A stretch of DNA of 64,000 bases. Origin: Janthinobacterium sp. GTDB taxonomy: Bacteria; Pseudomonadota; Gammaproteobacteria; Burkholderiales; Burkholderiaceae_D. The notes under the pieces are model-generated. The model was not told where the DNA came from. It did no database searches and saw nothing but the letters and a program-made list of their open reading frames with translations. Positions 1-64,000 of the stretch are shown one piece after another. Position numbers and translations under genes: made by a program. The stretch lies in NCBI GenBank assembly GCA_003133225.1, contig PKWL01000026.1:1-64000 (forward strand), given 5' to 3'. Positions within the stretch are counted from its first letter, which is position 1. Every line of letters starts with the position of its first letter.

Positions 1-54
1 AAGGAAATACGCGCGGGCGACCAGGAGCGCCGCTTCGCGCTCGCCTGCCATTAA
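1..54 (+). CDS. 3' end of an upstream gene (partial)
   Basis: An open frame enters the window and ends at a TAA at 52-54, giving the tail KEIRAGDQERRFALACH. The next gene starts within a few bases, so this is probably the preceding member of the same operon. Seventeen residues are too few to name a family. Confidence 0.5.
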   Translation, partial: KEIRAGDQERRFALACH

Positions 55-69
55 ATGATGGAGCCGACG

Positions 70-987
70 ATGCCGACATCGACCCTTTCCTTCCGCCAGC
101 AGCGCAACGTCGTGCCTCTGCCCTACCGCCAGGTCAGCGTGCAGCCGTACGCGGGACCGATGACCGAGGCGGCGATCAGCGCGCACCTTCTCGGTCGCGA
201 GGCTTACCGCCGCACCAACTTCATCGTGCTGCACAGAGGCAATGTTGAGGCCAGCGAACTGGCCATCGTCTCGATCGCGCGCACCGACGATGAGGCCCTG
301 TTCTCGCCGATCACAGCGGTGGAAGTGCTTGCGCTGCCCGACACCAGCGTCTTCGCCAAGGATCCGCAAACCGACTGCGCCAACCGCTCGGCGCTAGCCG
401 AGCTCGCGCACCGCTGCGGCGTCGGTGCCGATCGGACCTTGGTTGTGTGGGGCCTGTATGACCACATTAACTTCATTCATCACCCCGACCCGCTTGTGCT
501 GCGGGTGGTGGAGGTTGCACCACCTGAACCACCCAAGCTCTTCAATCTAGTCAAGCACGTCTTGAGCTATGCCGATCTTCCGCCCATTCGCGTGGAACTT
601 GAGCGGATCGAGCTGGTCGAGCTGGCGCGACAAATACCAGCCAAGGAGTATCTGGTCCCGTGCCGTTCGGGCGGGCTCGATCAGCTTGGCGCGCATGTGA
701 GTTTCCTCGACGAGCGCCCCGCGCAACGCCGCGACTGGGTACTCGTTGGTTGCGAACGGAGTCTCCAATTTCATCGTCACTATTATGGCGACGAGCCGCC
801 ACGCGTCGAAATGTGCCCGCGGCAAATTGCCGGTCAGCGTGGTCAGCCCACGCTGCTTAAATGTTGTCTTCTCGAGTTTGATATCGAGCGCGACGGTCAG
901 GTGATGGTGGTTCCGTGGGGTACCGATCTGGTGATGGTGGAGCATGCACTCCGCCAGCTTTTCAAAGAGGACAATCATGCTCGATAG
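70..987 (+). CDS. Unrecognised 305-aa protein, first full gene of the coenzyme-M-like operon
   Basis: I do not recognise this family. It is soluble, with no signal peptide or membrane segment. A His-rich stretch (YDHINFIHHPDPLVLR, about residues 138-153) and a Pro-rich EVAPPEPPKLF are the most distinctive parts. The ATG at 70 is preferred because GGAG (60-63) lies 6 bases before it; in-frame ATGs at 55 and 58 directly follow the upstream stop and have no visible ribosome binding site. Its 3' end overlaps the phosphosulfolactate synthase gene by 11 bases, so translational coupling is likely. Inference: because the pathway from sulfoacrylate plus cysteine to coenzyme M needs a decarboxylation that no other gene here explains, this protein is a candidate for that or another missing step. 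No catalytic motif proves it. Confidence 0.8.
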   Translation: MPTSTLSFRQQRNVVPLPYRQVSVQPYAGPMTEAAISAHLLGREAYRRTNFIVLHRGNVEASELAIVSIARTDDEALFSPITAVEVLALPDTSVFAKDPQTDCANRSALAELAHRCGVGADRTLVVWGLYDHINFIHHPDPLVLRVVEVAPPEPPKLFNLVKHVLSYADLPPIRVELERIELVELARQIPAKEYLVPCRSGGLDQLGAHVSFLDERPAQRRDWVLVGCERSLQFHRHYYGDEPPRVEMCPRQIAGQRGQPTLLKCCLLEFDIERDGQVMVVPWGTDLVMVEHALRQLFKEDNHAR

Positions 988-1855
988 TCATTGGGGAGAC
1001 CTGGCCGTCATTGCAAAGCTGAGCCGGGAACGCTCCGCATCCCCGCGTTCGCTCGGTCTAACGATGATCATCGACACGGGGCTTGGCGTCGCCGCCACGG
1101 CGGATATACTTGAAATTGCGGGCGACTACATCGACCTTTGGAAGCTCAGCTTTGGCACTTCGGTCTTCGTGCAGAGGGAAGTGCTCGCGCGTAAGCTTGC
1201 CCTTATCAATGCGCGCAAGATCCTTACCTGTCCCGGCGGCACGCTGTTCGAGGCCGCTATTCTCCAGCACCACTGCCGCGTCTACATGGCGCGCGCCATT
1301 GAAGCCGGTTTCACGGCAGTCGAAATATCGGACGGCACCATTGAATTGCCTGCGTTCCGGCGCCAGCGTGTCATCGACTGCGCCATCAACGCGGGCCTGG
1401 TGCCAATTACCGAGGTGGGCAAGAAGGATCCCGAAGCGCAGCCTCCCCTTGATGAGCTCGCAGAGGCGGCGTTACAAGACCTCGAGTGGGGCGCGCGCTG
1501 GGTGATCGTCGAAGGACGCGAATGCGGTAAAAGCGTAGGCGTCTACGACGACCAGGGCAAAATCGCTGCCGACTCGCTAGACACCTTCGCCCGGATTATG
1601 GGCGACCAGGTCGAACGCTTGATCTGGGAGGCACCGCTCAAGAACCAGCAAACCGCGCTCATTGAACGGTTCGGCGTGAACGTCGGTCTCGGAAACATCG
1701 AGCCCAACAGCGTGCTAGCATTGGAAGCATTGCGTCTCGGGCTCCGCTTTGAGACACTAAAGCCGATCGCCGAGGCACTGGCGCAATCGAGGCAGTGGAT
1801 ACCCGATCAGGTCGAGGGCGGGCCGACCAAGGAGGCTTTGGATGGAGGGCGCTGA
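977..1855 (+). CDS. comA: Phosphosulfolactate synthase (ComA/XcbB1-like)
   Basis: This is a TIM-barrel enzyme of the phosphosulfolactate synthase family, which adds sulfite to phosphoenolpyruvate to give (R)-phosphosulfolactate, the first step of coenzyme M synthesis in some methanogens and in Xanthobacter. Numbering from the ATG at 977 (292 aa), the family blocks are MIIDTGLG (30-37), KLSFGTS (56-62), CPGGTLFE (85-92), EISDG (116-120), EVGKKDP (146-152) and [15 protein letters not shown] (177-191). The start at 977 has AAGAGG (965-970) six bases upstream; an in-frame start at 944 would lie deeper in the previous gene and lacks this. It overlaps both neighbours (11 and 14 bases), showing one transcriptional unit. 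Bacillus YitD-like homologues make sulfolactate for spores, but the downstream lyases and PLP enzyme point to coenzyme M. Confidence 0.9.
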
Positions 1856-3380
1856 GCAAGAGTGCCGCCGCGCCGATGACATTGGGGCCGGGTCTTCGCT
1901 CGAAATTGGCGGACGACTGGCCTCACTGCCAGCGTCGGAGCTTGTCGCGCACGCCTTCGCAGAGGAACTTCGTAACCAGCGCCCCCTTAGCGAAGCGATG
2001 GGGTTCGTCGATCTCGCCTACACTCTCGCATTAGTCGAAAGTGGCAAACTGCCTCGCGCCGCGGGCCGTGCTCTCCTGGCGGCACTTCTTGAACTTCACG
2101 AGCACCCTGAGGCGCTCTCGCTCGATCCTTCGCACGGCGACCTGTATACCAACCGAGAAGCCTGGTTGATGAGCCGTACGCCGGCTGCGGGCTGGCTTGG
2201 AGCCGGACGGGCCCGGCGCGAAGCCATCACCACCGCCTTTCATCTAGTCGTTCGCGAGCGTGTACTGGGGCTGGTGCACGCACTCATTTCGATGGCCGAC
2301 GAGATCGTGACACAGGCCGATGCTCATCGGGAGGCGCTCGTTGCGGACTATACCTATCTCCAGGCCGGGCAACCTACGAGTTTCGGACATTATCTTCTGG
2401 GCTTTGCCTATGCTTTACTGCGCGACATCGAACGTGCCCGCGCCTTTTACGGGCGTTTCGACCGCAGCCCGGCCGGTTGTGGGAGTACCAACGGTTCTCG
2501 CCTCGCACCCGATCGACGACGCATTGCCGAGTTGCTCGGCTTCGCTGACATCGTGCCGCATGCGCGCGACGCGATGTGGCAGGCAGACGGCCCCATTGAG
2601 GGACTCTCGCTCGTCGTCGCGGCGCTGGTTAATCTCGATCGGCTGGCAGAGGATCTGATGGTTTTCGCCACCGTTGAGTTTGGCGTAATTGAACTCGGCG
2701 ACGATCAGGCCCGCGCCAGCAAGATCATGCCCCAGAAAAAAAACCCGTTTGCTCTCGCGTATGTACGTTCCGCGGCAAATCAGGCGATCGGGATCCAGGC
2801 CGCGATGGCAGCTTCCGGACGAACGCCCAGCGGTCAAATGGATAACCGTCTGCTCGCCTACGGCGAGTTGCCTCGCGCCCTTACGCTCGCGGCTGGCGCC
2901 GCCGAGCTGATGCGAGCGGTGCTAGGCGGCCTATCTCTTTCGCGAGACAACGCCGCCCGCACTTTGGAGCGCAGCTTTGTGCTCGCCACCGACCTTGCCG
3001 AGACTCTGGTACTCGAGGCTAGCCTCGACTATCGCGCCGCGCACCGCGTCGTGGGCCGGTTGTCTCGCACACTGCACGAAGAGCGCCGTGTTCCAGCATC
3101 GCTTACGCCGGCTGATGTAGAACGGGCGGCCGAGGCTGTGCTTGGTCAAATTGTAAATATCGATGCTGCAACTCTCGCCACCGCACTCGATCCGCGCGCC
3201 GCCGTCGCTGCACGACGCGCTCCGGGGGGGGCGGCCGCGGCCCCGATGTCTGAGATGATTGCCGAATGTCGCGCCCAGCTCGCCATCGGCGCCGCATGGC
3301 TGCAAGTTGTCACGGAGCACGCCGAAAGTGCCCGCGCGAGTCTGCTTGCCGCAACGCAGCAGACTGTGAAGGAACCGTGA
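1842..3380 (+). CDS. Aspartase/fumarase-superfamily lyase, argininosuccinate-lyase-like (XcbC1/XcbD1 candidate)
   Basis: This 512-aa protein has the argininosuccinate-lyase layout of three conserved regions. Region 3 reads [11 protein letters not shown] (292-302), where canonical lyases have GSSxMPQKKNP: the first Ser (the usual catalytic base) is kept and the second is Lys. Region 2 reads TYLQAGQP (171-178) where THLQxAQP is usual, so the conserved His is Tyr. Region 1 is also divergent (HGDLYTNRE, 98-106). These changes argue against argininosuccinate cleavage. In Xanthobacter, a superfamily member (XcbC1) removes phosphate from phosphosulfolactate to make sulfoacrylate; by order this gene matches XcbC1, but XcbD1 is possible. 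The start has AAGGAGG at 1829-1835, and the gene overlaps comA by 14 bases and the next gene by one base. Confidence 0.85.
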
Positions 3381-4735
3381 TGGCCGCCACAATGATCGAC
3401 TGTGTCGTCTTTGGGAGCCTTTGGAGCAAGCGCTCGGTGAAAGAATTATTCGATGAGGTTCCCCGTACCAAGACCTGGCTGGAGATTCTCGCCGTGCTCG
3501 CTGAGGTTGAAGCCGAATATGATCTCATCCCTGCGGATGCTGCGCTTCTGATCGCCAAAGTCTGCCGCACGCTTACCGTTGACGACGAATTCCTCGAAGA
3601 GGTCCGCTGCGGCCGGGAGGAAAGCGGCCATTCCACCCAGGGCTTGATCCGCGCCATACAGAGGCGCTTGACGCCGAACTCTGCGCGGTGGGTCTACTCA
3701 GGGGCGACCGTCCAAGACGTCACCGATACCTGGTTGATGATCGCGCTGCGCGAGGCGCGCCGCATCCTCGAGCGCGATCTTGAAGAGGTGGATTGCGCGC
3801 TAGCGATGCTCGCCCGGCGCCACCGCGACACGGTTATGGCCGGGCGCACCCACGGCCAGCACGGCTTGCCGATCACCTTCGGGTTTAAGGTTGCCGGCTG
3901 GCTCGCCGAAGTTCGTCGTCATCGGCGGCGCTTGCGCGAGATCGCGGCTCGAATGGACGTCGCGCAGCTCTCGGGAGGGGTTGGTAGCCTTTCCTCGCTG
4001 GGGCCGCGTGGTCTCGACCTGCAGCGGCAATTCGCCGAACGGCTGGGGCTGCGGGCGCCCGTTGTCTCGTGGAACACTAGCCGCGATGTGTTCGCCGAAT
4101 GGTGCACATTGCTAACGCTAGTTACCGGCACTGCTGATCGGATTGGACATGAGGTCTACAATTTGCAGCGCACGGAGATCGGCGAGGTCAAAGAGGGCTT
4201 CGTCGCCGGCACGATCGGCAGCATTACGATGCCCCACAAGCGCAACCCGGAGATCGGCGAGCACCTAGGCACGCTGTCGCGCATCGTGCGCCATCTCGGT
4301 GCAGCGATGCTCGAGGGGCTGGTCCACGATCATGAGCGGGATGGACGTTCCTGGAAGACCGAGTGGCATGCGATACCCGAGGTGACCATGCTAGCTAGCC
4401 GCGTCATCGAGCTGCTTAAGGGGCTCGCGTCGAGCCTCGAGGTCGATGAAGTTCGAATGCGCGCCAATCTTGAAGCGAGCGGCGGTTTCGCGCTCTCCGA
4501 GGCGATCATGCTCGCACTCGCCCCGCAGTTGGGGCGCGATGCGGCGCATCGACTGCTCTACGAAACATCGATTGTGGCGCGGGAGCGCGATCAGACCTTG
4601 ATCGAGGCGGTGCGCGCAAACGCGGTGATCAGCGCGGCGTTCGGCGAAGGTGAGCTCGAACTGCTTCTCGACTACACTTTTCACACGGGACTGTGCGGCG
4701 CCATGGTTGATCGTGTGCTTGCAGAAGAACCATGA
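3380..4735 (+). CDS. Aspartase/fumarase-superfamily lyase, adenylosuccinate-lyase/CMLE-like (XcbD1/XcbC1 candidate)
   Basis: This second superfamily member is 451 aa and resembles adenylosuccinate lyase and 3-carboxy-cis,cis-muconate cycloisomerase. It has YSGATVQDVTDT (106-117; most relatives have Ser where Val is), GRTHGQHGLPITFG (155-168, with the conserved His) and GSITMPHKRNPEIGE (280-294). In that last block the second Ser of the SSxMP signature is Ile. Purine or muconate enzymes are not expected beside a phosphosulfolactate synthase. The likely role is the second lyase step of coenzyme M synthesis, such as joining cysteine to sulfoacrylate (inference from the Xanthobacter model). The ATG at 3380 shares a base with the upstream stop; an in-frame start at 3266 would overlap by 115 bases and encodes an unrelated Arg-rich leader. 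Confidence 0.85.
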   Translation: MAATMIDCVVFGSLWSKRSVKELFDEVPRTKTWLEILAVLAEVEAEYDLIPADAALLIAKVCRTLTVDDEFLEEVRCGREESGHSTQGLIRAIQRRLTPNSARWVYSGATVQDVTDTWLMIALREARRILERDLEEVDCALAMLARRHRDTVMAGRTHGQHGLPITFGFKVAGWLAEVRRHRRRLREIAARMDVAQLSGGVGSLSSLGPRGLDLQRQFAERLGLRAPVVSWNTSRDVFAEWCTLLTLVTGTADRIGHEVYNLQRTEIGEVKEGFVAGTIGSITMPHKRNPEIGEHLGTLSRIVRHLGAAMLEGLVHDHERDGRSWKTEWHAIPEVTMLASRVIELLKGLASSLEVDEVRMRANLEASGGFALSEAIMLALAPQLGRDAAHRLLYETSIVARERDQTLIEAVRANAVISAAFGEGELELLLDYTFHTGLCGAMVDRVLAEEP

Positions 4736-5739
4736 GTACACAAGCTTTCACCCGTCTTGACGGGTTCCCCCGCCAGCGCCTCGGCCTGCTGCCCACGCCA
4801 CTGACTCCAGCCCCACGGCTCGCACGGGCAATAGGGCTGCCTGATCTGTGGATCAAACACGACGAGCTGATCGGCTTCGGCTTTGGCGGCAATAAGGTGC
4901 GTGGCCTTGAGTTTCTCCTCGCCGACGCCAAGGCGAAGAAGGCCACGGTGCTCGTGACAGGCGCCGGCGCACAGTCGAACCATGTGCGCGCGACAGCGGC
5001 AACCGCCGCCCATGGCGGGCTCGAATCGATCGCCGTATATTGGGGTGACGAGCCCCCCGTTGCGCAAGGCAATTTGCTTTTGACGCGCATGCTTGGCGGG
5101 CAGACGCGCTTTACGAAAAACTATGATCGCATGCATGTCGACCTTGCAATCGCCGAAGTCGCCGCCGAGCTAAGGACGGCCGGACACCACCCTTACACCA
5201 TCCCGCGCGGCGGAGCCTGCGCGCTCGGTGTGCTTGGGCATGTGCTCGCGGCGCGGGAGCTCTATCTGCAGTGCGAGTCGCTTGGGCTTCGACCGAGTGC
5301 GATTGTGCTCGCAGTCGGCTCGGGAACGACGTTCGCGGGATGGCTGTTGGGTTCGGCACTCCTCGGTGCCGCTTGGCAGGTGGAGGGAGTGACCGTTAGT
5401 CGTCCCCCGTCCGAAGTGCGCGTGCGTGTCGCTGCGCTCGCCGCAGAAGCCGCACAGCTACTTGGCATGCCTGCGTTGCTGAGCGAGGCCGAGGTCGTGG
5501 TGCATGAAGGCTTCATCGGCGAAGGCTATGGAGTACCGACGGCAGATGGAGAGGCCGCCATCAGGAGCGCGGCGCGATTGCAGGGAGTGTTCTTCGATCC
5601 GACCTACACTGGAAAAGCCTTCGCGGGCCTCACCGCGCTCGCCGCAGCCGGTCGCTTCGCTGGTCGCGGTCCCGTTATCTTCCTCCACACGGGCGGCGAG
5701 CCAGCACTTTTCGCCGATCCGCCGCACGGGCGCAAATGA
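4732..5739 (+). CDS. PLP-dependent D-cysteine desulfhydrase/ACC deaminase-family enzyme (XcbE1-like)
   Basis: This is a fold-type II PLP enzyme of 335 aa. The cofactor Lys is K55 in FGGNKVRGLEF (51-61). The substrate loop is GAQSNHVRATAA (79-90), and the C-terminus has the family's FLHTGGEPALF block. Relatives cleave D-cysteine, L-cysteate or ACC. Here it is the last gene of the operon, joined to the lyase by an ATGA overlap (4732-4735). In the bacterial coenzyme M model a PLP enzyme releases the thiol from a cysteine conjugate by beta-elimination, giving coenzyme M, pyruvate and ammonia; that is the proposed role. A stand-alone D-cysteine or cysteate lyase is the main alternative. Confidence 0.88.
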   Translation: MSTQAFTRLDGFPRQRLGLLPTPLTPAPRLARAIGLPDLWIKHDELIGFGFGGNKVRGLEFLLADAKAKKATVLVTGAGAQSNHVRATAATAAHGGLESIAVYWGDEPPVAQGNLLLTRMLGGQTRFTKNYDRMHVDLAIAEVAAELRTAGHHPYTIPRGGACALGVLGHVLAARELYLQCESLGLRPSAIVLAVGSGTTFAGWLLGSALLGAAWQVEGVTVSRPPSEVRVRVAALAAEAAQLLGMPALLSEAEVVVHEGFIGEGYGVPTADGEAAIRSAARLQGVFFDPTYTGKAFAGLTALAAAGRFAGRGPVIFLHTGGEPALFADPPHGRK

Positions 5740-5906
5740 GCATGGCGCCGCGCGGCGTTTCGCTCCGAGCGACCTTCGTCGGACAACAACAGTTTGAAAG
5801 TGAAATACGGATTTTAAATTTGATGATGTGAACCAACCAGAATAAACCAGCACAAATGGGCGCCGCGCACGGTGGGCCTGGCAATGACGTTGATGTACAC
5901 GCCGGA

Positions 5907-5982
5907 CTCTGGCGCGGTCGAAGACCTACACAAACGGCGCCATTGTTGATCAGCCTGACGCTCGCCGTCATGCTAAACAGGC
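5907..5982 (+). repeat. Imperfect direct repeat, copy A
   Basis: About 76 bases beginning CTCTGGCGCGGTCGAAGACC and ending GCTAAACAGGC recur at 6701-6774 in the same orientation with scattered mismatches and a short gap. The best shared core is CCATTGTTGATCAGCCTG. No coding function is visible. It lies in decayed mobile DNA. Confidence 0.7.
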
Positions 5983-6041
5983 ACAGGGACCTGCTTGGTG
6001 GTCGGGCACGCGCACTGCCGCTGCTCGGGAGTGGTAACTCG

Positions 6042-6207
6042 TCAATATGCTCGCGTCGCGCCGCGCAGTGCGCGCACGATCAGCATCTGCACTGTCGGCG
6101 CGAAGAAAAACATCGTGAACATGGCCTCGATGCGGCCTCCTCCTTGAGGTAGACCGGGGCAATCTCGTAAACTGACTTGCCCTCTGCTCAAGGCGCTTCT
6201 CGACCAT
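6042..6207 (-). pseudogene. Transposase C-terminal relic, IS1634-type
   Basis: Read on the minus strand, 6207-6042 gives MVEKRLEQ, then in a second frame KSVYEIAPVYLKEEA, then in a third frame RIEAMFTMFFFAPTVQ followed by MLIVRALRGATRAY and a stop. Together these follow the IS1634-family pattern LEKRFxQLKxxxEVAPVYLKExxRIxAL...FFxLLVQALxxRxLR. At least two frameshifts and the missing rest of the gene mark it as dead. The assignment is from pattern memory and needs a search. Confidence 0.45.
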
Positions 6208-6544
6208 TCATGGACCGGTCCTTAGGGCGCTCAAGCACCTACGCTGGCAACCGCGTGCGATCATTTGTTCAAACAATACATGGCATCGCCCTTATGGTCG
6301 CTGGCGATCACGTAGCGCTGCTTTGTGATCTTACGGAAGGTGGTGCCGGGCTTGGGCGGCCTCGTGCTGAGCACGGTGCTCTGCGCACCGTGCGCGCGAC
6401 CTTGAAATAGCGCACGACGCGCTGGTCCAGGATGATCTGATTTCGGCGGCGCCACGCACCCGGGTACTCGCGCAAGGAGAAATCGTTGCCGCCAAAAGCG
6501 GGTTTTGTGGAGCGGAAAAAAATAAGAAATCAGGCGATTCTCAT
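6208..6544. other. Decayed sequence, no intact gene
   Basis: No convincing gene. A minus-strand frame at 6261-6455 reads protein-like near its end (FRKITKQRYVIASDHKGDAMY) but I cannot place it. The last 50 bases (about 6495-6544) resemble 8102-8143, the stretch just after the broken integrase, suggesting this was also the tail of an integrase abutting the tRNA relic. Confidence 0.4.
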
Positions 6545-6580
6545 TGGAGCGGGTGAAGGGAATCGAACCCTCGTCGTAAG
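6545..6580 (-). tRNA. tRNA-Gly 3' fragment, att-site relic 1 (not functional)
   Basis: The 36 bases are identical to 8144-8179. On the minus strand they read from the anticodon-stem 3' side through the T-arm (GGTTCGATTCC) and acceptor stem to CCA. The anticodon arm and 5' half are missing, so it is not a working tRNA. Such 3' tRNA ends are typical att sites left by tyrosine-recombinase islands. Confidence 0.65.
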
Positions 6581-6700
6581 ATTGGGCGGGTCAACATGAT
6601 TTTGTGGCGCGGATTTTTGGGACATGGTCTGGCACTTCCTAAGGTTAAGGCCCCTGCTGCAAGCCAGCCTCAATGCGCCAGCCAACGCGCCGCTCGACGA
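6581..6700. other. Decayed sequence between att relic and repeat B
   Basis: No gene or motif is recognisable in this short stretch. Confidence 0.4.
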
Positions 6701-6774
6701 CTCTAACGCGGTTGAAGACCGTACAACGGCTCCATTGTTGATCAGCCTGTGGCGCGCCGCCATGCTAAACAGGC
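6701..6774 (+). repeat. Imperfect direct repeat, copy B
   Basis: This is the partner of 5907-5982, starting CTCTAACGCGGTTGAAGACC and ending GCTAAACAGGC. It lies about 120 bases upstream of mazE. Confidence 0.7.
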
Positions 6775-6830
6775 GCCGAAACTGCTGACGAACAATCCTG
6801 ACGTTCAGAATGGTTCGGTAGGTCGTTAAT

Positions 6831-6871
6831 ATCCTACTTGCGTAAAACATAAAATCCTACTAAAATAGGAT
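6831..6871 (+). promoter_or_regulatory. Operator-like palindrome upstream of mazEF
   Basis: A perfect 6-bp-arm palindrome, ATCCTA-CTAAAA-TAGGAT, spans 6854-6871. A further half-site ATCCTAC lies at 6831-6837, and a similar GTCCTACC overlaps the mazE start. Antitoxins of this type bind such repeats to repress their own operon, so this is the likely autoregulatory site. The spacing of only 26 bases to the mazE ATG fits. Confidence 0.6.
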
Positions 6872-6896
6872 AACTTAAGTCCATTGGAGTCCTACC

Positions 6897-7142
6897 ATGT
6901 TGCAAACATTAAGGCGGGCTGGCGGATCGCTGGTAATGACGGTGCCGAAAGTTTTCATTGAGCAGAACCATTTGCAAGAGGGCTCGCAAGTCGATCTGTT
7001 TGTAGCCGGAGCGCAAATGACCGTGAACGTGCAACACCGGCCTCGCTACAAGCTGGAAGATTTAATGGCTGAAATGCCAACAAAACTTCCGCGCGTTGAG
7101 GGCTGGGATGAAATGGCGTCTGTTGGCAAGGAAGCGACTTAA
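6897..7142 (+). CDS. mazE: MazE-like antitoxin (AbrB-fold DNA-binding)
   Basis: This 81-aa protein has an N-terminal swapped-hairpin AbrB/MazE domain (LRRAGGSLVMTVPKVFIEQN, residues 5-24). An acidic, flexible C-terminus (LEDLMAEMPTKLPRVEGW) would wrap the toxin. GGAG at 6886-6889 serves the ATG at 6897. The stop shares one base with the mazF start (TAATG), the usual coupling of such pairs. It lies between two tRNA-Gly relics with integrase debris, so it probably arrived on a small island and may now stabilise the locus. Confidence 0.85.
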   Translation: MLQTLRRAGGSLVMTVPKVFIEQNHLQEGSQVDLFVAGAQMTVNVQHRPRYKLEDLMAEMPTKLPRVEGWDEMASVGKEAT

Positions 7143-7489
7143 TGGTTTACGTACCAGACCGTGGAGACATCGTGCATTTAAACTTCGATCCAGCTTCCGG
7201 GCAAGAAATGAAGGGCCCGCATTTTGGGCTGGTTGTGAGTCCGAAACTGTTCAATAGCCGTGGCTTAGCGATGATTTGCCCTATCTCCCAAGGGCAGGCT
7301 GCGACGGCTAGAACGTATGGCACTGTCGTTACGTTGATGGGTTGTGGAACCGAGACACAAGGAGCCGTGCATTGCCACCAGTTGAAAGGACTTGACTGGC
7401 GTATTCGTAAAGCAAAGTTCAAAGAAAGGGTGCCTCAAGAAATCAATGATGAGGTCGCGGCAAGACTTGATGCAATCCTTTTTGGGTAA
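7142..7489 (+). CDS. mazF: MazF/PemK-family endoribonuclease toxin
   Basis: This 115-aa protein of the MazF/PemK/CcdB fold cleaves mRNA at short sequences. It starts with VPDRGDIVHLNFDPASGQEMKGPHFGLV; the DRGDI and GxExxxxRP-like regions are typical, here with GQEMKGPHFGLVVS. A later block, CPISQG (46-51), and the C-terminal VPQEINDEVAARLDAIL also fit. It is complete and overlaps mazE by one base. No frameshift or lost residue is obvious, so it is probably active. Confidence 0.87.
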   Translation: MVYVPDRGDIVHLNFDPASGQEMKGPHFGLVVSPKLFNSRGLAMICPISQGQAATARTYGTVVTLMGCGTETQGAVHCHQLKGLDWRIRKAKFKERVPQEINDEVAARLDAILFG

Positions 7490-7559
7490 CCGTTCGAAGT
7501 TAAATGCACAATGCGGTCAACGTCATGAGGACAAAAGATCGATCTGCAAACGGAGCTGA

Positions 7560-8107
7560 AAAACGGGTTGTGCCGCTGTGTCATGACCACGCCTGATGGC
7601 GCCTTGCGGCTGGCGCCACCGACCTGCCTTGTTGTCGCCGGCGTGCCGGCAAACCACGCGCGTGGCCAGCGACCCGGCCACGCCCTCAACATGACCGAAC
7701 ACGACATCGTCGACGGCCATTTGTTTGTCACACAGGCAAAGACCAAGCAGCCCCTTTACGTATTGCAATTATTGGCGAGTTGGCGAACTGATTGGACGGA
7801 TTAGCGCACGTAAGAAGGAGTACAAAATTGTGACGGCGGCATTATTGGTCAACTCGCAGGGCAAGCGACTTACCGGCCCGGTTCTGCGTAACCGCTTCGA
7901 CGAGAGAGCAGCTTCAGCGAAAACGTGCCCGCTGATGGCTGCGGAAAATCGAGGCGCTCCATTTCTATGACCTGCGCACCAAGGCTGCCTATGACACTTC
8001 TGACATGCGCGGCGAACAGGCTGCGAGCGATTTATTGGCCATGGCAGCGTGAAACGACGCAGCGCCATTACCTGGGCCGGGGGCAGATCGTCGGCCCTAC
8101 AAAGTAG
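7560..8107 (+). pseudogene. Broken tyrosine recombinase (phage/island integrase), C-terminal part
   Basis: Fragments in shifting + frames rebuild an integrase catalytic domain: GQRPGHALNMTEHDIVDGHL and AKTKQPL (about 7660-7755), GELIGRIS and ALLVNSQGKRLTGPVLRNRF (about 7780-7905), FYDLRTKAAYDTSDMRGEQA (about 7963-8020, the HxLR box with Tyr for His), and TTQRHYLGRGQIVGPTK (8057-8107) carrying the Tyr nucleophile context. At least three frameshifts and a stop at 8050-8052 disable it. It ends 36 bases before a tRNA-Gly 3' fragment, the normal place for such an integrase. Confidence 0.75.
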
Positions 8108-8143
8108 TTTTGTGAAGCAGAAAAGAAACCGGGCATTCGTCAG

Positions 8144-8191
8144 TGGAGCGGGTGAAGGGAATCGAACCCTCGTCGTAAGCTTGGGAAGCTT
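8144..8191 (-). tRNA. tRNA-Gly(CCC) 3' fragment, att-site relic 2 (not functional)
   Basis: On the minus strand the sequence contains the anticodon loop TTCCCAA, the T-arm GGTTCGATTCC and an acceptor 3' strand ending CCCGCTCCA. That is tRNA-Gly with anticodon CCC. Upstream of the anticodon arm the match stops, so the D-arm and 5' acceptor strand are absent. The first 36 bases (8144-8179) are identical to 6545-6580. Confidence 0.7.
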
Positions 8192-8329
8192 CTGCACATT
8201 TCTGGTGGGTAGGCTTGTGATAACCCAGGGCAAGGTCGGCTTGCGCCTACATGTTGCTGCGCAGCGAGGCCAGACTAGGAAGGGGAATACGTGGACACGC
8301 ACTGGCCCACAGGCGCCCAATGGCCAAAG
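8192..8329. other. Intergenic tail downstream of the ABC operon
   Basis: No gene is seen. The end of the minus-strand permease gene is at 8330. No strong terminator hairpin is evident. Confidence 0.4.
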
Positions 8330-9145
8330 TCAGGTGAACTTGCGCTCAATTTTGACCATCGCGTGGTCGAACAGCGCGCCAATAAGACCGATTACCACCA
8401 TCGCGCTGATCGAAAAGACAGCTTGCAAGTTCTGCTGCCCGACGAGGATCAGGAACCCCAATCCTGTCAAAGCGCCGGGACCTGCAATAATTTCTGCACC
8501 AATAAGCGCCAGCCACCCATTCGCAACACCGATCCTCGCACCAGCCACAACGAGTGGCATAGAGGCCGGCAGGCCGACACGAAACAACACCGTGCCCGGC
8601 CCCGCTCCCAGCATTCGCGCGGCTTTGATGAGCCCGTCATCCACCAACCGTATGGCCCGATAGGAGTTCATCAGGATCGGCGGCAGCGCTGCTGTGAAGA
8701 TAACGAAAGTCTGCGACCCGAAGCTTGCACCGAACCATAACAGCGCAAACGGGGCCCACGCAATTGGAGGAACATTACGGAACGCATTGAAAAGTGGAGT
8801 CAGCAGATTGTCGGCAAGGCGGAACTGCCCCATGAGTAACCCCAACGGGACCCCGATCGCCAAAGCCAATAAAAAACCTGAAAGGAAGCGCAAAACGCTC
8901 CAGCAGGCATGGACCCACAGCGTGCCGTCGCCAATCGTGTTACCGCTCTGGGCTAGCCATACCAATTTCTGTGCGACTTGCCACGGTGAGGGCAAGAAAT
9001 CAGATGACACTCCTGTAGCTACGACGCAAACCCACCAAATGCCGAGCCAAATTACGAGCCAGAATGCGACGCCAACATGGCCTAATGCAGCCGACCGAAA
9101 CCGGGAAGTCATGCCCGGGCCAGTCGCTACAGGCACGCTACTCAC
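8330..9145 (-). CDS. ABC importer permease, SsuC/TauC family (second permease)
   Basis: This 271-aa inner-membrane protein has about six hydrophobic segments. The cytoplasmic EAA loop reads ARMLGAGPGTVLFRVGLPAS, which docks the ATPase. The family imports sulfonates, taurine, nitrate, aromatic acids or pyrimidine precursors, so the substrate cannot be read from this gene. The start is GTG at 9145, overlapping the preceding permease gene by 8 bases. It is the last gene of a four-gene transporter operon. Two distinct permeases suggest a heterodimeric channel, whereas SsuC and TauC are single permeases. Confidence 0.88.
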   Translation of the reverse strand: MSSVPVATGPGMTSRFRSAALGHVGVAFWLVIWLGIWWVCVVATGVSSDFLPSPWQVAQKLVWLAQSGNTIGDGTLWVHACWSVLRFLSGFLLALAIGVPLGLLMGQFRLADNLLTPLFNAFRNVPPIAWAPFALLWFGASFGSQTFVIFTAALPPILMNSYRAIRLVDDGLIKAARMLGAGPGTVLFRVGLPASMPLVVAGARIGVANGWLALIGAEIIAGPGALTGLGFLILVGQQNLQAVFSISAMVVIGLIGALFDHAMVKIERKFT

Positions 9146-9902
9146 CGGCGCACCAGTCGAAGATACGCTTCTCAGCTTGTTGGAAGAGCAAGTCGATCAC
9201 GAACCCCGTCAGCGCCACCGCAACGATGCCGGCGGCCATGATGTCAGACTCAAAATTGCGATAACCGCTCATGATGATGAAGCCGAACCCCGCTGTCGCC
9301 ACGACAAGTTCGGCGGCAACGACGGTGGCCCAGGCAGTGCCCAGTGCAATTCGCATGCCGTTCGCGATCAGCGGCAGGCCGAATGGAACGGCGACGCGAA
9401 ACAGCAGATCGGTCCGGCTTGCACCTAAGGTGCGCGCGGCGCTGACAAGACTTGGAGGCACTTGCTTGATGGCCACGTAAGAATTGATGAGGCACGGCGT
9501 TATGGTCGACACAAACACAACAAATGCCTTTCCCTGCAGGCCGATTCCGAACCACAGTATGGCCAGCGGAATCCAAGCGGGCGGCGGTATCGGTCGCAAC
9601 ATGCTAATCAGCGGCCCGAACATGACGTCGAGTGGCCGCAGCCATGCCATCGCCACTCCCAGTGACACGCCCACCAGTACCGCAGCAAGGTAACCAGTGA
9701 GCACGACCGAAAGGCTAGCTTCTAGATGAGCCACAAGTGACGAGCCCAAATAGCCGCCGCTTAACCGCCGCGTGGCGTCGACAACGGCCATCGGGGATGG
9801 CAGGATGAACGGACTGACCAATTCGAGTGTGCTGACCACCCACCAGGCGGTCAACACCGCCGCGACGCCCGCCGAGCCGACCAGAAATCTTGTAACTTTC
9901 AA
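9138..9902 (-). CDS. ABC importer permease, SsuC/TauC family (first permease)
   Basis: This 254-aa membrane protein has an N-terminal segment followed by a periplasmic stretch (SPFILPSPMAVVDATRR) and the EAA loop ARTLGASRTDLLFRVAVPFG. The start is a TTG at 9902, supported by a strong GGGAGG five bases upstream. It lies 10 bases after the ATPase gene. It is clearly related to, but different from, the neighbouring permease, so the pair probably arose by duplication. Confidence 0.88.
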   Translation of the reverse strand: MKVTRFLVGSAGVAAVLTAWWVVSTLELVSPFILPSPMAVVDATRRLSGGYLGSSLVAHLEASLSVVLTGYLAAVLVGVSLGVAMAWLRPLDVMFGPLISMLRPIPPPAWIPLAILWFGIGLQGKAFVVFVSTITPCLINSYVAIKQVPPSLVSAARTLGASRTDLLFRVAVPFGLPLIANGMRIALGTAWATVVAAELVVATAGFGFIIMSGYRNFESDIMAAGIVAVALTGFVIDLLFQQAEKRIFDWCAGE

Positions 9903-9912
9903 GCGCGCCTCC

Positions 9913-10806
9913 CTATTCGATCACGATCTCGTCACGGATCAGGTCCCAGACCCTCGCGCGAAGATCCTGAAAATCGCCGCTACGCAGCACTTGGTCGAGC
10001 GGTGTTTCGCGCCAATGCTTGGCGCCGGTGAATTTTCCCACATCGATCACCTCCTTGATTCGTCCTGGTCGGCGGCTCATGACGACAATACGGTCGGCGA
10101 GAAATACCGCCTCTTCGACGCTGTGCGTCACAAAAATCACTGTCGGCTTGTACTCCAACCACAGGCGCACAAGTTCCTCCTGCATGACCGTACGGTTCTG
10201 CGCGTCGAGGGCCGCAAATGGTTCGTCCATCAAAAGCAACCGCGGTCTGAGTACTAGGCTGCGTGCAATTGCCACCCGTTGCTGCATTCCGCCTGACAAT
10301 TGTCGGGGAAAATGGTTCTCGAAACCACTCAATCCGATGATCGGAAGGTAGTAATCGATGCGGCGCCGGCGTTCGACGGCCGGCACGCCATTCAAAATCA
10401 AGCCAAATTCGATGTTTTCAACCACGCTCTTCCAAGGAAAAAGCGAGAAGTTCTGGAAAACAATGGCCTTGTCCGGGCCCGGGCCACGAACCGACTCTTG
10501 GCCGAGAAAGACTCTGCCAGAGGTCGGAACGGTTAAGCCACCCGCCATCGATAAAATAGTGCTTTTGCCACAGCCTGAAGGTCCAACAATAACCAGAAAC
10601 TCACTTGCAGCAATATTTAGCGTGAAGTCGTCGACGGCCAATGTAGGACGGTTGCGCTTGGTCGCAGCAAACTCCAGAGAGACGTGTTCGAATTGGACGT
10701 CGTTATCGCGCTCGGGTGATGCGACTGCCCCGTTTATTCGCTCGACGTGCTTCGGGATTGGAGTCATATTTTCAAGACTCATTGTTGTTCTAGACGCGCG
10801 GGTCAT
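9913..10806 (-). CDS. ABC importer ATPase, SsuB/TauB/NrtD family
   Basis: This 297-aa nucleotide-binding subunit has Walker A GPSGCGKST (75-83), the Q-loop in VFQNFSLFPW (116-125), the signature LSGGMQQR (170-177), Walker B LLLMDEP (190-196) and a switch His in FVTHSVEEA. The LFPW after the Q-loop is typical of the nitrate/sulfonate/bicarbonate class. An extra ~35 residues precede the domain. The ATG at 10806 overlaps the binding-protein stop (ATGA); an in-frame ATG at 10782 is an alternative but has no better ribosome site. Confidence 0.9.
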   Translation of the reverse strand: MTRASRTTMSLENMTPIPKHVERINGAVASPERDNDVQFEHVSLEFAATKRNRPTLAVDDFTLNIAASEFLVIVGPSGCGKSTILSMAGGLTVPTSGRVFLGQESVRGPGPDKAIVFQNFSLFPWKSVVENIEFGLILNGVPAVERRRRIDYYLPIIGLSGFENHFPRQLSGGMQQRVAIARSLVLRPRLLLMDEPFAALDAQNRTVMQEELVRLWLEYKPTVIFVTHSVEEAVFLADRIVVMSRRPGRIKEVIDVGKFTGAKHWRETPLDQVLRSGDFQDLRARVWDLIRDEIVIE

Positions 10807-11819
10807 CCTGGCTGTGCCGCTTTTTTTAGGAATGAAACGTCCACGACCGAGCGGAAGTCTGGAACTTTTTTCATGCGGCCATTCCGAATGAAAAACCGTG
10901 CGATTTCCTCATACATGTCAACGATGAAAGACTTGGACCCATCGGAAGTGGTCATGTACTTGATTTGATCCTTTAACGTTTCGGCCGTCATTACGTAGCG
11001 GACGGTTTCTTTTAGCGTCGCCTCGGTCGCAGTTTGGCCAGTGAACGCCATGAATTTTCGATACATTGCTGTGGTTCTAGCGGCATCCTGCCTGACCCAA
11101 TTTACTGCGTCGCCGTTCGCTTGCAACCATTTGACAATGAGGTCCGGGCGCTTGGCGGCGAATTCCTTGGTAGTCACCCAAACGGTGGCGATTTTGCTGC
11201 CTGCCTGGCGTCCATCGCACAGAACGCGGTTGCCACGTTCCAGCAGGGCGGAAGTAAACGGTGGCCAAGCCTGTATCAGATCCCCTTGGCCGACCGCAAA
11301 CGCGGACAGCGAGGAAGTCTGGTCACTGGGGATAATCGAAACATCATTCGTGGCGATCCCGAACTTGCGCAAGCAAGCCTCGGTCATGTAGTGCCCAGTG
11401 GAAAGCGTGGTCACGAATATCTTGGCCCCCTTTAGCGACGCCGGATTAGTAAGCGCCGCAGCAACGTAATTCGGGCGCCCTATCAACATGTGTTGCGCGG
11501 CTTCATTGTATATGATGCCGATTGTTATCATGCCTAGCGACGTTGAGCCGATCACCGCCGGCGGCGCTCCAAGAAAGGCAATGTCCCACTCCTTGGCTGC
11601 GGCGGCTTGGACGATGGGTGCTCCACTGGGAAAGAAGTGCAGGTCCGGGTCGATTCCATGTTTCGTGAACAGGCCCAGCTCTTTTGCCGCAAACTGAATA
11701 AAGCCAGGGTAATTGGTCTGCGTGTAGGTACGAACTTTTTCGAGTGCAAGTGCATTGTGGACGGATAGCATCGCAATGAGCATGGTTGCGAAGGAAAGAA
11801 ATCGAATAACGTGCCTCAT
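10803..11819 (-). CDS. Periplasmic substrate-binding protein (SsuA/NMT1-like) of the ABC importer
   Basis: This 338-aa protein has a cleavable signal peptide (residues 1 to about 25, ending NALA-LE). The mature part follows the NMT1/SsuA plan: TNYPGFIQFAAKELGLFTKHG near the N-terminus, FPSGAPIVQAAAAKEWDIAFLGAPPAV for the first lobe, and a long second lobe. AAGGAAACC before the ATG is the ribosome site. It is the first transporter gene and heads the minus-strand run. The ligand could be a sulfonate, a carboxylate or nitrate; the adjoining acyl-CoA synthetase favours an organic acid or sulfo-acid. Confidence 0.87.
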   Translation of the reverse strand: MRHVIRFLSFATMLIAMLSVHNALALEKVRTYTQTNYPGFIQFAAKELGLFTKHGIDPDLHFFPSGAPIVQAAAAKEWDIAFLGAPPAVIGSTSLGMITIGIIYNEAAQHMLIGRPNYVAAALTNPASLKGAKIFVTTLSTGHYMTEACLRKFGIATNDVSIIPSDQTSSLSAFAVGQGDLIQAWPPFTSALLERGNRVLCDGRQAGSKIATVWVTTKEFAAKRPDLIVKWLQANGDAVNWVRQDAARTTAMYRKFMAFTGQTATEATLKETVRYVMTAETLKDQIKYMTTSDGSKSFIVDMYEEIARFFIRNGRMKKVPDFRSVVDVSFLKKAAQPG

Positions 11820-11970
11820 GGTGGGTTTCCTTAGGGATGGCCAACTTCCAAACTAATGAATTGGATCGTTTAATTTCACAGGAACGTAAATAGGCATTCA
11901 GGGCGAGCTGCGGACCTTTTCGAACTACTCGGCAACGCTGCATCAGACCTTGCATTTGACGGTGCACTGT
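11820..11970 (-). promoter_or_regulatory. Gap between acyl-CoA synthetase and transporter genes
   Basis: About 150 bases separate two genes of the same strand. The stretch AATTGGATCGTTTAATTTCA is AT-richer than its surroundings and could carry a promoter for the transporter. No clear -35/-10 pair or operator stands out. Confidence 0.3.
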
Positions 11971-14046
11971 TCACGATTCAAACTTTTCTACACGCATGCG
12001 CGCATCCACGATGACAAAGCAATTCCCGTTCGCAATGACCGGGTTGAGATCGAGCTCGCGGCACCAAGGCGCGCGGGCAGTTGATGCCGACACCTTCGCC
12101 ATCAATTCACTCATGCCCTTGCGGTCAACGGGTTCGGTGCCACGCAGTCCGTCTAACAGGCTGCGACCTCGCAGCTCACCAATTGCGCGCTCGGCTTCGC
12201 TGGCGCTAATGGGGGACAGACGCATCGAAATGTCGTTGAGGGCTTCGGTCCAAATGCCACCGAGCCCACAGACCAGCACGGGACCAAAAGTGGGATCACG
12301 CACAGTACCTAGCATCAGCTCCACGCCACGCTCGGCCTGTCGCTGAAGCAACGCTGGTCCAGGACCTAACATTCGCCAAAAGTCGGTGAAAGCCTCGCGC
12401 ACAGATTCTGTGTTCGCAAGGGCGAGCCGGACGGCTCCCGCTTCCGTCTTGTGAACAAGACCCGGGCGGACTGCCTTGAGCACCACCGGGAAACCAGTCG
12501 CCACAGCTGCTTCTACTGCAGCCTCGGCATCCGCGACGAGCCGCCATGGCATCAGCGGCAAGCCCCACGAGGCCAGCAGCGGAAATAGCTGTTCAGGCGC
12601 CAGCCACCCCCCGGGGGGAACGTTTCCCGGGGGCGGCAGCGCGGCTCCCACGTCGGCGGGCGGTACATCAGGCGCAACGGCCTGGCAGTGAGCGAGTACC
12701 CGCGCCGTGCGCGCTGCCCAATCGTGACATGGGATCCCGGCAGCCAGCAGCTTTTTCCGCAGCGGTTCGCCTTCGCCCGGCGCGGCCCAGCACACGTGCA
12801 CCGGTTTCGCAATTCCTGCGGCTCTTGCAGCCTGTGACCGGGCGATCACCGCGTCAATGACGCCTTCATCCAGCGCCGATCTCTGCAACAGTACTGGGAC
12901 GACCGCATCGACCTCATCGCTTGCCAGCAATGCGCGCATGGTCTCCCCGTACATCGTCGGGAAACGTTGCCATGCGGTGGTCACGTCAATGGGATTGGCC
13001 GCACACCCGTGCGCAGGCAAATTGCAAGCGATTGCGTCGCGAAGCCCGGGAGAGAGCATCGGTACCTCAAGTCCTTCTGAATCGCACAAATCGGCAAGCT
13101 CTACTCCGGTTCCACCCGAGTTGCTGATGATCGCGACGCGGGCGCCGCGCAATGGCGGTTGTCGATCTAGCGCGGCTGCGACATCAAACAGCGTCAGTCC
13201 ATCATCAACCAATATCGCGCCGGCTTGGCGCAAGACAGCGCGCGCGACAGCGAAGTCTTGCGCCAAGGCCGCAGTGTGGCTCGATGCCGCCCGCTGGCCG
13301 GCGCGACTACGGCCGGTCTTGAGAATTACAACCGGCTTATGTGGCGTTACTGCGCGCAACGCAGCAACTAGTCCAGGTCCGTCGGCCAACGATTCGAGCA
13401 CCAGCGCGATCACACGCGTGTGCGGATCCTGGCCGAAAAAGCGGACGGCATCGACTTCATTGATGTCCGCCTTGTTGCCGGCGGAAAGGACCTTCGCGAA
13501 ACCGATGGCTCCTTCCTTCGATCGCGAGAAGGCTGCCATCCCATAAGAGCCACTCTGTGTGAAGAGCGAAACCCCGCCGGCCGCGGGCAAGCCCATCGCC
13601 ATGGAGGCGTTCAGCCGGCTATGCGTATCGATAAGCCCGAAACAGTTGGGCCCGATGAGGCGAAGATTGTTGGCGCGCGCTACCCGAGCGAGGTCGGCCT
13701 CGTACGCGGCGCCCACCCTTCCGGTCTCTGCAAATCCGCCACTCAACACGATTACCGCCGGCACCTTGGCAACTGCGCAATCTTCAACGACCTGCAGGAC
13801 GGCGCCGGCCGGTGTCACGACAACGGCAAGATCGATCAATCCGGGCACAGCAGCTAGGCTCGCATAGACCGCCTGACCTAGCACTTCCGTGGCGCTCGGA
13901 TGAATCGGCACCACTTCTGCGCAATGGTTGGCTAACAGGTTGTCGAGCAGTAGCCGCCCAATCTTGCCGGCTACTGCCGATGCGCCGAAAAGTGCGATGC
14001 GCCTCGGCGCGAATGCTGCTTTTCCCCAATTGTTCACATCGACCAT
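11971..14046 (-). CDS. ADP-forming acyl-CoA synthetase, fused alpha-beta (Acd family)
   Basis: This 691-aa cytoplasmic enzyme makes acyl-CoA plus ADP and Pi from an acid, CoA and ATP through a phosphohistidine. The N-terminal CoA-binding domain begins RRIALFGASAVAGKIG. A ligase domain has GPNCFGL (132-138), and the phosphohistidine is H257 in AASSHTAALA. The C-terminal ATP-grasp domain (about 475-690) has FPVVLKAVRPGLVHKTEAG. Substrates in this family range from acetate to pimelate, ferulate and sulfoacetate, so specificity is open. It sits upstream of the importer on the same strand, suggesting that the imported acid is activated here. Confidence 0.88.
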   Translation of the reverse strand: MVDVNNWGKAAFAPRRIALFGASAVAGKIGRLLLDNLLANHCAEVVPIHPSATEVLGQAVYASLAAVPGLIDLAVVVTPAGAVLQVVEDCAVAKVPAVIVLSGGFAETGRVGAAYEADLARVARANNLRLIGPNCFGLIDTHSRLNASMAMGLPAAGGVSLFTQSGSYGMAAFSRSKEGAIGFAKVLSAGNKADINEVDAVRFFGQDPHTRVIALVLESLADGPGLVAALRAVTPHKPVVILKTGRSRAGQRAASSHTAALAQDFAVARAVLRQAGAILVDDGLTLFDVAAALDRQPPLRGARVAIISNSGGTGVELADLCDSEGLEVPMLSPGLRDAIACNLPAHGCAANPIDVTTAWQRFPTMYGETMRALLASDEVDAVVPVLLQRSALDEGVIDAVIARSQAARAAGIAKPVHVCWAAPGEGEPLRKKLLAAGIPCHDWAARTARVLAHCQAVAPDVPPADVGAALPPPGNVPPGGWLAPEQLFPLLASWGLPLMPWRLVADAEAAVEAAVATGFPVVLKAVRPGLVHKTEAGAVRLALANTESVREAFTDFWRMLGPGPALLQRQAERGVELMLGTVRDPTFGPVLVCGLGGIWTEALNDISMRLSPISASEAERAIGELRGRSLLDGLRGTEPVDRKGMSELMAKVSASTARAPWCRELDLNPVIANGNCFVIVDARMRVEKFES

Positions 14047-14049
14047 ATC

Positions 14050-14448
14050 CTAAGATCTTTCCGAATGTCTACGAAGAGTGCCGGCTTTCACAGTGTGAAT
14101 GAAGATGACCGGCCCATGGCCGTCGAAGCGTCCGCTGGTGGCAAGAGAGGGAAGGAACTTCATGCTTCCACGCCGCCAGCACGGTCGCCTCGCGTCCGAG
14201 CGCGCTCGAACCATCATGGCCATCACTTTGTTCACGGCCGTTCCGGGGCCAAGCGGACCGAACGGGATGGCGTGCGCCGAAGCGACGACATGAAGGTTTC
14301 GGTGAGGGGCGCGGATCAATGCTGACAGCAGGAGCGCCGGCGACGCGCGCGAAGTAAGGCAAGCATCTGCGCCCCCCGCTCTTGGGCTAACTTGCTCGTC
14401 GATGTTGGCCAATAGCGCGCTCATTACCCATTGGTCACCAATTCGCAT
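14050..14448 (-). pseudogene. Relic ending like a D-cysteine desulfhydrase/PLP enzyme
   Basis: The minus-strand frame has a protein-like end, SGRFDGHGPVIFIHT (about 14135-14091). This matches the C-terminal block of the D-cysteine desulfhydrase family, compare GRFAGRGPVIFLHTGG in the intact gene at 4732-5739. The expected GGxPALF that should follow is replaced by VKAGTLRRHSERS. The upstream part (VASAHAIPFGPLGPGTAV) is not placed. It lies just before the acyl-CoA synthetase gene on the same strand. A truncated or rearranged second PLP gene is the best reading. Confidence 0.4.
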
Positions 14449-14518
14449 TATTGAGCCACCTATGAGTTAACATGCATGCTGTGGAAAATCCGTCGTATTC
14501 AGCCATACTTTATCAAAC

Positions 14519-14869
14519 CTACCCAAATTCTGTCTTCCAGGTATCGCGATTCCACCAACTTAGCCATTTTTGCGATGAAGTTATCCAGACTACCCCGTAG
14601 TTATTCTTCGTGTCAAGATAATTAGTGCCTAGCGCGAACTGTCTAACCGCCCGATCACTGCCGGTAGCAATGGCTTTTGTTGACACAACTATTTTCACGA
14701 CACCGTCGCATATTGGCGCTATTGGAAAATATGGCGTGTGGAGCTGGATCACGGCCCCCCAATTGGGACCAGCTTGGCGCATGCGAGGCACGTTGTTCAA
14801 GAAGATTGAGCGGCAACGGAAATGCGCCAGCAGTCTGGTTTTGCAACTGGCGGCGACGATCAATACCAA
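14519..14869 (-). CDS. Hypothetical protein or fragment in AT-rich DNA
   Basis: The frame reads WGAVIQLHTPYFPIAPICDG and later SSQKWLSWWNRDTWKTEFG, with composition more protein-like than the other frames and lower GC than its surroundings. I recognise no family. The 5' third (before NNVPRMRQAG) may not be coding. It lies between two decayed regions and could be a foreign fragment. Confidence 0.25.
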   Translation of the reverse strand: MVLIVAASCKTRLLAHFRCRSIFLNNVPRMRQAGPNWGAVIQLHTPYFPIAPICDGVVKIVVSTKAIATGSDRAVRQFALGTNYLDTKNNYGVVWITSSQKWLSWWNRDTWKTEFG

Positions 14870-14882
14870 TTTCGGGAGTGCT

Positions 14883-14914
14883 GCCCCGGATGGGCAGGGC
14901 CGCCCATCCGGGGC
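14883..14914. terminator. Perfect 13-bp GC-rich hairpin
   Basis: GCCCCGGATGGGC (14883-14895) and its exact complement (14902-14914) flank a 6-base loop. There is no T-run directly after it on either strand, so it is not a textbook intrinsic terminator. It may be a mobile-element end or recombination structure. Confidence 0.5.
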
Positions 14915-15106
14915 GACGCTAGCGGGGCTTCAGATTTTCGATTTGACCTTTGATGCGGTAGCTTTTTTCCCCTCGCTACGATAAGCGCTGTTTCAACGTA
15001 GCGCAGCAATCGGCCGTGCCGCCCGACGTGAGGGCACTGTTGTCGTTACAGATTTCGGTCCGGCTTTTAACTTCAGTTTAATGCGCTTCGATGACCAATT
15101 GTGGAG
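14915..15106. other. Gap between hairpin and IS21 relic
   Basis: No gene or clear motif is visible. Confidence 0.4.
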
Positions 15107-15424
15107 CTAAATTCTGGCACTAATGATCTGAAATAGATAGTCGGGGCCGAATTTATCGATGGAAATATAGCCGGATTCGACGACGGCAAGGATCGCAGGT
15201 TTCAGAGATGTATGCATTTCACGCTTGACGCCGCCAGCCGCCTGCGAAGCTGCGTAAAGTGACAAGTCCGGTTTGGACATTTCAAGCTCAAGCAAGTCCT
15301 GGCGCCCCGTCAATTGCAATGGGCGGACCCGCGCCCGCGCTTCAAGCAGGTTAGCGACGTATTCGCAGCTAAAGGCGTTGAAGGTCGGCGCGTCTTCGAT
15401 TTGCCCGTCCCATTTCCGCAGCAA
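15107..15424 (-). pseudogene. IS21-family transposase (IstA) C-terminal relic
   Basis: The frame reads GQIEDAPTFNAFSCEYVANL, LEARAR, then LQLTGRQDLLELEMSKPDLSLY. This matches the end of IstA, the DDE transposase of IS21-family elements (FNAFSCEYIANLLEARAR, then PLHLTRRQDLLxxE...PDLxxY). Only about 60 residues are IS-like. The N-terminal domains and the partner ATPase IstB are absent, and the frame continues into unrelated sequence after LSLYAASQ. It marks a decayed insertion next to the molybdopterin genes. Confidence 0.65.
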
Positions 15425-15757
15425 ATCTCGGTCAGAGCATTGATCTTGGCGACGTGATTGCGCCAGTTGACGCGCCGCGCCATGAGGCTGGATGCGCGCT
15501 GGCCTCGGGCGTGAAGGTCAAGAAACGCAGCAGAAAACGGTGCGACCAGCTTTGATACGCGCGCCGTCGTTATCGGGCCGATACCATCAGCGGCCGGGTT
15601 GATCGGCTCAAGGCGTTTGTTTTATGCCCGAACAGGTCAATTGGCCGCGGCCTGGTTTTGCTTTGGATGCGCAGATTGGGCCCACGGTCTCCGGGCACCA
15701 GGGGGAACGAAAAAAGGGATTGCCTATCCAAAAACACGACCTTGTAGTGGGGCAGCG
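15425..15757. other. Region where moaE would be expected; no gene seen
   Basis: In many Burkholderiales moaE directly follows moaD. Here, the 330 bases after the moaD stop contain no MoaE motif on the minus strand and no other gene. The sequence passes into the IS21 relic. The synteny appears broken here. Confidence 0.45.
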
Positions 15758-16012
15758 CTATCCGCCCGTCACCGGCGGGAAGAACGCCACTTCGCATGCT
15801 TCCGTCAAAGGCGTGTCGGCGCCGCACATGACCTGGTTGCATGCCATGCGCAAGCTACTGTCTTCGCCCAAGGCGCCCCAAACGCCACCGCGCGCACTCA
15901 AAAAGCCGCGCACCTCGCCTACGGTACGCAAGTTGGGCGGCAGCTGCAGCGCTTCCTCAGACCGGCCAAGTCTCTCGCGCAAGCCGGCAAAAAAACGCAG
16001 GGTAATGTTCAT
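15758..16012 (-). CDS. moaD: MoaD, molybdopterin synthase small (sulfur-carrier) subunit
   Basis: This 84-aa ubiquitin-fold protein begins MNITLRFFAGLRERLG and ends in the diagnostic Gly-Gly (FFPPVTGG). That terminus is adenylated and converted to a thiocarboxylate that supplies sulfur for molybdopterin. It lies 33 bases after moeA in the same direction. Its usual partner, the large subunit MoaE, is not downstream, so moaE must be elsewhere or the pathway is impaired. Confidence 0.9.
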   Translation of the reverse strand: MNITLRFFAGLRERLGRSEEALQLPPNLRTVGEVRGFLSARGGVWGALGEDSSLRMACNQVMCGADTPLTEACEVAFFPPVTGG

Positions 16013-16045
16013 TGACTTTTCTCACTCGTGACGGGCGCATCTGCC

Positions 16046-17281
16046 TTAGTGGAGCAGTTCGCTAAATGGTATGAAACGGACCGTGTCGCCTGCTTTGATG
16101 ACCTGTCCGGGTGGATTATCGATCACGCCGTCGCCCCATACCGCCGACGTCAATACGCCCGAACCCTGGTTGGAAAACAGATCAAGTGCGCCAGCCGCAT
16201 TGATTTTCGCGCGCAAAAATTCATTGCGGCGGTCCGCTTTCGGCCAGTCGAAGTCGGCGCGCATGGCATACGCTTGAGGCGCCAGCGCCGCGGCGGCGAC
16301 CCCTTGCAAACGCAAGATGAAGGGTCGCACAAACAGCAAGAAGGTGAGGAAACTCGAGATCGGGTTGCCCGGCAAGCCCAGAAAAAACGCCTGCTTGACT
16401 TCCCCGAACGCCAGTGGCTTGCCCGGCTTGACGGCAATTTGCCACCGGTTCAGGCGCCCTTCGGCCTCGACCGCAGGCTTGACGTGATCCTCGTCGCCAA
16501 CTGACACGCCGCCCGATGTGATGATCAGGTCGTGTCCCTCGGCGGCCGTGCGCAGCAGTAGTCGCGTGGCGCCTAAATCATCAGGGACGATGCCGTAGTC
16601 GCTGATTTCGCAGCCCATATTTTCCAGTAGGGCGCGCAAAATGAAACGATTCGAATTGTAAATCGCGCCGGGCCCCAATGGCTGGCCCGGCATCGTCAAC
16701 TCGCTGCCCGTGAAAAATACGGCGACGCGCAGGCGGCGCCATACTGGCAGCTCGGCCAATCCTACCGACGCGGCCAGCCCCAGTTCCTGGCTGCGCAAGC
16801 GGGTTCCAGCGGCGAGGATCACGCTCCCATCAGTGATGTCCTCGCCGATGCGGCGAATCCACTCGCCCGCTCGCGGCGCGTGCCTGATCGTCACCGTGGG
16901 CGGCTCGCCCGGGTTCAGCTGGCACTGTTCCTGCATGACGACGGCGTCGGCGCCCTGCGGGATCAAGGCGCCCGTGAAAATACGCGCCGCAGTTCCTGCT
17001 TGCAAAGGCTGCCCCACATGACCGGCCGCGATCCGCTGCGTCACGACCAACGTGGCGGACGCGCCGGCGCAATCGGCGGCGCGCACCGCATAGCCGTCCA
17101 TTTGCGTATTGTCCTCCGCCGGCACGTTCATCGTCGCTATTTGCGCCTGCGCCAGCACGCGCCCGTTTGCCGCCAACGTGGGGATGAGTTCGGTCGCGCC
17201 CACCGGACGCGCCGCGTTCGACAGGAAATCGAGGGCTTCCCGGACCGTCAACATCGGATGTGATTTCGTTTTTTGCATCAT
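16046..17281 (-). CDS. moeA: MoeA, molybdopterin molybdenumtransferase
   Basis: This 411-aa cytoplasmic enzyme inserts molybdate into adenylylated molybdopterin. It shows NTQMDGYAVRAAD near residue 60, IFTGALIPQGADAVVMQE, the MoCF-binding block SGGVSVGDEDHVK, and KPGKPLAFG followed by GLPGNPISSF. These are the standard MoeA domains I-IV, and the length is normal. AAGGCGGGC precedes the start, which lies 7 bases after thrC, so the genes are likely co-transcribed. Confidence 0.95.
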   Translation of the reverse strand: MMQKTKSHPMLTVREALDFLSNAARPVGATELIPTLAANGRVLAQAQIATMNVPAEDNTQMDGYAVRAADCAGASATLVVTQRIAAGHVGQPLQAGTAARIFTGALIPQGADAVVMQEQCQLNPGEPPTVTIRHAPRAGEWIRRIGEDITDGSVILAAGTRLRSQELGLAASVGLAELPVWRRLRVAVFFTGSELTMPGQPLGPGAIYNSNRFILRALLENMGCEISDYGIVPDDLGATRLLLRTAAEGHDLIITSGGVSVGDEDHVKPAVEAEGRLNRWQIAVKPGKPLAFGEVKQAFFLGLPGNPISSFLTFLLFVRPFILRLQGVAAAALAPQAYAMRADFDWPKADRRNEFLRAKINAAGALDLFSNQGSGVLTSAVWGDGVIDNPPGQVIKAGDTVRFIPFSELLH

Positions 17282-17288
17282 GCCCGCC

Positions 17289-18752
17289 TTATAAACCCGT
17301 GTTGGCTGCGATGTAGGCTTTCATCTGCGCCACGTCGGGCGCCATCACCACGAATTTTTGCGGCAGATCTTCGATGTTTTCAAATCCGGCCGGGCGCACG
17401 GCATCGACGCCCAGCGCGTCGAGAATGGTTTCGTTGAACTTTGCAGCCAGTGCCGTTTCCAGCACGATCATGGGCACCCCCGGCGTCATATTTTCGCGCG
17501 CGACCTTGATCCCGTCGGCGGTGTGGGTGTCGATGACGATGCCGAAGTCGTCGGCCACGTCACGGATCGTGTTAAGGCGGTCCTGATGGGTCGATTTGCC
17601 GGATTTGAAGCCGTACCGAGCCACCAGCTTGAATTCGTCGCCGTCACTGCCCGGCTTGCCAGATAGGTCGAAGCCGCCGCCGCTTTCCACTTTCTGGAAC
17701 AGGGCCCGCACGCGGACGGCGTCGCGCCCCACGAGATCGTAGACAAAGCGTTCAAAGTTCGATGCCTTGGAAATGTCCATCGACGGGCTGCTGGTATGGT
17801 AGGTCTCGCCCGCCTTGCGCACGCGGTAGACGCCGGTGCGGAAAAACTCGTCAAGCACGTCGTTTTCGTTGGTTGCCGCCACCAGTTTGTCGATTGGCAG
17901 CCCCATCATGCGCGCGATGTGGCCGGCGCAGATATTGCCAAAATTGCCGGACGGGACGGTAAACGAGACCATCTGTGCATTGTCCGATGTCGCCCTCAGA
18001 TAGCCGCGGAAGTAGTATACGACCTGCGCTACGACGCGCGCCCAGTTGATCGAATTGACGGTGCCGATCTTTTGCGCCGCTTTGAAGGGCAGGTCGTTCG
18101 ATACAGCCTTGACCAGGTCTTGGCAGTCGTCAAACACGCCTTCGACAGCAATGTTGAAAATGTTCGGGTCCTGCAAACTAAACATTTGCGCGCTCTGGAA
18201 AGCGCTCATTTTTTTGTGCGGCGACAGCATGAAGACGCGGATGCCCTCTTTGCCGCGCATCGCGTATTCGGCGGCGCTGCCGGTGTCGCCCGAGGTTGCA
18301 CCGAAAATATTTAGTTCCGCATTGCGTTTTGCCAAGGTATATTCGAACAAATTACCCAGCAATTGCATGGCCATGTCTTTGAAGGCGAGGGACGGGCCGT
18401 TCGACAGGGCTTGCAAAATTAAGGTGCCGGCCGCGCCTTTGTCGAGCACGCGCAAAGGCGTGATGTCGCTGGCCTTCTCGCCTTCGCGCGCATTGCGGTA
18501 CACGGCGCTGGTGTAGGTCTTTTGCGTGAGGGCCTTGAGGTCGGCATGCGCGATATCGGTCGCAAATTTCTTCAAAATCTCAAAAGCCAGATCGGCATAG
18601 GACAGGTCGCGCCAGGCGCTAAGTTCGGCGCCGCTCACCTGCGGATAGGAAATCGGCAGATACAGGCCGCCGTCAGGAGCTAGGCCGCCCAACAAAATGT
18701 CGGAAAAAGGTTGGGCGCCTGTCGTTACGGCGCGGGTAGACACATATTGCAT
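17289..18752 (-). CDS. thrC: Threonine synthase
   Basis: This 487-aa PLP enzyme converts O-phosphohomoserine to threonine. The cofactor Lys is K125 in GPSLAFKDMAMQ, and the phosphate-binding GATSGDTGSAAEYAM follows. SGNFGNICAGHIARMMGLP and the C-terminal HTADGIKVA are characteristic of the long (fungal/proteobacterial) class. The usual upstream partner hom (homoserine dehydrogenase) is not adjacent; sdaA lies there instead. Confidence 0.96.
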   Translation of the reverse strand: MQYVSTRAVTTGAQPFSDILLGGLAPDGGLYLPISYPQVSGAELSAWRDLSYADLAFEILKKFATDIAHADLKALTQKTYTSAVYRNAREGEKASDITPLRVLDKGAAGTLILQALSNGPSLAFKDMAMQLLGNLFEYTLAKRNAELNIFGATSGDTGSAAEYAMRGKEGIRVFMLSPHKKMSAFQSAQMFSLQDPNIFNIAVEGVFDDCQDLVKAVSNDLPFKAAQKIGTVNSINWARVVAQVVYYFRGYLRATSDNAQMVSFTVPSGNFGNICAGHIARMMGLPIDKLVAATNENDVLDEFFRTGVYRVRKAGETYHTSSPSMDISKASNFERFVYDLVGRDAVRVRALFQKVESGGGFDLSGKPGSDGDEFKLVARYGFKSGKSTHQDRLNTIRDVADDFGIVIDTHTADGIKVARENMTPGVPMIVLETALAAKFNETILDALGVDAVRPAGFENIEDLPQKFVVMAPDVAQMKAYIAANTGL

Positions 18753-18938
18753 AAAATAGAAAGGTCCGGTTGGCTAGCGGGCTAAAGGAAGCGCTGCAAT
18801 TGAGCAGCTATTATAGTGCGGCCCCATCTTCCTTGACTACTCGGGCGCCTTTTCCGTTTCCGGCGCTTGCCTCCAAAACCATTCGGATGGCGGTTTCGAG
18901 CCCGTTTGTGTCGGGTTGGGCGCCCTCCCAACCGTCCT
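18753..18938 (-). promoter_or_regulatory. Likely promoter region of thrC-moeA-moaD
   Basis: This 186-base gap contains TATAAT on the minus strand (18815-18810) about 60 bases before the thrC start. The -35 partner is weak, so the assignment is tentative. Confidence 0.35.
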
Positions 18939-20345
18939 CTAGCAAGCGGCGTGATTGACGGTGATGACGTGAACCGCCAGCCCTCCCAAGGAGGTTTCCT
19001 TGTATTTGTCTTGCATGTCAGCACCGGTTTGGCGCATCGTTTCAATCACTTCATCCAAGCTGACAAAATGGGCGCCGTCCCCTTTTAGTGCCAGCGAGGC
19101 GGCCGTGATGGCCTTGACCGCGCCCATACCGTTACGTTCGATGCAGGGAATCTGCACTAAGCCCCCGATCGGGTCGCAAGTCATGCCCAGATGATGCTCG
19201 ATCCCGATTTCGGCGGCGTTTTCAACTTGTTCGTTGCTGCCGCCTAACGCCGCGACCAAGCCGGCAGCCGCCATCGCACAGGCCACGCCGACCTCGCCTT
19301 GGCAGCCGATTTCGGCGCCCGAGATGGAGGCGTTGCGCTTGCACAGCATGCCGATTGCGGCCGCGGTCAGCAAAAAATCACGCACGCCTGTGACCGGATC
19401 GATCGGGCGGCAGTCTTCTACGTAATAGCGCAGCACGGCAGGGATGATGCCGGCCGCGCCATTGGTCGGCGCCGTCACCACCCGCCCGCCCGCCGCGTTT
19501 TCTTCGTTGACGGCCATCGCGTACAAGCTGACCTTATGCACGGCGTCGTGCGGCAAATCGTTGCAACCGTTGGCAACGCCCTGCGCGCTTTGCGCCATGG
19601 CCCATAGCTTGGCCGCGCGGCGCTGGACCTGCAAGCCGCCCGGCAGCTGGCCGCGCGTCTCCAGGCCGCGCGCGATGCAGTTGCGCATGACCTGCCAGAT
19701 CTTATCGAGGCCCCCGTTGAGCGCGTCATTGCTGATCCTAACGCATTCATTCGCGCGCAGCATCTGTGGAATCGACAAACCACTGGCCCGCCCATGTTCT
19801 AGCAACTGGTCCATGGTGTCGAAGGGGTACGCGACCTTTGCGGCCGCTGCGGCGCCCGCTTGGTCGAGGGGCCCGGCTTGGGCCTCGCCTTCGGCATGAA
19901 TGAACCCGCCGCCCACCGAATAGAAGACCCGCTGTAGGCAGTTGCCATCGGCCAGCCTCAGGGTAAAGCGCATGCCGTTTGGGTGCTCGGGCAGCGACTC
20001 CGTTGTATGCCAGGTTAGGCCGCTGGCGCGCGCGAACGGCACCGCTTGTATTCCGAGCAGCCTGATCTGGCCCGCAGCTTCGGCTGCGGCTAGCTTGGCG
20101 TCCACCTGATCTGGCAGCACATCTTGCGGCGTCTCGCCCATCAGGCCAAGGATCACGGCCTTATCGGTCGCGTGGCCGATGCCCGTTAGCGCCAGCGAAC
20201 CGTACAATGCGACTTCGACCGCGACCGCCCCGTTCAGCGGGCCGCATTCGAGCAAGAAGCGGCGCGCGGCAAGCATTGGCCCGACGGTATGGGAACTGGA
20301 CGGGCCGATACCAATTTTAAACAAATCAAATACGCTCATGTCCAT
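18939..20345 (-). CDS. sdaA: L-serine ammonia-lyase, iron-sulfur type
   Basis: This 468-aa single-chain enzyme deaminates L-serine to pyruvate with a [4Fe-4S] cluster. The N-terminal beta domain starts [20 protein letters not shown]. The alpha domain holds [19 protein letters not shown] and Cys residues in [16 protein letters not shown] and [18 protein letters not shown] that would hold the cluster. Start is ATG 20345 or ATG 20339; no strong ribosome site separates them. It lies 58 bases after tdh on the same strand, so serine and threonine breakdown may be co-regulated. Confidence 0.95.
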
Positions 20346-20403
20346 TGAATGTTTGTTTCATCAGATGTTTATCTTATAACTTTAAGCGCCCGCGACGCTT
20401 AGA

Positions 20404-21366
20404 TCACGCCACCTCGCCCAGACCGACTTCCGTATGGGCCAACATGTGGGCGACCATTTGGTCGATACCAATTCGCGCCTGCCAGCCCCAATCGGCATAA
20501 GCTCTCGCGTCGTCGAGGCTGTGCGGCCATGTGTCAGCGATGGCTTGGCGGCTATCGGGCTTGTAGCAGACCTTGAAATCGGGAAAGACCCGCACAATGG
20601 CCTGTACCAGCTGGCGCGGGCTGAACGACAAACCGGCGACGTTATAGGCGGAGCGAATTTTGATCCGAGCCGCCGGCGCATCCATCAATTCAAGCGTGGC
20701 GCGGATCGCATCGGGCATATAAATCATCGGCAGTGTCGTGTCGGGACCGAGGAAACATTCGTAACATTCGCGCCGCAAGGCGGCATGGAAAATGGCGATG
20801 GCATAATCGGTGGTGCCACCGCCCGGCGCCGCTTTGTAGCTGACGATGCCCGGATAGCGGATGCTGCGCACGTCGATGCCGTATTTGGCGAAATAATATT
20901 CGCACAAGCGCTCACCGGCCAGTTTGCTGATGCCGTAAATCGTGGTCGGATCCATCACCGTCACTTGCGGCGTGTTCAACGACGGCGTGTTCGGGCCGAA
21001 GGCGGCGATCGACGATGGCCAGAACACACGCAAGGGCTTGTCGATCGCCGCGCGCAGACGTGCCACTTCCAAAATATTTAGCAGACCGTCCATATTCAGC
21101 GTCCACGCCTTCAGCGGCGCCTGCTCGCCCGTCGCCGACAACATCGCCGCCAGCTGGTACACCTGCGTGATGCCTTCAGCCGCAATCAAGCACGCCACTT
21201 CGTCCTTGTCGAGCACGTCAAGGCGGATATAACGCTGGGCGCCGTGCAAGTTGCACGAGCCGATATCGCTGGCAATGACGTTCTGGGTGCCATGCTGGGC
21301 CGCCACCGCGTCCACCAGTTCGCTGCCGATTTGCCCGTTCGCGCCGATAACCAAAATTCGTTCCAT
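20404..21366 (-). CDS. tdh: L-threonine 3-dehydrogenase, SDR/UDP-galactose-epimerase type
   Basis: This 320-aa enzyme has a Rossmann GANGQIG (8-14), SSIAAFGP with the catalytic Ser region (118-125), and the Tyr-x3-Lys pair Y144/K148 in TTIYGISKLAGE. SIRYPGIVSYKAAPGGGTTDYA identifies the SDR-type NAD-dependent threonine dehydrogenases, which are unrelated to the zinc-dependent E. coli Tdh. It lies 22 bases downstream of kbl. The pair converts threonine to 2-amino-3-ketobutyrate, then glycine and acetyl-CoA. Confidence 0.93.
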   Translation of the reverse strand: MERILVIGANGQIGSELVDAVAAQHGTQNVIASDIGSCNLHGAQRYIRLDVLDKDEVACLIAAEGITQVYQLAAMLSATGEQAPLKAWTLNMDGLLNILEVARLRAAIDKPLRVFWPSSIAAFGPNTPSLNTPQVTVMDPTTIYGISKLAGERLCEYYFAKYGIDVRSIRYPGIVSYKAAPGGGTTDYAIAIFHAALRRECYECFLGPDTTLPMIYMPDAIRATLELMDAPAARIKIRSAYNVAGLSFSPRQLVQAIVRVFPDFKVCYKPDSRQAIADTWPHSLDDARAYADWGWQARIGIDQMVAHMLAHTEVGLGEVA

Positions 21367-21388
21367 GCCCGTTCTTTCTGATTTGATT

Positions 21389-22600
21389 TTAAGTCTTTAG
21401 CAAGCCTAGTTCACGGCCGGCCTGCGCAAACGCTGCCAATGCGAGGTCGAGCTGCAAGCGGGTGTGGGCGGCCGACAGCTGCACGCGCACACGCGCCTGT
21501 CCCATCGGTACCACCGGATAAAAAAAACCGGTCGCCAAAACGCCCAATTCATACAAGCGTGCCGCGAACTGCTGCGCGAGCCGGGCATCGAACAGCATGA
21601 CCGGCACCACCGGGTGGGTGCCGGGCATGATGGTGAAGCCGATGTTTTCGATTGCGCTGCGGAAATAAGCCGTGTTTTCATGCAGGCGGTCACGCAATTG
21701 CGTCGACTTCGACAGCCGTTCCAGTATCGATAGCGAAGCTCCGGCGATGGCCGGGGCCAGCGTATTTGAGAACAGGTAAGGCCGCGATTTCTGGCGCAAG
21801 GTGTCGATCACTTCCTTGCGCGCGGCGGTGAAGCCGCCCATTGCGCCGCCCAGCGCCTTACCCAGCGTGCCGGTAATGATGTCGACGCGGCCCATCACGT
21901 GATGGTGTTCGTGCGTGCCGCGACCGGATGCGCCCATGAAACCGGATGCGTGGCTATCATCGACCATGACGAGCGCACCGTAGTGCTCAGCCAGATCGCA
22001 GATTTTACCAAGCTGGGCGATCGTGCCGTCCATCGAAAACACGCCGTCGGTGGCGATCACCTTGTGGCGCCTACCGGCGTCAGCTGCCGCTTGCAGCTGA
22101 TTTTCCAAGTCCGCCATATCGTTGTGTTGATAGCGATAGCGGCCGGCCTTACACAGCCGAATGCCATCGATGATGGAAGCGTGGTTCAGCGCGTCCGAAA
22201 TAATCGCGTCGGGCTCTTCGAACAGCGGCTCGAAGAGCCCGCCATTAGCATCAAACGCGGCCGCGTAGAGGATCGCGTCTTCCATACCGAGAAAGCTGGC
22301 AATGGCTCGTTCCAATTGTTTGTGCACGGTTTGGGTGCCACAGATGAAACGCACCGACGACAGCCCGTAGCCGTATTTCCCCGTCGCTGCAATCGACGCT
22401 TGCTGCGTCTCCAGGTCGCCAGACAAGCCGAGGTAGTTATTGGCGCATAAATTGATCAAGGTACGGCCGTCGTCGCAGAGTACTTCGGCGCCCTGGCGCG
22501 AGGCAAGCACGCGCTCCGTCTTGTATAGTCCCTGCTGGCGCAACCCATTGAGGTTGCGCCGCAGCCCGTCCCAAAAGACCTCTTTTGCTTGCTCGCCCAT
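21389..22600 (-). CDS. kbl: Glycine C-acetyltransferase (2-amino-3-ketobutyrate CoA ligase)
   Basis: This PLP enzyme splits 2-amino-3-ketobutyrate with CoA to glycine and acetyl-CoA. From the ATG at 22600 it is 403 aa, close to the E. coli length. The PLP Lys is K248 in [20 protein letters not shown] (51-60) and [10 protein letters not shown] (214-223) are family blocks. I chose 22600 because AAGGA lies five bases before it; in-frame ATGs at 22618 and 22648 have no such site. A strong palindrome about 120 bases upstream separates it from a divergent regulator. Confidence 0.95.
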
Positions 22601-22718
22601 GCTGGTCCTTGTATCCATTGGTTTTCGGCGCTTGACCGATCGCCACACTATGCTGTACCGTACTTGCGCCCCGTGCTGCCCCCGAAAGGTTACGCTTATT
22701 TTCAGTGCGGCTCTTGAA

Positions 22719-22754
22719 ATCCGTTATATTGAATTAAAATCCAATATAACGGAT
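22719..22754. promoter_or_regulatory. Operator-like inverted repeat between kbl and the XRE-cupin regulator
   Basis: Perfect 13-bp arms, ATCCGTTATATTG (22719-22731) and CAATATAACGGAT (22742-22754), flank an AT-rich 10-base spacer. It lies within 40 bases of the regulator's start and about 120 bases from kbl. A dimeric helix-turn-helix protein would fit, most simply the adjacent regulator acting on itself and on kbl-tdh-sdaA. Confidence 0.65.
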
Positions 22755-22789
22755 ATTACCCAGACTCATAGAACTTGGCAAGCCGCCTG

Positions 22790-23368
22790 ATGATGAAAAC
22801 AACTGTTTCGATCAATTCCCCGCCCGAAGTGGGCGCCGCCTTGCAACGGCTGCGCCTTGCGCGCGGCTTGACGCTAGAGGATCTGTCGCGCATCGCAGGG
22901 GTATCGAAATCGATGTTGTCACAGATCGAAAGAGAAAAGGCCAACCCGACAATTGCCATCACCTGGCGCCTGGCGAACGCGCTGGGCGTGCCGATTGGCG
23001 AGCTATTGGCCAGCGCGCAACGCCATATTGAGACCATCCGCCTGCTCGAATCGCACGAAACTCCCACTTTGCCCGGCCCTCACGCCGGCTATGTCTTACG
23101 CATCCTGGGGCCAATGGAGTTAGCCGGCAAATATGAGTGGTATGAATTGACGCTGGCGCCGGGAGGCGAGCTGGTCTCGCAGCCGCACGATCCCGGCACC
23201 GTCGAACATTTGACACTCCTGCACGGGGCCATCGAAATTGAAGTTGGCGCCGCGGAGAAGAAGGTCAAGCTTGGCGCGACGGCACGTTATCCGGCCGACC
23301 AGCAGCATGCGATCCGCAATCCGGGAAAAACCGAAGCGAAAGCGTTACTGATCGTGATCCACCGCTAA
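22790..23368 (+). CDS. XRE-family transcriptional regulator with C-terminal cupin domain
   Basis: About 192 aa. An N-terminal helix-turn-helix spans roughly residues 12-66 (LRLARGLTLEDLSRIAGVSK, MLSQIEREKANPTI). A C-terminal cupin barrel follows (EWYELTLAPGGE, VEHLTLLHGAIEIEVG, DQQHAIRNPG) and would sense a small ligand. Relatives regulate amino-acid, polyamine or sugar catabolism. ATG at 22790 is used; ATG 22793 and an upstream in-frame TTG at 22775 are alternatives. It is divergent from kbl with a palindrome between them, so threonine or glycine catabolism is its likely target. Confidence 0.88.
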   Translation: MMKTTVSINSPPEVGAALQRLRLARGLTLEDLSRIAGVSKSMLSQIEREKANPTIAITWRLANALGVPIGELLASAQRHIETIRLLESHETPTLPGPHAGYVLRILGPMELAGKYEWYELTLAPGGELVSQPHDPGTVEHLTLLHGAIEIEVGAAEKKVKLGATARYPADQQHAIRNPGKTEAKALLIVIHR

Positions 23369-23382
23369 GCCTAAAGGCACCG

Positions 23383-24768
23383 TCAAGCGCCGTGCGCTTG
23401 TTGCCACTGTCGCGTCAGGTCAGTGGCCAGACCGATCTCGGCCGGCGTCATCTTGCGGGCAATAACGTGCTTGTTGCTCGCTGCCGTTTCATCGCCGGCG
23501 GCGGCGGCTAGAGAAATCCACATATAGGACTGGACCCGGTCTCTGGTCACGCCGCGCCCGCCGTTGTACATGCCGCCAAGATTGTATTGAGCCAGCGCAT
23601 GACCTTGCTCAGCAGCCTTGCCATACCAGCGTACGGCCTGGATGTCATCCCGTGCCACGCCTTGGCCATTGGCGTACAACACGCCTAAATTGTTTTGCGC
23701 GCTTGCATCTCCCTGCTCGGCCGCCTTCAGGTACCAGCTTGCAGCTAGTGTTTCATCGCGCTCGACACCTTGACCGTTGGCATAAATGACGCCCAGATTA
23801 AACTGTGCGTTGGGCGTGCCCTGCTCGGCTGCCATGCGATACCATGCCAGCGCGCGCGCCAAGTCGCGTGCCACACCGCGCCCGTTCGCGTACATGCCGC
23901 CCAGGTTGAACTGGGCCAGCGCATGGCCCTGCTCGGCTGCGCGGTAATACCAGGAAAGGGCACGCGCTTCATCCTTGGCCACGCCTTGGCCGTTGGCTAA
24001 CATGATGCCAAGATTAAATTGCGCGTCCATGTCGTCCTGTTCCGCCGCGCGCGATAGCCAAGCGTAGGCGCGCAACTGATCCCGCGCCACACCCAGGCCT
24101 TCGGCGTAGGCCACGCCAACCTGCCGCTGTGCCACTGGATCGCCCTGCGCGGCGGCTTGGCGGAACCAAGCCATGGCTTGCACGTCGCTCTGACTGACGC
24201 CTTGGCCGCGCTTATAGGCGAGGCCGAGATTGAACTGGGCCGATGCATCGCCTTGCAACGCGGCTTTACGAAACCATGCCAGCGCCAGAGCGTTGTTTTT
24301 TTTCGCGCCCCGGCCGCTGGCATAAGCCTCGCCTAGCAGCGCTTGGGCGCTCGCTACACCTTGCTCGGAGGCCCTGTAAAACCAGGCCAGGGCCTGTTCG
24401 TCGCTTTGGGCCACGCCGCGCCCTCTCTTGTACATTTGTCCTAGATTTTGCTGCGCCGATGCATCTCCTTGCAGCGCGGCATGGCGGAACCAGTACACGG
24501 CTTCGACATCGTTTTTGGCGACCCCTTGACCGTTGAAATACATGGCGCCCAAGTGGTTTTGGGCAAATGCCAAGCCCTGCAACGCAGACAAGCGCAGCCA
24601 AACGAAGGCGCGCGCATAATCGCAAGGAATGCCTTCGCCTTTTTTGTACATCAAACCCAGATTGAATTGGGCGTATGCATTCCCCTGTTCGGCCGCCTCG
24701 CGAAACCAGACATACGCCTGGTAGCTGTCCTTGGTAGTATGGCGATGGTTCACGCTAAGCCCCGGCAT
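23383..24768 (-). CDS. Sel1-like (TPR-type) repeat protein
   Basis: About 461 aa made almost entirely of eleven full and one degenerate 36-residue Sel1 repeats of the form AxxWYRKAAEQGxAxAQxNLGxMYxxGxGVxxD. They form an alpha-solenoid for protein binding. No signal peptide or membrane segment is seen, so it is probably cytoplasmic unless the N-terminus is misjudged. The first repeat begins within about 16 residues of the ATG at 24768; a TTG at 24789 in frame is also possible. It ends 14 bases after and converges with the cupin regulator. The partner is unknown. Confidence 0.87.
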   Translation of the reverse strand: MPGLSVNHRHTTKDSYQAYVWFREAAEQGNAYAQFNLGLMYKKGEGIPCDYARAFVWLRLSALQGLAFAQNHLGAMYFNGQGVAKNDVEAVYWFRHAALQGDASAQQNLGQMYKRGRGVAQSDEQALAWFYRASEQGVASAQALLGEAYASGRGAKKNNALALAWFRKAALQGDASAQFNLGLAYKRGQGVSQSDVQAMAWFRQAAAQGDPVAQRQVGVAYAEGLGVARDQLRAYAWLSRAAEQDDMDAQFNLGIMLANGQGVAKDEARALSWYYRAAEQGHALAQFNLGGMYANGRGVARDLARALAWYRMAAEQGTPNAQFNLGVIYANGQGVERDETLAASWYLKAAEQGDASAQNNLGVLYANGQGVARDDIQAVRWYGKAAEQGHALAQYNLGGMYNGGRGVTRDRVQSYMWISLAAAAGDETAASNKHVIARKMTPAEIGLATDLTRQWQQAHGA

Positions 24769-24789
24769 CCATGGCAATTCGAACGGCAA

Positions 24790-25162
24790 TAATCAACGCT
24801 AACTTGGGAGGCGCTAACAATCATATTTAATTGTTTAAATTATAAAACCTCGCTCGATCGGCCGTTTGAGGGATCTCAAAAGCATAGTAGTTTGCCATCG
24901 TCATTAGCGGGCGCAGCGGGCATGCTAGGAACGAGCACGGGTGCGCCGACGATGTGCTGGCGGGCCGTACCGCCACCCATCGCTCTTGGGAGACCTGGGA
25001 CAAGTTCCATCCGAGCGTGGTTTGCCAGCTCATAATTGCACGGCGTTTATTAAGCCTGTTTAGGCTCATGGCGGCGGTCGCTCATGCTGGCGAACCGGGC
25101 GTGCTCACTGCTGTTGGCATGCCTGATGCCGTCTAGACGATCGCGCCATCACCGAAGGGCAA
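24790..25162. other. Intergenic region, no gene recognised
   Basis: About 370 bases. The first 60 are AT-rich (TTTAATTGTTTAAATTATAA) and may hold the promoter of the Sel1 gene. Small frames in the rest have no family features. Confidence 0.4.
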
Positions 25163-25801
25163 TCAAGTTTGACTCGCGCGCGCCTGCCTTTGCAAAAATT
25201 GGGGAACTTTGGCCGCGCTCAGCCGGTTTACCGAGACGAGAAGTGGGGAATCGATGGCGGCGATACCATAAGCCATGCCGATATGATGCCCGATGTGTAT
25301 TAACACTTGAGCTGCCACCTCCGCATCCGATTCGGCTCGATGCGCCGCACTCTTGAACCGGATGCCAAGCTGGCTCGATAGCATGCCCAGCTTATAACTG
25401 GCTAGGCCCGGAAACAAGCGGCGCGACAGTTTCAGCGAGCACACCAGTCCTTGATGCCCCGGCACCAAGCCGAGGCGGCAACTTTCGCCGCGCAGAAACC
25501 TTTCATCAAAACTGGCGTTATGGGCCGACAAGGCGTCGCTGCCGATAAACTCGAGCAGCTTGGGCAGCACCTGCGATACGGGCGGCGCGCCATCGACCAT
25601 GGCCTGCGTGATGCCCGTTAGCCCCGTGATGAAGGATGGGATCCTGACGTTGCAATTGATGAGGGAAACGTAGCGTTCAACCACATGTCCGCCAACGATG
25701 CGTAACGCCGCCACTTCAGTGATGCGGTCGCCCCGATCCGGCGACAGCCCGGTCGTCTCGAAATCGATCATGACGATCGGCTTGGCAAACACTTTGATCA
25801 T
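25163..25801 (-). CDS. DnaQ-like 3'-5' exonuclease (DEDDh)
   Basis: This 212-aa RNase T/DnaQ-fold nuclease has ExoI in MIDFETTG (D13, E15), ExoII in SAHNASFDERFL (Asp in the NASFD) and ExoIII in AHRAESDAEVAA (His and Asp). It resembles the stand-alone exonuclease and PolC-type proteins, not the polymerase III epsilon subunit, since the epsilon C-terminal tail is absent. A role in repair or RNA/DNA trimming is likely. It lies 24 bases downstream of the YegD-like gene on the same strand. Confidence 0.88.
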   Translation of the reverse strand: MIKVFAKPIVMIDFETTGLSPDRGDRITEVAALRIVGGHVVERYVSLINCNVRIPSFITGLTGITQAMVDGAPPVSQVLPKLLEFIGSDALSAHNASFDERFLRGESCRLGLVPGHQGLVCSLKLSRRLFPGLASYKLGMLSSQLGIRFKSAAHRAESDAEVAAQVLIHIGHHIGMAYGIAAIDSPLLVSVNRLSAAKVPQFLQRQARASQT

Positions 25802-25825
25802 ACATTCCTTCGTAGTGGCTAAGCG

Positions 25826-27076
25826 TCAGCCGAATTTGCGGACAGCGTCTAGAGCCAGCCCGGCCCCAATACTAGCAAACAAATCGCCTTCCACCCGCCG
25901 CGCCGCCGGCACCAGGGCGGCGATTTTCTCACGCAGCAGGCCCACACCGCTAGAACCGCCCGTAAAGAACACGACATCGACGGCGTTCGGCGCCACACCG
26001 GCGTCGCGCAGCAGGCCTAGCACCGTCCCTTCGACCGAGTTCGCCAGATGGCCGATGGCATCGTTGAACTGGGTCCGTTTCAAAGTCAAGGTAGAGGCCG
26101 GTACCAGACGGTCCAGCGTTAGCTCCGTCTCGGCGGTTCCCGACAGGGCGATCTTGCCCTCTTCCACCTTCATGGCCAGCCAATGGCCTGCGCGCTGGTT
26201 GATTAGTTGTCGGAGGCAGCCAAGTTTGCCCTGCTCGCGCGCTTCGCGCCAGATGTCGGCGAGCTGTCCCTGCATTTTCTTGGTATAGGCCAGGTTGATG
26301 GTATGCCAGGTGGCCAGATTGAAATAGTAACTCGACGGCACTTCGCTATTGTTGCTCAAGCGACTGCCGTAACCGAGCAAAGGCATCACCGCCGACAAGC
26401 TGAGGTATTTATCAAAATCCGTGCCGCCGATATGCACGCCAGCGCTAGCTAGAATGTCGTCGCGCCGCTCCGCCTTTTTGGCGCGTTGCGGCGACAGGCG
26501 GACCAGGGAAAAATCGGATGTGCCACCTCCGATATCGGCGATTAAAACAAGTTCCTCGCGCCCAATTTGCGATTCGTAATCAAAGGCGGCAGCAATCGGC
26601 TCGAATTGGAATGAGACATGCTTAAAACCGACCGCATGGGCCACCTCAGCTAGGGTATTTTCGGCCAGCCGATCGGCACTGGCGCTGTCGTCAATAAAAT
26701 GGACCGGACGGCCCAGTACGGCGCAGGAAAATTCACGCCCGGCCGCCAATTCCGCCCGGCGCTTGAGTTCGCCAATGAACTGGGTCAGCAATAGGCGAAA
26801 CGGCAATGCGCGCCCGCCCACTTCAGTCTGCCCGTCAATTAGGCTGGTGCCAAGCAAGCTTTTGAGAGAGCGCATTAAACGCCCTTCGTAACCGGCCAGG
26901 TAAGCGGCCAATGCCGCGCGCCCGAAGCTCACCTCTTCGTCTTCGGCATTAAAGAAAATGACCGATGGCAAGGTGGCCTTGCCATCCTCCAGGTCCAGCA
27001 TCAGCAACCGTCCCTGGCGCATCCAGCCAACTGTGGAATTGGACGTGCCAAAATCGACGCCGCAAGCGTTGGCCAT
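25826..27076 (-). CDS. yegD: Hsp70-family chaperone-like protein (YegD type)
   Basis: This 416-aa actin-fold ATPase lacks the DnaK substrate-binding half. It begins CGVDFGTSNSTVGW (phosphate 1), has DIGGGTSDFSLVRL (phosphate 2), HIGGTDFDKYLS and FFTGGSSGVGLLREKI (adenosine). This order and length match YegD-like putative chaperones. The function is poorly known; the family may act in protein quality control. Confidence 0.9.
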   Translation of the reverse strand: MANACGVDFGTSNSTVGWMRQGRLLMLDLEDGKATLPSVIFFNAEDEEVSFGRAALAAYLAGYEGRLMRSLKSLLGTSLIDGQTEVGGRALPFRLLLTQFIGELKRRAELAAGREFSCAVLGRPVHFIDDSASADRLAENTLAEVAHAVGFKHVSFQFEPIAAAFDYESQIGREELVLIADIGGGTSDFSLVRLSPQRAKKAERRDDILASAGVHIGGTDFDKYLSLSAVMPLLGYGSRLSNNSEVPSSYYFNLATWHTINLAYTKKMQGQLADIWREAREQGKLGCLRQLINQRAGHWLAMKVEEGKIALSGTAETELTLDRLVPASTLTLKRTQFNDAIGHLANSVEGTVLGLLRDAGVAPNAVDVVFFTGGSSGVGLLREKIAALVPAARRVEGDLFASIGAGLALDAVRKFG

Positions 27077-27521
27077 GTCGATCTTTCACGTCATAAAGGG
27101 GGCGTCATTTTACCAGAAAAATTTGGCCAGAAATAGCTGGCTGTCCAGGCAACTAAAAGACTACGGCCACCCAGCGTGAGCAGAGCATGCTTCCATCACT
27201 TTTCGCATGGCCATACCAAGAGCGAGCAGCACCGCAGCGCAAGCAGCTGTTGGGATCGGCGCTGCTCTAGGGCCGCACTGACCAGGTGGGTTTCTATTAC
27301 AGCCTTTCTTGGGGGCGGCGTGGGCAGTGGGATACGTGGGTGGGTACGTGGGTGGGATACGTATAGGCGTGTTTTAATCGAGTACGGCGCCGGCGCAGAA
27401 GGATGGTCCCAAATTGGGACACGCTTGCGTTCGGCCTCGGGCTTGCAGGGAGCCAAGCTGCGCCATTAGGCGAAAGAGCGGGCAGTCGCCGTACCACCGC
27501 CACCTAGTGCCGCCGCCGTGT
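27077..27521. other. Intergenic region with a short tandem repeat
   Basis: No convincing gene. At 27333-27356 TACGTGGGTGGG occurs twice in tandem, followed by a partial third copy. Confidence 0.45.
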
Positions 27522-27761
27522 CTATTGTTCGGGCCTGGGCCTGGTATAGGCTGCCAGCACTGCGCCAATGACGATACCGAGCAAAAGGATCACCATGCTG
27601 GTGTTTCCACCAAGGCTGTTCTTGAAGTCTTCTCCACCGACCGCCCAGGACACTAGAAAGAAAAAAAGAGCCATGCCGCACCAAACAACCACGCTCACGG
27701 AAAAAGCAAATACATTGGGCCCTTGGATTGTATGAGCATCGCTTAAATGGATCGAACGCAT
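27522..27761 (-). CDS. Small membrane protein, unknown function
   Basis: This 79-aa protein has two predicted membrane helices (about VFAFSVSVVVWCGMALFFFL and VILLLGIVIGAVLAAYT) with a short loop between. I chose the ATG at 27761 because GGAGG lies five bases before it; longer in-frame starts (27773, or TTG 27815) lack one. No family is recognised. It is divergent from prkA. Confidence 0.6.
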   Translation of the reverse strand: MRSIHLSDAHTIQGPNVFAFSVSVVVWCGMALFFFLVSWAVGGEDFKNSLGGNTSMVILLLGIVIGAVLAAYTRPRPEQ

Positions 27762-27996
27762 AACCGCCTCCATGGTTGAAGACACTGTAATTAACAAAAT
27801 AAACAATGCGGGCAATAAGTCAAGATAAATATACCCAAGTGGATTTCAAAGCCGGCGCGGCCGGCGACGGGAAGTATGTGGATGGGGCGCAATCTCGCCC
27901 ATTTGATCGGCATCATGCCACCTGCGATCGGGAGCGCCATATACTAGAACATGGCAGTAGATATCGTGGATCCGCCATTTCATCCCGGGAGGAAAT
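27762..27996. promoter_or_regulatory. Divergent promoter region upstream of prkA
   Basis: About 235 bases between the small membrane protein and prkA. GGGAGG at 27987-27992 is a good ribosome site for the prkA GTG. No specific sigma-factor motif is certain. Confidence 0.35.
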
Positions 27997-29961
27997 GTGA
28001 CGACTAATCGTGATGACCTTCAAAATGTTGAGCTTGATCGAAAAGCACGCTTTTTTGACGGCCTGGTTGCTTTTACTCAGGAACACCGGATCGGCAACTG
28101 GTCTGGCACGTTCTCACAATTCATCGAGCAAGTATTGCCCGCCGCGCCCTATGAGTTGGCGCGCAGTTCTCATCAATATATGTGGGACATGATTCGCTGG
28201 ACCGGTTATGAAGATGAGGATGGGCATTTTCGTTGCCGCCTGTTTGCGGACGAACTGTTCGGCATTGACGACGCGATCGATCGCATCGCCTCCTATTTCA
28301 AGGCGGCCGCAGCCGGATCGGAAGTTGGGCGCCGTCTTCTGCTACTGCTGGGGCCGCCATCGGGGGGCAAATCATCGCTGGTCATTTTACTCAAGCGCGG
28401 CCTCGAGGAATACAGTTTTACTAAAGAAGGCGCGCTGTACGGCATTGGCGGCTGCCCGGTGCATGAATCGCCCCTGCATCTGGTGCCGCACACGATGCGG
28501 CCCGGCTTTCGCGAAACCTACGGGGTCGACATCACAGGCGAAATCTGCCCCCATTGCCGCGCCCGCCTGGAACAACAGTTCAACGGCGATTTCCTGCAAA
28601 TGCCGGTCGAAAGAATCTACATTTCCGAGGCCGGGCGCACCGGCATCGGCACCTACGCGCCGCATGACCCGACCACCGCCGACCTGGCGGACCTGGTCGG
28701 CTCGGTCGATTTGTCCAAGGTCGCCGAATTCGGCGACGAGGGGGATCCGCGCGCGTGGTCGTGGTCGGGCGCGGTGTATGCGGCCAGCCGCGGCGTACTC
28801 GAAATGATCGAAATTTTGAAGGTCAAGCGAGAGTTCCTGTATTTGTTGCTGACGTTGACGCAGGAAAAAAACGTCAAGGTCTCGCGTTTTCCCTTGATTT
28901 TTCTCGATGAGACAATTCTGGCGCATACCAACTTGGCTGAATTTCGCAAGTTTTTGCAAGAAAGCGAGAATGAAGCCTTGCTCGACCGCATGGTGATCGT
29001 ACAGGTGCCCTATACCTTGAACTACAAGGAAGAGGCACGCATTTACCATAAACTGATCCTGGCTGCGGCGCCGGCCTTCCGCGAAGTTCATCTCGACCCG
29101 CATGTCTTGCACGCGGCGGCCGTGTTCGCCATTTTGAGCCGCATGCAAGAAGGCGACGAGAAGGAGTCCGAACTGGTCAAGAAAGTGCGCATCCACGCCG
29201 ATGAAGAGGTCGAAGGGGTTAACCGGGGCGACGCCAAGCGCGTGAAGGACAAAGAAAAGACACCCGACGAAGGCTTGTCGGGCGTGTCGCCGCGCTTTGT
29301 CATCAATGCCTTGTCGAACGCCATCATTGCATCAAATCAGAAGAGTTTGAGCACGATGGACGTATTGCTTGCCCTAAAGGACGGGATCGACAACGATGCC
29401 CGTATCGAGCCCAAAAAAAAGCGCAAGTGGGTCGATTATTTGGTACTCACACGCAAGGACTTTTACAACCGATGGGTTAAAGAAGACGTGCATAAGGCCT
29501 TGTTCGTGTCGTTCGAGCAAGAGGTCCAGGACTTGCTCAATAAGTACCTCGACGAGGTCGAGGCGATGTTGGACAACCGCCAGATCAAGGACCCGATCAC
29601 CAACGATGAACGGCGCCCGGATGAGCGTTTTCTACGCGCGGTCGAAGAAAAAATCCACATTTCCGACTCGGGCAAGCAGTCGTTTCGCCAAGAAGTGGTT
29701 AGGAAGGCGATGAGCGCATATAAACGCGGTGAGCATTTCGGGCTTGGCAGCCATCTCCAGCTGCACGACGCCGTTCAGCAGTATTTATTTGAGCAACGAC
29801 GCGATGTGCTACGCCTTGTCAGTTCGGCCAAGCGCCCCGATGACGAGGTCAAGAGCAAGATTTCGGCTGTGGAAAAGCGTCTGGTCGACGAGTACGGCTA
29901 CGATAGCCATAGCGCACGCGAAGCACTCAATTATGTGACCACCTTGTTGGCACAGGAATAA
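27997..29961 (+). CDS. prkA: PrkA serine protein kinase
   Basis: This 654-aa protein of the PrkA/YeaG family has an AAA+ N-terminal domain with P-loop GPPSGGKSS (119-127), the family blocks HESPLHLVP and ICPHCRARLEQ, and a C-terminal kinase-like region. Family members act with the YeaH-type VWA protein and SpoVR in stationary-phase and nitrogen/carbon stress adaptation. GTG start at 27997 with GGGAGG upstream. It is the first of three consecutive genes. Confidence 0.95.
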   Translation: MTTNRDDLQNVELDRKARFFDGLVAFTQEHRIGNWSGTFSQFIEQVLPAAPYELARSSHQYMWDMIRWTGYEDEDGHFRCRLFADELFGIDDAIDRIASYFKAAAAGSEVGRRLLLLLGPPSGGKSSLVILLKRGLEEYSFTKEGALYGIGGCPVHESPLHLVPHTMRPGFRETYGVDITGEICPHCRARLEQQFNGDFLQMPVERIYISEAGRTGIGTYAPHDPTTADLADLVGSVDLSKVAEFGDEGDPRAWSWSGAVYAASRGVLEMIEILKVKREFLYLLLTLTQEKNVKVSRFPLIFLDETILAHTNLAEFRKFLQESENEALLDRMVIVQVPYTLNYKEEARIYHKLILAAAPAFREVHLDPHVLHAAAVFAILSRMQEGDEKESELVKKVRIHADEEVEGVNRGDAKRVKDKEKTPDEGLSGVSPRFVINALSNAIIASNQKSLSTMDVLLALKDGIDNDARIEPKKKRKWVDYLVLTRKDFYNRWVKEDVHKALFVSFEQEVQDLLNKYLDEVEAMLDNRQIKDPITNDERRPDERFLRAVEEKIHISDSGKQSFRQEVVRKAMSAYKRGEHFGLGSHLQLHDAVQQYLFEQRRDVLRLVSSAKRPDDEVKSKISAVEKRLVDEYGYDSHSAREALNYVTTLLAQE

Positions 29962-29981
29962 ACAAGGCGAGGAGGCGAGCC

Positions 29982-31160
29982 GTGATCGAATCCGGGCATA
30001 CATCCCAAGGCACTTGGTACGACTTGTTTTCGAGGGGAGCACGCGACTGGTTGCGCCACAATCAGAAAGTTCGGGAGGCGGTGCAGGCCAATTTGCCCGA
30101 TCTGATCGCCGCTCCCGATCTGATCACGGGACCCCAGGAGCGCACGGTGCAAGTGCCGGTGCGCTTGTTGGAGCATGCCCGATTTCGCCTGGCCGACCCG
30201 CGCCATGCGACCGGCGCCGGCCAAGGGGAAGGCCAGCCCGGCGATATTTTGCGCCCGGCTCGCACCGACCAGGATGCTGACGGCGGTGACGGCGGCGATG
30301 GCGCCGGCGGCAACGAGGATGGCGGTGTCAGGCTGTTACTGGAGTTTTCCGTCGATGACATCATGGACTGGATGTGGGAGGAGCTGAAACTGCCACTGCT
30401 CAAACCCAAGCGCAACGCGGCGATCGACGGGCAGGAACTGGTGCGCGAAGGGTGGGACAAGCGTGGCGCGCGCTCGCGCTTGGATCGGCGGCGCACGGTC
30501 AAGGAAGCGATCAAGCGGCGCGCGATGCAGGAGCATCCGGTCGCGTTCACCAATGAGGACTTGCGCTTTCGCCAACTTGTGATGCGGCCCAAACCGTCCA
30601 CCAGCGCCGTCGTGTTTTTTGTCGTCGATGTGTCAGCTAGCATGACCCAGGCCGAACGCAAAATGGCCAAGGCTTTCTTTTTTTACGCGATGCACGGGAT
30701 TCGCCGCAAATACGCGAGCGTGGAAACCCGTTTCATCGCCCATACGACGCATGCATGGGAGTTTTCTGAGAAGGAATTTTTTCTCGTTAGCGGCATCGGC
30801 GGCACCATCGCTTCGAGCGCCTTCAGGCTCACCTTAGACCTGGTGCACGAACGCTATGAACCGGCGCGCTACAACCTGTATGTGTTTTATGCTTCCGATG
30901 GCGAAAATTTTACGGAAGACCGCGCTGCTGCGGGTCAGGCGCTGGCCGATCTGGCAAGCGTCGTCAATTACATCGGCTATGTGGAAACCGTGCCGGGCAT
31001 GCCGCGCTCGCTCGATACTGAGATGCGCCGTCTATGCTATGAACTGGAGCGGCGCGGTATGCCCGTCGCCAGTAGCGTGATGGCCAATAGCGAGGATGTC
31101 TGGACGGCGATCCGCAAATTTTTCGTGCACGAGGCAGAACAAGAAAATGCCACGCCATGA
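29982..31160 (+). CDS. yeaH: YeaH/YhbH-family (DUF444) VWA-like protein
   Basis: This 392-aa cytoplasmic protein contains the family core LEFSVDDIMDWMWEELKLPLL and a MIDAS-like metal site VVDVSASMTQAE in a von Willebrand A fold. A low-complexity Gly/Asp linker (DADGGDGGDGAGGNEDGG) lies near residue 100. GTG start at 29982, 20 bases after prkA. Its conserved link to prkA and spoVR suggests the three proteins form one stress-response module. Confidence 0.92.
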   Translation: MIESGHTSQGTWYDLFSRGARDWLRHNQKVREAVQANLPDLIAAPDLITGPQERTVQVPVRLLEHARFRLADPRHATGAGQGEGQPGDILRPARTDQDADGGDGGDGAGGNEDGGVRLLLEFSVDDIMDWMWEELKLPLLKPKRNAAIDGQELVREGWDKRGARSRLDRRRTVKEAIKRRAMQEHPVAFTNEDLRFRQLVMRPKPSTSAVVFFVVDVSASMTQAERKMAKAFFFYAMHGIRRKYASVETRFIAHTTHAWEFSEKEFFLVSGIGGTIASSAFRLTLDLVHERYEPARYNLYVFYASDGENFTEDRAAAGQALADLASVVNYIGYVETVPGMPRSLDTEMRRLCYELERRGMPVASSVMANSEDVWTAIRKFFVHEAEQENATP

Positions 31161-32530
31161 GTTCGCCATCCCCCCATCTGTACGAAGCGCGCCTGGAGGC
31201 TCTTGCCAGCGAGCTCGGCCTCGACTTTTATCCGGTCGACTTTGAACTCGTTCCGAACAGCTTTATGACTGAAATCGCGGTTTATGGTTTGCCGGTGCGC
31301 ATGCGACACTGGTCGTTCGGCGTGCGTTACATTCATCAACTGGTGCGTCAGCAGATGGGCAACTCAAGAATTTTTGAGGTGATGTTTCCGGGCGACCCTT
31401 GCCGTGCTTATATGGTCGATAGCAATTCCTTGGCTGAAAACACTCTCGTCACCGCGCACGTGTTGGGGCATGCCGACTTTGCCAAAAATAACCGCCTGTT
31501 CGCTCAATTCATGAGCATGGCGGGCGGTAAAATCCTCGAGCAAAGCGCGGCCCGCGCCCACCGCATGGAACTGGCCCTGTCCCGGCACGGTCAGGAAAAG
31601 GTGGAAGCGGTGCTCGATGCGGCATTGGCGCTGGAACCCCATGTTGACGTGAATGCGCCCTTGTACCGGACGCCCTATCCGCTCCCGTCGGAAAAAAAAT
31701 ACGCAGCTCCGGGCCCGTTTCAGCAGCGTTTTCAAAATCTGCCGGGTGCGATTGCCGAATCCGTAACGGAGGCGCGGCCCTTGCGCGCGCAACTGCCGCC
31801 GCAGCCGGAATATGATCTACTCTGGTTTATCGCGCAATATGGACCCGACCTAGATGATTGGGAACGCGATATTTTTCTGGCCGTGCGCGAAGAAGCGTTT
31901 TATTTTTATCCCGTCTTCGCCTGCCAGATCATGAATGAAGGCTGGGCCTCGTATTGGCACGCACGGCTGCTGCGCGAAGCGAGCTTTCTGCCCACGGATC
32001 TATACGTTTCGGCCATCAAGTCCCATTCCGACGTGGTGCGCCCGTTTGCCGCTGAACGTCAGCTGGCACTTTCGGTGAACCCCTACCATTTGGGTTTTTC
32101 GCTGTGGGAACGGATCATCGAACGGCATGGCATCGCCATGGCGCGTCAAGTTTGCAAGGAAGAGGATGATTTCGGTTTCATCCGCAACTATCTGGATCAG
32201 GAACTGGCCGACCAGCTCGACCTTTTCGTCTACGAAAGCCGCAAGGACGGCGAAACTCGGATCGTCAACCGCGACATTTATGCGATTCGCGAAGCAATTC
32301 TGGCGCCCAGATACAATTACGGCGCGCCTTGCATTGCGGTCAGCCAGCTAAACGACGACGGCAGCCTGGTGCTCACGCATGACCATCAGCGCGACGGTCG
32401 CGGTCTCATGCTAAACCAGGCCGAGCTGGTCATGGAGTATCTCGCTCGCGTCTGGCGGCGTCCCTTGACCTTGCATACCGTTGATTTCAGGGGCCTGGCG
32501 CGCACAGTTTCACACAAGGGCACCCGCTAG
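31157..32530 (+). CDS. spoVR: SpoVR family protein
   Basis: This 457-aa protein resembles Bacillus SpoVR and E. coli YcgB. It carries [12 protein letters not shown] (about 96-107) and [13 protein letters not shown] (about 258-270), both His-containing blocks of the family. The biochemical role is unsettled. The ATG overlaps yeaH by ATGA. Its last 21 bases overlap the convergent epimerase gene. Confidence 0.93.
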
Positions 32531-33610
32531 AGGAGACGGCTGGCCGGCCGGCGCCGGTTGCCGGATATACCAGTCCAAGGTGTGCTGCAAGCCGCGCTCG
32601 ATATCGTGGGTCGGGGCATAACCGAGCAGCATGGCCGCCTTCGATATGTCGGCCTGGGAATGGCGCACGTCGCCTTCGCGGAACTCCGTGTAATGGGCAT
32701 GGTAATGCCGCAAATGGGGGTAACGTTCGCTCAGCAGTGCCTGCATTCGTGCGAACAGAACATTCAAGCTGGTACGCGCATTGACGGCCACGTTGTATAC
32801 CTGATTGACGGCGGCCGGATTGTGCGCCAGAGCAGCTAGCAAGTTGGCTTGGATCGCGTTGTCAACGAAACAAAAATCGCGGCTACTTTCCCCATCCCCG
32901 TTGATATACAGGCGGCGGTCATACATCATGGCCGAGATCCATTGTGGGATGACGGCCGCGTAGGCACCGTTCGGATCCTGGCGCGGCCCGAAGATATTGA
33001 AGTACCGCAAACCAATGCTTTCGGTCCCATAGGTTCTAGCATACACATCGGCATACAGTTCATTGACATATTTCGTCAAAGCGTAAGGCGACAGAGGCTG
33101 GCCGATACGCTGTTCCACTTTCGGCAAGCCGGGATGGTCGCCATAGGTTGCGCTCGATGCAGCGTAGACAAAGCGTTTGACATGCTGGTCGCGGGCCGCT
33201 GTGAGGACGTTAAGGTAGCCGCCGATATTGATGTCGTTGGTCGTTAGCGGGTCATGGATCGAACGCGAGACCGAACCGAGCGCCGCATGGTGCAAGACAA
33301 AATCGACGCCCTCGCAGGATGCCAAGCACACCGGTGCGGAGCGGATGTCGCCCTCGACGAAGTCAAACAATTCCCAGGCCTTGGCGCCTAAGGCGGCACG
33401 GACCTGGTCGAGGTTGTGGCGATAGCCTGTGCTAAAGTTGTCAAGGCCGGTCACCCGCTGGCCCAATCCCAAGAGCGTCTCCAGCAAGTTCGAGCCGATG
33501 AATCCGGCCACCCCGGTGATGAGCCAGTGATATTGATTGGCTTGCAAATGGGCGCGCGCAGCCTGGTAGGATGGCGCGCCCGCTGCTGCGCCGTTGAGGT
33601 CGGTTGGCAT
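32510..33610 (-). CDS. wbpP: UDP-N-acetylglucosamine 4-epimerase, WbpP-like
   Basis: This 366-aa extended SDR has Rossmann GVAGFIGSN (33-41), [22 protein letters not shown] with the catalytic Ser/Thr region, and YALTKYVNE with Tyr and Lys. The active-site SSATYG and long N-terminal extension fit WbpP-type enzymes that interconvert UDP-GlcNAc(A) and UDP-GalNAc(A). It directly follows wbpO (its ATG abuts the wbpO stop), so the pair likely makes UDP-GalNAcA for the exopolysaccharide. Confidence 0.9.
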
Positions 33611-34891
33611 TTACAGCCTCCAGACATTAAGGCCGGTGTTGAGCAACACCTGGTGGTCGAAGTGCGACTTGACGTCGATGAAGCAGCCGTTCTCCATCAC
33701 CTTCTCCTGGAACTGCGCCAGCGGCCGCGCCACCAGTTGCCGGTGCGTCACAGCGCTGATGATGGCCTCGGCGCGCGGCAGCTGCTCCCACGCTTTCAGT
33801 TCGATGCCGTACTCGTCAAGCGCCTCACCGGCGTCCGCCACGGGGTCGTGCACATGCACATGCAAGCCGTACGATTGCAGTTCGCGAATCATATCGACCA
33901 CTTTCGAGTTGCGCAGATCGGGGCAATTTTCCTTGAAGGTCAGCCCCAGCACGTTGACTGAGGAGCCCTTCAACTTGAAGCCGGCTCGCACCATTTCCTT
34001 GACCGTTTTCTCGGCGACAAATTTTGCCATGCCGTCGTTGATACGGCGCCCGGCCAGGATGACGTGCGGATGATAGCCGAGCATTTCCGCCTTGTGGGTC
34101 AGGTAATACGGATCGACCCCTATGCAGTGGCCGCCGACCAGCCCGGGTCGAAACGGCAGGAAATTCCATTTCGTGCCCGCCGCCTGCAACACTTCGAGCG
34201 TGTCGATGCCGAGGCGGTCGAAGATGATCGCGAGCTCGTTCATCAGCGCAATATTGAGGTCGCGCTGGGTATTTTCGATCACCTTGGCCGCTTCCGCCAC
34301 CTTGATGCTGGACGCCCGGTGCACGCCCGCCGCCACCACACCCTGGTACAGCTGCGCCACGTGCTCTAGCGTTTCCGCGTCATCGCCGGACACGACTTTG
34401 CGAATCGTGGCCAGCGTGTGCTCCTTGTCGCCGGGATTGATGCGTTCGGGCGAAAAACCCACGTGAAAATCCGTTTTCCAGCGCATGCCAGAGTGCTGTT
34501 CCAGAATCGGGACGCACACTTCCTCCGTCGCCCCGGGGTAGACGGTCGATTCGAACACGATAATCGCCCCCCGTTTCATGTGCTGGCCGACTGTCTCGCT
34601 GGCGCCGATGAGGGCGGAAAAATCAGGATTATGAGCGCGGTCGACGGGCGTTGGAACGGCCACCACAATGACATCGGCCAGCGCCAGTTCGCTCGGATCG
34701 CAACTCACGCTAAGCCACTTTGCGGCCCGCATCTGCTCGCTCGACACCTCGCCGGTGGGATCGACCATGCATTGATAACTGGCCACTTTGCGGGCCGACA
34801 AATCGAATCCAATTGTGCGCTGGCGTGTTCCGAACGAGACCGCCAGCGACAAACCGACATAACCGAGCCCCACTACCGCGACGACGTCCAT
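33611..34891 (-). CDS. wbpO: UDP-N-acetyl-D-glucosamine 6-dehydrogenase, WbpO/TviB-like
   Basis: From the ATG at 34891 this is 426 aa, matching WbpO/TviB. The N-terminal NAD-binding motif is VVGLGYVGLSLAVSFG. The catalytic Cys is in GGHCIGVDPYYL, and ALMNELAIIF and FKENCPDLRNSKV are family blocks. A longer frame runs to 35077 but its first 62 residues are not like any dehydrogenase. It oxidises UDP-GlcNAc to UDP-GlcNAcA. Confidence 0.9.
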   Translation of the reverse strand: MDVVAVVGLGYVGLSLAVSFGTRQRTIGFDLSARKVASYQCMVDPTGEVSSEQMRAAKWLSVSCDPSELALADVIVVAVPTPVDRAHNPDFSALIGASETVGQHMKRGAIIVFESTVYPGATEEVCVPILEQHSGMRWKTDFHVGFSPERINPGDKEHTLATIRKVVSGDDAETLEHVAQLYQGVVAAGVHRASSIKVAEAAKVIENTQRDLNIALMNELAIIFDRLGIDTLEVLQAAGTKWNFLPFRPGLVGGHCIGVDPYYLTHKAEMLGYHPHVILAGRRINDGMAKFVAEKTVKEMVRAGFKLKGSSVNVLGLTFKENCPDLRNSKVVDMIRELQSYGLHVHVHDPVADAGEALDEYGIELKAWEQLPRAEAIISAVTHRQLVARPLAQFQEKVMENGCFIDVKSHFDHQVLLNTGLNVWRL

Positions 34892-35145
34892 AGTACCCAC
34901 CCCGATTGTGCGTTCATTGTTGGAAACTGCGCTTCGCAATCCGGCGCAACTGGCTAAAACTGCGACGGTAAGATCCGTCTTTGGCGATTTTACGAGAGGG
35001 GGAAAAAGTGTTATTGAGAATAAACAAGGCGCGCATGCTTGAACTGCAATGACGCAATTGTTGAGAACAATCAACAAGGACTGCCCATAATCTTCCTACC
35101 CTAGCGCTTACGGCCCGATGCCGTCCAAACGAACAGGAGAGCACG
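34892..35145. promoter_or_regulatory. Divergent promoter region between wbpO and prsT
   Basis: A small palindrome, ATTGTT-GAG-AACAAT (35057-35071), lies 75 bases before prsT, and CATAAT follows it. AGGAG before the prsT ATG is its ribosome site. Regulation may be shared between the two transcription units. Confidence 0.4.
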
Positions 35146-37929
35146 ATGGCCCGACCTACACTAGGCGTGACGAAGCAGCTGACCACGACCATGAGCGCGA
35201 TCCTGCTGGCGGCCGCTCTGGTGGCCTGCAACCGGCCCCAAGATACCCAGATCTTGCTCGCCGACGCCAAGCATTATCGTCAAACAGGCGAAATCAAGGC
35301 CGCCATCATCCAGTTAAAGAACGTGGTGCAAAGGGAGCCCGACAACGCCCAAGCCCGCATCTTGTTAGCCGAGGTGTATATCGACGCCGGCGACGCGGTG
35401 TCGGCCGAGAAGGAGTTGCGCAAGGCGCAGGCGCTGGGAACGAAGCCGCATGACATCTTGCCCCGCTTGGGCAAGGCGCTGCTGATGCAGGGACAGTACG
35501 AAAAACTGCTGGACGAAGTTCAGGCCGACCCGGCCACGCCAGATCAGACGGATCTCGCCTTACTGCGCGCCAGCGCCTATTTGGGCTTGGCCAAATTCGA
35601 CCAGGCCAAGGAACTATTTGAATTCGCCCTCAAGAAAGACCCGGATTCGAGCGCCGCCTTGCTCGGCATGGCCCGGATCGCTCTCGTTTCGCAACAATTG
35701 GCGACGGCCACGCAACTCATCGAACAAACCATTGCCAAACATCCGAGCGATATCGAAGCTTTGCGCCTGCAAGGCGATGTCTTGCGGATGCAAGGTAAAA
35801 ATGACGCGGCCCGCCTCGTATATGGACGGATACTGAGCCTTCGACCGAACAATACCCAGGCCCAAATTGACATCGCCGACCTCTACATCCAGGCCGGAAA
35901 ATTCGCCGAGGCCAGAGCTGCCGTCGGCGCCGCGCGCAAGATGGCCCCCAACAGTCTTCTCGTGTTGTATACCCAGGCCCTGCTCGACTATCGCGAAAAA
36001 AATTTCAAGCTTGCCTTGGCAGCATTGCAGCAAGTGTTGCGCGCGGCACCCGAACACATGCCTAGCCTTTTGCTGATAGGCGCGGTGGAACTGGCGTTAG
36101 GCGCGGATCAACAGGCCGCGCAATATCTGCAGAAATTTCTCGATGCAAATCCCAAGCACCGTTACGCCAGTCAGCTGCTGGCCTCGCTTGCGCTCAAAAA
36201 TGGCAACCCGGAAACTGCCATCGATCTGTTATCGCCCCTGTTGCGCGTCGATCAAAATGACGTCGGATTGTTGACGCTAGCGGGCGAAGCGCAAATGCGC
36301 GTCAAACACTTTAGCAAGGCAGCCGAATATTTCCAGAAAGCGAGCGAGCTCGCGCCGCAAACGGCCAGCTTGCATACGGCGCTGGGAATGAGCCACTTGG
36401 GCATGGGAGAGAACGCGCGCGCGATCGCCGAATTAGAGCGCGCCAGCGGCCTCGAAGCCCATGGCGGCCAAGCCGGCGTCATGCTCGTAATGACTTATTT
36501 TCGCAACAAGGAATACGACAAGGCACTAGCGGCAACCGCCGCGATGGAGCGCCAGCAAGGGAAAAATCCCCTGATCTGCAACCTGAAGGGGGGCGCATTT
36601 TTCGCCAAGCACGACGTCGTGGCCGCCCGCGCCAGCTTTCAGCAGGCGTTGGCTCTAGATCCTGTCTATCTGCCGGCGCTGGAAAATCTAGCCCAGCTTG
36701 ACCTGTATGAAAAAAAGCCTGAGCAAGCCCGCCAGCGCTTTGAGGCCGCGCTCGCCAAAGACAAAAATAACGTGGATCTGATGACCGGGCTGGCAAAACT
36801 AGCTGCAGCGCAAGGCGACAATGGGGAAACGGCGCGCTGGCTCGAGCGCGCCAACCGGGAACATCCCGATGCCTTGGCGCCGGCCGTGTTGCTGGCCGAA
36901 TTTTACCAGCGCCAAGGCCAACATCAAAAATCGCTGGCGCTGGCGCAAACACTCCAGGCCAGCAATCCGTCCAGTCCCGGCCCTCTGGCGCTGTTAGCTG
37001 AAATCCAAGTTGGCAACGGCGACTATGCCGCGGCATTGGAGAGTTATGGCAAGCTTGCGACCTTGCAGCCGGCATCGGCCGCGCTGCAGATGCGCGTTGC
37101 TCAGGTACAAATAAAGCTGAACGACAAGGACGGCGCTCTTGCGTCGGCCAGGAAAGCCATGCGTATGCAAGCTGATTTTGTGGAAGCGCAAGTGGTCGCG
37201 GTAGGCTTGCTGTTGGAAAAGAAGAAATTTTCGGAAGCGTTAGGCATTGCCCAATCGGCCCAAAAACAGGGCACCGGAGCACAGACTGGTCTGATGCTCG
37301 AAGGGGATATCTGGATGGCGCAAAATAAGCCGCTAGATGCTCTGAAAGCGTATGAGCGCGCATTCGCCCTGAGCAAAATCGGTCCGTTCCTCATCAAAGT
37401 CCATCAGTCTCTCATGCTTGCGGGCAAGTCCCACGAAGCCAATCTACGCATCACGCGCTGGCTGCAAGAACACCCTAGCGATTTGAACACGCGCTTCTAC
37501 TTCGCCGCCAGAAAATTATCGGACAATGACACCAAAGGTGCCATTGAACAATGGGAGAAAATCATCGAACAAGATCCGAATCAAGTGGTCGCGCTCAACG
37601 ACCTCGCTTGGGCTTGCCTGCAAGAAAAAGATCAGCGCGCGCTTGCCTTTGCCGAACGCGCCTATAAATTAGCGGCGAACAACCCTTTCGTTCTCGACAC
37701 CTTAGGCTGGATCTTGCTCGATCAAGGCAACTCTGCCCGCGCCGTTCCCCTGTTGCAAAAAGCCACCGCCCTGGCGCCGAATGCCGCCGAGTTTCGCTAC
37801 CATCTGGGCATGGGGCTGGTAAAGATGGGCGACAAGCGCGCGGCCCGCACCCAACTTGAACAATTATTGGCTTCCGACAAGGCCTTCCCGAAACGTGAAG
37901 AAGTAAAAGCGCTACTGGCGCATCTTTAG
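35146..37929 (+). CDS. prsT: PEP-CTERM system TPR-repeat lipoprotein PrsT
   Basis: This 927-aa lipoprotein has a signal peptide ending in lipobox ALVAC (Cys about 28), followed by more than twenty TPR-type helical pairs over its whole length. The family is found with XrtA exosortase loci. It probably sits on the membrane facing the periplasm and organises polysaccharide or PEP-CTERM protein export (family knowledge; no direct motif). AGGAG before the ATG is a good site. It is followed after 25 bases by the Wzy-like gene. Confidence 0.9.
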   Translation: MARPTLGVTKQLTTTMSAILLAAALVACNRPQDTQILLADAKHYRQTGEIKAAIIQLKNVVQREPDNAQARILLAEVYIDAGDAVSAEKELRKAQALGTKPHDILPRLGKALLMQGQYEKLLDEVQADPATPDQTDLALLRASAYLGLAKFDQAKELFEFALKKDPDSSAALLGMARIALVSQQLATATQLIEQTIAKHPSDIEALRLQGDVLRMQGKNDAARLVYGRILSLRPNNTQAQIDIADLYIQAGKFAEARAAVGAARKMAPNSLLVLYTQALLDYREKNFKLALAALQQVLRAAPEHMPSLLLIGAVELALGADQQAAQYLQKFLDANPKHRYASQLLASLALKNGNPETAIDLLSPLLRVDQNDVGLLTLAGEAQMRVKHFSKAAEYFQKASELAPQTASLHTALGMSHLGMGENARAIAELERASGLEAHGGQAGVMLVMTYFRNKEYDKALAATAAMERQQGKNPLICNLKGGAFFAKHDVVAARASFQQALALDPVYLPALENLAQLDLYEKKPEQARQRFEAALAKDKNNVDLMTGLAKLAAAQGDNGETARWLERANREHPDALAPAVLLAEFYQRQGQHQKSLALAQTLQASNPSSPGPLALLAEIQVGNGDYAAALESYGKLATLQPASAALQMRVAQVQIKLNDKDGALASARKAMRMQADFVEAQVVAVGLLLEKKKFSEALGIAQSAQKQGTGAQTGLMLEGDIWMAQNKPLDALKAYERAFALSKIGPFLIKVHQSLMLAGKSHEANLRITRWLQEHPSDLNTRFYFAARKLSDNDTKGAIEQWEKIIEQDPNQVVALNDLAWACLQEKDQRALAFAERAYKLAANNPFVLDTLGWILLDQGNSARAVPLLQKATALAPNAAEFRYHLGMGLVKMGDKRAARTQLEQLLASDKAFPKREEVKALLAHL

Positions 37930-37954
37930 AGGGCCGAACCGCGCTAGCCTAGCC

Positions 37955-40354
37955 ATGCTAATCCGATCCATTATCACCAGATTGCTTGCCCTTGCTTTTG
38001 GCGTCGGCTTTGTCTATGCAGCCTGCTTTTACCCCATGGAAAAGACTTGGCTAGCGCCAATTTTAATTGGCTATATCGCGCTCATGTGCTGGCGCCCGCA
38101 GCTCTGGCTATTCGCGCTCCCGGCCTTGTTGCCGGTGCTCGACCTGGCGCCTTGGACGGGCTGGTTTTTTTTGGAAGAAATCGACTTGCTGCTGATGATC
38201 ACGGCGGCGTTCGCTTATTGGCGCCTGGCCGGCAGCGCGCCGCCAGCCGGGCTTCCTCCTTGCGCCGTCTTGTGCATCGTGGGCATCAGCTTGGCCTATC
38301 TGGCCGGCCTCTACAAAGGATTGCTGCCGCTGCCCGCGCTCGACGCCAATGCCTTCTCCACCTATCTGAGCCCATACAACAGCCTGCGGGTCGGAAAGAG
38401 CTGGTTTTGGGCCCTGCTCCTGTTGCCGGTCCTGGCGCGCGACGCCGGTCCTCAGTTGAAAAACATAGACCGCTATTTCATCCCCGGCATGTTGCTCGGC
38501 CTCGCCTTGGTCTCTGGCGCCGACCTCTGGGAACGCTGGGTATTTCCGGGCTTGTTGAATTTCTCAAGCGACTACCGTACCACGGCGCCGTTTTCCGGGA
38601 TGAACACGGGCGGCGCCGCGCTGGACGGCTACCTGGCCCTCAGTTTTCCTTTCGTTTCGGCGTGGCTTCTCACCCGCCAAACGCACCTTCGCAGCGTGGC
38701 CGCGATCGCCTTGCTGGCATTAGGCGCCTATGCCGGGTTGACGACTTTCTCGCGCGGCCTGTACGCCGGTTATGCCGGTGGCGCTCTAATTGGCGCCGTC
38801 TTTCTGCTCGCTCGGGCCTTTAAAAACGACACCATCAACTGGGAGCGCTGTCTTAAGGGCGCCGCTTTCGCCGCACTGCTCGTATATGCGCTGGGTCTGG
38901 TCTTTTCCAGCAGCGGTTATCGCGGTTTGGCGGCGTCCCTGATCGTGTTGCTGGCGGCGGCCGTCCTGGCCACCAGACCCATCCCGTGGAAACGGGTGCC
39001 CGCCACCTTGTTGTTTGGTATCGCTCTCGAAGTTGCCGTCGGCGCTGCGCTCTCTTTTAGTACGGCCATGCCGGGCATCGGCAAGCCGCCCTATCTGTTG
39101 TTTATGCTGTCCGCTCTGACATTTGCTGCAGTCGCCGTCGTGCCTAGGCGCGTGCTCAGCGCCTTACTGATCGCGTTCTGGTGCATGGCGCTTAGCACGA
39201 TGTGGATTGCCGCTCATTGGGGCGGCCCGTCGGCACTAGCGCCTGCCGGCTTCATCGTCGCGGTCGCTTTGGCGTTCATGGCGCTTCGTCGCACGGCTTT
39301 GCCGCAGGATGGCGACGCGGAGCGGGCCAGCTTGACCATGGCCGCGGCCGGCGCCATCATGCTGGCCCTGGTGATCCCGATTTGCGGCAGTTATTACGCG
39401 TCTGAGCGCTTTGGCAGCAGCCGCGGCGACTTGCAAGACCGTCTGCGTCACTGGCGCCAAGTGCTCAATATGATGGATCGCGACACGCCCACGCAATTAT
39501 TCGGAATGGGGCTGGGCAAATTTCCAATCACTTACTTTTGGCACAATCCCTTGGGTGAAATGCCCGGCTCGATTCGCTACCTCGATGAGCTAGGCAACCG
39601 CTATGTACAGCTATCCACGCCGCAGTACGCGGCCGGTTATGGCGAAGTGCTGCGGCTCTTGCAACGCCTGCCCATCCGGCCCGATACCCGCTACCTGCTG
39701 GCACTCGACATCCGGCGTGGCGCCGATCAGCCCGAGCTGCAAATTAACATTTGCGAACGACAACTGCTGTATCCGCAAAATTGCGTGGGGGCGCCGCTGC
39801 ATCTGCTGGCGGGCGGCGGCCATTGGCAACATTATGCGGTGCGCCTCGATTCCGTCAGCCTGGGCGCGAAGGCGTGGCCCTTGCGCGCGCCGACCCAGCT
39901 TGAAATCTCAGCTTACGGCAAGCCGTCCTCGCTCGACATCGACAATGTCAGCTTGCGCGAGGAAAATTCGGGCAGCGAACTGATACACAACGGGGCGTTT
40001 TCCGATGGTAATGATTACTGGTTTTTCAGCAGCGACCGTTACCATCTGCCGTGGCACGCCAAAAACATTGCCTTGAACGTTTATTTCGAACTCGGCTGGC
40101 TTGGCGTCACCTCTTATCTGAGTCTGCTGTTGTATTCCTTCACCCGCTTGGCGGCGCAGGCCGGGTCGCCCGGCTCCCGCGCTGGGGTCTATCTTGCGGC
40201 CCTCACCGGCTTTCTGATTGTCGGGTTGTTTGACAGTTTGCTCGATGTCCCCCGCATCAGTCTGTTGTTTTTCCTAGTCCTGTTCGTGGCCCTGATGCGG
40301 CCCAAGCGCGCAGCGCGCAGCCCGCCTGACCCATTGGAAAGAGTGACATCATGA
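37955..40354 (+). CDS. O-antigen ligase/Wzy-like membrane protein with a soluble insert
   Basis: This 799-aa polytopic protein has about ten membrane helices in residues 1-480, then a large soluble region (about 535-700), then two or three helices. The soluble part has a beta-sandwich look, with LEISAYGKPSSLDIDNVSLR and ELIHNGAFSDGNDYWFFSSD, as in carbohydrate-binding modules. The helix pattern and the loop GLGKFPITYFWHNPLGEM fit the O-antigen ligase/polymerase superfamily. Likely it polymerises or ligates the exopolysaccharide in the periplasm. The stop overlaps the next gene by ATGA. Confidence 0.8.
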   Translation: MLIRSIITRLLALAFGVGFVYAACFYPMEKTWLAPILIGYIALMCWRPQLWLFALPALLPVLDLAPWTGWFFLEEIDLLLMITAAFAYWRLAGSAPPAGLPPCAVLCIVGISLAYLAGLYKGLLPLPALDANAFSTYLSPYNSLRVGKSWFWALLLLPVLARDAGPQLKNIDRYFIPGMLLGLALVSGADLWERWVFPGLLNFSSDYRTTAPFSGMNTGGAALDGYLALSFPFVSAWLLTRQTHLRSVAAIALLALGAYAGLTTFSRGLYAGYAGGALIGAVFLLARAFKNDTINWERCLKGAAFAALLVYALGLVFSSSGYRGLAASLIVLLAAAVLATRPIPWKRVPATLLFGIALEVAVGAALSFSTAMPGIGKPPYLLFMLSALTFAAVAVVPRRVLSALLIAFWCMALSTMWIAAHWGGPSALAPAGFIVAVALAFMALRRTALPQDGDAERASLTMAAAGAIMLALVIPICGSYYASERFGSSRGDLQDRLRHWRQVLNMMDRDTPTQLFGMGLGKFPITYFWHNPLGEMPGSIRYLDELGNRYVQLSTPQYAAGYGEVLRLLQRLPIRPDTRYLLALDIRRGADQPELQINICERQLLYPQNCVGAPLHLLAGGGHWQHYAVRLDSVSLGAKAWPLRAPTQLEISAYGKPSSLDIDNVSLREENSGSELIHNGAFSDGNDYWFFSSDRYHLPWHAKNIALNVYFELGWLGVTSYLSLLLYSFTRLAAQAGSPGSRAGVYLAALTGFLIVGLFDSLLDVPRISLLFFLVLFVALMRPKRAARSPPDPLERVTS

Positions 40355-41094
40355 AACCCGTTGAGATTGCGTTGTGCCTCGCCTTGATGAGCCACGGCGT
40401 CTGCGGCGCCGACAACCTGGCGCGTGTGATCGAAGCAGTGAAGCCCTCCATTGTCGGCATCGGCACCATGCAGCAACTACGCAGCCCTGCGATCGTCTTT
40501 TTCGGCACGGGTTTCGTGGTGGCTGATGGCTTGACGGTTTTAACGTCAGCCCACGTCGTGTCTGGCGTTGGCGACCAGAAGGATACCTTGGGCATACTGA
40601 TCGGCACCGGCGACAGCGCCCAATTTCGCGCCGCCACCGTGGTTGCCCTCGACCGCGACCACGATCTGGCGCAACTGAGATTTGGCGGCACAGCGCTGCC
40701 GGCAATGCAGCTGGGCGACTCTCGCCACGTGGCGGAAGGTCAAGCCATGGCATTTACGGGGTTCCCGCTGGGTATGGTTCTAGGTCTGCATCCCGTCACC
40801 CACCGCGCCATGGTCTCGGCAATCACGCCGGTGGCGATGCCTTCGATCAACTCGAGGGAACTGGGTGCCAAGCTGATTGGAACTCTAAACAAGCCCGTGT
40901 ATGCCGTGTTTCAGCTCGACGGCACGGCCTACCCCGGCAATAGCGGAAGCCCGCTCTATGATCCCGAAACGGGCTTGGTCTACGGCATCATCAACATGGT
41001 CTACGTCCGCGGAGTGAAGGAGAACGCCGTCTCCAATCCGAGCGGCATCACGTACGCCATCCCAGGCAATTTTATGCGCGATATGTTGCGCTGA
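40351..41094 (+). CDS. Secreted trypsin-like serine protease
   Basis: This 247-aa protein has a signal peptide (residues 1-20, GVCGA-DN) and a chymotrypsin/HtrA-type fold without a PDZ domain. The triad is H68 in TSAHVV, D105 (or D103) in DRDHDLAQLR and S198 in YPGNSGSPLYD. It is translationally coupled to the Wzy-like gene. The role could be processing of exported or PEP-CTERM proteins. That is inference from position. Confidence 0.88.
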   Translation: MKPVEIALCLALMSHGVCGADNLARVIEAVKPSIVGIGTMQQLRSPAIVFFGTGFVVADGLTVLTSAHVVSGVGDQKDTLGILIGTGDSAQFRAATVVALDRDHDLAQLRFGGTALPAMQLGDSRHVAEGQAMAFTGFPLGMVLGLHPVTHRAMVSAITPVAMPSINSRELGAKLIGTLNKPVYAVFQLDGTAYPGNSGSPLYDPETGLVYGIINMVYVRGVKENAVSNPSGITYAIPGNFMRDMLR

Positions 41095-41189
41095 GAAATG
41101 AGTTAAGTTTGGACCATGCCAACTCAGCCTGCCTCGACCGGCGCTCGCAACGCGATTATTTGCTTGCCAATTCAAATTGCAGGCGGATT

Positions 41190-41936
41190 CTAACCCTTGC
41201 CCAGGACGAGGCGGTCGGTAATACCCGGCTCATCCCACGTCGGGAAAAAATATGGATAAAAGGATCGCTCGTTTCCGTGCTGCTCCATCAAACCGCCGAA
41301 CTTGCGGATTTGTTTTCTCATGTAGTCGAGCTCCAAGCGCAGCAAGACGGCAGGCGCACCGACCCGGGTACAGTGTCGCTCACCGCCAAAATCACGAAAA
41401 CCCAGCATTCTTTTATAAAACATGACGTGCCGTGGATTAACCTCGATCACGTAATCGCTATAATCATGAATGTTGTAGGCGTATATATACGAAATATGAA
41501 TCAATGCGGCAAATACACGCTTCGACACCCCTTTGTCGATGGCCAGACGGGACGGTTCGCACAGGCGCCGTCCTTGCTCACGTAATTCGTCAAGTTTGGC
41601 CTGAAAATTTTCATCTGCCGGCAACCCGTCTTGGTCCGCGTCCAGGCACAGCGTCATCGTCCCGACAGTCGCGCCGCCCGTTTCCGCAAACAAGGTGATC
41701 CTGTTTAACGTATGGGCTACCGAAGGGTCAATCGCATAGCCGCGCCAGCCGTACATTTTTTTTATCAGCAGGCTGGCCGCCTCCCGTCGCCCCGTTGAAT
41801 TGGCCATGCGGATGTGGAATCGCTGCTGATCGATGGGATGATCAAGATCCGGGGCGTCCTTTTTTTCCCCCGCGTTCGTATCCTGCAGCCCGGAAGGCGA
41901 TTCGAAGGAAATAATGGAATGGTCGTCTTCGCGCAT
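41190..41936 (-). CDS. N-acyl amino acid synthase (FeeM)-like, exosortase-associated acyltransferase
   Basis: This 248-aa protein of the GNAT-like acyl-homoserine/FeeM superfamily contains RMANSTGRREAASLLIKKMY, ETGGATVGTMTLCLD, CEPSRLAID and YSDYVIEVNPRHVMFYKRML. These follow the FeeM and exosortase-associated acyltransferase pattern. Such enzymes join an acyl-ACP chain to an amino acid. It converges with the protease gene and stands alone on the minus strand. Product and role are unknown. Confidence 0.78.
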   Translation of the reverse strand: MREDDHSIISFESPSGLQDTNAGEKKDAPDLDHPIDQQRFHIRMANSTGRREAASLLIKKMYGWRGYAIDPSVAHTLNRITLFAETGGATVGTMTLCLDADQDGLPADENFQAKLDELREQGRRLCEPSRLAIDKGVSKRVFAALIHISYIYAYNIHDYSDYVIEVNPRHVMFYKRMLGFRDFGGERHCTRVGAPAVLLRLELDYMRKQIRKFGGLMEQHGNERSFYPYFFPTWDEPGITDRLVLGKG

Positions 41937-42312
41937 TCGCGTCCTCTATTTGTTTATTCGTCAATCTGTTTTTCCGCGAGTCACCCAAAGGCGAACTCAA
42001 CCTCGTTCGTTTGACGACCTAAATTAATATAAGTTCCATGGTTTTTAAAATTATTTTGGGCCATGCCACGTGGGCGCGCGGCCTCGCAGCCCATGCTCGA
42101 GTCAAGTGCATGCGCCCCTTGAGTCACGCGGCAATGGACCTTAAGCATTCGCTTCAGCGCCCTCCCCCTTAACTGCAACATTGTCAACGTTTCCTTGCCC
42201 CTATCGATCGATATGTCTTCGACAATTGCCCGCGATCCCGCACCACAGTCGCATCGTTCGCTGGACGCTCGAGGCAGCGTCGGCACAGATAACTATTGGG
42301 CTAGACTGATAC
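41937..42312. other. Intergenic region, no gene recognised
   Basis: About 375 bases with no protein-like frame. The AT-rich part near 42025-42060 may be the promoter of the FeeM-like gene. Confidence 0.4.
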
Positions 42313-42342
42313 TTGACAATGGAAAACCATACGGCTCATAAT
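42313..42342 (+). promoter_or_regulatory. Near-consensus sigma-70 promoter of the methyltransferase gene
   Basis: TTGACA (42313-42318) and CATAAT (42337-42342) are separated by 18 bases, 22 bases before the ATG at 42365. GGAG at 42354-42357 is the ribosome site. This is the clearest promoter in the window. Confidence 0.6.
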
Positions 42343-42364
42343 TGAAAAAATCCGGAGAAAATTT

Positions 42365-43252
42365 ATGCCAAGTCTATCTCTATTAGTTGTTATTCTAAGA
42401 GAGCTTCTTACGACAAGAACTCTTCCGCGCGAGCCGGAACCTGATCTGGTGATGGACGGCGAAGAGGAAGTTGCTGCCTATGCTGCTGCGGGCAATGACG
42501 ACAAAGATTTTGCTGCAATTAATCTTTTCCATTTGGCAAATATATGCCAATTGATTCAAGGCCATCGCGAAGTAGTCGACCTCGGCTGTGGACCGGCAAC
42601 CCTCCTAGTCGAAATTGCACAACTTAATCCACATATCTTGTTCCATGGCGTTGATCTTTCCGATCAGATGATTGCCATTGCACGAGATCGGATTGGCAAA
42701 CGTGGATTAACCAATCTACGCATATCAAAAGGAGATATCACGCAACTCGATTTCATTGCTGATCGGTCCGTCGATGCGGTTATTTCTACCGTGGCATTCC
42801 ACCACTTGCCCACATTCGAGCACTTACGCCAATGTTTTAAACATATTTCTCGCATCCTGCAGCCGCAAGGCGCGCTGTATCTGATCGATTTTTCCCGTTT
42901 TAAATCGTTAAAAACGGTTATTTATTTTGCTTATCTGAATGCGCGCGGCCAGCCGCCCGCTTCGCATCTTTATTACCTTGATTATGAACGATCGCTGCGC
43001 GCCGCTTTTCTACATGAAGAGTATGTTCGCCTGTGCTCTGATGAACTGCCCAAGGAAATGAGAGTGTATACAACCTCGCCCGTTCCTTTCCTGTCGCTCA
43101 TCCGATCTGAGCCAACCAATCCGACCCCTCCCGACATATTGGCGACGCTCCAGCAACGTAGAAAAATGTTGCCAAAGCAATCGCAAATGCGCTTAAATGA
43201 GTTGCTCCGTTTCTTCCGCGCGGGCGGGCTTAGCACGAATTCTTTTCACTAA
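42365..43252 (+). CDS. Class I SAM-dependent methyltransferase
   Basis: This 295-aa protein has motif I VVDLGCGPATLL (about 69-80), the acidic HGVDLSDQMI of motif II and VISTVAFHHLPTFEHL of motif IV/post-IV, as in the UbiE/BioC type. The substrate is not deducible. The N-terminal 15 residues are hydrophobic (LSLLVVILRELL), perhaps a membrane anchor. The gene is AT-richer than its neighbours and has its own promoter, so it may have been acquired separately. Confidence 0.85.
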   Translation: MPSLSLLVVILRELLTTRTLPREPEPDLVMDGEEEVAAYAAAGNDDKDFAAINLFHLANICQLIQGHREVVDLGCGPATLLVEIAQLNPHILFHGVDLSDQMIAIARDRIGKRGLTNLRISKGDITQLDFIADRSVDAVISTVAFHHLPTFEHLRQCFKHISRILQPQGALYLIDFSRFKSLKTVIYFAYLNARGQPPASHLYYLDYERSLRAAFLHEEYVRLCSDELPKEMRVYTTSPVPFLSLIRSEPTNPTPPDILATLQQRRKMLPKQSQMRLNELLRFFRAGGLSTNSFH

Positions 43253-43357
43253 CAGGCGTTAGAAACATTTTACTGGCGCGCATCCCATCACCCTGCTTTG
43301 GCGACGGGGCGTCAAAAGCGAGAGGCCGCAAGACCCCTCGCTGCGCGCCAAATCAAA

Positions 43358-44194
43358 CTAGTCACGACCTAGCTCGCACTCACTGGGACTCGCTTTACGG
43401 CTAGACAAAAAGAGGCCAGCCAAGCCAATGCCAAGCAACGCGAGCGAAGCAGGTTCTGGTACGAGGGCGAAAGTGGTGATGCCTGCCTCCGCATTAATCG
43501 CTACGGCTGTGGGAGCGATGCAACCAGCGGTATTGCATGCCACGCCCGTCGAAGTATTGTTAAACGCGTTAAATTCGAGAGTGTAGAAAGGGACAGGAGA
43601 AGTGAAGAAGAGGTTGCCCGCGGCAGTCAACGCCAACAGAGTGTTTACATTTTCGGCAGCGCCGCCCAAACTGTTAAGGCCTGCAGTGCCCGCCACCAGC
43701 CCTGGTGTCGTGCCCAACAGGACAGCACCCGTCAGCGATGCGGTCGGAGCCGTCGTGATCGTGGCGGCCGTAAATGCTAAATCGGCTACTGGATCAGCGT
43801 ACAAATTGAGCATAGGAACCGAAGTTGTGGTGCAAGAAACGCCGGGAGCGAGCGCTGCGGGACAGGTAAATGTTTGTGTGAACGTCGCAAATAGACCGTA
43901 TGTGACGCCCAGTCCGCTCGTCAGCGGAGGAACGTTGACGCTCGCAAGCGCAAAGTTCCCATATTCAATATAACCCGTTGCCTGGTAATTAAAACCCCCG
44001 GTATTCGTCACCAGGGTCGACGAGGTGCCATCGATAGCGTCAGCGGTGAAACCGGGAATGGCGGGAAGGCCGGCGATGGTAGCTGGGCCTACCGTGAATG
44101 TTTGAGCGACGGCATTGGAAACCGCCCCTGCGCCAAGGGTAAGTATCGCGCTCGCAGCGATCATGCGTAGATGTTTCGACAGCGTGGACATCAT
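43358..44194 (-). CDS. PEP-CTERM sorting-domain protein (PepA-like)
   Basis: This 278-aa secreted protein has a signal peptide (about 1-30, ending AVA-Q) and a C-terminal PEP-CTERM anchor VPEPASLALLGIGLAGLFL (PEP at 246-248) followed by basic SSRKA, the substrate signal for XrtA. Ten more residues (SPSECELGRD) follow, which is longer than usual. The middle (YGLFATFTQTF, PVPFYTLEFNAFNNTSTG) recalls the flocculation protein PepA of Zoogloea; that is only a suggestion. AGGAG serves the start (ATG at 44194 or 44191). Confidence 0.87.
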   Translation of the reverse strand: MMSTLSKHLRMIAASAILTLGAGAVSNAVAQTFTVGPATIAGLPAIPGFTADAIDGTSSTLVTNTGGFNYQATGYIEYGNFALASVNVPPLTSGLGVTYGLFATFTQTFTCPAALAPGVSCTTTSVPMLNLYADPVADLAFTAATITTAPTASLTGAVLLGTTPGLVAGTAGLNSLGGAAENVNTLLALTAAGNLFFTSPVPFYTLEFNAFNNTSTGVACNTAGCIAPTAVAINAEAGITTFALVPEPASLALLGIGLAGLFLSSRKASPSECELGRD

Positions 44195-45566
44195 CGTTCT
44201 CCTGAAGGTTTAATGTGAAAAGTAAGAGCACCGCATTGAAGGTAAAAGCAAATTACATACCATAAGTGCTGGCGCCCTATAAACTATTGATTTTTATATA
44301 AATAATAGAATGCCGGGGCGTTGACAAACGAAGGAATGTAAAAAAATCCGACGCCTTCAAGATGGCTTGAGAATGCCTGTTGGGACGGGCACGGCCCGTT
44401 TAATCGGGGAAAAAAGTGGGGCTTTTGCGCAAAATCTGGGGGCGTCGACGGATACGGAAAATTTCCCATAAAGAAGGACCAAAACCCGATACAAGATGGA
44501 GATGCAAGAGGGCGCAGCGGGCACCAAAAATCGCCAAGACGAATGGGGCCCAAGCCCAAGCTAAACCAGACTTGACCCAACTAGCTCAAACCAACCCCGA
44601 CTGTCGCGTGACGGGAAAATGCCATTAGCCTAGAGGCAGGATGAGCTTTTACGGGAGCAGCCTTCCAGTTCATGGATGCCCCGGCACTTCTTTATTTATT
44701 CAGAGCAGGGACATCATGAAAAATCCCGCCTGCATGATCGGCGATTGCCGGGCTAGCAGCGTGGCTCAGCCGTGCATGTCCGTGCCCGGCTCGCTATGCG
44801 GTAAACTCGAGCGCATGTACTGTCGAGAATAAAGCGAAGCGGCACTTGGTGCGGCAGCGAGGCGGACGATCCGTGCAGGCGAAGCGCGCCATGTGGTCGC
44901 CGATTTCAATTAGGATAAGGGCGCTCCCGCGTCCTGTGTGAGTGCGCAAACGCTCGAAAAAAACGCGCGATGGCTCAAGCAATAGAGTGCGCATCGGCCC
45001 CGACCAGACATCTGCGCCCGCCCGCTTGACCGTTCGCCGCCAATTTGGCGCGCCATCTGACGGGTCGAGCCACGCGGCATTTCCAATCTTGCTAAAAATG
45101 GGAAGTGGCTAAACTTGTCTATACCTTGGCGGGCGAGCTTGGGCGGTAAGCATGCTCAACAATAGGCGATTCGGGCCAAGCCATTATCATGTCGACATTT
45201 TTTACATGCCTAAGCGATGATGACGGCGCAGTGGAATACGTCGGAGCGCGCGGCAAAACGGTCGAAGCGGGAAGAGCCGCCGAGGGTGGTTTAAGCACGG
45301 CAAGAGTTGGCGCCGTTGCGCCAGCGCGCCGTATTTTCTCGGTAAATCGGCGCCAAGCGCCAGTGGGAAGCCATGCGCGCCGCGGCGACGGCCCACAATC
45401 ACCCGGCGGCCCCTGTTTATTCCTTGCTACGCCTCGCTTTCGTCGCGCCCGGCATTTCCCGACCATGGCCGGGAAATGCGCCACCGGGCTGGCGGCGGCG
45501 ATGCGCGACTCTTCCTCCCGCCTGACACAACTGCGGCCGAGCTTGCGCCCCAACAGCGTCGCCCCC
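44195..45566. other. 1.37-kb region without a convincing gene
   Basis: Several frames over 60 codons exist on both strands but none has a recognisable family, ribosome site or consistent codon use. A minus-strand frame from about 45108 to 44794 reads protein-like but has no start codon. The first ~90 bases hold the promoter of the PEP-CTERM gene. Confidence 0.45.
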
Positions 45567-46190
45567 TTAAAAGAAGCTTTCCGGTATGACGAGAACGTCG
45601 CCGGGCCGCATGGAGATGTTGGCGGAAATATCGCCGTTCCGGATCAGGTCGAACAGACGGACTCCGACTTTTTGTTGTTGACCGTTAATGGTGCGAATGA
45701 TGCTGGCCTTGTTTCCTGCGGCAAAATCGGTGATCCCACCCACCGTGATGAGGACATCCATCAAGGACATGCCTTGGCGGTACGGCAAGGCCTGCGGTTT
45801 CGCGGCTTGGCCAATGACGCGAATCTGTTCCGAATATGGCCCCACAAAGCCGGTCACGATGACGGTCACCACGGGTTGTTGAATAAATTTCCCCAATGCC
45901 TTTTCGATATCGCGCGCGAGTGCGGTCGAGGTCTTGCCGCTGGCCATTAGATCCTCGACCAGGGGCGTCGTGATCTTGCCGTCGGGCCGTACCGCCACCG
46001 TCAGCGACACTTCCGGATTGCGCCAGACAATGATGTTGACCATGTCGCCCGGCCCGATCAAGTAATCGTTGGCGGGCAACGGCGTTTCCGGCACCGCGAT
46101 GCCGGAGCGAACGGCGCAACCGCTTGCCAGCCCACCCATGATCGAAGAACCGACCAATTTTTTAAGAAAATCACGCCGGATAACGTTCAT
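45567..46190 (-). CDS. XrtA-system polysaccharide export lipoprotein (Wza/EpsE-like)
   Basis: This 207-aa protein contains the Poly_export domain (YLIGPGDMVNIIVWRNPEVS; VRPDGKITTPLV) and a SLBB-like part (QGMSLMDVLITVGG). The N-terminus MNVIRRDFLKK resembles a twin-arginine motif (RR at 5-6) and runs into lipobox LASGC (Cys 25), suggesting a Tat-exported lipoprotein. It would form or contact the outer-membrane export channel. It is divergent from the chain-length gene, although in many related loci the two are in one operon. Confidence 0.9.
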   Translation of the reverse strand: MNVIRRDFLKKLVGSSIMGGLASGCAVRSGIAVPETPLPANDYLIGPGDMVNIIVWRNPEVSLTVAVRPDGKITTPLVEDLMASGKTSTALARDIEKALGKFIQQPVVTVIVTGFVGPYSEQIRVIGQAAKPQALPYRQGMSLMDVLITVGGITDFAAGNKASIIRTINGQQQKVGVRLFDLIRNGDISANISMRPGDVLVIPESFF

Positions 46191-46465
46191 GATATGCCTC
46201 TTTCGAAATAGGAATCGACTTGTGGTGGTGGCCTGGATGCATCTGCGCGTCGCTGATAATAAAACCGGTATTTATTTAAGGTCTTGATAGCATGCGCATT
46301 TTTTTAATGCTTGGGAAGAAGATGCATATATCCATTGACCTGCATCAAAAATCGGCGATATTCGATTAATTCTTTTTCACAACGCCATATAATCCGAAAT
46401 TAAGTGCCCGTGCCGGGCCTCTAGTCCGAAGCGTCACCAACATCACCAAACAGGGAGACCGGAAT
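46191..46465. promoter_or_regulatory. Divergent promoter region of the EPS export and biosynthesis units
   Basis: AT-rich, 275 bases between divergent starts. TTGACC at about 46335 and TATTCG 18 bases on are a possible promoter for the + strand operon. GGGAG lies before the chain-length ATG. I found no clear sigma-54 (TGGCAC-N5-TTGC) site, though such loci are often RpoN-dependent. Confidence 0.4.
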
Positions 46466-47992
46466 ATGGAGGAATTAACCAGCCAGTTGCTGTCTAGTCT
46501 AAAAGGCATTTGGAAGTACCGCTGGCACGCCTTGATCGTCATGTGGTTGGTGGCCGTGATCGGCTGGATTAAGGTGGCCAGTCTGCCGGACGATTATCAG
46601 ACTTCGGCGCGGGTGTTTGTCGATACCCAGAGTATATTAAAACCGCTGTTGTCGAGCATGACCAGCGTCCCCAATGTCGAGCAGCAGGTATCGATCATGA
46701 GCCGCACTTTGCTCAGCCGCCCCAACGTGGAACGGGTGATGCGCATGGTCGATCTCGACATCAGCGCGAAAACGGCACGCGATCATGAGCTGCAGCTCGA
46801 CGAGTTAATGAGCAAAATAAAAATCGGCGGCACGAATTCGTATGACATCTACTCCATCACGTATAACGACAAAAACCCAAAACTGGTACGCGACGTCGTG
46901 CAATCCCTGCTTACCATTTTTGTTGAAGGCAGCTTTAAAGGGAAAAAAGGCGACTCGGAAAAGGCGGTTCAATTCATCGACGATCAAATCAAGAATTATG
47001 AAGACAAATTGATCGCGGCCGAGAATACGGTCAAGGAATTCAAGCTGAAAAACAGCTTATTATTGCCGCGCGGAGGCGTCGATTATGGTGCCCAATTGTT
47101 GATGTCGTCCGACAGCCTGAATATGGCCAAGCTGGAACTGGTGGAGGCGGAACAGTCGCGCAATTCAATCAAGAGCCAGATCTCGGGCGACGAACCCGTG
47201 CTCGATACCGACCTTAGTCCGTCCGCCATTCAGAATCCGGAAATTGACGGGCGGATTGCGGCGCTCAATAAAAATCTCGACGCCCTGCGCATGCAGTACA
47301 CGGAACTGCATCCCGACATCGTCGCCGCCAAGCACTTGATAGCGCAACTCGAAGCACGCAAGCTAGAAGAAAGTAAGCTGCATTCCAATAGCGACCCGGG
47401 CAAGAACTATAGTCCGATGTTGCAACAACTGAAAGTGGCGCTGACGGAGGCGGACGCGAAGGTTGCGGCGATCAAGGCTAGGGTCCAGGAATATACCATG
47501 CGCAATGCTAGATTAATGTCGCAGAGCAATGCGGTGCCGGAAGTGGAATCGCAGTTGGCCCAGCTCAACCGCGACTACATGATCAATAAGGAAAATTATG
47601 AAAAACTCGTCGGGCGCCGCGAGGCTGCCAAGTTATCGGGCGACCTTAGCTTGAACACGGAGATGATGGCCTTCAAGATTATCGATCCGCCCACAGTGCC
47701 CTTGACGCCAGTCGGGCCGAATCGGGCCCTCTTGTTTAGCGCGGTACTAGGTGGCGCCTTGGTCGCCGGTATCGTCACCGCCTTGCTCATCAGTCAGATC
47801 CGCCCCACCTTCCTTAGCCCGAGCGAGCTGCGCGAAGCAACCGGTCTGATGGTACTGGGGACGGTATTGATGAACTGGACTGAGGCGGAGAAAGTCAAGC
47901 GCAAGCGGGGCCAGTACGGCTATGCACTGGCAATGGCTGGCCTGTTTTTTCTGTATGGCGGCGTGATGGCGGCAACCTTGATCAAGACTTAA
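46466..47992 (+). CDS. XrtA-system polysaccharide chain-length determinant (Wzz/EpsB-like)
   Basis: This 508-aa inner-membrane protein has a Wzz domain with a first helix around residues 18-37 and a second near 410-430. It also has a third hydrophobic segment at the C-terminus (YALAMAGLFFLYGGVMAATL). The periplasmic part has long coiled-coil stretches (about 170-360). It sets chain length together with the tyrosine kinase encoded next. The first gene of the + strand EPS operon. Confidence 0.92.
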   Translation: MEELTSQLLSSLKGIWKYRWHALIVMWLVAVIGWIKVASLPDDYQTSARVFVDTQSILKPLLSSMTSVPNVEQQVSIMSRTLLSRPNVERVMRMVDLDISAKTARDHELQLDELMSKIKIGGTNSYDIYSITYNDKNPKLVRDVVQSLLTIFVEGSFKGKKGDSEKAVQFIDDQIKNYEDKLIAAENTVKEFKLKNSLLLPRGGVDYGAQLLMSSDSLNMAKLELVEAEQSRNSIKSQISGDEPVLDTDLSPSAIQNPEIDGRIAALNKNLDALRMQYTELHPDIVAAKHLIAQLEARKLEESKLHSNSDPGKNYSPMLQQLKVALTEADAKVAAIKARVQEYTMRNARLMSQSNAVPEVESQLAQLNRDYMINKENYEKLVGRREAAKLSGDLSLNTEMMAFKIIDPPTVPLTPVGPNRALLFSAVLGGALVAGIVTALLISQIRPTFLSPSELREATGLMVLGTVLMNWTEAEKVKRKRGQYGYALAMAGLFFLYGGVMAATLIKT

Positions 47993-48042
47993 TTACTGCG
48001 TTGGTCGCAGCACCGCTGCAACCGTTGCGAAAGGGGAGCATT

Positions 48043-48909
48043 GTGGGATTCGATGATAAAGCAGCAGAACTCCGGAGCGCTCCAGGCGATGCCATTCACG
48101 GCTTCGCAGAGCATGCCTTGACCAGCGTGGGCGCAAGCGATGGCATGGCGCCCGAATGTGACAGCGGAGCGGCGCATGGCCCGAATCCGGGAAAATACCG
48201 CGCCATTGACTTGGCACGACTGCAACGCTTGGGCATGGTAACCCAAGACGGCGGGCGCACCTCGGTGGCCGAGGATTTCCGCATCATTAAGCGCCCTTTG
48301 CTGCACAATGCACGCGGCACCAACGGGGCCAACATCAAACACGGCAACTTGATTGCCGTCACCAGCGCACTGCCGGGCGAAGGTAAAACCTATTGCGCCA
48401 TCAATCTGGCGCTCAGCATCGCGATGGAAATGGACATCACCGTCTTGCTTGTCGACGCCGACGTGGCCCGTCCGTCCGTATTGGAAGTGCTCGGCCTAGG
48501 CGCCGAAGCCGGCCTGATGGATATCTTGCTCAATGATGCACTCGAATTATCGGACGTCATCTTGAAAACCAATATCGCCACGCTCAGTATTTTGCCGGCG
48601 GGGCGCAGAAGCAAACATGCAACGGAGCTGCTGGCCAGCCGCACCATGAGCAACCTGCTCACTGAAATTGCCGACCGTTACGCCGACCGCGTCGTCATTT
48701 TTGATTCGCCGCCCCTGCTCATCACGACCGAAGCGAGCGTGCTGGCAGCCCAGATGGGCCAGATCGTGATGGTGGTGGAAGCGGAAACGACGACCCAGCA
48801 CGCGGTCAAGGAAGCGCTGCGGCAAATCGAGTCTTGCGCGCATATAAACCTCATCTACAACAAAATCAAAGCATTCCCGGGCGCTGACTACTATGGTTAT
48901 TACGATTAG
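48043..48909 (+). CDS. XrtA-associated tyrosine autokinase (BY-kinase)
   Basis: About 288 aa, with Walker A SALPGEGKT (108-116), Walker A' LLVDADVARPS and Walker B VVIFDSPPLL. The C-terminus is Tyr-rich (DYYGYYD), the usual autophosphorylation cluster. The GTG at 48043 is preferred because AAGGGGAG lies six bases before it. It partners with the chain-length protein to control polymer length and export. It overlaps the next gene by 17 bases. Confidence 0.9.
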   Translation: MGFDDKAAELRSAPGDAIHGFAEHALTSVGASDGMAPECDSGAAHGPNPGKYRAIDLARLQRLGMVTQDGGRTSVAEDFRIIKRPLLHNARGTNGANIKHGNLIAVTSALPGEGKTYCAINLALSIAMEMDITVLLVDADVARPSVLEVLGLGAEAGLMDILLNDALELSDVILKTNIATLSILPAGRRSKHATELLASRTMSNLLTEIADRYADRVVIFDSPPLLITTEASVLAAQMGQIVMVVEAETTTQHAVKEALRQIESCAHINLIYNKIKAFPGADYYGYYD

Positions 48910-50443
48910 CCCATGGCAATCCTACCTGCAGCGCTCAGCCGCCAGCGCCTTGAGCGTGATTGCGGTGTCCTTGATACTGCCGCACCGCGCCAGCGCGGCC
49001 GACTGGACCTTTGTGCCGACCTTGCGTCTGCGCGAGAGCTACTCTGACAACATCGAGCTGGCCTCGCCCGCGCTCGCAACGTCCGACCTCGTCAGTGAAA
49101 TTACTCCTGGCATCAATGTGACTGCCAACAGTTCGCACTTGAAGCTGAACATGAGCTATTCGCTGCAACAGCTGATCTATCAGCACGAACCGGACGCGCT
49201 CAATCACCAGCTGCAAGGCAATGCCAAGGCAGAGTTGCTCGACGACTGGCTTTTTGTCGACGCCAGTGCCAGCATCAGCAAACAAAACGTGTCCGCTTTC
49301 GGCCCCCAACTGATCGATAACACGCAAATCACGAGCAACCAAAATACGGTGGATGCGTTCCAAATCAGCCCCTATCTGACGCATTTCATGCGCGGATTCG
49401 CTACCGCCGAACTGCGCTACACGCACGACAATGTCAGTAGTAGCAATATTTTATCGACCAAGACGGACGAAGTGCGCTTCAAGTTAGTCGGCGACAACGG
49501 TGGCCAAGGCTGGAACTGGGACGCGCTATACGATAGCAGCAAAGTCGATGACAGCGCCACGGCACCGGTGACGATGAAGAGCGAATCGTTCACGCTGCGC
49601 GATCCGCTCACGGGCAGCGTCGGATTGTTCGGCACGATCGGTTACGAAAACGAGGACTATCAGGCGAGCAACGGGCAAGCGCCGAAAGGGCAGTTCTGGT
49701 CGCTCGGCGCGTCCTGGAATCCATCCGTCCGCACCAGCGTCGTGGCCAGCGCCGGCAAGCGCTATTTTGGCAACACCGCCTCCTTCGACGCTAGCTATCG
49801 GGGCCATAACACAGTTTGGCGCGTCAGTTACAACGAAGACATCACGACCAGTTATGCCCAGTTCCTGACGCTCTCGCCCGGCGACACCTCGGCCCTCCTT
49901 AACCAGCTCTGGCTCATTAGCATTCCCGATCCTGCGGCGCGGCAGCAGGCGGTAAACAGCTTCATCGGCATGGCCCAGCTTCTGGGGCCAAACGCGGGCA
50001 TCACCAACTACATCAGCCATGAATTTTTTTTGCAAAAGCAATTAAACCTGTCGATGGCGTCTTCCGGCCCGCGCAGCACCTTGGTGTTGAATTTGGCGCG
50101 CATCGACCGCACCGACCTAACCAGCACGAACGTCGATATTCCCCTGCTCGGTACAAGCCAGTTGGCGCTGCAAGACCATACCCGGCAAAGCGGCATCGAC
50201 GCCGCTTGGAGCTGGCGTCTGTCGAGCCGCAGCAACCTTAACCTCGATGCGTCCGACAACCGCGTCAGCTCGCTTAGCACGGGGCGCACGGACAATAATT
50301 TAATGCTCAGCGCCGGCTTTAGCCGTCAGCTGCGGCAGAACGTTAGCGCTACGATCGACGTGCATCATGTCCGGCACACCAGCAACGACGGCGGCAACTA
50401 CCGTGAAAACGGGATCAGCGCCGCCCTCAATTTCCGACTTTAG
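48893..50443 (+). CDS. Outer-membrane beta-barrel protein of the XrtA/EPS system
   Basis: This 516-aa protein has a signal peptide (to about residue 34, RASAA-DW). The rest alternates like a beta-barrel: LRLRESYSDNIELAS near the start, then many short amphipathic strands, ending in LNFRL. Such barrels are regular members of XrtA loci and may aid export. Its start lies within the kinase gene. Confidence 0.88.
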   Translation: MVITISPWQSYLQRSAASALSVIAVSLILPHRASAADWTFVPTLRLRESYSDNIELASPALATSDLVSEITPGINVTANSSHLKLNMSYSLQQLIYQHEPDALNHQLQGNAKAELLDDWLFVDASASISKQNVSAFGPQLIDNTQITSNQNTVDAFQISPYLTHFMRGFATAELRYTHDNVSSSNILSTKTDEVRFKLVGDNGGQGWNWDALYDSSKVDDSATAPVTMKSESFTLRDPLTGSVGLFGTIGYENEDYQASNGQAPKGQFWSLGASWNPSVRTSVVASAGKRYFGNTASFDASYRGHNTVWRVSYNEDITTSYAQFLTLSPGDTSALLNQLWLISIPDPAARQQAVNSFIGMAQLLGPNAGITNYISHEFFLQKQLNLSMASSGPRSTLVLNLARIDRTDLTSTNVDIPLLGTSQLALQDHTRQSGIDAAWSWRLSSRSNLNLDASDNRVSSLSTGRTDNNLMLSAGFSRQLRQNVSATIDVHHVRHTSNDGGNYRENGISAALNFRL

Positions 50444-50454
50444 GGGAACCGGTC

Positions 50455-51618
50455 ATGGAACGTTGCACTTCGCCCCAACACCATATCGTCTGCGTCGTGG
50501 CGGCGCGTCCCAATTTCATGAAAATGGCGCCTATCCTGGCCGCCTTGAGGCTCGTCACGCCGCCCCTGAAGCTCACCTTGGTGCACACGGGCCAGCACTA
50601 TGACGCGGCGATGAACTCCGAGTTTTTCGACGCGCTCGGCATGCCCGCGCCCGACGTCAATCTCGGCGTCGGTTCCGGCACTCACGCACAGCAAACGGCC
50701 GACGTCATGAAACGCTTCGAACCCATTTTGGAACAGCATCCGCCGAGCGCCGTGCTGGTCGTGGGCGACGTCAATTCGACCCTTGCCTGCGCCCTGGTGG
50801 CGGCCAAAAAAGGCATCGCCGTGATTCATGTCGAAGCCGGCCTGCGCAGTTTCGACCGCAGTATGCCAGAGGAAATCAACCGTCTGCTGACGGACCAGCT
50901 GTCGGAGCTGTTGTTTACCAGCGAGCCTGGCGCCGGCCAGAACCTGCTGCGCGAAGGCTACCCGCCGTCCCGGCTGCACTTTGTCGGCAATGTCATGATT
51001 GACTCGCTGCAGCGCCAGTTGCCCAACGCCATGGCCGTGACCCAACTCATAGCCAATGCCGGCCGGCCCGATTTCCTGCAAGCTGGGCGCGGCTACGCCG
51101 TACTGACCCTACACCGCCCCTCAAACGTCGATGACGGCCAGCGCCTGCGCACCTTAATCGAGACCGTCGTCACCCTCAGCGCGCAAGTGCCGGTGATGTT
51201 TCCCATCCATCCGCGGACCCAGGCCAAGTTGCAGCAATTCGGATTGAGCGGGCTGCTCGACACCGGCCTCATCCTTGCGTTGCCGCCGCTGAACTACCTT
51301 CAAATGCTGGGCCTAATGAAGGATGCGCGCCTGGTTCTCACCGATTCCGGCGGCATCCAGGAAGAAACCACGGCCTTGGGCGTACCTTGCCTTACCTTGC
51401 GCCATAACACGGAACGGCCGATCACGGTCACGCAAGGCAGTAACACCGTCGCCGGTCATGAGCCGGCCCAAATTCTGTCCTTGTGTGAAGATATTTTGCT
51501 CAGTGGCGGCAAAGTCGGCCAGATTCCGCGCCTGTGGGATGGCCACGCCGCGACCCGTATCGCTGTTGCCATCGGCGCCTGGCTGGCGCTGCGGCCAGCG
51601 CCCAGCGTCCGCCTGTAA
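50455..51618 (+). CDS. wecB: UDP-N-acetylglucosamine 2-epimerase (non-hydrolysing)
   Basis: This 387-aa GT-B-fold enzyme interconverts UDP-GlcNAc and UDP-ManNAc. It has VVAARPNFMKMAPIL at the N-terminus, HTGQHYDAAMN, VGDVNSTLACAL, HVEAGLRSFDRSMPEEINR, and LTDSGGIQEETTALGVPCL near the C-terminus. The length is normal. Ribosome site AGGGGAACC. In many XrtA loci an ATPase gene of the ExeA-like type lies between the barrel and this gene; it is absent here. Confidence 0.95.
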   Translation: MERCTSPQHHIVCVVAARPNFMKMAPILAALRLVTPPLKLTLVHTGQHYDAAMNSEFFDALGMPAPDVNLGVGSGTHAQQTADVMKRFEPILEQHPPSAVLVVGDVNSTLACALVAAKKGIAVIHVEAGLRSFDRSMPEEINRLLTDQLSELLFTSEPGAGQNLLREGYPPSRLHFVGNVMIDSLQRQLPNAMAVTQLIANAGRPDFLQAGRGYAVLTLHRPSNVDDGQRLRTLIETVVTLSAQVPVMFPIHPRTQAKLQQFGLSGLLDTGLILALPPLNYLQMLGLMKDARLVLTDSGGIQEETTALGVPCLTLRHNTERPITVTQGSNTVAGHEPAQILSLCEDILLSGGKVGQIPRLWDGHAATRIAVAIGAWLALRPAPSVRL

Positions 51619-52484
51619 TGGGGGAAGACACTTTGTCTAAAGTGCCGATACGCAACGCCATGACGATCGATGTCGAGGATTATTTCCAAGTGTCGGCGTT
51701 TGCTCCCTACATCCGGCGCGAAGACTGGCCCATCATCCATTGTCGCGTCGAGCGCAACGTCGAGCGCATCCTCGATTTGCTGCAGCGCGCGGGCGTGCAT
51801 GCCACATTTTTCACACTGGGCTGGATCGCCCAGCGCTACCCGGCCATGGTGCGGCGCATCGTCGCGGGCGGCCATGAACTGGCCAGCCATGGTTATGCCC
51901 ACCGGCGGGCGTCCGAGCAAAGCCCGGCTGAATTTGCCAGCGATATTGGCACTAGCAAACACATCCTGGAACAGATTGGCGGCCAAATCGTGCGCGGCTA
52001 CCGCGCGCCCAGCTTTTCCATCGGCGCCGGCAACTTGTGGGCGCTCGACGCTCTGCAGGCCGCAGGCTACCACTACAGCTCCAGCATCTACCCGATCTTG
52101 CACGATCACTATGGCATGCCGGGCGCACCCCGTTTCGCCTTTTATCCCAACGGCGCGCACGGCTTGCTGGAATTGCCGATCAGCACGGTACGCCTGCTAA
52201 GGCGCAACCTGCCGGCCGGCGGCGGCGGCTATTTCCGCTTCTTTCCCTACGCGCTGTCGCGCTCGCTTTTGCGCCGTATCAATTCGCATGACAACCAGGC
52301 TGGCATATTCTATTTTCATCCGTGGGAGCTCGATCCGGAGCAACCGCGCCAGCACGGCATCGGTCTCAAAACGCACTTCCGGCATTACGTCAACTTGCAC
52401 CGGATGGAAGATCGCATCACCGCCTTAACGCACGACTTCCACTGGGACCGCATGGACAGGATTTTCTTGGAGAATGCAAGATGA
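51618..52484 (+). CDS. XrtA-system polysaccharide deacetylase (NodB-type)
   Basis: 288 aa from the ATG at 51618, which shares a base with the wecB stop. The NodB domain starts MTIDVEDYFQVSAF with the metal-binding Asp pair; HELASHGYAHR supplies the metal His residues and RGYRAPSFSI motif 3. The C-terminal FYFHPWELDPEQPR is typical of the exosortase-associated subfamily. It would remove N-acetyl groups from the polymer. Confidence 0.93.
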   Translation: MGEDTLSKVPIRNAMTIDVEDYFQVSAFAPYIRREDWPIIHCRVERNVERILDLLQRAGVHATFFTLGWIAQRYPAMVRRIVAGGHELASHGYAHRRASEQSPAEFASDIGTSKHILEQIGGQIVRGYRAPSFSIGAGNLWALDALQAAGYHYSSSIYPILHDHYGMPGAPRFAFYPNGAHGLLELPISTVRLLRRNLPAGGGGYFRFFPYALSRSLLRRINSHDNQAGIFYFHPWELDPEQPRQHGIGLKTHFRHYVNLHRMEDRITALTHDFHWDRMDRIFLENAR

Positions 52485-53536
52485 GCGAAGACCCGATCAA
52501 CGGCCAGAAAACTTTGACGCTAGGCGTACTCGATGCGTCCAGCCGGGCCCGCTGGGACGAATTTGTCGCCCTTTGTCCGGCCGCCACCTTTTTTCACCGG
52601 GCCGGCTGGCAAACCGTGATCGAACGCGCATTTGGGCATCCCACCTGGTTCATGTACGCCGAATCGGACGGCCGCATCCGCGCCATCTTGCCCTTGGCCC
52701 AAGTCAAGAGCCGCCTCTTCGGCCACACCTTGTGCGCGCTGCCTTTTTGCGTCTACGGCGGCATTGCCAGCATGGACCAAGAGGCGGCCGACGCGCTCGA
52801 CGCCGCCGCCCAGCAATTGGCGGCGCGGCTGCAAGTGGACCACCTGGAATACCGCAACATGGTTCCTCGGCATCCTGATTGGCATAGGAAAAGCCTGTAT
52901 GCCACTTTTCGCAAAGAGCTGCACCCTGAACCCGAACATAATATGCTGAATATTCCCCGCAAGCAACGCGCGATGGTGCGCAAAGGCATCGCCGCCGGTC
53001 TGCACAGCGCCATCGACGACGACGCGGAACGTTTTTTTAGCGCCTATTCCGATAGCGTCCACCGCCTCGGCACCCCCGTTTTTTCAAAGCGCTATTTTCA
53101 GTTGTTGCAACAGGTGTTTGGCGCGGACTGTGAATTCATGACCGTGTACCGCAATCGGGAAACCATCAGCAGCGTGCTGGTGTTTTTTTTCCGCGACGAA
53201 GTGCTGCCTTATTACGGCGGCGGCGGCGCGGCGGCCCGTGTTCTGGCCGGCAATGATTTCATGTATTGGGAAGTCATGCGGCGTGCCTGCGCAAGAGGTT
53301 ATACGCTATTTGATTTTGGACGCAGCAAACTGGGCACGGGCGCTTTTGACTTCAAGAAAAACTGGGGTTTCGAAGCGCAGCCGCTGCACTATGAATACCA
53401 GTTGCACCGGGCACGGGAAGTGGCCGAGAACAACCCGCTCAACCCCCGCTACCGGCTCTTCATCAAGGCCTGGCGCAGGCTGCCGCTCTCGCTCGCCAAT
53501 GCGCTCGGCCCCCACATCGTGCGCTACCTAGGATAG
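52481..53536 (+). CDS. FemAB-like transferase of the XrtA/PEP-CTERM locus
   Basis: 351 aa from the ATG at 52481 (ATGA overlap with the deacetylase). The tandem GNAT-like fold shows FFHRAGWQTVIERAFGH near the N-terminus and LFDFGRSKLGTGAFDFKKNWG near the C-terminus, as in XrtA-locus FemAB proteins. FemX-type enzymes add amino acids to cell-wall precursors; here, the acceptor is probably a sugar of the exopolysaccharide (inference). Confidence 0.9.
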   Translation: MSEDPINGQKTLTLGVLDASSRARWDEFVALCPAATFFHRAGWQTVIERAFGHPTWFMYAESDGRIRAILPLAQVKSRLFGHTLCALPFCVYGGIASMDQEAADALDAAAQQLAARLQVDHLEYRNMVPRHPDWHRKSLYATFRKELHPEPEHNMLNIPRKQRAMVRKGIAAGLHSAIDDDAERFFSAYSDSVHRLGTPVFSKRYFQLLQQVFGADCEFMTVYRNRETISSVLVFFFRDEVLPYYGGGGAAARVLAGNDFMYWEVMRRACARGYTLFDFGRSKLGTGAFDFKKNWGFEAQPLHYEYQLHRAREVAENNPLNPRYRLFIKAWRRLPLSLANALGPHIVRYLG

Positions 53537-53539
53537 ACG

Positions 53540-54778
53540 ATGCAAGACTTACTTTACCTCGTACACCGCATCCCGTATCCGCCCAACAAGGGCGACAAGA
53601 TACGTTCTTACCATTTGCTAAAATACTTGAGCGCGCATTTCCGGGTCCATCTGGGTTGTTTTATCGATGACGCCGGCGACCGCCAATACATACCCAAGCT
53701 CGCCGCCATGTGCGCCTCCACCTGCTTCATCGATCACCATATGCTGGGGGCGCGACTGCGCAGCTTGGGCGGCCTGTTTTCCGGCACCGCCATGAGCGTT
53801 GCCTATTACCGCGACGCGACATTGCAAGCGTGGGTAAGGCAGCACTTAGCGAGCGGCAAATTCGGGCACGCGCTGGCATTTTCCGGCCCGATGGCGCAAT
53901 ACCTGCAGCCGCCGCCAGGTTCAGCCAAGCTGCGGCGGGTCATCGATTTCGTCGACGTCGATTCGGAAAAATGGTGCCAATTCGCGCTCACGAAATGGTG
54001 GCCGCTAGCACAGCTGTACCGGCACGAAGGGCGCCAATTGCTCGAGTACGAGCGGACGGTGGCGCAGCAGTTCGATGCCGCCACCTTTGTTTCGCGCGCC
54101 GAAGCGGCGCTCTTTCAACAGCGCGCGCCGCACCTGGCACGCGCGCCCGAGTTTTTTAGCAACGGGGTCGATGCCGCCTTCTTTTCCCCTGAACAGGCCC
54201 ACGCCAATCCGTACCCGGACGGGGCGCGCGTGCTGGTTTTTACTGGCGCGATGGATTACTGGCCCAACATCGACGCCGTCTCGTGGTTCGCGGCCCAGGT
54301 GCTGCCGGCGCTGCGCGCGCAATTTCCCCGCCTGTGCCTGTACATCGTCGGCACCCGCCCGGCCGCCGCCGTCAAGGCACTCGCGCAGTTGCCAGGCGTT
54401 TGCGTGACCGGCGCCGTGCCCGACATCCGCCCCTATCTGGCCCATGCGAGCCTGGCCGTGGCGCCACTGCGCTTTGCCCGTGGCATTCAAAATAAGGTGC
54501 TCGAGGCAATGGCGATGGAAAAAACCGTCGTCGCTTCGCCTCAGGCACTAGAAGGCATCAGTGCCGTGCCCGGCTTGGAGCTGGTGCTAGCCGACGGCGC
54601 GGACGCATTCATCGGTCAGCTGGCCCGCCTGCTCCAAGCCGGGTCCGAGCACGGCATCGGCGCCGCCGCCCGCAAGCGGGTGTTGCAAGACTATTGCTGG
54701 GAAAAAAATCTGGAAAGCGTGGGCGCCCTCCTCGGCTTGCAGCAACAGCTGGTGCCACTTCGGGAACAACGGGCATGA
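53540..54778 (+). CDS. Glycosyltransferase, XrtA-associated (TIGR03087/Stp1 type)
   Basis: This 412-aa GT-B (family 4-like) enzyme begins LVHRIPYPPNKGDKIRSYHL, the hallmark of the XrtA-associated family. The C-terminal donor domain has FTGAMDYWPNIDAVSWF and GIQNKVLEAMAMEKTVVASP with the conserved Glu. It lies 3 bases after the FemAB gene and overlaps xrtA by ATGA. Confidence 0.92.
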   Translation: MQDLLYLVHRIPYPPNKGDKIRSYHLLKYLSAHFRVHLGCFIDDAGDRQYIPKLAAMCASTCFIDHHMLGARLRSLGGLFSGTAMSVAYYRDATLQAWVRQHLASGKFGHALAFSGPMAQYLQPPPGSAKLRRVIDFVDVDSEKWCQFALTKWWPLAQLYRHEGRQLLEYERTVAQQFDAATFVSRAEAALFQQRAPHLARAPEFFSNGVDAAFFSPEQAHANPYPDGARVLVFTGAMDYWPNIDAVSWFAAQVLPALRAQFPRLCLYIVGTRPAAAVKALAQLPGVCVTGAVPDIRPYLAHASLAVAPLRFARGIQNKVLEAMAMEKTVVASPQALEGISAVPGLELVLADGADAFIGQLARLLQAGSEHGIGAAARKRVLQDYCWEKNLESVGALLGLQQQLVPLREQRA

Positions 54779-56334
54779 GCGCAAATCCTGCCTTCACCAC
54801 CGGCGTTGCGCCCGCACTGGGCCGCGCACGGCAAAACCGCGCCGCCGGCAACATCGGCGCCCCGTTTGCCATCGCTGCCATCGCTGCCGTTATCGTGCTG
54901 TACCATGAGACGATCTGGTCCATGGTCGCCTTATGGTCGCGCTCGCAGACCTTTGCGCATGGTTTTATGATCGTGCCCATCAGCGCCTGGCTCGTGTGGC
55001 GCCAACGGCGGCAGCTGGCGAGCTTGCCGCAACAGCCCAGCATTGCGGCCTTCCTGGTATTGCTTGGCTTGGGCGCAATATGGCTGGTGGCCAGCGTGGC
55101 CAATGTGCAGGTGCTGGCCCAGTACGCGGTGACGGCGATGATCGCCGTCACCGCCGTCGCGATTTTGGGCTGGCAGGCGGCGCGCAGCATCGCCTTTCCC
55201 TTGGCCTACCTATTGCTCGCGGTGCCGTTCGGCGAAATTTTCGTGCCGCCACTGATGGACTTCACGGCCCGGTTTACAGTTGCCGCCCTGCAATTAACAG
55301 GCGTCCCTGTCTTTCGCGAAAACAATACCTTTAGCATCCCCAGTGGCAATTGGTCGGTCGTCGACGCCTGCAGCGGTTTGCGTTATGTGATCGCCTCGCT
55401 TGCCTTGGGAGCCCTGTACGCCCATCTCAATTATCACAGCACCAGGCGGCGCCTGGTGTTCATCGGCGTGGCGCTGGTGCTGCCCGTTTTTGCCAACGGC
55501 GTACGGGCCTATTTGATCGTGATGATTGGACATTGGAGCGGCATGCGTTTGGCCGTCGGGGTCGATCATCTGATTTATGGTTGGGTATTTTTCGGCTTCG
55601 TATCCCTGCTGCTGTTTTGGAGCGGCTCGTTTTGGCGCGACCAGCCCCTGCCCATGCGCGAGACGGCGGCACCGGCGCCGGCGCGCCCGGGCGCGCGGCG
55701 GCGCTTGGCCTTCGCTGCCGCAGCCTGTATCGCCATCAGCGCAGGCTGGTCCTTAATTGGTGGCATGGTGACGTCCGCCAAAGCGGATGCCAAGGCCCCG
55801 GCGCGGCTCGCGTTTGCCGCCCCGGCGCCGTGGCAAGAAGGGACTTGGCCGGGCGATGGCTGGCAGGCCAGCCATGCCGGCACTCCCCTTTGTTTTGCGC
55901 GCACTTACCGCAATGGGCGAGGGCCCGTTGCCTTCCAGGTGGCCTGGTATCTGCGGCAAGGAAAAGACGCCGAGTTGCTCACTCCTCCGCCCCCCCCATC
56001 GCTGCCACAGGCATGGCGTGAAATCGAGGGCGGCAGCAAAACCATGCGTTTTGGTGCGCGCGATTTGACCGTGCGTCAAATGCTAGTAGAGGGCACGGGC
56101 GCGCGCCTGCTGGTATGGCGCTGGTACCGCCAGAGCGGGGTCGATACCATCAGCGCTCCCCTCGTCAAACTGTTGATCGCCAGGGGCAAGCTGCTGCCGA
56201 TGCGCGAGGATGGCGCCGAGCTCATCGTCAGCGCACCCTTCGATGGGTCGGCGGCGGCGCAGACGCAGCTTCATGATTTTGTGGCGGCCATGCTGCCGGC
56301 CATCGACCAGGACTTGCATGTTGCGCGCCGCTGA
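54775..56334 (+). CDS. xrtA: Exosortase A (XrtA) fused to EpsI domain
   Basis: This 519-aa inner-membrane enzyme cuts the PEP-CTERM anchor of secreted proteins and transfers them to an acceptor. Eight or so helices carry the catalytic triad: C199 in DACSGLRY, R244 in NGVRAY and H265 in DHLIYGW. The C-terminal 200 residues form the periplasmic EpsI-type domain (WQASHAGTP; VAWYLRQGK). ATG at 54775 overlaps the upstream stop. All active-site residues are present, so it should be active on the protein encoded at 43358-44194. Confidence 0.95.
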   Translation: MSANPAFTTGVAPALGRARQNRAAGNIGAPFAIAAIAAVIVLYHETIWSMVALWSRSQTFAHGFMIVPISAWLVWRQRRQLASLPQQPSIAAFLVLLGLGAIWLVASVANVQVLAQYAVTAMIAVTAVAILGWQAARSIAFPLAYLLLAVPFGEIFVPPLMDFTARFTVAALQLTGVPVFRENNTFSIPSGNWSVVDACSGLRYVIASLALGALYAHLNYHSTRRRLVFIGVALVLPVFANGVRAYLIVMIGHWSGMRLAVGVDHLIYGWVFFGFVSLLLFWSGSFWRDQPLPMRETAAPAPARPGARRRLAFAAAACIAISAGWSLIGGMVTSAKADAKAPARLAFAAPAPWQEGTWPGDGWQASHAGTPLCFARTYRNGRGPVAFQVAWYLRQGKDAELLTPPPPPSLPQAWREIEGGSKTMRFGARDLTVRQMLVEGTGARLLVWRWYRQSGVDTISAPLVKLLIARGKLLPMREDGAELIVSAPFDGSAAAQTQLHDFVAAMLPAIDQDLHVARR

Positions 56335-57514
56335 TCCTGCCTTTACCACCCCCGAGTTGGGCGCGCCCGGGCGGCCAACGCCGCTGATCGTGCACCTGAT
56401 TTACCAGTTGGGCGTGGGCGGGCTGGAAAACGGCTTGATCAATCTGATCAACCATATGCCGCCAGAGCGCTATCGCCATGTCATCATTTGTCTCAAAAAC
56501 GCTACCGACTTTCATGCGCGCATCAAGACGCCCGGCGTGCAAATCATCAGCCTGCACAAAGAAGAGGGCAAGGACTGGGGCCATTACGTGCGTCTGTACC
56601 GGACCCTAAAACAACTGCAGCCCAGCGTCGTCCACAGCCGCAACTTAGCTTGCATGGAAGGCCAGTTACTGGCTGCGGCCGCCGGCATCAAGCGCCGCGT
56701 GCATAGCGAGCACGGACGCGAATTGGCCGACCCAGACGGCCAGAACCGCAAATACAAGCTGCTGCGCCGCTTGTTACGGCCCCTGATCGGCCACTTCGTT
56801 ACCGTGAGCAAGGATCTGGAACAGTGGCTAATCAAGAGCATCAAGGTTGTTCCGGCACGGGTGACGACCATCAACAACGGCGTCGACAGCGTGCATTTCC
56901 ATCCGCGCCTGGGGCCCGCCGCGGCGATCGGGCCGCCTGGCTTCATGTGCGACGACGCGTTCGTGATCGGCAGCGTCGGGCGCATGGTCGATGTCAAGGA
57001 TTTCGCCGCGCTGGTGCAAGCCTTTTTGCTCTTGCTTGGCAACGACGCTACGGCGCATCAGCGCTTGCGGCTGATGATCATCGGTGACGGCCCCTGCCGC
57101 AGCCAGTGCTTGACCTTGCTGCAAGAAGCTGGCCTGGCCGAGCGCGCCTGGCTGCCTGGCTGGCGCGACGATATCGCGCAACTGATGCGCTCGATGGACT
57201 TGTTCGTGCTGCCGTCCTTGGCCGAAGGCAGCTCGAACACCATACTCGAGGCGATGGCCAGCGGCTTGCCGGTGGTGGCGACCAAGGTCGGCGGCAGTAT
57301 CGACCTGGTGCAGCCGGGCTGGACCGGCGCCTTGGTACCGCCGAGCTCGCCCGACTTGCTGGCCGACGCCATCAGCCATTATCTGCGCATCCCCGGCCTA
57401 GCCCAGCGCCACGGAGTGCGCGCCCGCCTGCATGTGTTAGCCGAGCACAGCCTGCCGGCAATGGCAAGCGCCTACCTTGCCGTCTACGACGCCCTGCTGC
57501 CGCTCGGGCGCTAA
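56318..57514 (+). CDS. Glycosyltransferase, XrtA-associated (Stp2 type, GT4)
   Basis: 398 aa from ATG 56318, inside the end of xrtA by 17 bases; a longer in-frame start at 56210 encodes an Arg-rich leader unlike any relative. The acceptor domain starts HLIYQLGVGGLENGLINLIN, and the donor domain has PSLAEGSSNTILEAMASGLP with the E-x7-E motif. It transfers a sugar from a nucleotide donor in the cytoplasm. Confidence 0.92.
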   Translation: MLRAADPAFTTPELGAPGRPTPLIVHLIYQLGVGGLENGLINLINHMPPERYRHVIICLKNATDFHARIKTPGVQIISLHKEEGKDWGHYVRLYRTLKQLQPSVVHSRNLACMEGQLLAAAAGIKRRVHSEHGRELADPDGQNRKYKLLRRLLRPLIGHFVTVSKDLEQWLIKSIKVVPARVTTINNGVDSVHFHPRLGPAAAIGPPGFMCDDAFVIGSVGRMVDVKDFAALVQAFLLLLGNDATAHQRLRLMIIGDGPCRSQCLTLLQEAGLAERAWLPGWRDDIAQLMRSMDLFVLPSLAEGSSNTILEAMASGLPVVATKVGGSIDLVQPGWTGALVPPSSPDLLADAISHYLRIPGLAQRHGVRARLHVLAEHSLPAMASAYLAVYDALLPLGR

Positions 57515-57529
57515 CTTGAAAGGATCATC

Positions 57530-59452
57530 ATGTGCGGAATCGTTGGCATCTTCGACCTAAATGGCAAGCGCGAGATCGACCTGACCTTGCTGACCCGGAT
57601 GAACCAAAGTCAGCTGCACCGGGGGCCCGACGAAGGCGGCCTGCACATCGAGCCTGGCGTCGGGCTCGGACACCGCCGCTTGTCGATCATCGATCTGGCC
57701 AGCGGGCAGCAACCCTTATTTAATGAAGACAAGAGCGTAGTGGTGGTGTTTAACGGCGAAATCTACAATTTCCAGACGCTCGTGGGCCAATTGACGCAGT
57801 TGGGGCACATTTTCCGCACGCACAGCGACACCGAGGTGATTGTGCATGCCTGGGAAGAATGGGGCGAGCGCTGCGTCGAGCGTTTTCGCGGCATGTTCGC
57901 GTTCGCCTTATGGGATCGTAATGTGGAAACCTTGTTTCTGGCGCGCGACCGCCTCGGCGTCAAGCCATTGTATTACGCGCACCTTGCAAACGGCAGCCTG
58001 GTCTTCGGCTCCGAGCTGAAAAGTCTGCTCGTGCATCCGGATCTGGAGCGCGAACTCGATCCGATGGCCGTGGAAGACTACTTCGCCTATGGCTATGTGC
58101 CGGAGCCAAAAACCATCTTCCGCCAGGCGCGCAAGCTAGCTCCCGGCCACACCTTGCGCCTCGCGCGCGGAGGAGCGACGGCCCTACCCAAACAATATTG
58201 GGACATCCCGTTCCCGGCGCCGCGGCCCATGAGCGAGGCTGAGGCCGGCGCCGAGCTGATCGAGCGGCTGCGCGAAGCCGTCAAGATCCGCCTGATCGCC
58301 GAAGTGCCACTGGGCGCCTTCTTATCGGGCGGGGTCGATTCCAGCGCCGTCGTAGCTATGATGGCAGGCGCCATGAAGGAGCCCGTCAATACCTGTTCAA
58401 TCTCCTTTGGCGAGCCCAAATTCAACGAGTCTGGCTACGCTGAGGCCGTCGCCGCGCGCTATGGGACCCGCCACCACGCGCTGCAGGTGGCGCAAGACGA
58501 CTTCGACCTGATCGACCAGCTCGCCGGTCTGTATGACGAACCGTTTGCCGACAGCTCGGCACTGCCGACCTACCGCGTGTGCCAACTGGCGCGGCAACGG
58601 GTGACGGTGGCGCTGTCGGGCGATGGCGGCGACGAAAATCTAGCCGGCTATCGCCGCTACCGCTGGCATCTGCATGAAGAGCGCCTGCGCTCCCTTTTGC
58701 CGCTGAGCCTGCGTAAACCCCTGTTCGGGCTGCTAGGGCAGCTATATCCGAAAGCGGACTGGGCACCCAAGCCGCTGCGCGCGAAAAGCACATTCGAAGC
58801 GCTGGCGCGCGATTCCGTCGCCGCCTATTTTCATGGCGTCTCCCTGATGAGCGACGCCATGCGCGATCGTCTGTTCAGCCCGCGATTTAGGCACAGCCTG
58901 AACGACTACCAGGCGGTGGAAGTGTTGCGTTCTCATGCTAGGACGTGCCCGACTGAGGAGGCCCTGTCGCGGGTCCAATACCTGGACTTGAAAACCTATT
59001 TGGCGGGAGACATCCTGACCAAGGTCGACCGCGCCAGTATGGCGCACGGTCTGGAAGTGCGGGTGCCGCTGCTCGACCATCAGCTGGTCGAATGGATCTC
59101 GGGCTTGCCGGCCAACCTCAAACTGCGCGGCGGCCAAGGCAAATACCTCTTCAAAAAGGCGTTAGAGGCATATTTGCCGCAAGAACTCCTGTACCGCAAC
59201 AAGATGGGATTTTCCGTGCCTCTGGCCAACTGGTTGCGCGGCCCCCTGCGCCAGCGCCTAGAGCACAGGCTGTTGGGCGGGACCTTGCGTGACACGGGCA
59301 TCTTCGACATGGCTTACGTGCAAGAAATGCTCGACCAGCACCAATCCGGCCGGCGCGACTATAGCGCGCCACTATGGTCGCTCCTGATGTTCGAATCATT
59401 TCTACGCAATGTCCTGGCGCTGCCGGCACAGGCGCAGCGTAAGGCGGCATGA
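57530..59452 (+). CDS. Asparagine-synthase-like amidotransferase of the XrtA locus
   Basis: This 640-aa protein has the Ntn glutaminase domain with Cys2 (MCGIVGIFD), HRGPDEGG and GHRRLSIIDL, then an ATP-pyrophosphatase domain with LSGGVDSSAVV (about 265-275). It resembles the exosortase-associated amidotransferase 1 family. It probably amidates an acidic sugar, which fits uronic acids from wbpO, but free asparagine synthesis is possible. AAAGGATC precedes the ATG. Confidence 0.92.
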   Translation: MCGIVGIFDLNGKREIDLTLLTRMNQSQLHRGPDEGGLHIEPGVGLGHRRLSIIDLASGQQPLFNEDKSVVVVFNGEIYNFQTLVGQLTQLGHIFRTHSDTEVIVHAWEEWGERCVERFRGMFAFALWDRNVETLFLARDRLGVKPLYYAHLANGSLVFGSELKSLLVHPDLERELDPMAVEDYFAYGYVPEPKTIFRQARKLAPGHTLRLARGGATALPKQYWDIPFPAPRPMSEAEAGAELIERLREAVKIRLIAEVPLGAFLSGGVDSSAVVAMMAGAMKEPVNTCSISFGEPKFNESGYAEAVAARYGTRHHALQVAQDDFDLIDQLAGLYDEPFADSSALPTYRVCQLARQRVTVALSGDGGDENLAGYRRYRWHLHEERLRSLLPLSLRKPLFGLLGQLYPKADWAPKPLRAKSTFEALARDSVAAYFHGVSLMSDAMRDRLFSPRFRHSLNDYQAVEVLRSHARTCPTEEALSRVQYLDLKTYLAGDILTKVDRASMAHGLEVRVPLLDHQLVEWISGLPANLKLRGGQGKYLFKKALEAYLPQELLYRNKMGFSVPLANWLRGPLRQRLEHRLLGGTLRDTGIFDMAYVQEMLDQHQSGRRDYSAPLWSLLMFESFLRNVLALPAQAQRKAA

Positions 59453-59520
59453 CGCCGCGTGCGCTCGCTCACCCAAGCTTTTTTACATCATGGAAACGAA
59501 CCCGACATCGCAAGGCAAAG

Positions 59521-60735
59521 ATGCGCATTCTACACATACTCGATCATTCGGTGCCTTTGCACAGCGGCTACACCTTCCGCACTCTCGCCATCTTGAAACA
59601 GCAGCGCGCACTCGGCTGGCACACGGTCCATCTGACGAGCGCGAAGCAAGGTCCCACGGACGGCGCCGAACAACAGGTCGATGGCTTGCATTTCTTTCGC
59701 ACCGAGCCAGACCAGCGGCGCTGGGCCAAATTGCCGCTCCTGGTGCAAGTGGGCGTCGTGCGCGGCCTAGCCCTGCGCCTGCGCCAGGTCGCGCTCCTGT
59801 CGCGACCTGACATCTTGCACGCGCATTCGCCCAGCTTGAATGCCATCGCCGCGCTGCGCGTCGGGCGTGCTCTTGGCATCCCCGTCGTCTACGAAATCCG
59901 CGCCTTCTGGGAAGATGCGGCGGCCGATCATGGTACCAGCCGCGAAGGGGGCGTGCGCTACCGCCTGACGCGCGCCCTGGAAACCTACGCACTGCGCCGG
60001 GCCGACGCCGTGACCACCATTTGCGAGGGTTTGCGCACCGACATCAGGGCGCGCGGCATACCGGAACAGAAAATTACCGTGATACCAAATGCGGTCGACC
60101 TCGACCAGTTTGTCATGTCCGGCGCGCCCGATGCACAGCTAAGGCAGAAACTTGGCTTGACGGGACACCTGGTGGCCGGCTTCATCGGCTCGTTTTATGC
60201 GTATGAAGGGCTGCTGCTGCTGCTGCAGGCCATGCCCCGCATGTTGGCTCGTTGCCCTTCGCTGCGCCTGCTCCTGGTCGGCGGCGGCCCCCAAGAAGAG
60301 CAATTAAAGCAAGTGGCGGCGCGCCTTGGTGTCGCCAGCGCGGTCATCTTCGCCGGACGGGTGGCGCATGGCCAGATTGCCAAGTACTACAGTTTGATCG
60401 ATGTGCTGGTCTACCCGCGCCTGCCGATGCGCCTGACCGACTTGGTCACGCCATTGAAACCGTTAGAAGCGATGGCGCAAGGCAATTTGGTGGTGGCCTC
60501 GGACGTAGGCGGCCACCGGGAGTTGATCGGGCACGGAAAAACGGGAATTTTATTTGCTGCTGGCAACGAACACGCTCTGGCAAGCAGCGTGACGGGCCTG
60601 CTCGAGCAAGCGGCAAGCTGGCCGGCGCTGCGCCTGGCGGCGCGCCAGTATGTCGAGCGCGAACGAAACTGGAGCGCCAGCGTGGCGCGCTATGAGGCCA
60701 TCTACCAGCGCCTGCTCGCGGCGCCACAGCCATGA
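59521..60735 (+). CDS. Glycosyltransferase, exosortase-associated (GT4)
   Basis: 404 aa from ATG 59521, where AAGG precedes it and the sequence begins MRILHILDHSVPLHSGYTFR, the family start; a further in-frame ATG at 59449 overlaps the previous gene. The C-terminal domain has LMGSFYAYEGL-like IGSFYAYEGLLLLL and YPRLPMRLTDLVTPLKPLEA. It is one of four glycosyltransferase units in this operon. Confidence 0.92.
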   Translation: MRILHILDHSVPLHSGYTFRTLAILKQQRALGWHTVHLTSAKQGPTDGAEQQVDGLHFFRTEPDQRRWAKLPLLVQVGVVRGLALRLRQVALLSRPDILHAHSPSLNAIAALRVGRALGIPVVYEIRAFWEDAAADHGTSREGGVRYRLTRALETYALRRADAVTTICEGLRTDIRARGIPEQKITVIPNAVDLDQFVMSGAPDAQLRQKLGLTGHLVAGFIGSFYAYEGLLLLLQAMPRMLARCPSLRLLLVGGGPQEEQLKQVAARLGVASAVIFAGRVAHGQIAKYYSLIDVLVYPRLPMRLTDLVTPLKPLEAMAQGNLVVASDVGGHRELIGHGKTGILFAAGNEHALASSVTGLLEQAASWPALRLAARQYVERERNWSASVARYEAIYQRLLAAPQP

Positions 60736-63176
60736 TGTTCGCCTCCTTGCGCATCGCCTTAGTTGGCCCTTTGCCGCCGCCGTCGGGCGGCATGGCGAAC
60801 CAAACTCGGCAGTTGGCCGAACGCTTGGCGGAAGGCGGCGCCGAGGTGGTCATGGTGCCGGTCAATGCAGCGTACCGACCGTCCTGGGTCGCCAAGATCA
60901 AGGGCGTGCGGGCCGCATTTCGCCTGGCGGCCTATGTGCTGCGCCTGTGGACGGTCGCCGCCCAGGTCGACTTGTTTCACGTCATGGCCAATTCCGGCTG
61001 GTCCTGGCATTTGTACGCGGCGCCTGCGATCTGGATCGCGCGCATGCGCGGGCGCGCCGTCATCGTCAATTACCGCGGCGGTGAGGCGGATGTTTTTTTC
61101 AAGCGCCAGCGCTGGCTGGTGGCCCCAAGCTTGAAACGGGCGAGCACGATCATCGTGCCGTCCGCCTATCTGGCCGAGGTCTTTGAAAAGTATGGTTTTA
61201 GCGCACAGATTGTCCCCAATATCATCGACCTGAGCCGATTTTCGCCCGCACCGCAGACCGCGGTCCCGGGCCCGGGACCGCGCATCTTGGTGGCGCGCAA
61301 TCTGGAAGCGATCTACGACAACGCCAGCGCGCTGCGGGCGTTTGCCATGGTCCGCCGCGTGCACCGGGGGGCCACGCTTGTCATTGCTGGCTCAGGCAGC
61401 GCCTTGGCCGCGCTGCAACAACTAGCTCAGCAATTGGGGGTGGCCGCAGCCGTGCAGTTTACGGGCCGGGTCGAGAATGCGGCCATGGCGGCGCTGTACC
61501 GGGCCAGCGACATCGTGCTCAATCCCAGTCTGGCCGACAACATGCCGATCTCGGTCCTGGAAGCACTAGCTTGCGCGGTACCGGTGGTGAGCACCAGAGT
61601 CGGCGGCATCCCCGCCCTCTTGCAACAGGATGTCACGGCCTTACTGGTGGCGCCAGGCGCGCCGCAGGCAATGGCGGATGCGGTTCTGTCCTTGCTGCAA
61701 ACGCCCGCCAGAGCGCGCCGCATCGCCGCCGCCGGTTGTTCTTTCGTACAGCAGTTCAGCTGGCAAGAAGTCGCTCCGCGCTGGCTGGCGCAATACCGGC
61801 GCGCTCTTGCCATGCCCGAGCGCAGCTGGTACACGCAAGCGGTGGCAGCGCTACTATTTCCCCTGCACGAGAAACTCAAGAGGCATGATAGCGTCAGCCT
61901 GCGGCGCCAGATGGCCATCTCCCAGTGGTGGGACCAGGAGCGCATCGAACGGCTGCAACTGCAGCGCCTGCGCGAGCTGCTAATTCATGCCCAAAAGCAT
62001 GTGCCGTATTATCGCGACTTATTTGCCCAAGCCCGCTTCGATCCTCTCCAATTGCACGACGTGGCTCAACTCGCGCGCCTGCCCTTGCTGAAAAAAGCGG
62101 ACATTAGCGCCCAGCGCGATGCCTTCAAATCGGACGTGGCGCGAAGTCTAGCGCGCTTTAACACGGGCGGCTCCAGCGGCGAACCGCTGGTTTTCTACAT
62201 CGGCAAGGAACGCATCAGCCATGACGTGGCCGCGAAGTGGCGCGCCACGCGCTGGTGGGATGTCGACATCGGCGACAAGGAAGTGGTCGTGTGGGGCTCG
62301 CCGATTGAATTGAAGGCGCAGGACCGCGTGCGCGCCTGGCGCGACAAAATGTTGCGCAGTACGCTGCTGCCCGCGTTCGACATGGGGGCGCCCCGGCTCG
62401 ACCATTTTATCGAAAAAATCCGCAAAATCAGGCCGAAGATCCTGTTTGGCTATCCGTCCGCGCTCAGTCTCATTGCCAATCATGCGCGCACCAACAACGT
62501 CACCTTGAACAACTTGGGCATCCGGGTCGCCTTCGTGACCTCCGAACGCCTCTACGACGAGCAACGACTACAAATCGGCGCCGCCTTCGGCTGTCGCGTG
62601 GCCAACGGGTACGGCGGGCGCGATGCCGGTTTCATCGCCCACGAATGCCCGCAGGGCGGACTGCATATCACGGCCGAGGACGTCATTGTCGAAATCGTCG
62701 ACCATGACGGCCACCCCGTGCCACGGGGCGAATTGGGGGCCATCGTCGTAACCCATCTGGCGACCCGGGACTTCCCGTTTATCCGCTACGCCACGGGAGA
62801 TGTGGGCGCGCTCGCCCGCAGCAGCTGCCCCTGCGGGCGCGGCCTGCCCCTGCTGCAAAGAATCGAAGGGCGCAGCACCGACTTTCTCGTGGCCCAGGAC
62901 GGCACCGTCATGCATGGCTTGGCGTTAGTCTACATCTTGCGCGACCTGCCACAAATCCGCGCCTTCAAGATCATCCAGGAAAGCGTCACGCTAACGCGCG
63001 TGCTACTGGTGGCGCTGCCGCTGCTCGATTTTGCGGCGCGTCAGAAAATCGAAAACCAGTTCAAAGCGCGACTGGGCGCCGCCGTCGTCATCGTCATCGA
63101 CGACGTGGCCGACATCGCGCCCGAGGCATCAGGAAAATTTCGATATGTCATCAGCAAGGTGGTTCCTGCGGCTTAG
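60732..63176 (+). CDS. Fusion: GT4 glycosyltransferase + PaaK/CapK-like adenylate-forming domain
   Basis: This 814-aa protein joins two enzymes. Residues 1-375 form a GT-B glycosyltransferase (ALVGPLPPPSGGMANQTRQL at the start; PSLADNMPISVLEALACAVP with E-x7-E near 265-284). Residues 385-814 resemble CapK/phenylacetate-CoA ligase: HVPYYRDLF, the P-loop NTGGSSGEP (477-485), ANGYGGRDAGFIAHEC and YATGDVGAL. CapK-like proteins act in capsule or EPS loci, probably activating an acyl substituent. The linker shows no frameshift or internal ribosome site, so it appears to be one polypeptide. The pair is usually encoded separately. Confidence 0.9.
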   Translation: MMFASLRIALVGPLPPPSGGMANQTRQLAERLAEGGAEVVMVPVNAAYRPSWVAKIKGVRAAFRLAAYVLRLWTVAAQVDLFHVMANSGWSWHLYAAPAIWIARMRGRAVIVNYRGGEADVFFKRQRWLVAPSLKRASTIIVPSAYLAEVFEKYGFSAQIVPNIIDLSRFSPAPQTAVPGPGPRILVARNLEAIYDNASALRAFAMVRRVHRGATLVIAGSGSALAALQQLAQQLGVAAAVQFTGRVENAAMAALYRASDIVLNPSLADNMPISVLEALACAVPVVSTRVGGIPALLQQDVTALLVAPGAPQAMADAVLSLLQTPARARRIAAAGCSFVQQFSWQEVAPRWLAQYRRALAMPERSWYTQAVAALLFPLHEKLKRHDSVSLRRQMAISQWWDQERIERLQLQRLRELLIHAQKHVPYYRDLFAQARFDPLQLHDVAQLARLPLLKKADISAQRDAFKSDVARSLARFNTGGSSGEPLVFYIGKERISHDVAAKWRATRWWDVDIGDKEVVVWGSPIELKAQDRVRAWRDKMLRSTLLPAFDMGAPRLDHFIEKIRKIRPKILFGYPSALSLIANHARTNNVTLNNLGIRVAFVTSERLYDEQRLQIGAAFGCRVANGYGGRDAGFIAHECPQGGLHITAEDVIVEIVDHDGHPVPRGELGAIVVTHLATRDFPFIRYATGDVGALARSSCPCGRGLPLLQRIEGRSTDFLVAQDGTVMHGLALVYILRDLPQIRAFKIIQESVTLTRVLLVALPLLDFAARQKIENQFKARLGAAVVIVIDDVADIAPEASGKFRYVISKVVPAA

Positions 63177-63224
63177 AGCTTGGCACCCGTGGCTCGGTAC
63201 GGTTGCGGGCGCCGCCCTAGGCGG

Positions 63225-63257
63225 CCCTGGGGCGCAACTTTCACATGCGCCCTAGGG
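63225..63257. terminator. GC-rich hairpin between convergent genes
   Basis: CCCTGGGGCGC (63225-63235) pairs with GCGCCCTAGGG (63247-63257) with one mismatch, around an 11-base loop. It lies between the EPS operon end and the end of livF and could terminate both. CAACTTTCAC occurs twice around it. No long T-run follows, so strength is uncertain. Confidence 0.55.
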
Positions 63258-63965
63258 TCAACTTTCACCCAAATACGCTTTACGCACGGCATCGTTTACC
63301 AACAGATTGGCCCCCGTGTCGGCCAGCACGACGCGCCCGTTTTCCAGCACATAACCGCGATCGGCCACATGCAACGCCTTGTTCGCGTTCTGCTCGACTA
63401 GAAATACCGTCACGCCATGTTCACGGATGGTTTTGATGATCTCGAAAATCTGGCCTATGATCAAAGGGGCCAGTCCCAAGGTTGGCTCGTCAAGCAGCAG
63501 CAGGCGTGGCTTACTCATCAGGGCGCGGCCAATCGACAGCATCTGCTGTTCCCCGCCCGACATGGTTCCGGCGCGCTGGTTTTTGCGCTCCTGTAAGCGT
63601 GGAAACAGCGTGAAAATATGCTCGATGCCGGATTCGATTTCCCCGGTGCTGGCAAAAAAGGCGCCCATCTTCAAGTTTTCCAGCACCGTCAGGCTGGGGA
63701 ATATGCGTCGCCCTTCCGGCGAAATCGCAATTCCCATGCGCATGATTTCATGCGTTAAACATTGCGTGATATCGCGCCCTTCAAAAATGATCTTGCCGCT
63801 TGAGGCGCGCGGCCGACCACACAGCGTCATCAGCAGGGTCGTTTTGCCGGCGCCGTTGGCGCCGATTAAGGTGACGATCTCACCCTTTTTGACTTCGAGC
63901 GAGACGCCGTGCAAGGCTTCGATCGCACCGTAGTGGGTATGCACCTGCTCAAACTGCAACATCAT
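63258..63965 (-). CDS. livF: LivF, branched-chain amino acid ABC transporter ATPase
   Basis: This 235-aa ATPase has Walker A GANGAGKTT (about 35-43), the Q-loop, signature MSGGEQQML and Walker B LLLLDEP, and the LivF-type end VLADTGANLLVNDAVRKAYLG. It powers a high-affinity importer for leucine, isoleucine and valine or related amino acids with LivG. Its ATG overlaps the livG stop. Confidence 0.95.
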   Translation of the reverse strand: MMLQFEQVHTHYGAIEALHGVSLEVKKGEIVTLIGANGAGKTTLLMTLCGRPRASSGKIIFEGRDITQCLTHEIMRMGIAISPEGRRIFPSLTVLENLKMGAFFASTGEIESGIEHIFTLFPRLQERKNQRAGTMSGGEQQMLSIGRALMSKPRLLLLDEPTLGLAPLIIGQIFEIIKTIREHGVTVFLVEQNANKALHVADRGYVLENGRVVLADTGANLLVNDAVRKAYLGES

Positions 63966-64000
63966 TCTTCTCCCAGATAGGCCTTGATCACGCGCGCGTC
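63962..64000 (-). CDS. livG: LivG, branched-chain amino acid ABC transporter ATPase (partial, C-terminus)
   Basis: The last 12 codons, DARVIKAYLGEE then TGA, match the C-terminus of LivG (VIxAYLG). The stop overlaps the livF start (ATGA). The rest lies beyond the window. Confidence 0.75.
   Translation of the reverse strand, partial: DARVIKAYLGEE

What the first reader, a model, noticed from the sequence alone, without database searches (positions are those of the whole stretch)
70..5739. Complete coenzyme-M-type biosynthetic operon in a betaproteobacterium
Seen: five overlapping genes encode an unknown protein, phosphosulfolactate synthase, two aspartase/fumarase-superfamily enzymes and a D-cysteine-desulfhydrase-like enzyme. 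Established: bacterial coenzyme M synthesis in Xanthobacter uses this enzyme set (XcbB1, C1, D1, E1) and serves epoxide/alkene metabolism. Inference: this organism makes coenzyme M or a close sulfonated thiol. Such operons are known from few bacteria, and here no alkene-metabolism gene is visible in the window.
Basis: partly seen in the sequence, partly recalled or inferred. Interest (0 to 1): 0.85.

Follow-up and report, generated by a model that had tools for sequence, protein, structure and literature searches.

The report
Coenzyme M genes for epoxide use
The five genes are a genuine bacterial coenzyme M operon, and the same genome assembly holds the epoxide-degrading enzymes that use this cofactor on another contig, so it is most likely a new example of a known pathway split by an assembly gap.

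Summary
Five overlapping genes at 55-5739 pass the NCBIfam cut-offs for XcbA, phosphosulfolactate synthase, XcbC, XcbD and XcbE. XcbC and XcbD form clades apart from ArgH and PurB rows. No alkene gene was seen because the window starts at contig base 1. Contig C109 of the same assembly carries a MEDS regulator, epoxyalkane:CoM transferase (76% to Xanthobacter), 2-ketopropyl-CoM carboxylase and R-hydroxypropyl-CoM dehydrogenase. The window's first 54 bases encode the end of CoA-transferase B, and contig C21 starts with a 52/54-identical copy. A roughly 2.5-kb segment is probably duplicated and broke the assembly (inferred). The window also holds the cluster's acyl-CoA ligase and a taurine/sulfonate-type transporter. 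The only di-iron oxygenase found is a phenol hydroxylase. The own genome is the only one of 392 sampled in its family with XcbA. Verdict: new member of a known kind. The most novel lead lies outside the window: Chloroflexota xcb clusters beside corrinoid methyltransferase genes, with no epoxide transferase found.

The parts
1..54 (+). 3' end of CoA-transferase subunit B, directly upstream of XcbA
   Evidence: translates to KEIRAGDQERRFALACH*; L006 CoA-transferase B ends HRKELRPADQERRFALAGQ*; 52/54 nt identical to the head of contig C21
55..987 (+). XcbA family protein (DUF7714); exact reaction not assigned
   Evidence: NF052538 473 bits, cut-off 150; 50% to JS614 RS00560; 63% to the best ORF of the Xanthobacter locus
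977..1855 (+). XcbB, (2R)-phosphosulfolactate synthase (ComA type)
   Evidence: TIGR03849 301 bits, cut-off 280; PDB 9cm1, 24fo and 1qwg score above 1u83; start choice
1842..3380 (+). XcbC, ArgH-like lyase, phosphate elimination to sulfoacrylate
   Evidence: NF052535 676 bits, cut-off 575; XcbC clade apart from ArgH rows
3380..4735 (+). XcbD, PurB-like lyase, cysteine addition
   Evidence: NF052536 628 bits, cut-off 600 (longer start); XcbD clade apart from PurB rows; start choice
4732..5739 (+). XcbE, PLP enzyme of the D-cysteine desulfhydrase/CuyA family, last step to CoM
   Evidence: NF052537 468 bits, cut-off 450; CuyA model 281/450 and D-cysteine desulfhydrase 241/429 are below cut-off
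6515..6586 (.). copy 1 of a 72-nt direct repeat; reverse complement looks like a tRNA 3' end (own reading)
   Evidence: no whole tRNA called in the window
6897..7489 (+). MazE/PemK toxin-antitoxin pair between the repeats
   Evidence: PF04014 26.3/24.7 bits, PF02452 71.2/23.1 bits
8114..8185 (.). copy 2 of the 72-nt direct repeat, 83% identical
8330..9145 (-). ABC transporter permease, taurine/sulfonate type
   Evidence: PF00528; SaoP/TauC models below cut-off; 73% to L100 gene
9138..9902 (-). ABC transporter permease, taurine/sulfonate type
   Evidence: TauC model 179 bits, cut-off 342; 75% to L100 gene
9913..10806 (-). ABC transporter ATPase, taurine/sulfonate type
   Evidence: SaoA and taurine models best, below cut-off; 77% to L100 gene
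10803..11819 (-). substrate-binding protein, SsuA/TauA type
   Evidence: SsuA_fam 106 bits, cut-off 163.5; best PDB match is taurine-binding 6ssy, 64 bits; 76% to L100 gene
11971..14046 (-). acyl-CoA ligase (ADP-forming type) of the xcb/xec cluster
   Evidence: 77% to the cluster ligase of L009 and 81% over 400 residues to that of L002, against 41% to JS614

Best explanation
The five genes make coenzyme M by the bacterial (Xcb) route. PEP plus sulfite gives phosphosulfolactate (XcbB). Phosphate is eliminated to sulfoacrylate (XcbC). Cysteine adds to the double bond (XcbD). A PLP enzyme releases CoM (XcbE). XcbA is a dedicated partner of unknown step. The CoM is used by the epoxide pathway encoded in the same assembly: EaCoMT adds CoM to an epoxide, the R-hydroxypropyl-CoM dehydrogenase oxidises the alcohol, and 2-ketopropyl-CoM carboxylase frees CoM and gives acetoacetate. 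CoA-transferase, acyl-CoA ligase and an acylating aldehyde dehydrogenase feed the products into central metabolism. A sulfonate-type importer belongs to the same cluster. Shown: the genes, their family membership and their spread over contigs C109, C55 and C21. Inferred: that the three contigs are one cluster joined through a duplicated xecE-CoA-transferase segment, and all reactions.
For: All five proteins pass curated cut-offs. Identity to Xanthobacter proteins is 51-58% for XcbB-E. The lyase tree separates XcbC and XcbD from ArgH and PurB rows. EaCoMT is on C109 at 76% to Xanthobacter with the HxC motif conserved. 2-KPCC matches PDB 1mo9 at 817 bits and keeps CPHNAC and FLNPTH. R-HPCDH matches 2cfc at 338 bits. 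L002 and L012 have the unbroken order xecA-xecC-xecD-xecE-coatA-coatB-xcbABCDE; L044 has it from within xecA on. C55 starts with the end of coatB and C109 stops 9 bases into a gene after xecD. Both C109 ends share 22 nt in opposite orientation, found nowhere else in the assembly with up to 2 mismatches. The C55 and C21 heads share 52 of 54 nt and then part (10 of the next 30). EaCoMT is found at E 1e-40 in 32 of 46 other genomes with XcbA.
Against: XecE and CoA-transferase A were not found in the assembly: the best-scoring matches are a 38% SDR and a 29% protein; CoA-transferase B was not searched by itself. So the join is inferred. There is no direct end overlap of 15 bases or more between C109 and C55. 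C109 is only 6,064 bases and could be mis-binned; the MAG has 2.69% contamination. No dedicated alkene monooxygenase was found (one search has no working control). XcbB, XcbD and XcbE pass their cut-offs by only 21, 28 and 18 bits. No compound or activity was measured.
Confidence: 0.9

Rival explanations
1. The pathway serves epoxide detoxification or co-metabolism, with epoxides made by a broad oxygenase such as the phenol hydroxylase on C87, and not growth on alkenes. This is a rival on physiology, not on gene function.
For: The only SDIMO hydroxylase found is a phenol hydroxylase: alpha subunit 806 bits to PDB 2inn, 26-28% to EtnC/XamoA. In the 46 relatives' stretches (at most 10 kb a side, many shorter) no ORF has an SDIMO subunit as its best match at E 1e-10. 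Methylohalobius crimeensis has a like cluster and no alkene monooxygenase detected (PMC11507031: abstract start in the listing, passages).
Against: 2-KPCC, R-HPCDH, CoA-transferase and acyl-CoA ligase make a catabolic route to central metabolites, more than detoxification needs. The MAG is incomplete and the oxygenase may lie in a gap.
Confidence: 0.45
2. The operon makes CoM for another use, such as methyl transfer or sulfonate metabolism, and C109 is a contaminant contig.
For: C109 is small. Chloroflexota relatives pair xcb with corrinoid methyltransferase genes, with no EaCoMT found. The 4-mer distance of C109 to the rest of the window (0.203) is slightly above the range of 6-kb window chunks (maximum 0.196).
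Against: The xcb segment itself is further off (0.247). The end of coatB at the C55 head, the 9 bases after xecD at the C109 tail and the shared C21 head fit one duplicated segment of this cluster. C55 also carries the cluster's own acyl-CoA ligase and transporter.
Confidence: 0.07
3. The lyases and the PLP enzyme are ordinary ArgH, PurB and D-cysteine desulfhydrase paralogues next to a ComA homologue.
For: Superfamily-level matches to argH (254 bits for XcbC) and purB (263 bits for XcbD) exist.
Against: argH (cut-off 279.5), purB (326.2) and desulfhydrase (429) models all stay below cut-off, while the Xcb models pass. The tree puts XcbC (96/95) and XcbD (100/99) in their own clades.
Confidence: 0.02

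Closest known systems
Xanthobacter autotrophicus Py2 pXAUT01 xec-xcb cluster (CP000782)
   Same: EaCoMT 76%, 2-KPCC 68%, R-HPCDH 66%, XcbB-E 51-58%; xecA, xecC, xecD, xecE then xcb order; an excisionase-type regulator upstream of xecA, 36% to the C109 one
   Different: Xanthobacter has a di-iron monooxygenase gene set upstream in the same stretch and no CoA-transferase listed between xecE and xcb (the gene table is incomplete); here CoA-transferase B precedes xcbA and no alkene monooxygenase was found
Nocardioides JS614 / Mycolicibacterium etn-xcb clusters
   Same: JS614: XcbA-E, EaCoMT, CoA-transferase pair, acyl-CoA ligase, aldehyde dehydrogenase. Mycolicibacterium: a sulfonate transporter (ssuABC) about 2.7 kb from the CoM genes is reported (PMC8727900, passages)
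   Different: JS614 Xcb proteins are only 34-50% identical, the gene order differs, and its cluster carries a monooxygenase
Methylohalobius crimeensis ethylene-responsive cluster
   Same: etnE, CoA-transferase pair, CoM genes, MEDS regulator, no alkene monooxygenase detected (PMC11507031: abstract start, passages)
   Different: methanotroph; its sulfoacetaldehyde dehydrogenase lies in the one cluster, while here the SauS-like gene is on another contig, C21
Burkholderiales/Rhodocyclaceae MAG clusters L002, L009, L012, L044
   Same: nearest relatives by EaCoMT (82-93%) with XcbA 74-80%; L009 also has the ligase and the same four transporter genes
   Different: L002 and L012 are unbroken, L044 from within xecA on; here the cluster is split over contigs, with ligase and transporter inverted and starting 2.6 kb past xcbE

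Membership tests
Bacterial (Xcb) CoM biosynthesis operon | ComA-type phosphosulfolactate synthase | tested here: met
   TIGR03849 301 bits, cut-off 280; PDB 1qwg 161 bits
Bacterial (Xcb) CoM biosynthesis operon | XcbC and XcbD, not ArgH/PurB | tested here: met
   exception models pass; own clades
Bacterial (Xcb) CoM biosynthesis operon | XcbE PLP enzyme | tested here: met
   NF052537 468, cut-off 450
Bacterial (Xcb) CoM biosynthesis operon | XcbA (DUF7714) in the operon | tested here: met
   NF052538 473, cut-off 150
Bacterial (Xcb) CoM biosynthesis operon | CoM made by the cells or purified enzymes | not testable with these tools
   needs LC-MS or enzyme assay
Epoxyalkane:CoM (Xec) pathway | EaCoMT with HxC motif in the genome | tested here: met
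   C109, 76%; HVC at 218-220 as in Xanthobacter; its role as zinc ligand is recalled
Epoxyalkane:CoM (Xec) pathway | 2-KPCC with CxxxxC and FxxxxH | tested here: met
   1mo9 817 bits; CPHNAC and FLNPTH; the role of these motifs is recalled
Epoxyalkane:CoM (Xec) pathway | R- and S-hydroxypropyl-CoM dehydrogenases | tested here: inconclusive
   R form on C109; S form not found in the assembly, only a 9-base gene start after xecD
Epoxyalkane:CoM (Xec) pathway | alkene monooxygenase | tested here: inconclusive
   PF02332 finds only the phenol hydroxylase pair; PF02461 none, but its control rang nowhere
ArgH / PurB / D-cysteine desulfhydrase | passes the family equivalog cut-off | tested here: not met
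   254/279.5, 263/326.2, 241/429

The most novel reading that the evidence does not exclude
This concerns relatives found here, not the window itself. The same Xcb CoM pathway has a second use in bacteria: in Chloroflexota MAGs it serves as a methyl carrier. Beside the xcb genes lie MtaA-like (methylcobamide:CoM methyltransferase-like) proteins and a RACo-type activator (L019, L020, L021, L030: 4 of 5 loci), and a corrinoid protein and an MtrH/MtgA-like methyltransferase (L019, L020, L021: 3 of 5; the MtrH-like gene sits between XcbB and XcbC in L019 and L021). EaCoMT was found in none of the 5 genomes at E 1e-40. That would be a bacterial methyl-CoM branch without methanogenesis.
Probability: 0.45. 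Interest if true: 0.82.

Novelty: new member of a known kind. Interest (0 to 1): 0.35.

Why it matters
The operon is most likely not an orphan: the epoxide enzymes that use its product are in the same assembly, and a probably duplicated segment hid the link. The trait was found in no other sampled genome of its family, which points to recent gain (inference). It also ties a sulfonate-type importer to the cluster in two genomes. The comparison exposed Chloroflexota xcb clusters in which no epoxide transferase was found and where CoM may carry methyl groups; if true, that would change what bacterial CoM is thought to be for.

Tried and rejected
ArgH/PurB/desulfhydrase reading: rejected by cut-offs and tree. 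Limits of that tree: the two PurB-type rows do not group, long branches meet, and 7 rows have unlike letter make-up; the outgroups are E. coli ArgH and PurB, two rows annotated argH and one PurB-like Chloroflexota ORF. It used the window, Xanthobacter, JS614, one Methylocystis plasmid and 8 of the 46 loci, chosen for spread.

Direct end overlap of C109 with C55: none of 15 bases or more. The shared ends showed instead as two inverted 22-nt copies on C109 and as like heads of C55 and C21.

Naming the organism: no 16S found in the assembly (the control rang in 9 of 14 genomes). Megablast of 24 kb to plasmids gave only short pieces of 71-77% in 6 records. Threonine synthase was searched in 21 of the 46 genomes and matched in 16. 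The betaproteobacterial label stays likely, not proven.

The AMO/pMMO search gave nothing, but its control rang in no genome, so it shows nothing. Rfam and tRNA scans of the window were empty. The key papers on the Xcb enzymes (PNAS 2022, JBC 2018) are not held and nothing of them was seen; their content is used only as quoted in PMC12068725 and PMC8727900 (passages) and as NCBIfam names. Paper searches for a CoM methyl-carrier role in Chloroflexota (20 of 45, 19 of 19 and 20 of 39 papers listed) showed no title on it. Only titles and abstract starts were seen, so this is no proof that it is unpublished. A search for Burkholderiales epoxide/CoM papers gave nothing nearer than PMC11507031 among the papers listed.
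Full report
WHAT IS THERE. The window is bases 1-64000 of contig C55 (89,825 bases) of a genome of 5.74 Mb in 158 contigs, 98.4% complete and 2.7% contaminated. Five + strand genes at 55-5739 overlap head to tail. The best start sites are 55, 977, 1842, 3380 and 4732 (my reading). All five pass curated NCBIfam cut-offs for the XcbA family, phosphosulfolactate synthase, XcbC, XcbD and XcbE, three of them (B, D, E) by only 18-28 bits; the argH, purB, CuyA and D-cysteine desulfhydrase models stay below theirs. Identity to the Xanthobacter Py2 plasmid proteins is 51-58% for XcbB-E and 63% for XcbA against the best ORF of that locus.

A tree of 29 lyases puts the 12 XcbC and the 12 XcbD rows each on one side of a starred branch (96/95 and 100/99). 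The 3 ArgH rows fall apart from XcbC, and the two PurB-type rows lie outside XcbD but do not group with each other; long branches and letter make-up leave the exact place of the outgroups unsure. The synthase matches 9cm1, 24fo and 1qwg (161-166 bits) better than 1u83 (106 bits); that 1u83 is Bacillus YitD is recalled. So the proposed refutation fails.

WHERE THE CoM IS USED. The assembly holds one match to Xanthobacter EaCoMT, at 76% over 370 residues on C109. C109 (6,064 bases) reads: MEDS/HTH regulator, EaCoMT, 2-KPCC, R-HPCDH, contig end. 2-KPCC scores 817 bits to PDB 1mo9 and keeps CPHNAC and FLNPTH as in Xanthobacter. R-HPCDH scores 338 bits to 2cfc.

WHY THE LINK WAS HIDDEN. In the MAG loci L002 and L012 the order is xecA-xecC-xecD-xecE-coatA-coatB-xcbABCDE without a break, and L044 shows it from within xecA on. 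Bases 1-54 of the window translate to the C-terminus of coatB. C109 ends 9 bases into a gene after xecD. Its two ends carry the same 22 nt in opposite orientation, found nowhere else in the assembly with up to 2 mismatches. Contig C21 starts with the same 54-nt coatB end (52 of 54) and then parts: C55 goes on with xcbA, C21 with an aldehyde dehydrogenase. Inference: xecE-coatA-coatB (about 2.55 kb in L002) exists twice, in inverted orientation around C109, and the collapsed repeat was not binned. XecE and coatA were indeed not found in the assembly; coatB was not searched by itself. C21 carries an acylating sulfoacetaldehyde-dehydrogenase-like gene (492 bits, cut-off 600), a CoA-disulfide-reductase-like gene (406 bits, cut-off 579) and a second MEDS regulator.

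MORE OF THE CLUSTER IN THE WINDOW. The ligase at 11971-14046 (minus strand) is 77% identical to the cluster ligase of L009 and 81% (over 400 residues) to that of L002, against 41% to JS614. Next to it lies an ABC transporter (8330-11819) whose binding protein is closest to SsuA/TauA models, below cut-off, and to the taurine-binding structure 6ssy. All four transporter genes are 73-77% identical to genes at the end of the L009 cluster (L100). A sulfonate transporter near CoM genes has been reported in Mycolicibacterium (PMC8727900, passages). Its cargo, CoM or another sulfonate, is open.

OXYGENASE. PF02332 finds one pair of hydroxylase genes, on C87. The alpha subunit is that of a phenol hydroxylase (806 bits to 2inn), 26-28% to EtnC/XamoA. 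Whether it makes the epoxide is not known. The AMO search has no working control.

MECHANISM. XcbB: PEP plus sulfite to phosphosulfolactate; XcbC: phosphate elimination to sulfoacrylate (both as told in PMC8727900, passages). XcbD: 3-sulfopropionylcysteine synthase (NCBIfam name). XcbE: final PLP step. XcbA: conserved partner without a reaction that I could find; a decarboxylation is my guess, because one carbon must be lost on the way to CoM. PMC12068725 (passages) calls the bacterial pathway completely determined in Xanthobacter; I could not read that source. Then epoxide plus CoM by EaCoMT, oxidation, and carboxylation/cleavage by 2-KPCC (established for Xanthobacter; recalled).

DISTRIBUTION. 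One scan found 46 XcbA loci among species genomes, many named as methanotrophs. EaCoMT is found at E 1e-40 in 32 of those 46 genomes and in 30 of the 46 fetched stretches (counted). In the window's own family XcbA was found in 1 of 392 sampled genomes, the window's own. This suggests recent gain. Direct repeats of 72 nt that look like a tRNA 3' end (my reading) flank a MazE/PemK pair at 6515-8185.

A SEPARATE LEAD. All 5 Chloroflexota loci (L014, L019, L020, L021, L030) lie in genomes where EaCoMT was not found at E 1e-40 (MAGs, and 9 other genomes of the 46 also gave none). L019, L020, L021 and L030 carry RACo-type and URO-D family proteins. The 6 URO-D proteins scanned with NCBIfam all match MtaA/CmuA models, all below cut-off. 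L021:7526-8638 and L020:6709-7827 have methylcobalamin:CoM methyltransferase 4ay7 as their only PDB match at E 1e-10. The three L021 URO-D proteins keep an HxC motif. L019, L020 and L021 have an MtrH-like protein (L019 and L021 scanned, below cut-off) and a DxHxxG corrinoid-type ORF (motif scan). Of the L021 and L030 Xcb proteins, XcbA and XcbD pass their models in both loci, XcbC passes in L021 (586/575) and fails in L030 (558/575), and XcbE fails in both (396 and 412 against 450). No XcbB model reached the 1e-100 limit used in that call, so XcbB rests on 49-54% BLAST identity. L020 ends after XcbC, and L014 has only XcbA and XcbC nearby.

VERDICT. Real, correctly read, and ordinary in kind: a new member of the known Xcb/Xec epoxide system. 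The novelty lies in the relatives.

Noticed in passing
L019 1162-19633, L020 405-12512, L021 1538-17003, L030 9098-20876: Chloroflexota xcb clusters with URO-D (MtaA/CmuA-like) proteins and RACo-type activators (4 of 5 loci), MtrH-like, PduO-type and corrinoid-type proteins (3 of 5), and no EaCoMT found at E 1e-40 in the 5 genomes: possible bacterial methyl-CoM chemistry.
   Followed up: partly
L003, L004, L005, L006, L008: Burkholderiales variant clusters: a dehydrogenase-E1-type gene and a second methionine-synthase-like gene (about 30% to EtnE) lie before the CoA-transferase genes, with EaCoMT divergent in four of the five stretches.
   Followed up: partly
L014 9974-12383: Anaerolineales locus with only XcbA and XcbC recognised within 10 kb, and no EaCoMT found in the genome at E 1e-40.
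   Followed up: no
L050 7908-13482: Methylocystis iwaonis plasmid pSS37A-Re-1: xcb genes with no EaCoMT-like gene recognised in the 25 kb shown; the plasmid is not among the 25 best EaCoMT matches listed of 201. The chromosome was not searched.
   Followed up: partly
L048 16034-17096: In the Xanthobacter plasmid table (which is incomplete) no xcbA gene is listed upstream of xcbB, although the DNA there looks XcbA-like; another XcbA-family gene (65% to the window's) lies at 293911-294807 of the record.
   Followed up: no
L025, L028, L029: A Nitrospira MAG and sponge-symbiont Porisulfidus MAGs carry EaCoMT plus xcb genes, lineages that I did not expect as alkene users.
   Followed up: no
window 6515-8185: 72-nt direct repeat (83%) resembling a tRNA 3' end (own reading) on both sides of a MazE/PemK pair, and a 50-nt repeat at 5933/6725: possible integration scars.
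   Followed up: partly
L002 13540-16521: Tn3-family transposase next to the xec-xcb cluster of a Rhodoferax MAG, a hint of mobility.
   Followed up: no
window 35146-63176: XrtA/PEP-CTERM exopolysaccharide genes (PrsT, chain-length determinant, amidotransferase).
   Followed up: no
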